Translations under genes and position numbers: made by a program
The notes under the pieces: generated by a model
Database searches by the model: none
What the model was told of the DNA's origin: nothing
The model's input: only the letters and a program-made list of their open reading frames with translations
Virus record (IMG/VR): IMGVR_UViG_3300043445_000007
Span: 1-23,296 of that record
Length of the DNA: 23,296 nucleotides
From: a virus
Reading direction: 5' to 3' (one strand)
Shown here: positions 1 through 23,296 of the stretch, piece by piece
How the letters are laid out: each line of letters opens with the position of its first letter
How positions within the stretch are numbered: the stretch's first letter is position 1

Positions 1-3000
1 AATGGGAAGTTGGTGTACCGCGTCATCTGGTCGTTGCGCGCTTCAAAGTTGTTGCGCGGGTTGTCGTCCATTGGCTTGCTCATGTTCAGGACATACGCCT
101 CATGGCTGACGGCCACCACAGCGTCGCCTGACGCCACCACGCGCACCATGGGCAGCACAGCGGCAATCCGCCCGGATGGTGACGGCACCAGCATGGGCAT
201 GACGGCATCGACCTGGCCGGTGTTGACACGCGACCCCACAGCCTCGACAACCACCATGGGCAGCGTGGCCGTGATCGAGCCCACGGTGCCGGAGATGCCT
301 GTTGCCTGCGCGGTGAACTCACCCACGGTTGCACTGACGACAGCGCCACCGTAGCCCACCAGTTCGTAGCTGGATGGCATGAACACCTGCACAGAGCCGG
401 AGCCCGCCACGCGCCCAGTCGCCTGGACTTCAAAGAGCGGCATCGTCGCGGCCACGCTGCCCATGTTGACGACTGTGCCTGCCGCAGACACGGACGGCGC
501 CCGCATGCTGCCAGAGGCAACACCATGACCGGATGCAGCCGCCGACGCGCGCGGCATGCTGGCTGCAACGCGGTCACTTTTCTGATACCCGGACGCAGTA
601 GCGGTGGGCATGCGCATCGTCACGATGATCTGTGCGGTGGGTGGTGTCTGAATCTCCACCACCGCGTCGCCGGTGAACTCATCCAAGAGAATGTCACCCA
701 CACCCTCGGACGGTGCCAGGAACATGGCTACGCCGATTTGCGTGAAGTCCTCCAGCACCGCATCGGCTGTGATCTCGATGGGCTCGCTGGCCACTGCAGA
801 GCCGTCGCCCACGAAATCGTCCAGCGTGGTCGCGCCGTCCGCATTGGTCGGGTCTGCCGCCACCCAGCTGCCGGTGTTCGTGAAGTTGGCCAGCGTGCGT
901 GAGCTGGTGCCGTTCACGCTGTCGTTGTCAACGACGATGGACTGGTCGGCGTAGAAGTCATCAAGTGTGGCAGAGCCAGAGCCGTAGGACGGCGGGAACG
1001 TGGCCTGCTGGTTACCTTCGCCCGTGCTGGTGAAGTCATCGATGGTGTTGTAGCCAGCGCCTTGAATGTCGGAAGTAGGCGCCGTGCCGCCACCGCTGAA
1101 ATCGGCAAATGGCAGCGCCGGGGGCGTGAACGCCCCGGTGTAGAGGCATGTGCGGCTGATGCGCAGCTCGTCGATGGTGTACTGAGACAGTGGGTACGCC
1201 CCGCCGACACCATCCCACCCAATCGTCAGGTTGGTGTGTGTATTCGGGCCGGATAGGGTCGTGGCCCCACCTGCGAAGTCAGCAATTACACCGTCCACGA
1301 ACAGCCAAGTATTGCCTGTGCCGTCACAGGCTAACGCGACATGGTGCCAATTCTGATCAGACAGTCCCGCGTAGGCCGTACCCAGCCAGTTCGCGCCATT
1401 CCGGTACAGAACCGGTCGCCCCAAACTCATTTCAACGCCCCAGCCTGGGTACCAGTAGTATGGCTCGACAAACATGACAATCGGTTGGCCGCCCACCGTA
1501 AGGGCGGTTGCGCTGTTCGCCTTCACGAAAAACTCAATCGTCCAGGTCGCGCCCAGCACAAACTTGCCGGTGTTCTGGCTGATGGTCGCTTGCGCCAGGC
1601 TCAGGTCCAGACCGCCGGAGAACTTGCCAGCAGCGGCACCGGCTGCATAGTTGGTGACGTTGACGGTGTGGTTGTACGGGCTGGCGTCGTCTGTGGTCGC
1701 CCCGGTGCCTTCGTCGAAGTGCAGCAGCAGAAGCGTCGGGTCTGTAACGCCCGCGGCCACCGCACCCGGCGGCGTGAAGTTGGCTGTGTACTTCGCGGTC
1801 TTGGTGATGACCACGTTGTCCATGCTGAGGCCTGGGAGTGTGGTGTACGCCCCAGGTGGGTTGGCGATGTTCAGCACGCCAAAGTTCGTGCCGGTTCCTG
1901 GAGTGATGTTAACGCTGAAGTCCAACGCACCGGTAGCTGGCTGCGCGATTCCTTGCACCCCATCCGCGTATGTCCTGGCCTGCGCTCCGTCATAGACAAA
2001 AGCGACGTGGTGCCACGCACCGGCAGAAAGGCCGTAAGCTGTTTGCAGCGATGCAACGCTCCATCCATTGGGGGTAATGTCAAAAGTGCCTGACCCGTAT
2101 GACACCACGGCCATATAGACGCCACCCGTTGCGCCCATAAAAAACCCCTGACCAGCAGCTGGCGGAACAAAAATGTCAAACTCGATTGTCAGCGCCGTGA
2201 GGCCGTTCAGCTCGTTCAAGTCGGCGTTGTAATTGAGCACGGACATTGCGTTGTCCGCGTACACGTAAGTGTCGCCCGTCCGACTTGGGTTCACCGCTGG
2301 TGGGCTGGCGGTCACCTGCGAGTTCACCGCCACAGCGTGCGCATACCCACTCTGGTCTTGGAACCCACCCTCAAAGTTCAACGCTAGCCACACGTTCGGG
2401 TCTGTCAGCGTTCCGCCGCCACCACCGCCAGAACTGGCAGGGATGCTGCTTGTTGGCCAAGGCAGTGGTGCAGCAGTCGGGGCGTCTGCGCGCAGGCCGC
2501 CTTGGGTGATTCGCAACCCCTCGATGGAGGACACGATGCCGCCTGACTGTGTGGCAGAAACCGCCGCGCTCGCAGTCATAGCGCCTGGCCCGTTTGTGGT
2601 CAGCGTCAGCAGGTACTGACTCGCCGTAGGCTGCGACCAACTTCCATTGATCCCGAGTGCTGCAAGGCTCTGCACCAGCTGAGACATACCGGATGCCGTC
2701 AGCGGGGCGTTGGAGGTCGTGTACGGAATGCCCGCATTCACCCCCGCTGCTTGCACGGTTACGGCGGTTGTATATGAGCCAGATTGCCCAATCAAATACG
2801 AGATGGCCTGGATGTGCTGGGCACCAGGTGGCGCGCCGTACTGCCCGTTTGTGATAACCGTTGCCGACTGGTTTGCCTGCAAGTTCGATTGCGCGGCGTA
2901 GCCACCCCACGCGCCATAGTTCCCGTAGGCTTGAACACTGAAAGTCCAGTTCGCTCCGTCAGCCCCAGGCGTGGTGATGATGTTCACCGTGGCTCGGTCG

Positions 3001-3815
3001 GAGGCAGAAGTCACCGACTCCAGCGTGCCTCCGATGATCTGTACGATGCCAAGTGCGAGCAGGGACAACAAAGTTCCCGCGCCACCGCCGCCGCTCATGA
3101 GGCCGACGGCATAGCTGTGCTGAACACCATTCTTGGTGGCGAAGATGGTCCCGTACATGGTTTGTGGCGCATCCGCCCGATACCATGTGATGTTCACCGC
3201 CACCTTGTGGGCAGTTGGTGTCGCCGCCATGCCTTGCTGGATGGTGGTGCTGGAAACCTGCACCTCTGATGCGGTAGCTGGGCGCGCAGCGCCAGTGCTT
3301 GGGTTTCCGACGCGCAGCGGCAGCAAATTTGTGTACGCAGAACTCCAGTTCAAGTCATAGGTAATGTCTGAACTGCCGCCCGACCATACGGCACGCAACC
3401 TGACCGTGGCGCTGGTGCCGGATTTCACAAAAGAAATGCGCAATGCGGTGGAACCCGTCTGCGCCACCTGTATGGGGTTTGAGGCAGTCATCCATTGCAG
3501 GCTGACAATCCGCAGCTGGCCGGGCACACCCGTCGTTTCGATTGTGAACTTCGGTGACGTGACGATTTGCTCAGACACCGCTGGCCAAGCACCGGACCAG
3601 GTAAGCACAAGGTCCGTGTCAACATCGCTTTGCACGAACGATGGGTTTGAGGGGTGCTCGATGTAAAGCCCGCCACTTTGGCTTAGTGCCAGGGTTGCCC
3701 CGGTTGTCACCCCGTTGGCCGACACAATCCAGGCGCTTGTCGATGGCGCCTCGTTGGTCAGGTCACCGCCCTGAAGCAGCGCCGTTACGTTGTCGAATCG
3801 GGTATCAACGGCCAT
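1..3815 (-). CDS. Giant tail adhesin with two LamG domains and repeat arrays (C-terminus cut by window edge)
   Basis: The frame stays open from the ATG at 3815 to the window edge (1271 codons), so the C-terminus is missing. A Shine-Dalgarno GGAGG sits 7 bases before the ATG. Residues 1-460 are an uncharacterised, beta-rich, Ser/Thr/Gly-rich region with a glycine run near residue 235. Two concanavalin-like LamG domains follow, at about 473-680 and 692-905. Each carries a WHHVA-x3-DG core and ends in a strand of the type (M/I)D(N/E)-x3-(I/S)-x2-(T/R), then (Y)T(A/G)-x-FTPP. Residues 922-1050 hold six repeats with a TLDDF-like core, and 1063-1230 hold about nine short MP-containing repeats. The visible end has a motif YVLNM followed later by TRYTNFP, which I associate loosely with phage tail proteins. 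LamG domains bind glycans or proteins, so host-surface adhesion as a fibre or tail-tip protein is a reasonable inference. There is no signal peptide, as expected for a virion protein. Confidence 0.85.
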   Translation of the reverse strand, partial: MAVDTRFDNVTALLQGGDLTNEAPSTSAWIVSANGVTTGATLALSQSGGLYIEHPSNPSFVQSDVDTDLVLTWSGAWPAVSEQIVTSPKFTIETTGVPGQLRIVSLQWMTASNPIQVAQTGSTALRISFVKSGTSATVRLRAVWSGGSSDITYDLNWSSAYTNLLPLRVGNPSTGAARPATASEVQVSSTTIQQGMAATPTAHKVAVNITWYRADAPQTMYGTIFATKNGVQHSYAVGLMSGGGGAGTLLSLLALGIVQIIGGTLESVTSASDRATVNIITTPGADGANWTFSVQAYGNYGAWGGYAAQSNLQANQSATVITNGQYGAPPGAQHIQAISYLIGQSGSYTTAVTVQAAGVNAGIPYTTSNAPLTASGMSQLVQSLAALGINGSWSQPTASQYLLTLTTNGPGAMTASAAVSATQSGGIVSSIEGLRITQGGLRADAPTAAPLPWPTSSIPASSGGGGGGTLTDPNVWLALNFEGGFQDQSGYAHAVAVNSQVTASPPAVNPSRTGDTYVYADNAMSVLNYNADLNELNGLTALTIEFDIFVPPAAGQGFFMGATGGVYMAVVSYGSGTFDITPNGWSVASLQTAYGLSAGAWHHVAFVYDGAQARTYADGVQGIAQPATGALDFSVNITPGTGTNFGVLNIANPPGAYTTLPGLSMDNVVITKTAKYTANFTPPGAVAAGVTDPTLLLLHFDEGTGATTDDASPYNHTVNVTNYAAGAAAGKFSGGLDLSLAQATISQNTGKFVLGATWTIEFFVKANSATALTVGGQPIVMFVEPYYWYPGWGVEMSLGRPVLYRNGANWLGTAYAGLSDQNWHHVALACDGTGNTWLFVDGVIADFAGGATTLSGPNTHTNLTIGWDGVGGAYPLSQYTIDELRISRTCLYTGAFTPPALPFADFSGGGTAPTSDIQGAGYNTIDDFTSTGEGNQQATFPPSYGSGSATLDDFYADQSIVVDNDSVNGTSSRTLANFTNTGSWVAADPTNADGATTLDDFVGDGSAVASEPIEITADAVLEDFTQIGVAMFLAPSEGVGDILLDEFTGDAVVEIQTPPTAQIIVTMRMPTATASGYQKSDRVAASMPRASAAASGHGVASGSMRAPSVSAAGTVVNMGSVAATMPLFEVQATGRVAGSGSVQVFMPSSYELVGYGGAVVSATVGEFTAQATGISGTVGSITATLPMVVVEAVGSRVNTGQVDAVMPMLVPSPSGRIAAVLPMVRVVASGDAVVAVSHEAYVLNMSKPMDDNPRNNFEARNDQMTRYTNFP
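126..629 (-). repeat. Array of about nine MP-containing short repeats in the adhesin gene
   Basis: Residues 1063-1230 of the adhesin contain repeats of roughly 14-27 residues built around x-x-(M/L)P-x3-V-x-A-x-G. Examples are RMPTATASG, SMPRASAAASG, TMPLFEVQATG, TLPMVVVEAVG, VMPMLVPSPSG and VLPMVRVVASG. One copy, near residue 1170, lacks the MP. The unit differs from the TLDDF array immediately before it. Alternating small and hydrophobic residues suggest repeated beta strands in a shaft. Function is not known. Confidence 0.75.
664..1052 (-). repeat. Six tandem TLDDF-type protein repeats in the adhesin gene
   Basis: Residues 922-1050 of the adhesin contain six copies of a 23-27 residue unit. 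The cores are NTIDDF, ATLDDF, RTLANF, TTLDDF, AVLEDF and ILLDEF, each followed within a few residues by a Gly, Asp or Asn turn. The units are acidic and beta-prone. They are diverged at the DNA level, so this is an old protein-level repeat and not a recent tandem duplication. It may form a beta-solenoid or a string of small beta modules between the LamG domains and the C-terminus. Confidence 0.75.
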
Positions 3816-3839
3816 GCTGGGCCTCCAGGGTGAGGGTTA

Positions 3840-4238
3840 TCAGGCGTTGCCAGCGGTCAGCGTCTTGGCAGTGACGACCAGCACCTGGCCGGTCGTCAGC
3901 GCCGTACTGGTCAGGTTGATGTCCTGCCCGCTGGTGCCGATGGTTCCCTGCTCATGGCAGGTGGTGCCTGCGTTGTCCAGGATGCGGTAATACCCGGCCG
4001 TGCCGTCGGCCACCACGTTGCCGGACCAGGAGCCCAGCAAACCCTTGGCGCCGGACGCCGCGTTGGCGGCCCAGTCTGCAGGCAGGGACAGTTCGGCCAG
4101 CAGCGTGCCAGTCTGAGCGGCGGCACAGTTGGTCGGGGCAGCACCCGTGAGAATTCGCATCTTGGGGGATGCGCCCAGGGTGGTTTCGTAGGTGTCCAGC
4201 ATGGCGTTGCGGACGGCGGTGGAGAGCTTGATGGCCAT
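3840..4238 (-). CDS. Small tail-associated protein, paralogue of the gene at 6242-6700
   Basis: A 132-residue protein of unknown function. The ATG at 4238 follows an AAGGAG Shine-Dalgarno by 8 bases. It shares a clear framework with the 152-residue protein at 6242-6700. Both begin M-x-IKLST-x2-RNAM. Both have TGTLL or AGTLL near residue 45, then GTAG(Y/W)(Y/F)R, then G(T/S)I-x-TSG-x-D(I/M)NL near the C-terminus. The fold is probably all-beta. It sits 15 bases after the stop of the 663-residue protein and 24 bases before the adhesin start. Its place among tail genes implies a virion or tail-assembly role, but no catalytic motif is visible. Compared with its paralogue it lacks about 20 residues in the middle. 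Confidence 0.85.
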   Translation of the reverse strand: MAIKLSTAVRNAMLDTYETTLGASPKMRILTGAAPTNCAAAQTGTLLAELSLPADWAANAASGAKGLLGSWSGNVVADGTAGYYRILDNAGTTCHEQGTIGTSGQDINLTSTALTTGQVLVVTAKTLTAGNA

Positions 4239-4253
4239 GGTGTGGGCTCCTTG

Positions 4254-6245
4254 TTAGAAAACAGTGATCGGGAAGAGCTTGAAGTCGGGCTCGCCCCCAA
4301 TGGTGAAAAAACCGCCTGGCGCGCCCTTGTCGTTGGTCATCCAGTTCAGGGGGGCGTTGGTCGGTGGCGCGCTGGCGTCGATGCCGGGGACGAACGGGTG
4401 CTGTGTGGCGGCGTCAAGCACTTCGTCCGGCGATACCGAGAACATGAACGTCTTGCCGTCCACCGATGCGTAGTTGTGCTTCGCAAACCAGCCGGTGAGG
4501 TTCGTGTGGGGTGCGCTGGCGAACGCCGGGGCCTGGTACATCGCCACACCCGATGGGAGCTGGGTGGTTTTTGTCTTGCTCTGTGAGCCGAAGGCCAGGT
4601 CGATCTGTACCTTCCGGTCATACACCTGACTGTTCTGGTCGGTGGTCGCTGGCTTGCTGATGACCTTGACCACGGCGACAGCGCCGGTGCGGGCGTCGGC
4701 GGCGAGCACCTGGGGGAATGACATGGTCAATTCACGCGATACAGGGCCGAAGGTTTCATTGAACCCGAGAGCGAACCCGCCAGCGGGTGGAGTCTGGTTG
4801 GACACAGCGGTCCCTGTCAGCTTGTAGTCATACCAGGCGAATGTGTGCACCACCGTCGACCCAAAAACCAGTTCAGCCGCTTTTTTGTCTTCCGTGGTGG
4901 AGGTGGTTGTTCTTGCGTGCGCGCTGTAGATGCCATCAAGCCATGCGGTCGCAGCTGCGGCTGCCGCATCCCCATCCTCTTGGCCAAAGTACCCCGTCGG
5001 CTGGCCACCGGCGCATATCGAAATCAACTCCTGGCCTATGAATCCGGGCGCGTTCGTACCGAGTGGTACAAAGTCGACAACAGAGCCCGTCGTGGTGGTC
5101 GTGGAAAGGTCGCGCCTGGTGACGTTCAGCGACACAGGTATTTCTGTTCCATCGTCGGCGTAGTCGAACGCGACTGGCACCATGTATTCCCTCTCAGACC
5201 CCGACCGCCGTGGCGTTCCAGGATACGTGATGATCTCCGCCCCAGGCTGCAGGCCGTTGCGAAACACAGTCTGGCCGCCGCCAGAGCATGTCCAACCAGA
5301 CTCCCAGGTAATGTTTGGGCCCCAGACGACCTCATTGGTGGTTGGCGGTTCAAGGTCCGAATACTGCTCATCCTTCGTGACAACCATAAGCTCGCCGCTG
5401 GTGGTGTGGGTCACACCGACGCGGGCCGTCGTCCCGATGATCTGCAGAATGGCAGTGCCAGCGACTTTTTTGGACTTCCCTATCGAGCCTGGGAGCGGGT
5501 TGCGCCACCGCGCCAGCGTGTTGAACTTCTTGCCGTCGGGGCTGAAGTAAACAGGGTCCGTAAATGCGTAGTCCTGCGGGGCGTTGATGGTCACAGAGAA
5601 TTTCCAATCCGCAGTGCCGACCTGCCGGTAAAAAACGAACAGGCGTGTTTCCGGGTACTGGTTTGCGCTGGTCGCCATCAAGTAGTACGCCTTGCCCTCA
5701 AACTCCACGATGCCTGCGCCCTTGACGCCGCACACCTCAAACCCGACACCAGGAATCAAGCACTCGGTTTCGATCTTTTTCCCGCCGTCATAGATGTTGG
5801 GCAGCTCATAGGCACCGCTCCCGAAAAAACGGTACCGCTGCGGGAACGCGCTGTACGTGATGACGCGCGTCTTGCCACCAACTTTCCCCCTCCAGTCGTT
5901 GGAGCCGGTCACCACGGCCTTGTGCTCCTTGACCTTTGGCTTGGCCTCTTCGCCCTTACCAATGGTCACGGTGGCCTTGGGCTCAACAGCGTTGCCTTGG
6001 CTGTCTGTCAGCACACCGTATGGGTGCGCATCGCTGTGGGGCAGGCACACGTAGCCGCCACCGCCCGCCCGCAACCTCACATACGAGTGGTCACCCTCAA
6101 TGCGCACCTTGATCGTTGCATCGCCCACCTGATACGACTGCGCGGCATAGCGAAGCCCAGTAGCCCTGAGCGACTTCAGTTTCGCCAGGGCAAAGGGCAG
6201 GTACTCGCCACCGCCGTCAATATCCGTGTGGACGTTTACGCTCAT
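4254..6245 (-). CDS. Tail-associated hypothetical protein, 663 residues
   Basis: I do not recognise this family. The protein has 663 residues. Its ATG at 6245 overlaps the upstream stop as ATGA, suggesting translational coupling with the paralogue at 6242-6700. The sequence is mostly beta-prone with many Gly, Thr and aromatic residues. The N-terminal 80 residues have the feel of a small carbohydrate- or virion-binding domain (HSYVRLRAGGGGYVCLP). A Lys/Glu-rich segment lies near residues 95-115 (IGKGEEAKPKVKEHK). The middle has many short Tyr/Phe-rich stretches (FPQRYRFF, RLFVFYRQVG, DWKF) that could be propeller-like strands. No signal peptide, membrane span or enzyme motif is apparent. It is flanked on both sides by paralogous small genes, so it may be a tail protein that works with them. 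Confidence 0.85.
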   Translation of the reverse strand: MSVNVHTDIDGGGEYLPFALAKLKSLRATGLRYAAQSYQVGDATIKVRIEGDHSYVRLRAGGGGYVCLPHSDAHPYGVLTDSQGNAVEPKATVTIGKGEEAKPKVKEHKAVVTGSNDWRGKVGGKTRVITYSAFPQRYRFFGSGAYELPNIYDGGKKIETECLIPGVGFEVCGVKGAGIVEFEGKAYYLMATSANQYPETRLFVFYRQVGTADWKFSVTINAPQDYAFTDPVYFSPDGKKFNTLARWRNPLPGSIGKSKKVAGTAILQIIGTTARVGVTHTTSGELMVVTKDEQYSDLEPPTTNEVVWGPNITWESGWTCSGGGQTVFRNGLQPGAEIITYPGTPRRSGSEREYMVPVAFDYADDGTEIPVSLNVTRRDLSTTTTTGSVVDFVPLGTNAPGFIGQELISICAGGQPTGYFGQEDGDAAAAAATAWLDGIYSAHARTTTSTTEDKKAAELVFGSTVVHTFAWYDYKLTGTAVSNQTPPAGGFALGFNETFGPVSRELTMSFPQVLAADARTGAVAVVKVISKPATTDQNSQVYDRKVQIDLAFGSQSKTKTTQLPSGVAMYQAPAFASAPHTNLTGWFAKHNYASVDGKTFMFSVSPDEVLDAATQHPFVPGIDASAPPTNAPLNWMTNDKGAPGGFFTIGGEPDFKLFPITVF

Positions 6246-6700
6246 TGCGCGGGGATGGTGAAGCTGAAGGCGTCAATCGTGTTGGGGGAGCCAACGGTGA
6301 TAGACAAGTTGCCCAGGTTCATGTCGCCGCCACTGGTTGCGATGGAGCCGTCCATGCGCGGTGCGGTGGTGCTTGCCGTGCCGTCGTCCACGGCGTTGCC
6401 ACGGAAGCGGAACCAACCGGCGGTGCCCACGGCGATACCGTTGAACTGCCACAGGTCGGTGTTCTTGGTCACGACGCCCGCTGCCGGAGTAGCAAGCATC
6501 AAGCCGTTGGTCGGCGCGCCGGGTGTGAACGCCCCACCGGCCACCGTGACGGTGCCCAGCAGAGTGCCCGCTGCGGCGGCGTCGGCAGAGGCTGGCTGCG
6601 CGCCGCTGTAAACGTCGATCACGCCGCTGGCCAGTGCACCGGCGAAGCCCTGGGTGCCAGCCATCGCGTTGCGCAGCCCCGTTGAGAGTTTGATGGTCAT
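6242..6700 (-). CDS. Small tail-associated protein, paralogue of the gene at 3840-4238
   Basis: A 152-residue protein of unknown function. The ATG at 6700 has AAAGGA 8 bases upstream. It belongs to a type often seen in phage tail modules: an N-terminal IKLSTGLRNAM segment, then a VYSGAQPASAD segment, TLLG, a GTAGWFRFRGNA strand and a SGGDMNLGNLSI segment. The predicted structure is all-beta. The paralogue at 3840-4238 keeps the same blocks but diverges strongly between them. Its stop overlaps the start of the 663-residue gene (ATGA), and it lies 12 bases after the nozzle-like gene. A virion role is inferred from position only. Confidence 0.87.
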   Translation of the reverse strand: MTIKLSTGLRNAMAGTQGFAGALASGVIDVYSGAQPASADAAAAGTLLGTVTVAGGAFTPGAPTNGLMLATPAAGVVTKNTDLWQFNGIAVGTAGWFRFRGNAVDDGTASTTAPRMDGSIATSGGDMNLGNLSITVGSPNTIDAFSFTIPAQ

Positions 6701-6712
6701 GTGTCAGTCCTT

Positions 6713-7891
6713 TCAAAGACGTGGGTTGAACGCCGTGCCGCCCGCGACCAGGGTGGCCACGAACTTCTTTTCGCCGTCATGGCGAACAAACGCACCACCG
6801 GCCTGAAGGCCTGGCGGCACGCTCACGTACTCTTGGGTGATGTTTTGGAATGGGACGGCGCGACACACGCCGCGCTTGGTCCACATCAAAACCGTGTCGT
6901 TGTCGTCGTCGAACGCCCAGGGCCAGCCCGGCACGGTGCCGTAAGGCGCAAGCTGCCGGAATGCGTCGTCGTCGTAGGCATAAATCTCTGCGTCTGTGCC
7001 GACGATGAGCGCACCAGCGGTGGGGGCCAGCATCTGCACGCGGCCGGGCACCATGAAGAACCCGCTGTTCAGGTTGAAGAGGTGGAACCCGAGCGGTTCG
7101 CTCACCCACACCACGGTCTGGTTCTGGGGTGGTAGGTACTGGGCAGCGAACATGCGCCCATGCCAGTGCTGAATCACATCGGTGCCCATGGGCAGCGGGT
7201 CCGTGAACTGCGTAGCCAGGTCCGTGCCCAGCGCGTCAGGCTGGTGGTTCCAGGTGAAACTTGTCGATGCCACCTCGCCCACCAGCTGAAACACCGTGCT
7301 GTCGGCCGGCGCCACATACAGGAGCGTCGTGAGGCCTGGGAACTGAGGTATGCCAGAAACACCCACGGCCTCGCCATCGCGCAGCTGCAAGCTGGTGGAC
7401 GGCCCTGCACCTGTCTCGCGGCCATCGGGCAGCAGGTAGGTGAGGCAGGCCTGGTACGTGCCCCCAGGCAAGGCGCCAGACACGGCAGACAAAGCGGGGG
7501 CAGGCGGCGTCGGCCAATCCCAGTCATGCACGCTGTCGTCCGATGCGATGAAACCCCGGTCCACGCCGTTGTTGAAGAACACCTGGCGGTTGACCTCCGC
7601 CCAGTGCATGCGCCCGGTGCCAGCCAGCAGCGCAACGGTGGTGGTCGTCATGTCGGCATGAACACTCAGCAGCTGCTGGTCGGCAACGACGTAGAGGCGC
7701 GTGTGGTCCCGCGTACCGAACGCACCACTGGTCGGCATGTTGAGTCGTCGCGTGTAGCCACGTCGGCGCTCAATCGCCCCGGTGTTTGTGATGTCGATGT
7801 TGTCGGCCTTTGAAAGCCAGCCGAGCTTGAGCCGCAGCGGGTCGCTGGCGTTATTCAGGCCCTTGAAGCGGCTGACGGACGGGTTGCTCAT
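6713..7891 (-). CDS. Tail nozzle / stabilisation-like protein
   Basis: A 392-residue protein opening with SRFKGLNN, then DPLRL, LSKADNIDITNTGAI and ERRRGYT. This signature is common to a family of phage proteins near podovirus tail genes, and I associate it with T7 gp12- or P22 gp10-like nozzle or stabilisation proteins. Repeated short strands (RLYVVADQQLLSV, ALIVGTDAEIYAY, NDTVLMWTKRGV) suggest a beta-propeller. A fibronectin-like segment at about residues 130-215 (PPAPALSAVSG to TSFTW) interrupts it. The start has only a weak GGAAAG ribosome site. It begins 27 bases after the lysis cassette and precedes the paralogue and orphan genes. Role: probably the distal part of a short tail that opens for DNA exit. 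The assignment rests on the N-terminal signature and context. Confidence 0.8.
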   Translation of the reverse strand: MSNPSVSRFKGLNNASDPLRLKLGWLSKADNIDITNTGAIERRRGYTRRLNMPTSGAFGTRDHTRLYVVADQQLLSVHADMTTTTVALLAGTGRMHWAEVNRQVFFNNGVDRGFIASDDSVHDWDWPTPPAPALSAVSGALPGGTYQACLTYLLPDGRETGAGPSTSLQLRDGEAVGVSGIPQFPGLTTLLYVAPADSTVFQLVGEVASTSFTWNHQPDALGTDLATQFTDPLPMGTDVIQHWHGRMFAAQYLPPQNQTVVWVSEPLGFHLFNLNSGFFMVPGRVQMLAPTAGALIVGTDAEIYAYDDDAFRQLAPYGTVPGWPWAFDDDNDTVLMWTKRGVCRAVPFQNITQEYVSVPPGLQAGGAFVRHDGEKKFVATLVAGGTAFNPRL

Positions 7892-7918
7892 CTTTCCGAT
7901 TCTATCGTAGAGGGTAGA

Positions 7919-8362
7919 TTACGAGGTTACCCGCTTTATCTTTTCGATCGTGCGTGCGGTGCCCAACCCAAGGATGCCTGTCAGGATGACCCACAGCGCG
8001 TCCGTGTCCAGGATCGGTGGCGGGTTGAGCCCGCCGGGTATCCAGCCTACCGCCTGCAGAAGTGCCCAAGCCCAAACCAGGAATGGGTACAGCACAAACT
8101 GGTAAGCCATGGCGGCTACACCGACCCAACCTACCGCCGGACGCCATCCGCTGACGAAGACGCTGGGATGCGCACTCTCGACGGCGTTCACCGCTGTCTG
8201 GCTGATTGCGAGGTCGGCCTCCACCCGCATCTCCTCCAGACCGAGCCGGCGCAGCTCGATTTCAGCGTCGAGTTTTTCCTTGTCTGTCGTTACAAGATCG
8301 TCGATCAAGCCACTGACAGTCTCGGCGAGCCCGCCGATGATTGGTGCAAAAACAGGGTTCAT
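7919..8362 (-). CDS. Three-transmembrane holin (GTA-type)
   Basis: A 147-residue protein. The ATG at 8362 overlaps the endolysin stop as ATGA, so I chose it over an in-frame ATG 30 bases further upstream that lies inside the endolysin gene. The N-terminal half is an amphipathic, charged helix (about residues 25-55, rich in Glu, Lys and Arg). The motif SGWRPAVGWVGVAAMAYQFV opens the first membrane segment (about 70-95). A second segment follows around 95-105 (LVWAWALLQAV) and a third near 123-137 (WVILTGILGLG). The protein ends in a basic tail (IEKIKRV). This matches the family of three-segment holins named for gene-transfer-agent release. Role: forms inner-membrane lesions at lysis and releases or activates the endolysin. 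It is the second membrane protein of the cassette. Confidence 0.88.
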   Translation of the reverse strand: MNPVFAPIIGGLAETVSGLIDDLVTTDKEKLDAEIELRRLGLEEMRVEADLAISQTAVNAVESAHPSVFVSGWRPAVGWVGVAAMAYQFVLYPFLVWAWALLQAVGWIPGGLNPPPILDTDALWVILTGILGLGTARTIEKIKRVTS

Positions 8363-8877
8363 GTGGCCTCGCGCAATGTGCGGTTGACCCAACCGAGCAG
8401 AAATTTGCCCTGGGTGCGGTCCTTGTTGACGATGGCGGCGTACCGGGAGAGGCGCGCGAGTGCGTACTTGGCCAGGAACAGCTCTGGGTTCATGGCGTTG
8501 ATGGCGGCCACGGTCTTGGGGCCGACAGTACCGTCTGGCGTGACGCCAACCACCAGCTGAGCCAGTTTGATCGCCACAGCCGGGCGCTTGTAGGCGCTGC
8601 TGTTGGTAGCAAAGCTGTAGATGGTGAAGGCCACGTCCTGGCTGCTTATGTCATCGCCGGCAATGGGTGTCCACCAGCCTGTGCGGTAGAAGGCACGCAC
8701 CAGCTCAGCCGGAGGTGTGTCCCCGCGGTCGATGTAGGGCCACCCAGGCCATTGCGGGTTTTTGTTGCGGGCGATCCCGGCGTAGGTCACCCCGCCAGTG
8801 TCTCCAGCCACGTTGTGCAGCTTGTACCCGCCCTCTGCGAGCAGGGCGCGCTCGAACGCTTTTGCGAAATCAGCCAC
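8359..8877 (-). CDS. Endolysin, GH108 muramidase with peptidoglycan-binding domain
   Basis: A 172-residue lysozyme-like enzyme that cuts the glycan backbone of peptidoglycan. The start is GTG at 8877. AAAGGAGG lies 6 bases upstream, and the gene overlaps the preceding stop by 8 bases. The longer frame from 9015 has no such support. The catalytic domain shows E9-x5-E15-G-G-Y18, the signature of glycosyl hydrolase family 108 with E15 as the expected acid. DTGGVTYAGI follows at residues 26-35, and a YSFATNSS segment near 87-94 corresponds to the usual 'YDFAVNSG' block. Residues 105-135 contain GVTPDGTVGPKT, typical of the C-terminal predicted peptidoglycan-binding domain. No signal peptide or signal-anchor is seen, so export depends on a holin. 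Length is normal for the family. Confidence 0.95.
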   Translation of the reverse strand: MADFAKAFERALLAEGGYKLHNVAGDTGGVTYAGIARNKNPQWPGWPYIDRGDTPPAELVRAFYRTGWWTPIAGDDISSQDVAFTIYSFATNSSAYKRPAVAIKLAQLVVGVTPDGTVGPKTVAAINAMNPELFLAKYALARLSRYAAIVNKDRTQGKFLLGWVNRTLREAT

Positions 8878-9211
8878 GGTGTGCCTCCTTTCGCCGCTCA
8901 ACGGCTTCCTGGCGGGTATCGGCTCCGCCCTGGCGCCGGTCGTACCACCCAGAACGGGCGTCGTCCATGTCGCGCAGCTTCTGGGCGTGTTCGCGCTCTG
9001 CCCGGGCGTCCTCACGGTGTTTGTAGAACCAGTTGATGCCCTGGCCCACGATGAGGCCGATCACCGCCACCGCGAGGCCGCCAAAGGCCGCCAGCTCATT
9101 GGCTGTGAGCCCCCCGAACACGGCCACTGGTACGGCGGAGTATCCGGTCTTCGTGATGGCTGCCCCAATTGATGCACCGTCTTGTCCTGTCACTTGCATC
9201 TCGATACCCAT
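8870..9211 (-). CDS. Small membrane protein, probable class II/III holin
   Basis: A 113-residue protein directly upstream of the endolysin, with 8 bases of overlap. The ATG at 9211 has GGAG 7 bases before it. A second in-frame ATG lies four codons on (M-G-I-E-M). Residues 39-58 (ELAAFGGLAVAVIGLIVGQG) form one clear membrane segment. A weaker hydrophobic stretch lies at 25-35. The C-terminal half is highly charged (YKHREDARAEREHAQKL and many Arg), as in HP1-like phage holins where NWFYKHRED-type ends are common. Position and topology support a holin. An antiholin partner of the three-segment holin is the main alternative. The charged tail could also be mistaken for an i-spanin, but it lacks the long periplasmic coiled coil. 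Confidence 0.8.
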   Translation of the reverse strand: MGIEMQVTGQDGASIGAAITKTGYSAVPVAVFGGLTANELAAFGGLAVAVIGLIVGQGINWFYKHREDARAEREHAQKLRDMDDARSGWYDRRQGGADTRQEAVERRKEAHRG

Positions 9212-9232
9212 TTTCTGCTCCAGTAAAAGTGA

Positions 9233-12200
9233 TCAGGCGCTCACGGCAAACGCATTGCTCGCCGCTGTTTTTGTTGCCAGCAGCTCAGACGCCGCCGTGT
9301 TGCCGGTTGACAAGGTGAATGCCCACACCGCGGCGGCCACATCGGCCGGCGTCATGGCCCCGCCGGTGAGGCTGTACGTGCGCACGGCTTTGGCCCGAAT
9401 GTCCACAGAGCCGTTCACCTCGTCGTCAGGGCTTGCAGTCGGCATGCCGTCAACCACCACCGCGGCGTCGATACCCGCGCTGGTGTACGCAGCCAGTGCC
9501 CGGCGCAAGCGCCATGAGCCCATCAGCAGGAGGTCGCGCCCGTCAAAGCGCATGACCTCGGGGTACCGCATGCCCGTTGCGGTGGCCTGCCATGCAGCCA
9601 GCACGTCATACACGTCCTCGGCCACGCAGAGCTGGTTGCCAATGTCCACGCGCAGGGCGGGGCCGTCCGGGGTGACAAAGGCGTCGGTGGTGCCCTGCCC
9701 CCGCCCGTAGATGGCCACACCGAAGCCGTCTTTGTTTTCCACCTGGGATATGGGGAAGCCCACTTCCACGGTGTTGGCGTAGGTCAGGTCAATCGGGCCA
9801 AAACCGGGTTTGCGGATTCGCACGGTGCAGTTTGCCAATCCCGCGTCATAGTCGTAGGACATGACTGCCGAAGTGGGCGAGTTTTCCAGCAGCGTGAGCG
9901 GCACCTGCCCTGGGGTGGGCACACCGGCAAACACAGCCACACTCGACCCGGCCTGCAACCCGGTGAGGGTCAGCGTTGCCACGTCCAGCGGGTACAAAGC
10001 GGCGTTTTGCAGGGCCAGCGTGGTGATGCCGTCGATGCGCAGCGAGTCGATGCGGTTGGTCACGCTCGCAGCCGTACAGGTGACGCGCATGCGCAACCCG
10101 AAGCCCAACACAGGGTCGATGCCGGTTTCAGCGGCGAGGTTGGCGTTGCTCATGGTTTTCCATGCGCCGTACCCCGTGCCGTCCTTGTCCAGCGCGTACT
10201 CCAGCAAGTGGTTGGCGGTGTTCTGGCCGCTGATCGCCATAGAGTTAAGCCCACTCCACCCCAGGATGCGCCACGGCCACGTCCAGACGATTTGATCGCC
10301 CACCGCCGCGAACACAGCCCGGCCCGCACCGTTGAATTTCGGCGTGCCCGCCGTGATCTGGTACGCATCGGGGTTTGCCGCCGACTTCTCGACCAGAATG
10401 AGCGCAGCCCGGGTCGTCGTGTCCCCGGTGAATCCGTCCCACATGCAGTTGCCGTACACAGCGGAGTAGCTGCTGGGCACCCCGCCGCTGTTCCAGCGAT
10501 TGCCGTGCGTCACGCTGTCAAGCTGTTGGGGGCCGACTGTCTTGCTGGCGTCCACCTGGTAGTTGTTGACGCTGGTGAACCGCTTTGTGGTGTTGGTGCC
10601 GCCGTGCAGACCCAAGCGCAGGCCGGTCGTCCAGTTGCGTTGCACCTTGATCGTGTCGTTGTTGCCGCCATCGTCAAAGATGTAACCCATCACGTTGACG
10701 TTACCGGCATTGAACGGGGCTGTGTCGGTGCCACAGTTGCGCAGGGTCGCCTTCTGCGTGGTGTTCGCAAACATCAGAGCGAGGTACGGGTGGCAATTCG
10801 CCACACCGGGCCAGTTTTCGATGCCGGTCACGTCAACCACCTTGCACTGCCCGACCAGTTCGACCGCCCGGCTCTGCGCCACCGTGCCGGTGGTGCCCAC
10901 GTTGGTGTCGGCATAGACGTGGCGCAGGATTTTCAGGTTGTCAGCGGCCTGCACCAGCACGCGCTTGGCGAACGTCCATATCTCGTCGATGACGGCCGGG
11001 CCGCAGGTGTTGAAATAGAGCGCGCCTGCCAAAGCGGGTACGCTGCCAACGTGCCCGCCGCGCAGCTTGCCGAATGTCCAGCCGCCGTACAGGTTGACCA
11101 AAATGGCCGCGTAGCTGCTGGTGGCGGTGGAGGTGGCGCGCAGCCAGCTCATGGAGCCCACTGCGCCACCGTTGTAGCTCTGCTGGATGACGATGCCGTT
11201 GGTGTTGAAATCGGTGGCGCTGGTGCTCAGGCCCTGGTGCAGCCCGTCAATGTCCATTGCGGTGGCGCACTCGCCCAACAAGATGTTGTCGCAGACGTGC
11301 AGGTCGCGGATGCGAACCGAGTACGCCTGCACCACGTTCCAGTACCAGCAGCCGGTGACTTTTCGCACATCCATCACACCCGCGTTGGTGTAGGCCGACT
11401 CGTAGCGCGTGCCCATCGTGCGGGACGGCTCCACGTTCACAAGCCGGTTGGCGGTGGTGCAGTTTTGCAGGTTGATCGACGGCACCCGCACGGCACACCC
11501 GAGCGGTGGCACCAGACCAGCAGGCAGCGAGTCGGTGCCCACGCCGAAGGTGACCACGCCCGTGGTGCTGATATGCACGAAGCTGCTGCGTGAATCGGTG
11601 GAGCAATTCGCGCTGGTGTGGCGCGTGCCTGCGTTGGGCCAGAATTGAAATTCCTCGGAGCCGGGTGCAGTCTCGACCTCAATGCCCGGGTACCACGTAC
11701 CGCCGTCAGCGGTGAAGTGTGGGAGTTGCAGGGTCTGCCCCGGGTTGCCGTTGGTGGTGCCCACGAACACGTCATTGCCGACCATTTGCATGGTGCCCAG
11801 CCGGGCGTGACTGTGCGTGCGGGTTTCTTCCCCCACCAGAACAATCCAGCCGGGGAGTTCCACGCCGGTCATGCTCGCGCCGATGCCGGTCAGCGCCCCG
11901 GGGGCGAAGCCGGGGGCCGTGACGCGAACCTTCAAAAATCCAGTGGCAGGCAGGGCCGCGCCCGCTGCGTACACGGCACCACCCATGTAGTTTTCCATGA
12001 CGCACAGCAGGACGGCAGAGGCCGCGCCTTGGGTGATGGTGGAGCCGTAAGCGGGTACGTTACCGGCGCCCGACGTGTAGGGGATGACCTTGGTGTTTTC
12101 GGTGGTGACAAGCCAGTTGCCGCCCGTTGCCGAATCCACAGTCAAGTTGCCCAGCGCCCCGGTGGCGGCTGAGGCGTTGGGTGCATACCGGCTGTCGCAG

Positions 12201-12301
12201 TCAATCGTGAGTGCGCCGCCGTTGATGTTGTACGTGTCGCCGCCTGTCTTGCCGGCCAACGCGGTTATCAGGGTGGGCGTGGTAATCGTGAAAGTTGCCA
12301 T
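9233..12301 (-). CDS. Large tail spike/fibre protein, probable beta-helix
   Basis: A 1022-residue protein starting at ATG 12301, 3 bases after the stop of the cysteine-rich gene, with only a weak ribosome site (GGTAAG). The N-terminal 130 residues are Gly/Thr/Ala-rich. From about 150 to 560 there are repeated short strands with Asn, Gly, Val and Ile (for example NGIVIQQSYNGG, LHVCDNILLGE, LRGGHVG, LKILRHVYAD), as in right-handed parallel beta-helix (pectate-lyase-like) spikes. From about 600 the sequence changes to Trp-containing beta domains. The last 60 residues (GGAMTPADVAAAVWAF and an Ala/Ser/Thr helix) are a common end in tail-fibre proteins. No enzyme signature is certain. A depolymerase or receptor-binding role fits the family and place, but this is inference. 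It lies 21 bases before the lysis cassette. Confidence 0.85.
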   Translation of the reverse strand: MATFTITTPTLITALAGKTGGDTYNINGGALTIDCDSRYAPNASAATGALGNLTVDSATGGNWLVTTENTKVIPYTSGAGNVPAYGSTITQGAASAVLLCVMENYMGGAVYAAGAALPATGFLKVRVTAPGFAPGALTGIGASMTGVELPGWIVLVGEETRTHSHARLGTMQMVGNDVFVGTTNGNPGQTLQLPHFTADGGTWYPGIEVETAPGSEEFQFWPNAGTRHTSANCSTDSRSSFVHISTTGVVTFGVGTDSLPAGLVPPLGCAVRVPSINLQNCTTANRLVNVEPSRTMGTRYESAYTNAGVMDVRKVTGCWYWNVVQAYSVRIRDLHVCDNILLGECATAMDIDGLHQGLSTSATDFNTNGIVIQQSYNGGAVGSMSWLRATSTATSSYAAILVNLYGGWTFGKLRGGHVGSVPALAGALYFNTCGPAVIDEIWTFAKRVLVQAADNLKILRHVYADTNVGTTGTVAQSRAVELVGQCKVVDVTGIENWPGVANCHPYLALMFANTTQKATLRNCGTDTAPFNAGNVNVMGYIFDDGGNNDTIKVQRNWTTGLRLGLHGGTNTTKRFTSVNNYQVDASKTVGPQQLDSVTHGNRWNSGGVPSSYSAVYGNCMWDGFTGDTTTRAALILVEKSAANPDAYQITAGTPKFNGAGRAVFAAVGDQIVWTWPWRILGWSGLNSMAISGQNTANHLLEYALDKDGTGYGAWKTMSNANLAAETGIDPVLGFGLRMRVTCTAASVTNRIDSLRIDGITTLALQNAALYPLDVATLTLTGLQAGSSVAVFAGVPTPGQVPLTLLENSPTSAVMSYDYDAGLANCTVRIRKPGFGPIDLTYANTVEVGFPISQVENKDGFGVAIYGRGQGTTDAFVTPDGPALRVDIGNQLCVAEDVYDVLAAWQATATGMRYPEVMRFDGRDLLLMGSWRLRRALAAYTSAGIDAAVVVDGMPTASPDDEVNGSVDIRAKAVRTYSLTGGAMTPADVAAAVWAFTLSTGNTAASELLATKTAASNAFAVSA

Positions 12302-12304
12302 GTC

Positions 12305-12520
12305 TTACCACTTTGGGGGTTTTGCTGGGCACTTTGACGACACCCATGCGGTTTTGCCGGGCAGGTAGCAGCCACACAGGCCGCAGGCACCCGCCCCGCG
12401 AAAAGCGCCCGGCTGCATGTCCGGGCACGTTTTGCAAATGGCCCGCCTCTGATCTTTGACCTCGGGGGTGGCCTCAACGATGTTGAGCACCTTGGACAGC
12501 AAAGTCATGTCGCGGGCCAT
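12305..12520 (-). CDS. Six-cysteine putative zinc-binding small protein
   Basis: A 71-residue protein with Cys at 29, 32, 46, 49, 51 and 64: a CKTC pair, a CGLCGC cluster and a final KCP, ending in a C-terminal Trp. This layout (CxxCP, CGxCGC-x-L-x2-K, xCP-x4-W) recurs in small phage proteins near tail genes and looks like a zinc ribbon or knuckle. The start is uncertain. ATG at 12520 lies 4 bases after the upstream stop, and a second ATG at 12508 would give 67 residues. Neither has a good Shine-Dalgarno. It sits between the coiled-coil protein and the large spike, so a fibre-assembly or virion role is likely but unproven. Confidence 0.8.
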   Translation of the reverse strand: MARDMTLLSKVLNIVEATPEVKDQRRAICKTCPDMQPGAFRGAGACGLCGCYLPGKTAWVSSKCPAKPPKW

Positions 12521-12524
12521 GTCA

Positions 12525-13223
12525 TCACACCGTCAAACCGAGTTTGTGGGCGTTGAACACAGAGCGCCAAGAGCCGGTCAACTCGGTACAAGACAGAGTG
12601 CCCAGCTCAGCCAGCTCGGACTGCAACGCAGCGATCTGGGTGCCCTGCAGCGTGTCCACCGCTTGCAACGCGGCGACTTGCGCTTGCAGGGTGGCGATAG
12701 CGCCCACGCCAGCTTCAGCAGTAGCGATGCGGCTTTGCAGGTCAGCGATCTGAGAGGCTTGGGCAGCGTCGGTGGCGGCCAGGTTGCTCAGCGCGGTCTG
12801 GGCAGCGGCCAAAGCGGCTTCCAGGGCGGCGCAATCGCAAGCGGGTTCGCCACCTGTGCCGTTGGCGATCTGGCTCTGGATTTGGCTGATCTGGCTTTCC
12901 AGAGCCGACACTTGGCCTTCCAAGTTGCTGATGGAGCCAGCGGCGGTGCCCGCGGCATCTTCCAGTGCAGCCACCCGGGCGGTCAGGCCAGTCAGGGTGT
13001 TGATGAGGTTTTGCGCGGTTTGGAAGCCTTCGGTGTTGGGGTCAGCGTCCAGCAAAGACTGCAGGGTGGCCAGCTTGGCGTTGATCTCGGTCAAGTCAAC
13101 GGCGGGCATGCCAGCCAGCACGGCCAGTTGGTCGCGCAAGTCCTTGATTTCGTCGCCAACGTCGGCAGCGATGTTCTGGACCAAACAGACCAGCAAGTTT
13201 TGGATTTCGGTTTTGGCGCTCAT
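12525..13223 (-). CDS. Long coiled-coil protein of the fibre module
   Basis: A 232-residue protein whose ATG at 13223 overlaps the preceding stop (ATGA). AAAAGGA lies 7 bases upstream. Residues 15-220 are dominated by heptad patterns of Leu, Ile, Ala and Gln (for example LQAQVAALQAVDTL and LEGQVSALESQI), so a long trimeric or dimeric coiled coil is expected. A break at about residues 122-132 contains GTGGEPACDC with a CDC pair, and a further Cys occurs near residue 210 (LSCTEL). The N-terminus has VCLVQNIAADVGDEI. There is no signal peptide. A structural rod or a fibre trimerisation element is the likely role, given its neighbours. It could equally be an adaptor between spike and tail. Confidence 0.85.
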   Translation of the reverse strand: MSAKTEIQNLLVCLVQNIAADVGDEIKDLRDQLAVLAGMPAVDLTEINAKLATLQSLLDADPNTEGFQTAQNLINTLTGLTARVAALEDAAGTAAGSISNLEGQVSALESQISQIQSQIANGTGGEPACDCAALEAALAAAQTALSNLAATDAAQASQIADLQSRIATAEAGVGAIATLQAQVAALQAVDTLQGTQIAALQSELAELGTLSCTELTGSWRSVFNAHKLGLTV

Positions 13224-13432
13224 GGGGTTTCCTTTTGGGCTTGGGGTTGCTCACCGGAATTGGTGACGGGTTTGCAGCCGTTGCTCGCAAGCAGCGACTC
13301 AAGTAGGGCCGCGCGTTGGCGGATTTGCTCCAGCTCGGCAGAAACCATGCAGTGCAGGGTGTCCCCCAGCTCGCGCCCGATTTCGGCAAAGGCACAGGCC
13401 AGCTCGGCCTTGAACTTCTCCACATGGGTCAC
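13220..13432 (-). CDS. Small helical protein of the fibre module
   Basis: A 70-residue protein that starts with GTG at 13432, overlapping the previous stop as GTGA, with GGAGA 9 bases upstream. The body (residues 5-50) is one charged amphipathic helix (EKFKAELACAFAEIGREL, then AELEQIRQRAALLESLL). A short disordered Pro/Gln/Lys tail follows. It contains two Cys in the helix region and one near residue 53. The stop overlaps the start of the coiled-coil gene (ATGA), so the two are probably translated together. I do not recognise a family. A coiled-coil partner or assembly chaperone is possible. Confidence 0.75.
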   Translation of the reverse strand: MTHVEKFKAELACAFAEIGRELGDTLHCMVSAELEQIRQRAALLESLLASNGCKPVTNSGEQPQAQKETP

Positions 13433-13782
13433 AGGGTTGTCTCCGTTATGCTGGACAGCACGCCGCCGGCGTAGGCGAACGTCTTGCGCGTGGTCACACC
13501 GGCGCGCAGCTGGTCAATCTGCACAAGCTGGCCGCTGGTGTAGGTCAGCACCTTGGTGGTGCCGTCGGCGTAGGTGATGCCCGTCAGCTGGCCGGTCGTG
13601 TACGTCATCACGGGCGACTTGAGCGGGTCGTCGGTGTTGTTCAGCCGGTGGGCAATCAGGCCGGTGCTGTCGCTGATGTGCAGGTCAAAGCCCAGCCCGC
13701 GCCGCACCGCATAGATGGTGTTCGGCGTCAGGGTCGCGGGCAGTGCCGCGACTTCCTTGCGGGCGTAGAGGGCGGTGGCCAT
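13429..13782 (-). CDS. Fibre-module protein with shared N-terminal module and YD-like repeats
   Basis: A 117-residue protein, ATG at 13782, 6 bases after the stop of the 189-residue gene. Residues 1-50 match the N-terminus of that neighbour: MATAL, then K-x2-ALP-x-TL-x2-N-x-(I/V)YAV and later a hydrophobic strand ending near LN. Residues 58-117 contain short repeats of the kind Y-x2-G-x-L-x2-I-x-Y-x-D-G-T-T-x3-Y (VMTYTTGQLTGITYADGTT, then YTSGQLVQI, then YAGGVLSSI), which resemble YD/RHS strands. The domain pair suggests a common docking module joined to a different tip. The ribosome site is weak and lies within the upstream gene's end, implying coupled translation. Confidence 0.82.
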   Translation of the reverse strand: MATALYARKEVAALPATLTPNTIYAVRRGLGFDLHISDSTGLIAHRLNNTDDPLKSPVMTYTTGQLTGITYADGTTKVLTYTSGQLVQIDQLRAGVTTRKTFAYAGGVLSSITETTL

Positions 13783-13788
13783 CGGCTA

Positions 13789-14358
13789 TCACCAAGCGGC
13801 GTTGGCCCAGTTGGCGCCGACTGGCGTGCCGTTGTATGTCATGCTGCCACCGCCGTCCTCGCCAATCTTGGCCAGCTCTACGGCGTTCGCGTGGGTGTGG
13901 CGCTTGGTCACGGCGTCGTCAATGTCGGCCACGGCGCTGGCGGGCTTGCCGGTCAGGTTGGCCCAGCTCAGCACCAGGTCCATGCTTTCGGACTCGCTGG
14001 CCTTCACCCAGCTTGTGGTGCCGGGGTTGTAGAGGTAGGTGGCGCCGCCCGCGGTCACGGTGGTGTCGCCGGTGGCGTCGATCACGTACACCCACTTCGC
14101 GGCCGTCAGCGGCAGCAGCGCGTCGCGCGCGGCGATGTTGTTGACGATGGTGAGCTGGTTGCCCCCGGTGGTGGCCGCGGCGATCATGGCCGCTACGTCC
14201 GACTCGTTCAGGACATGGCGCGCGGCGGTGCCTGCACTGTTGACGACGAACAGCTCAACGAGCGATGCGTTGCCCGCCACGGACACGGCGTACACCGCGT
14301 TGGCTTCAAGCGTGCCCGGCAAGGCGGTGACTTTGTAGAAATTGAGTGCTGTTGCCAT
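13789..14358 (-). CDS. Tail-fibre-like protein with shared N-terminal module
   Basis: A 189-residue protein, ATG at 14358, with TAAGGAG 8 bases upstream overlapping the previous stop. Residues 1-50 share a module with the next gene (MATAL, K-x-TALPGTLEANAVYAV, then LFVVNSAG). Residues 75-110 contain NIAARDALLPLTAAKWVYVIDAT, of a type found in phage fibre attachment segments. The C-terminal 50 residues (DLVLSWANLTGKP, DDAVTKRHTHANAVELAKIG, GSMTYNGTPVG) are typical of fibre ends in many tailed phages. It is probably a virion fibre or fibre-adaptor protein. No catalytic motif is visible. Confidence 0.85.
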   Translation of the reverse strand: MATALNFYKVTALPGTLEANAVYAVSVAGNASLVELFVVNSAGTAARHVLNESDVAAMIAAATTGGNQLTIVNNIAARDALLPLTAAKWVYVIDATGDTTVTAGGATYLYNPGTTSWVKASESESMDLVLSWANLTGKPASAVADIDDAVTKRHTHANAVELAKIGEDGGGSMTYNGTPVGANWANAAW

Positions 14359-14367
14359 GCTGGCTCC

Positions 14368-14604
14368 TTACCAGGCCGGGGTGCCCGACCAAACCTGTTG
14401 AACAAAAAGGCCGTTGTCTGGCCCGAGGGTGAGGGTGTTGCCCGGCGCGGCGCTGATGGGCGTTGTGTTGGGTGGGCCAGGTGGACCCACCGGGCCGGCT
14501 GGACCAGGTGGCCCCTGTGTTCCGACCTCGACCAGCTCCATGTGGAGCGTCGTGATCTCAAGGGTGTCGAGCAATTCGACGGTCTGAGTGACGAGCTCTG
14601 TCAC
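14368..14604 (-). CDS. Collagen-like small protein
   Basis: A 78-residue protein. I place the start at GTG 14604: its GTGA overlaps the upstream stop and it has an excellent GGAGGTGA 4-7 bases before it. The GTG 24 bases further upstream is within the preceding gene and less likely. Residues 33-46 are Gly-X-Y triplets (GPPGPAGPVGPPGPP), as in collagen-like trimerisation stalks of phage fibres. The first 30 residues are a Leu/Val/Glu-rich helix, and the last 30 form a short beta segment (GNTLTLGPDNGLFVQQ) ending in GTPAW. It is probably a trimeric linker or adaptor in the fibre assembly. Confidence 0.85.
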   Translation of the reverse strand: MTELVTQTVELLDTLEITTLHMELVEVGTQGPPGPAGPVGPPGPPNTTPISAAPGNTLTLGPDNGLFVQQVWSGTPAW

Positions 14605-14954
14605 CGCGTCACCTCCGGGGACACGCACACCGGGCCGTAGGTCAGCCGGCGCACGTCGCCGCCAGGGAATACGATTTCGAGGTCATAAACCGCGTCGGTC
14701 CAAGCCCACGCGGATGACTGGGTGGCAGTGATGAGGACGGTGATAGTCCCAGCAACGCCGCCGAGGGCCAGCCCGCCGTTGGTGGTGGTCAACTCAAACA
14801 GGGCGGTGGGCGACTCAACCGTCGCACGACCCTGCAGCCGCGCCGTACAGCCGGTGAGGTCCACAGGCACGGGCGGCTCGCCAGAAGACCACGTGATGAT
14901 CTTGCGGAACGTCGCCCCCTGGTCGATCTTTAAAGGTACGCGGTGGGCGGCCAT
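14601..14954 (-). CDS. Conserved tail/fibre-associated protein (DQGATF family)
   Basis: A 117-residue protein. The ATG at 14954 forms TGATG with the upstream stop, and GGAGG lies 6 bases before it. The longer frame to 15116 lies inside the adaptor gene and is rejected. Residues 9-22 (KIDQGATFRKIITW) are the hallmark of a widespread phage family. They are followed by VPVDLTGCTARLQGR, then ELTTTNGGLALGG, AGTITVLITATQS and VYDLEIVFPGGDVRRLTYGPVCVSPEVTR-type strands (the last quoted in part). The fold is expected to be all-beta, Ig-like. The gene sits between the adaptor and the collagen-like protein. A connector or fibre-base role is inferred from this position. Confidence 0.83.
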   Translation of the reverse strand: MAAHRVPLKIDQGATFRKIITWSSGEPPVPVDLTGCTARLQGRATVESPTALFELTTTNGGLALGGVAGTITVLITATQSSAWAWTDAVYDLEIVFPGGDVRRLTYGPVCVSPEVTR

Positions 14955-15610
14955 CAGATACCTCCGTAGATGGTGACGCCGACGCTCCGACGCGAACGCT
15001 CCTGCTCCTTCATCGCCTGGAAGCAGTAGGCGTCGAACTTGGCCTTGTACTCGTCGCTTTTGCGCTTGCTGAACATCTCGGTGTCGTGGTTGTCGTACGC
15101 GAGGTGCTTGACCCACAGGAGCAGGTGCCTGTGGTGCTGCTCGTCGATCTCCAGCGCCTGGTTGCCGCAGTCACAGATGCGGCGCAGTGGCAGGCGGAAC
15201 ACCCGCATCTCTAGCGTGGCGTCCTCGGACGGGACGGGCCATGCGCGCAGCGCGTTTTTGTCAAGGCCGGTGACCAGGCACCGCACGGGGCCCACTCGGC
15301 CGTCAAATCGGATGTCCTGCTTGTAGGCCATCTCCGAGTTGACCAGCGGGACTTCCCGCCCTGTGTCGGTGCGGTATATGCCACGAATTTTTCGGATGAG
15401 CTTGGACGTCGGGTACCACTCCTGCCCAGCCACCACGGAGATGCGGCAGATGTCAGGTGTGCGACTGTCCTCGATACCTTCGGTGAGGCGGCAGAACATC
15501 TTCTGTGCGTCGTCAAGGTACGAGTACACCTCCTCGTCACCGATCAGGTACGGGGTCTCGGTGTCCCGCATCTCTTGGCGGTACAGATTGAGGAGTTCTG
15601 CCGCATCCAT
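14954..15610 (-). CDS. Head-tail adaptor (connector) protein
   Basis: A 218-residue protein, ATG at 15610, 3 bases after the preceding stop. The N-terminal helices read LLNLYRQEMRDTETPYLIGDEEVYSYLDDAQ, here split as LYRQEMRDT, PYLIGDEEV and YLDDAQKMFCRL. Phage adaptor proteins of the gp4 (P22)/gp11 (T7) functional type open in a similar way. A middle beta domain (residues 55-140) includes EWYPTSKLIRKIRGIY. A helical C-terminal part (150-205) ends in YKAKFDAYCFQAMKEQERSR. Such proteins form the ring below the portal. The family call is by overall architecture and position, so exact homology remains open. The stop overlaps the next start (TGATG). Confidence 0.8.
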   Translation of the reverse strand: MDAAELLNLYRQEMRDTETPYLIGDEEVYSYLDDAQKMFCRLTEGIEDSRTPDICRISVVAGQEWYPTSKLIRKIRGIYRTDTGREVPLVNSEMAYKQDIRFDGRVGPVRCLVTGLDKNALRAWPVPSEDATLEMRVFRLPLRRICDCGNQALEIDEQHHRHLLLWVKHLAYDNHDTEMFSKRKSDEYKAKFDAYCFQAMKEQERSRRSVGVTIYGGI

Positions 15611-15613
15611 GGC

Positions 15614-15985
15614 TTACTCGGCCTTGCCCTGGACAAACTTGGCCCAGGCGGCGTCGCGCTCGGCCGTGGGGGCATCCCAACCGAGCAGGTCTTTGAGCGC
15701 CTTGGGGTGGGGCGTGCCGCCCGCGGTGAAGCTGCCACGTTTGTTGGCCAAGGCCAGAGTCTCGAAGGCCTCGAAGAGCGCAGCTTCGCGGGCCAGCGGG
15801 TCACCGGGCTCGCCAGGGGTGGCGTGTTTGGCGGGGTCGGTATCCACCTCGCTCTCGGGTGCCCCACCCACTGCCAGCACTTCGCGGTACAGCTCTGGGG
15901 GGACATGAGTTGGTTCGCCCTTCACGAATTCGACCGAATGGCCAAACCCGGTAACGACACGGCTGCGGTTCATCACAAATTTCAT
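15614..15985 (-). CDS. Conserved small head-module protein
   Basis: A 123-residue protein of unknown function. The ATG at 15985 follows AGGAGA by 6 bases. The upstream extension to 16027 runs through a hairpin and is not coding. The N-terminal block (MKFVMNRSRVV, then FGHSVEFVKGEPTHVPPELY) and the C-terminal helical block (REAALFEAFETLAL, then HPKALKDLLGW, then ERDAAWAKF) form a pattern I associate with proteins encoded beside phage major capsid genes. It may be a capsid-associated or head-completion protein. A low-complexity Pro/Ala/Glu linker joins the two blocks (residues 42-60). Confidence 0.8.
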   Translation of the reverse strand: MKFVMNRSRVVTGFGHSVEFVKGEPTHVPPELYREVLAVGGAPESEVDTDPAKHATPGEPGDPLAREAALFEAFETLALANKRGSFTAGGTPHPKALKDLLGWDAPTAERDAAWAKFVQGKAE

Positions 15986-16003
15986 GTTGTTCTCCTGTCG
16001 TGG

Positions 16004-16025
16004 GAGAGGGGCCGAAGCCCCTCTC
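16004..16025 (-). other. Perfect UUCG-tetraloop hairpin after the decoration gene
   Basis: On the minus strand a 9-base-pair stem (GAGAGGGGC paired with GCCCCTCTC) encloses the very stable loop TTCG. It starts 7 bases after the stop codon at 16033. No T-run follows, so it is not a standard intrinsic terminator. It lies just upstream of the ribosome site of the next gene. Likely roles are mRNA 3'-end protection or an attenuator. Confidence 0.75.
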
Positions 16026-16032
16026 ATTCACA

Positions 16033-16539
16033 TCAGTTGGGGTAGGTTTCCATCGCGCGGCCATCCACGGTGAACATCACCCGGATACGCGCTTTGCCTG
16101 CGGTGGCGCCCGCGGCGGTCAGGCCGGCGGTGGTCAGGCGCAGAGGCTGGCCGCCATTGGCCAGCAGGGGCACCACGGTCAGGGCTGTACGGCTACCAGC
16201 AGCGGCGGCGTCCAGGTCCATGGCGTTCACCAGAGCGGTGGTGCTGCCAGCGATGCCGAGGGACAGAGTGGCGCCTGCGCCGACGCCTGCGAAGGCCTCT
16301 TCGACGATCACCTCACCACCGACGATGGTGGCGCCGTAGGGCAGGTTGACGGCGTCAAACACGACGCCGGCGGGCGCGGTCAGGCCGGGCACAGAGCCGG
16401 CTGGGTCAGCAGCCGCCACGGACGAGCCGAAGGTCTTCTTGACCAGGTCGACGGTGTCGGTGACGTAGTCACTGAATTTGAAAACGAACTCGGCAACCAG
16501 GGGGTACTGGGCCGTGCGGGAGGCATTGAGTTTGGCCAT
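16033..16539 (-). CDS. Probable head decoration protein
   Basis: A 168-residue protein. The ATG at 16539 is preferred over the TTG at 16551, because that TTG is part of the ribosome site itself (TTGGAG, 8 bases before ATG). The sequence is rich in Ala, Gly, Thr and Val with a beta-sandwich look. Conserved-type segments are MAKLNASRTAQYPLVAEF, FDAVNLPYGATIVGGEVIVEEAF and GKARIRVMFTVDGR. It is the first gene after the major capsid protein, the usual place for decoration or cement proteins, and its strong ribosome site and 3' hairpin fit high expression. A head-fibre role cannot be excluded. Function is inferred from position and composition. Confidence 0.72.
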   Translation of the reverse strand: MAKLNASRTAQYPLVAEFVFKFSDYVTDTVDLVKKTFGSSVAAADPAGSVPGLTAPAGVVFDAVNLPYGATIVGGEVIVEEAFAGVGAGATLSLGIAGSTTALVNAMDLDAAAAGSRTALTVVPLLANGGQPLRLTTAGLTAAGATAGKARIRVMFTVDGRAMETYPN

Positions 16540-16572
16540 GTTGGGCTCCAAAAAGGTTCTTGAGAAGTTGCT

Positions 16573-16603
16573 GGGCAGGCAGGCCTTGTGGGCCTACCCG
16601 CCC
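16573..16603 (-). other. Strong hairpin after the major capsid gene
   Basis: On the minus strand a 13-base-pair stem (GGGCGGGTAGGCC with GGCCTGCCTGCCC, two G-U pairs) closes a CACAA loop. It begins 8 bases after the capsid stop codon. The bases after it (AGCAACTTCTC) are not a U-tract; a TTTTT run occurs only about 20 bases later. It may stabilise the capsid mRNA or act as a partial terminator reducing read-through. Confidence 0.65.
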
Positions 16604-16611
16604 GTCCGGCA

Positions 16612-17724
16612 TCACTGCGCCACGTAGACGCTGATCACGCCGAAGTCTTCGACCGAGTCGTTCTCGTACATATTTGCGAACTTGGGCTTGAGGAAGCCGA
16701 GCACCTTGCCAACAGAGATACCCTGCTGGTTGTCGTAGTCGAAGCCCTTCTCGTTCCACTCGGGGGTGCCGATGTCCGCCATGCCGAGTGCCTGGGCACC
16801 GCAGAACAGCATCTGGCAGCCGTCCACGTCGCCAGCGGCACCCCACTTGGAGCCGGAAGCGGCGCCGGACGTGTTGTAGACGTGGCGGAACTCGTGCAGG
16901 TAGATGCCGTCGATCTTCACGCTGGAGCCGGTGAACAGGGGGTTCGAGCCGCTGCGGTCTTGCGCATGGCGCAAGTTCTGCAGGTAGGTGGGGTCCAGCT
17001 TCAGCTTGGCCATCGCGGTGGGGCTCAGGAACGCGTGAAACACTTCCTCGCCACCGCTCTCGCCGACGCCGCGCATGTAACGCTCTTTGGCATAGGCCTT
17101 CAGCTGCACGAACAGCTCCCACATTGGGGTGTCGGCCGCGGTCACTGCGCTGGTTGCGCCACCAGACACGATGGACTTGGCGGTACCGTTCCAGCGGATG
17201 CGGCGACCGGCAGTGGGGGCGCTCACGTCGGCGGCGAACTCCAGGGCGGTCAGGTCAGAACCGACGCGGTTGGCGCCGTTGTTCTTCTTGCTGTAGGGCA
17301 CGCCGGACAGTGTCAGGAACGCCATCTGGTCGATGCGGTCAGCCAGCCAGTAAGACAGGCGGTCGCGGCTGTTACCGCGGAACTCCACAATCGACTTCTG
17401 GTCGGCCATGCGGCCTTCGTGGCGGTTGGCATGGCGCAGCATGTCAATGCGGATCACCTGGTCGTAGGTGCGCATGGCTTCTTCGTTGCCTTCCAGCGTG
17501 CGGTCGCCGGCAACGCCGTCGCCCTGCAGGTCGGCCAGCAATGTGATCACAGCGCGGGCGCCCTTCTCGGATTTTTTCAGCTCAGTGATGTGCTGGACCA
17601 TCGAGTTGGTGCCGTTGCCCAGGAACTTGTTGAGGAAAGATTGGTTGCGAGCGTGTTTCCACAGGTCCATGGACCAGGCGGTCTTTTGCTCAGAGGTCAA
17701 CAGACCGAAGTTGGTGAGTGCCAT
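16612..17724 (-). CDS. Major capsid protein, N4 gp56 family
   Basis: A 370-residue protein, ATG at 17724, with AAGGAG 6 bases upstream. It forms the icosahedral shell and is expected to have the HK97 fold. Family signs are the N-terminal TAWSMDLWKHARNQS (residues 15-29), GDGVAGDRTLEGNEEAM at 68-84 and IRIDMLRHANRHEGRMADQ at 91-109. Next come a SRDRLSYWLADRIDQMAFL helix around 118-137 and a C-terminal WNEKGFDYDNQQGISVGKVLG stretch (quoted in part). These correspond to the N4 gp56/DUF4043 major capsid family. No signal or delta domain is visible, in keeping with a separate scaffold gene. It follows a terminator-bearing gap and precedes the decoration gene, with a hairpin between them. Confidence 0.93.
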   Translation of the reverse strand: MALTNFGLLTSEQKTAWSMDLWKHARNQSFLNKFLGNGTNSMVQHITELKKSEKGARAVITLLADLQGDGVAGDRTLEGNEEAMRTYDQVIRIDMLRHANRHEGRMADQKSIVEFRGNSRDRLSYWLADRIDQMAFLTLSGVPYSKKNNGANRVGSDLTALEFAADVSAPTAGRRIRWNGTAKSIVSGGATSAVTAADTPMWELFVQLKAYAKERYMRGVGESGGEEVFHAFLSPTAMAKLKLDPTYLQNLRHAQDRSGSNPLFTGSSVKIDGIYLHEFRHVYNTSGAASGSKWGAAGDVDGCQMLFCGAQALGMADIGTPEWNEKGFDYDNQQGISVGKVLGFLKPKFANMYENDSVEDFGVISVYVAQ

Positions 17725-17852
17725 TTTGGCTCCTTGATAGACAAACGATGAAGTGGGCCTAGCCCTTGCTTTCGTCGATGTGTCGTATCGACCAACGAGG
17801 TTTGGAAGCTGCTGTCGGGAGCTTGCCTTGTCCGATGCGCGTAGTGTAATCG

Positions 17853-17889
17853 AAAAAAGAGCCTCGATCGTCTAAAGACAATCGAGGCT
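17853..17889 (-). terminator. Rho-independent terminator
   Basis: On the minus strand a 9-base-pair perfect stem (AGCCTCGAT with ATCGAGGCT), extended inside by a short GTC/GAC pairing, is followed after one base (C) by TTTTTT. It lies 47 bases after the stop of the RyR-domain gene. The plus strand has no U-tract after the hairpin, so it acts on the minus-strand operon only. Confidence 0.88.
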
Positions 17890-17890
17890 T

Positions 17891-17923
17891 AAAAGACCGC
17901 AGTGGTCTATGGCAAAGCGGTCT
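17891..17923 (-). terminator. Second, weaker terminator-like hairpin
   Basis: On the minus strand AGACCGC pairs with GCGGTCT across a 16-base loop. Alternatively AGACC within that loop pairs with the same GGTCT across 5 bases. TTTT follows directly. It is only 13 bases after the RyR stop and immediately upstream of the stronger terminator, making a tandem pair. The stem options are short, so it may only assist. Confidence 0.5.
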
Positions 17924-17936
17924 ACGGAGTCTCTGG

Positions 17937-18296
17937 TCAGCGAGCCATCTCGCGGGCGATGGCGTGCACCACGCCGCGGAAGATAAAGTCCTTGGCCTTC
18001 TGCTCGGCCGGCAGGTCGGCGTACGGGACGATACAGGGGTGCTCTTTCTTCTCGGGGTCCTTGATCGGGCCGTAGGTCCAGCCGGTGTCGAGCTTTTCGC
18101 GCATCCAGGCGTCGTGGCTGGCGCTGACGCCCAGGTTCGGGTTGGCCAGGTGCAGCTCAGCGCCCTTGATGGCTGAGTCCTTCTGCCATTGCGGGGCATC
18201 TTCCCAGTCGACCTGGCTTTTGTCACCCAGGGCTTCGCAGTAGGCTTTGTTCACCTCATGGGCGACGCGGGCGATGGAGTGGGCGAGGGATTTCAT
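17937..18296 (-). CDS. RyR-domain protein
   Basis: A 119-residue protein, ATG at 18296, overlapping the upstream stop (ATGA) with GAGG 9 bases before it. An in-frame ATG 15 bases upstream lies inside the neighbour and is less likely. The segment from residue 31 to 105 matches the RyR domain first named in ryanodine receptors: WEDAP then QKDSAIKGAELHLANP, ASHDAWMREK, a GWTYGPIKDPEKKEHPC core at 72-88, VPYADLP, and a C-terminal helix AKDFIFRGVVHAI. In bacteria and phages this domain occurs as a stand-alone protein. Comparative genomics has linked RyR domains to nucleotide-derived signals in conflict systems, but the role of phage copies is not established. Placement just before the terminators, after Gp49, suggests an accessory rather than a structural gene. 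Confidence 0.88.
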   Translation of the reverse strand: MKSLAHSIARVAHEVNKAYCEALGDKSQVDWEDAPQWQKDSAIKGAELHLANPNLGVSASHDAWMREKLDTGWTYGPIKDPEKKEHPCIVPYADLPAEQKAKDFIFRGVVHAIAREMAR

Positions 18297-18769
18297 TGGC
18301 ATGCCTCGCAAGTCCCTTCGCCCGACAGGTCGCAGGCTTTGGTGCTGTCGAGCCAGTCCTGGTCATCGAGCTCTGCGTCCACCGCAGCCATCACGGACAG
18401 CTTGCTGCGCAACTCGTAGCCCATGAGCGGCCACACCTTGTTGATGGCATTGGCACGGGCGATCTTGCGGCCCACTTCGGCGTCGAAGTTTTCAGGGCTG
18501 GCGCAGGCTGACTCGCCGGTGACCGTGAAGCCATTGCGCAGGACCAGAACACAGAAGGTCAGCAGGCTGAGACTGCTTTCGTACACGGCTGAGGGGCGGT
18601 TTTTCGATACTTCCTCACCCATCACGCCGTTCTCAGCCGTGAAGTAGTAACAGCTCTCGATGTTCTCCTCAATGTCAGCGGGCGTGACGCGGGGGGCGGT
18701 CAGGCCTTTGGCCTGGATCAGGCGTTCGATGCCGGCGTCGGAGGTGTCGGGGGATGCAATGTGGTTCAT
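18293..18769 (-). CDS. N4 Gp49 / Sf6 Gp66 family protein
   Basis: A 158-residue protein, ATG at 18769, with AAGGA 6 bases upstream and 9 bases after the scaffold stop. Family blocks are VTPADIEENIESCYYF (residues 28-43), then LSLLTFCVLVLRNGFTVTGE near 67-86, SACASPENFDAEVGRKIAR (87-105), and VWPLMGYELRSKL at 112-124. This is the phage protein family named for N4 Gp49 and Sf6 gene 66. Its biochemical role is unknown. The last 15 residues carry three Cys (CDLSGEGTCEAC), a possible extra metal site. Members often lie outside the structural genes, so its presence between scaffold and capsid is of note. Confidence 0.92.
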   Translation of the reverse strand: MNHIASPDTSDAGIERLIQAKGLTAPRVTPADIEENIESCYYFTAENGVMGEEVSKNRPSAVYESSLSLLTFCVLVLRNGFTVTGESACASPENFDAEVGRKIARANAINKVWPLMGYELRSKLSVMAAVDAELDDQDWLDSTKACDLSGEGTCEACQ

Positions 18770-18778
18770 GGTGTGTCC

Positions 18779-19789
18779 TTAGATGGTGTCACCCCGCATC
18801 TGGGCCAGCTGCTCGTCGGTGAGCTTGGCGAAGTCCGCCTGGGACATCTTTTTCAGGTCTGCAGCGGTCAGCGCACCACCGGCCTTGTCGTTGTCCATGC
18901 CCACGCGGGCGGTGCTGGGGGGCGTCCGCTTTGCGGCGTCGAGGGCGGTCTTCACGGCACCTTGTTTGCGCTCGGTGGCCTTCTCTTTGGCCACGTCTTT
19001 CTCACTGACGCGGGGCGTGGTGTCGAGCACCTTCTGCTGGGCCTTTGTGGACGCGCCGAGCAGCTTCTCGACGGCCTTCTGCATGGCGGCGGTGGGGGTC
19101 AAGCCGCGGCGGGCCTCGTACGACGCCTTCAGGTCGACCACGTCCTGCATCAGGTCGGCGTCGTAGTCGTCGTGGTCTGCGTTCAGCATCGGGTACTCAG
19201 CCTCGATGCGCTCCAGCGCGATGTTGTACCGTGCGCGCTCCGCAGCGCGAGACTCGGCCGCAGCAATCTTCATGTCGCTCTTGGCCTCAGCCATCTGGCG
19301 CTCCAGACCGCGGATTTTCGCCATGGCGGCGGTGGCTTTCTCGACCTCGCCGTCAGCCAGGAGGGTGGCGTACTCCTTCTCCAGCTTGAGGATGTCGTTC
19401 TCCGCAGTGGTGATGTCTTCGTTCAGCTGGGCCACCTGGGTGCCCTGCTGGTACTGGGCCAGCTTCTGTTCGAGCTCGCTGCGCTTGGCGCGCTCCTTCT
19501 CCAGCATCTCCTTGTGGCGGGAGAGTGGAATGCGGGCCTCGCGTTTCTTCGCGTCGGCTTTCTCTTCCTTGTCGTCCTTGTCCGCTTCAGGGTCTGCGTC
19601 GGTGTCTGCGTCGGGGTTTTCCGGGTCAACGTCTGGGCCAGGGTCAGCCGCTGCTGCGGGCTGCTCGTCGTCATCGGTGGGGGTGAAATCGTCGCCGCGA
19701 TCCACGGTACCCGTGCCACCGGCGTCTGCGCCGTCGCCGCCCATGGGGGCCATGTACCGGGAGAGGAGTTGCTTCAGGAGGGGGTTCAT
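18779..19789 (-). CDS. Scaffolding protein
   Basis: A 336-residue protein, ATG at 19789, overlapping the portal stop (ATGA), with AAAGG upstream. Residues 18-80 are very acidic and low in complexity (many Asp, Pro and Ala, for example DADTDADPEADKDDKEE). Residues 85-200 form a charged coiled coil (HKEMLEKERAKRSELEQKL and similar). The C-terminal 60 residues are basic and helical, ending with a short DLKKMSQADFAKL type helix. This composition, and a place between portal and major capsid genes, are typical of scaffolds that guide procapsid assembly and then leave the shell. No protease domain is seen. Family membership is by architecture only. Confidence 0.87.
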   Translation of the reverse strand: MNPLLKQLLSRYMAPMGGDGADAGGTGTVDRGDDFTPTDDDEQPAAAADPGPDVDPENPDADTDADPEADKDDKEEKADAKKREARIPLSRHKEMLEKERAKRSELEQKLAQYQQGTQVAQLNEDITTAENDILKLEKEYATLLADGEVEKATAAMAKIRGLERQMAEAKSDMKIAAAESRAAERARYNIALERIEAEYPMLNADHDDYDADLMQDVVDLKASYEARRGLTPTAAMQKAVEKLLGASTKAQQKVLDTTPRVSEKDVAKEKATERKQGAVKTALDAAKRTPPSTARVGMDNDKAGGALTAADLKKMSQADFAKLTDEQLAQMRGDTI

Positions 19790-21939
19790 GCTTTGCCTTT
19801 CTGCGGTTGTGGTTTCTGTGCAGCCGCCGCTATCTGAGCACTGCGCTCCGCGCGTCGGTCTGCCTGTTCCACAGCCATCTGTTGGGCCTGGAGGCGCAGC
19901 TGGTTGTCCTGTTGTTCGCGCTTGAGCCCGAACTCCATGAACTTGAGCTGCGTATCCCGGTCGAGCTGGCGCTCTTTGATGGATGCTTCATGCTCGGCCT
20001 GGGCGGCTTTTGTCTCCGCTTCGGCCATCTTTGCCTGCCCCGAGCCATCGTCCGGCTCGCCTTGGGCAGCAATCTGGGTGTTGACCACGGTCTCCTGGGT
20101 CTTTGCCTGCTTGAGGCCGGCGTCGGCGTGCTTCGCAGCGGCTTCGCCTTCCAGTTTCGAGGTCTCCGCCTCCTGGGCGCGACGCTGCAGCTCGGCGGCA
20201 GCCTGGGCCTCGGGGCTGGACTTGTCGCCCTCCATCTGGCGTATGACTTCCTTCTTGTTCATCAGGCGGCTAGAGTCGATCAGCACGCTGTCTGGAATCG
20301 CTACGCCCATCTCGCGCAGGGCCACGGCCTGCTCAAACTGGCTGTCTTCCAGGGTCTCGCGCACGGGGACGGAGCTCACCACGACGTCATACTCGCCCAG
20401 GGTCAGGTCGTTGACGATCTCGCCCTCGGCGGTGGCCTGGTTCACGGCAAAGCTCTCGGTATCGCCCGTGGCCTGGTTGTGGGTGATCGTGAGCAGGCGC
20501 TCCTCTGTGTAGAACGTCTGCACGAGGTCCAGCACGTTGCGGGCCAGGATGTGATCGGTGCGTGTCAGGCTGTCCAGGGGCTTGGCCAGGTTCGTGCTGC
20601 CGGCCTGGCGCTTGGCCTGGATGGCCTTGGCGGCCACGTCCTCGCGGTCAAAGCCCTGCATGGAGTCGCTGACCCCGGAGATCGTCTTGATGTGCTCCTC
20701 GGCCTTGTAGCTGAGGCGGTCCAGGCCGGACGGCACGGCGTTGGGCTGGATTTTCTGGAGGTCTTTGTCGGGGTCGCCGTTGACCTCGACGACGAGGCCG
20801 GTCTGGGCGCCCTTCTCTTCCAGCTCTTCGACGGTCATGTTCGTGAGAGCCCCAGCCCGCACCTTCCAGCCGCTGTTCGCTGTCGTGTTTATGGTGTGGA
20901 GCTCCTGGCTGGAGACCTTATTCAGCATCTCCTGGGGGCCCAGCAGGTTCTCAACCAGGCCCACGGTCGTGCCGCGGCGGAAGTACGGGAAGTACGGCAC
21001 CACGGAGAAGTGCTTGTACGGGCTCCACTCGTCGTGCAGGACCACGTTGTCGGCGATGACGGTCCACCGGATGCGGCTGACCAGCTTGGTGATCACCTGA
21101 AAGCCGAACTTCTCGGTCATCATGGCGACCCGGTTACGGTCCCACTCCGCGGGTACCGGGCGCATGTCACCGTCGGGGCTCACGAAGAACTTCTGGCGGT
21201 CGAGCATGCGGTACTGACGGTCGATCAGGCGGATGTTGCGCAGGACGTTGGTCTGGTCGTGGTCGCCGTTGTAGACCGGGTTGAATCGGTCACCGAAGCG
21301 GTCACGGTACGCCTGGATCGAGTCGTGGCCGTATGGGAAATAGCTCTGGTCGCGGTTGCGGAGATAGTCGGCATCCGCTTTGTTGTAGAGGACGGCGATG
21401 TCGTCAGCCGTGACCCACTTCGTCGTGAACACTTCGTTCCAGGTGTCAGGGTCGTAGTTTTCAGCGTCGGGGTCTGGGATGACGTTCTTCGGGTTCAGGG
21501 TCTCGATGCGGACCTCGCCCTGCATGCTGTCGCCGTAGTCGATGCGGACATCCAGGTAGCCGCGGCTGGTGATGACGCCATCGGCGAACATATCGCTGCG
21601 AAGCCAGTCGAGCTTGTTGTTGTCGCTGATCTGTTTGAAGACTTTGGACAGCACGTCGGCCGTCTCAGCTGGTGCACCGGAACGCGGGCGAAAGCCAATT
21701 TCGGCCCGATTGAAAATCTGCTCGCCCATCACGTTGCTGATGGTGGAGATGATCTTGTTGATCGTCAGTGCGGGTCTGCGCACCTCCGCGAGCCTGGCCT
21801 TATCGGCCGCATCCCACTGGTCACCCCGGAAAAAGGCGTCGCATTTCTCGGCCTTCTGGACGTAGGTGGCGTGTCCGTTGTCGCGTACCCAACAATAGCG
21901 AGTCCACTGCTTCGTAGCGAGTTCGGTGTTTATGGGCAT
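19786..21939 (-). CDS. Portal protein, P22-like
   Basis: A 717-residue protein forming the dodecameric ring through which DNA enters and leaves the head. The ATG at 21939 lies 4 bases after the preceding stop and has no clear ribosome site, so translation may be coupled. N-terminal marks are a CDAFFRGDQWD motif (33-43), RPALTINKI (55-63), then SNVMGEQIFNR (68-78), typical of the P22 portal family. The centre includes PYFPYFRRGTTVGLVENLLGPQEMLNK, here given as PYFPYFRRG and LLGPQEMLNKVSSQ, and a SGVSDSMQGFDRED segment. Residues 560-717 are a long Gln/Ala/Glu-rich helical tail (AAELQRRAQEAETSK and repeats), comparable to the P22 barrel extension. The stop overlaps the scaffold start. Confidence 0.94.
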   Translation of the reverse strand: MPINTELATKQWTRYCWVRDNGHATYVQKAEKCDAFFRGDQWDAADKARLAEVRRPALTINKIISTISNVMGEQIFNRAEIGFRPRSGAPAETADVLSKVFKQISDNNKLDWLRSDMFADGVITSRGYLDVRIDYGDSMQGEVRIETLNPKNVIPDPDAENYDPDTWNEVFTTKWVTADDIAVLYNKADADYLRNRDQSYFPYGHDSIQAYRDRFGDRFNPVYNGDHDQTNVLRNIRLIDRQYRMLDRQKFFVSPDGDMRPVPAEWDRNRVAMMTEKFGFQVITKLVSRIRWTVIADNVVLHDEWSPYKHFSVVPYFPYFRRGTTVGLVENLLGPQEMLNKVSSQELHTINTTANSGWKVRAGALTNMTVEELEEKGAQTGLVVEVNGDPDKDLQKIQPNAVPSGLDRLSYKAEEHIKTISGVSDSMQGFDREDVAAKAIQAKRQAGSTNLAKPLDSLTRTDHILARNVLDLVQTFYTEERLLTITHNQATGDTESFAVNQATAEGEIVNDLTLGEYDVVVSSVPVRETLEDSQFEQAVALREMGVAIPDSVLIDSSRLMNKKEVIRQMEGDKSSPEAQAAAELQRRAQEAETSKLEGEAAAKHADAGLKQAKTQETVVNTQIAAQGEPDDGSGQAKMAEAETKAAQAEHEASIKERQLDRDTQLKFMEFGLKREQQDNQLRLQAQQMAVEQADRRAERSAQIAAAAQKPQPQKGKA

Positions 21940-21943
21940 GGTG

Positions 21944-22294
21944 TTACGGGAAAGTTTTGAGCTTGTAGAGCGTGCGCAATGTCAGCTCCTCGATCTCGGC
22001 CAGGATCGTTTCTTTGGTCTTGTTGGAGCCGTCCTCAGCCAGCTCCACCCGGACCAACTCCAGGTAGTCCTGGAGCACGCTGACCGCTTCGCCGCGTGGG
22101 GGTACGAGGCTGGGGTAGGAGACGGCACCGGCCTCGGCCATGTGAATCTCGGCGTAGCGGTCGACGAGGTCGACCAACGCTTCGTAGAAGTCGGCCAGCG
22201 CGACGTGGCGGGCGTACGAGTTGGCGGTGAGGTGGAGGATGTGCGCGGCGGTGCGCACGGCGAGGCTCTGGGCGACGAACTTGGGGCAGCTCAT
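21944..22294 (-). CDS. Small ferritin/Dps-like helical protein
   Basis: A 116-residue protein, ATG at 22294, 28 bases after the terminase stop, with a weak GAGGG upstream. Residues 12-50 read as two helices with H18, H21 and H30, then E38, D42, D45 and E49 (AAHILHLTANSYARH, then FYEALVDLVDRYAE). This spacing recalls the first helix pair of Dps-like ferritins. The C-terminal helix (ILAEIEELTLRTLYKL) completes a small bundle. I believe it corresponds to a phage DUF of ferritin-like fold (possibly DUF5856), but cannot confirm the number. Its place between terminase and portal is where a small terminase-linked or portal-linked factor might be expected. Metal binding is speculation. Confidence 0.72.
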   Translation of the reverse strand: MSCPKFVAQSLAVRTAAHILHLTANSYARHVALADFYEALVDLVDRYAEIHMAEAGAVSYPSLVPPRGEAVSVLQDYLELVRVELAEDGSNKTKETILAEIEELTLRTLYKLKTFP

Positions 22295-22322
22295 GACGTG
22301 CCGCCCTCGTGATGAAAGCCAG

Positions 22323-23296
22323 CTACGCGGCCATGTGGCCCGCGCCGCTGCCGTTCAATCTGAGCTTGTCCTTCCACGATTTGAGTCCCTTCGCTTGCTG
22401 ATCGCGTGGCGGCTCGCGCCCGACCACCATAGATGCCATCCAGGCAAGCGCGTCGACCTGATCGTCGTGCACGCCAGCCGGGAACCGAAGCATCTCCGTG
22501 CGAGCGGTGTCGTACCACTCAGCACCATCAGCGAAGCTCACCATCCCCTGCTGCATCCGCCCCTGCAATGGTCTTGCGCGGGCCAGCTTGTCGGTGATGG
22601 GTTTTAGGAGCTGGATCGAAGGGTAGAACTGCCGCTCCCTCATCCGCTTCTTGAGAAGCGACTCGATGGCGCGGAAAATCTGACCATCTTCGACACCCAG
22701 CACTAGGGTTGGACTATACCATTTCTGACAAAGATTCAAGATGGAATCAACGATGAACATGCCGTCGCCCGACTTGAACCGCACCATATCAGCGACGTGC
22801 ACGCGGTCGTCGGCATCCTGCAGCCCGACGACCCCGACGGTGTAGTCGTTCTGCTTTTTCTCGCTGATGGCGAAGTCGAACGCCACAAACACGTTGGCGC
22901 GGCGCACCGGGGGCGGCGGGCCGCGGCGAAACTGGTCCTTGGTGAAGTACGCGCCGTCGTCTGGTACGGGGTTCTGCTGGTACAGGGCCGCCCAGAAGCG
23001 GCTCGGGATCGTCTTCTTGATCCGGTTGAGCTTGACCAGGTCGTACCGCTCAGGGTGCAGGGGTTCGCCCCGGGTTCGGATCAGCGTGTAGGAGCCGAGG
23101 GCCTGGGTTTCTGGCGAGACGTCGTACTCGATGAGGTCGGTCGTCGCGTTCAGGTACTCATCGGCTTCGGCCACAGCGGGGTACTTGACGAGCTCGAACT
23201 GGTCGGCCTCATCGTCGCTGGCCATGGCGACCTGCAGGCGACCGGCTAGGTCGTCGTCATGCCACCAGGTCTGAATGACCAGCACACCACCGCCAG
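22323..23296 (-). CDS. Terminase large subunit, C-terminal part (N-terminus beyond window edge)
   Basis: The frame enters from the right edge, so the ATPase Walker A and most of the N-terminal domain are outside. The visible 323 residues begin in the end of the ATPase domain, with GGGVLVIQTWWHDDDLAGRL-type sequence (GGGVLVIQ, then WWHDDDLAG; the usual form is TRWH). The RNase H-like nuclease follows: first acidic site in FVAFDFAISEKKQNDYT, second in LGVEDGQIFRAI, and the last in HDDQVDALAW near the end. These match the TerL nuclease triad. The role is DNA packaging: ATP-driven translocation and cutting of concatemers at the portal. It is the first gene of the visible operon. Confidence 0.95.
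   Translation of the reverse strand, partial: GGGVLVIQTWWHDDDLAGRLQVAMASDDEADQFELVKYPAVAEADEYLNATTDLIEYDVSPETQALGSYTLIRTRGEPLHPERYDLVKLNRIKKTIPSRFWAALYQQNPVPDDGAYFTKDQFRRGPPPPVRRANVFVAFDFAISEKKQNDYTVGVVGLQDADDRVHVADMVRFKSGDGMFIVDSILNLCQKWYSPTLVLGVEDGQIFRAIESLLKKRMRERQFYPSIQLLKPITDKLARARPLQGRMQQGMVSFADGAEWYDTARTEMLRFPAGVHDDQVDALAWMASMVVGREPPRDQQAKGLKSWKDKLRLNGSGAGHMAA

What the first reader, a model, noticed from the sequence alone, without database searches (positions are those of the whole stretch)
17937..18296. RyR-domain protein encoded in the head operon
A stand-alone RyR domain with an intact GW-x-YGP-x-KD-x4-EHPC core sits between scaffold and capsid genes. RyR domains have been linked by comparative genomics to nucleotide-signal conflict systems, so a phage copy expressed with late genes could bind a host defence signal, or it could have a virion role.
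Basis: partly seen in the sequence, partly recalled or inferred. Interest (0 to 1): 0.6.

Follow-up and report, generated by a model that had tools for sequence, protein, structure and literature searches.

The report
Phage immune-signal sponge pair near capsid

Summary
In detail: window 18296-17937 (-) encodes a 119-aa stand-alone RyR-domain protein (Pfam 46.9 bits, cut-off 27.4). A May 2026 preprint (PMC13232231) shows that phage RyR proteins ("RyDEP") defeat Thoeris defence by cleaving or sequestering 2'/3'cADPR. The window protein keeps every published ligand and catalytic residue that I could align with confidence (H61, W64, H86, D103). In a tree it lies with the sponge-type homologs, far from the one proven glycosidase. 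Most likely it is a cADPR sponge.

The larger result is the gene beside it. The overlapping upstream gene (18769-18293) is a PF13876 protein, the family of the anti-CBASS sponge Acb4; AlphaFold and Foldseek put it on the Acb4 crystal structure. RyDEP and Acb4 are recurrently adjacent, and in several phages fused in frame. Tad2 and Acb2/Tad1 genes join the same cassettes, and one phage fuses RyR to an Acb2/Tad1 domain. Sponge genes concentrate beside RyR (12 of 15 within 1.5 kb; p = 1e-5). Cultured relatives with 46-63% identical capsids have essentially nothing between scaffold and capsid genes, so these are accessory counter-defence genes, not head parts.

The RyR function itself is published. 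I found no paper on the cassettes or fusions. Nothing was tested at the bench.

The parts
17937..18296 (-). RyDEP-family RyR-domain protein, 119 aa; ligand/catalytic positions H61, W64, H86, D103 (= RyDEP H75, W78, H100, D117)
   Evidence: Pfam PF02026 46.9 bits; AF2 pLDDT 95.8; residue mapping
18293..18769 (-). Acb4-family (PF13876, gp49_66) protein, 158 aa, predicted anti-CBASS cyclic-dinucleotide sponge
   Evidence: Pfam 110.2 bits; profile hit to PDB 9E4W Acb4 E=3e-7; Foldseek top 13 hits all Acb4 9E4W
18293..18296 (-). ATGA overlap of Acb4 stop and RyR start (translational coupling inferred)
   Evidence: sequence
18296..18340 (-). Cys-rich C-terminal tail of the Acb4 protein (KACDLSGEGTCEACQ), also found at the end of some RyR proteins
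17860..17889 (-). terminator-like hairpin plus U-run between the sponge cassette and the capsid gene
   Evidence: a different-sequence hairpin at the same place in 8 of 9 relatives examined
18779..19789 (-). putative scaffold gene (position and acidic composition only; no family hit)
16612..17724 (-). major capsid protein (N4-gp56 / phrog_334)
19786..21939 (-). portal protein (P22-like PF16510)

Best explanation
The protein is a RyDEP-family viral immune-evasion protein, most likely a non-hydrolysing sponge. It dimerises into the RyR Repeat12-like helical fold, binds the TIR-made signal 2'/3'cADPR in the H61/W64/H86/D103 pocket, and so keeps the Thoeris effector from being activated. It is made from the same message as an overlapping Acb4-family sponge for CBASS cyclic dinucleotides. 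The pair sits in an accessory slot next to the capsid gene, perhaps because capsid protein is what some Thoeris systems sense. Shown here: family, fold, conserved residues, gene overlap, recurrent linkage and fusion to sponge families, absence from cultured relatives. Shown by others on homologs: cADPR binding, anti-Thoeris activity, Acb4 ligand binding, capsid sensing by Thoeris. Inferred: that this protein binds cADPR, sponge rather than enzyme, dimerisation, co-translation, the timing argument.
For: Pfam RyR; PDB 35TM is identical to DyoEdafos gp78 = RyDEP and is matched by the window protein. H75, W78, H100, D117 of RyDEP correspond to H61, W64, H86, D103, invariant in 51 aligned relatives and almost so in a wider 52-row set. 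The tree separates DyoEdafos/Aegeus (100/100) from a set holding the window protein and the Ruegeria and Pectobacterium phage proteins. AF2 pLDDT 95.8; best fold match the RyR R12 chimera 6UHI, E = 3e-5. Published biochemistry on homologs. Neighbour is Acb4 family. Pfam-confirmed Acb4-RyR fusions L033, L038, L085, L104, L007, L236, L249 and RyR-Acb2/Tad1 fusion L112. Tad2 beside RyR/Acb4 in L009, L019, L195 and Acb2/Tad1 beside RyR in L051, L065, L193. Positional enrichment p = 1e-5.
Against: No biochemistry on this protein. Two of eight phage homologs in the preprint did not bind 2'/3'cADPR. The catalytic dyad is intact, so hydrolysis is not excluded. The host is unknown, so it is not known whether Thoeris or CBASS is ever met. 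The head-operon position implies later expression than the early-to-mid activity reported for DyoEdafos. Window Acb4 lacks several SPO1 contact residues (E49 to T82, Y57 to A90, N63 to D96). The key source is a preprint.
Confidence: 0.72

Rival explanations
1. It is an active RyDEP glycosidase that cleaves 2'/3'cADPR to linear ADPR rather than a sponge.
For: The H75/D117 catalytic dyad is conserved as H61/D103.
Against: The dyad is invariant across the whole group, including the Ruegeria and Pectobacterium phage proteins whose counterparts were reported as non-hydrolysing; only DyoEdafos of nine tested proteins was enzymatic. DyoEdafos lies on a very long separate branch. Its Q54, also needed for activity, aligns with A42 here (alignment uncertain). 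No NARP1 genes in the window.
Confidence: 0.12
2. It binds another nucleotide or NAD-derived ligand (another TIR product, or a housekeeping nucleotide) and acts on a different defence system or on host metabolism.
For: Two of eight homologs did not bind 2'/3'cADPR. Animal R12 domains bind ATP/ADP analogues (PDB entries). RyR genes also sit beside NAD genes in actinophages.
Against: All published cADPR-contact residues that align with confidence are kept; it sits in the part of the tree with the proven cADPR binders.
Confidence: 0.11
3. It is a virion or head-assembly component.
For: It lies between scaffold and capsid genes, and in the F116/8P lineage between capsid and adaptor genes with a coiled-coil-like C-terminal extension.
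Against: KPP25/R18, Acidovorax phage AP1 and Aeromonas phage phiA008, with 46-63% identical capsids, have at most a 39-aa ORF between scaffold and capsid. Gene order and content of the slot vary freely in the lineage. In Schitoviridae, Vilmaviridae and others the gene lies in replication or metabolic modules.
Confidence: 0.05

Closest known systems
RyDEP, Mycobacterium phage DyoEdafos gp78 (PDB 35TM; PMC13232231)
   Same: RyR/R12 fold family; H75, W78, H100, D117 all conserved
   Different: DyoEdafos is a glycosidase embedded in a NARP1 NAD-synthesis operon; window protein is very distant from it, lacks the Q54 equivalent, and is paired with Acb4
Sponge-type RyDEP homologs (H4 Ruegeria phage, H7 Pectobacterium phage)
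   Same: 48% and 56% identity to available Ruegeria and Pectobacterium phage proteins; same broad group of the tree; conserved pocket. Which phages supplied H4 and H7 was not checkable
   Different: those genes lie in replication modules; the window gene is in the head operon and stand-alone
Acb4 (SPO1 Acb4, PDB 9E4W; N4 gp48; PF13876), the neighbouring gene
   Same: PF13876 membership, profile hit E = 3e-7, Foldseek match; guanine-stacking F48 = F81 and adenine-pocket F62 = F95 conserved
   Different: longer N-terminus and Cys tail; several SPO1 contact residues replaced
Tad2 (PF11195) and Acb2/Tad1 (PF24729) sponges
   Same: occur in the same cassettes in relatives; one RyR-Acb2/Tad1 fusion
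   Different: separate Pfam families; absent from the window itself
Animal ryanodine receptor Repeat12 domain / B. thetaiotaomicron RyR protein 3NRT
   Same: fold and GW-YGP-HPC core
   Different: channel regulatory domain or uncharacterised bacterial protein

Membership tests
PF02026 / RyDEP family | RyR domain above Pfam gathering score | tested here: met
   46.9 vs 27.4 bits
PF02026 / RyDEP family | ligand/catalytic residues H75, W78, H100, D117 | tested here: met
   H61, W64, H86, D103
PF02026 / RyDEP family | R12-like helical fold | tested here: met
   AF2 pLDDT 95.8; Foldseek 6UHI E=3e-5, TMq 0.67
PF02026 / RyDEP family | homodimer | not testable with these tools
   monomer prediction only
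PF02026 / RyDEP family | binds 2'/3'cADPR and defeats Thoeris | not testable with these tools
   needs EMSA and plating
RyDEP glycosidase subtype | groups with DyoEdafos RyDEP and keeps Q54 | tested here: not met
   long separate branch 100/100; Q54 aligns with A42, alignment uncertain there
RyDEP glycosidase subtype | embedded in NARP1 operon | tested here: not met
   neighbours are Acb4, scaffold and capsid
Acb4 (neighbour gene) | PF13876 above gathering score | tested here: met
   110.2 vs 27 bits; family defined as PF13876 in PMC11722364
Acb4 (neighbour gene) | fold of 9E4W | tested here: met
   top 13 Foldseek hits, best E=4e-4
Acb4 (neighbour gene) | SPO1 ligand-contact residues | tested here: inconclusive
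   F48 and F62 conserved as F81 and F95; E49, Y57, N63 and T70 replaced (alignment)
Acb4 (neighbour gene) | tetramer binding 3'3'-cGAMP | not testable with these tools
   needs biochemistry

The most novel reading that the evidence does not exclude
Phages carry modular, interchangeable multi-signal sponge cassettes (RyDEP, Acb4, Tad2, Acb2/Tad1) and single-chain Acb4-RyDEP and RyDEP-Acb2/Tad1 proteins that block CBASS and Thoeris at once. In this lineage the cassette is docked beside the capsid gene so that the sponges appear with the trigger that Thoeris senses.
Probability: 0.45. Interest if true: 0.72.

Novelty: new variant of a known kind. Interest (0 to 1): 0.55.

Why it matters
Separate papers define RyDEP and Acb4 as sponges for different defence signals; no paper in the searched library mentions both. 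Their recurrent adjacency and in-frame fusion, with Tad2 and Acb2/Tad1 as alternative partners, suggests phages assemble combination blockers of nucleotide immunity. It also gives a rule for finding new ones: two uncharacterised modules travel with these cassettes. The capsid-adjacent position makes the idea that blockers are co-produced with the trigger directly testable.

Tried and rejected
Virion role: rejected because close cultured relatives lack the gene. Enzyme rather than sponge: not excluded, disfavoured by the tree. Fusion in 185 phage records (the >=80% coverage count): rejected after checking. Two of the 241-251 aa Ackermannviridae proteins carry Acb4 but no RyR, so only about 76 records at >=80% identity are credited. 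L069 (RyR-Acb2/Tad1 by my own profile) was not confirmed by Pfam, and the L227 'fusion' was only the shared Cys tail; both are left out of the list of fusions, though the script counts include L069 (and L227) as fused. Defence-family libraries (PADLOC) and NCBIfam gave nothing for RyR. Host assignment: no host found; only related loci in Pseudomonas, Variovorax and other genomes. The sigma-70 scan found no promoter for the cassette. The supplement naming H4 and H7 could not be read.

Full report
Observation. The ORF at 18296-17937 (minus strand) encodes 119 aa with the exact core GWTYGPIKDPEKKEHPC. Pfam RyR PF02026 matches at 46.9 bits against a cut-off of 27.4; tblastn finds relatives in 285 phage records. 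The start overlaps the upstream stop as ATGA and has a GAGG motif 7 nt before it. The record is a 23,296-base virus contig with no further genome.

What the family does. A May 2026 preprint (PMC13232231) names phage RyR proteins RyDEP. DyoEdafos gp78 hydrolyses 2'cADPR and 3'cADPR to ADPR with H75/D117 as catalytic dyad. Six of eight other phage homologs bind the signals without cleaving them; homologs from a Ruegeria and a Pectobacterium phage bind in the nanomolar range and restore phage plating on Thoeris strains. I fetched DyoEdafos gp78 and confirmed by counting that H75, W78, H100 and D117 fall where the preprint says; PDB 35TM is the same sequence.

The window protein as a member. H61, W64, H86 and D103 are the equivalents, invariant in 51 relatives; in a wider set of 52 rows, H61, H86 and D103 remain invariant and W64 has one exception. 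Q54 of DyoEdafos, also mutated in the preprint, aligns with A42 here, with I in the Ruegeria and A in the Pectobacterium phage protein, but the alignment is weak in that region. In the tree, DyoEdafos and Aegeus are split from all others with full support on a very long branch; the window protein lies among the others with the Ruegeria and Pectobacterium phage proteins, though not in a close clade with them. AlphaFold2 gives pLDDT 95.8 and a four-helix model whose best PDB matches are RyR R12 domains. The best reading is a cADPR sponge; hydrolysis is not excluded because the dyad is intact.

The neighbour. The gene directly upstream (18769-18293) is PF13876, 110 bits. Chang et al. (PMC11722364) define PF13876 as the Acb4 family: SPO1 Acb4 is a tetrameric 3'3'-cGAMP sponge, and eight of eight homologs bound cGAMP. 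N4 gp48 is a functional Acb4 (PMC12657230). A profile of 51 window-like sequences hits Acb4 9E4W at E = 3e-7, and the top 13 Foldseek hits of the predicted structure are all 9E4W chains. The guanine-stacking F48 and adenine-pocket F62 are kept (F81, F95); several other contacts are replaced.

Linkage and fusion. In 72 non-redundant RyR loci from the window-protein scans, 12 of 15 unfused Acb4, Tad2 or Acb2/Tad1 genes within 7 kb lie within 1.5 kb of RyR, although that zone is a quarter of the sequence (p = 1e-5). In 141 loci from all scans the figures are 25 within 1.5 kb against 3 at 1.5-5 kb (one of these scans used a RyR neighbour of Acb4 as query, so it is biased upward). These families were detected with iterated profiles of my own; Pfam confirmed the cases listed next. 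Pfam finds both domains in single reading frames in L033, L038, L085, Salmonella phage Maynard and Vibrio phage FGH, L236 and L249, and RyR plus Acb2/Tad1 in Sulfitobacter phage phiCB2047-B. About 76 phage records hold Maynard-type sequence at >=80% identity. Three-gene cassettes exist: Tad2-Acb4-RyR (L019), RyR-Tad2-Acb4 (L009), Tad2-RyR-Acb4 (L195), Acb2/Tad1-RyR-Acb4 (L193). The reverse does not hold: 75 of the 80 nearest Acb4 loci have no RyR within 5 kb, so Acb4 is the more general family. Neither source paper mentions the other family's protein, and no paper in the library has both terms with phage.

The slot. In the window's lineage the order is terL-DUF5856-portal-scaffold-[cassette]-capsid, with the cassette content and order changing between relatives. 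The nearest cultured capsids (KPP25/R18 63%, Acidovorax AP1 50%, Aeromonas phiA008 46% identity) have nothing there or a 39-aa ORF. A terminator-like hairpin at the cassette end is present with different sequences in 8 of 9 relatives examined, which suggests that the sponge genes close one transcription unit and the capsid gene opens the next. The same 15-residue Cys tail ends Acb4 in some cassettes and RyR in others, a trace of recombination at the 3' end.

Why there. Staphylococcal and streptococcal Thoeris are activated by major capsid proteins (Roberts et al. 2025, PMC12578639). Producing the sponge from genes next to the capsid would match signal and blocker in time. This is inference; expression was not measured, and elsewhere RyR genes lie in replication modules.

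Limits. No experiment was done on this protein, the host is unknown, the key source is a preprint, and its supplement could not be consulted.

Noticed in passing
window 18296-18340 (-); L193, L116, L221, L208, L213, L227: The Cys-rich tail KACDLSGEGTCEACQ ends Acb4 in the window and in several relatives but ends RyR in others, as if the last gene of a cassette acquires a fixed 3' end.
   Followed up: partly
L011:6236-6595, L012:6292-6615, L014:6645-7004, L015:6693-7004; N-termini of L033:6320-7333 and L038:6299-7321: An uncharacterised ~100-aa module (MIKPTVGRKVWYRHD...) sits beside Acb4/RyR genes and is fused in front of Acb4-RyR in two contigs; candidate new sponge or adaptor.
   Followed up: partly
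L009, L019, L065, L195; N-termini of L004:5785-6336 and L111:2785-3333: A second short module (GYxVxYxDGxxSWSPKxxFExAY) precedes Tad2 and, weakly matched, the RyR domain of Pectobacterium phages.
   Followed up: partly
L102:2956-3634; L002:2807-5557; L100:2907-5676: In actinophages RyR genes overlap or adjoin NAD genes: PnuC transporter (Xenomorph) and NARP1 genes (DyoEdafos, Aegeus).
   Followed up: partly
window 21944-22294 (-): DUF5856 / PHROG 'starvation-inducible transcriptional regulator' gene between terminase and portal, kept in most of the lineage.
   Followed up: no
L006, L031, L048, L060, L107, L108: F116/8P-type phages carry RyR with a 150-170 aa C-terminal extension of unknown function between capsid/decoration and adaptor genes.
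   Followed up: partly
L041:7821-9359; L015:7443-9247: Large accessory ORFs in the same scaffold-capsid slot after RyR/Acb4, not identified.
   Followed up: no
window 7919-9211 (-): Lysis region: glycosyl hydrolase 108/peptidoglycan-binding endolysin with two holin-like proteins.
   Followed up: no
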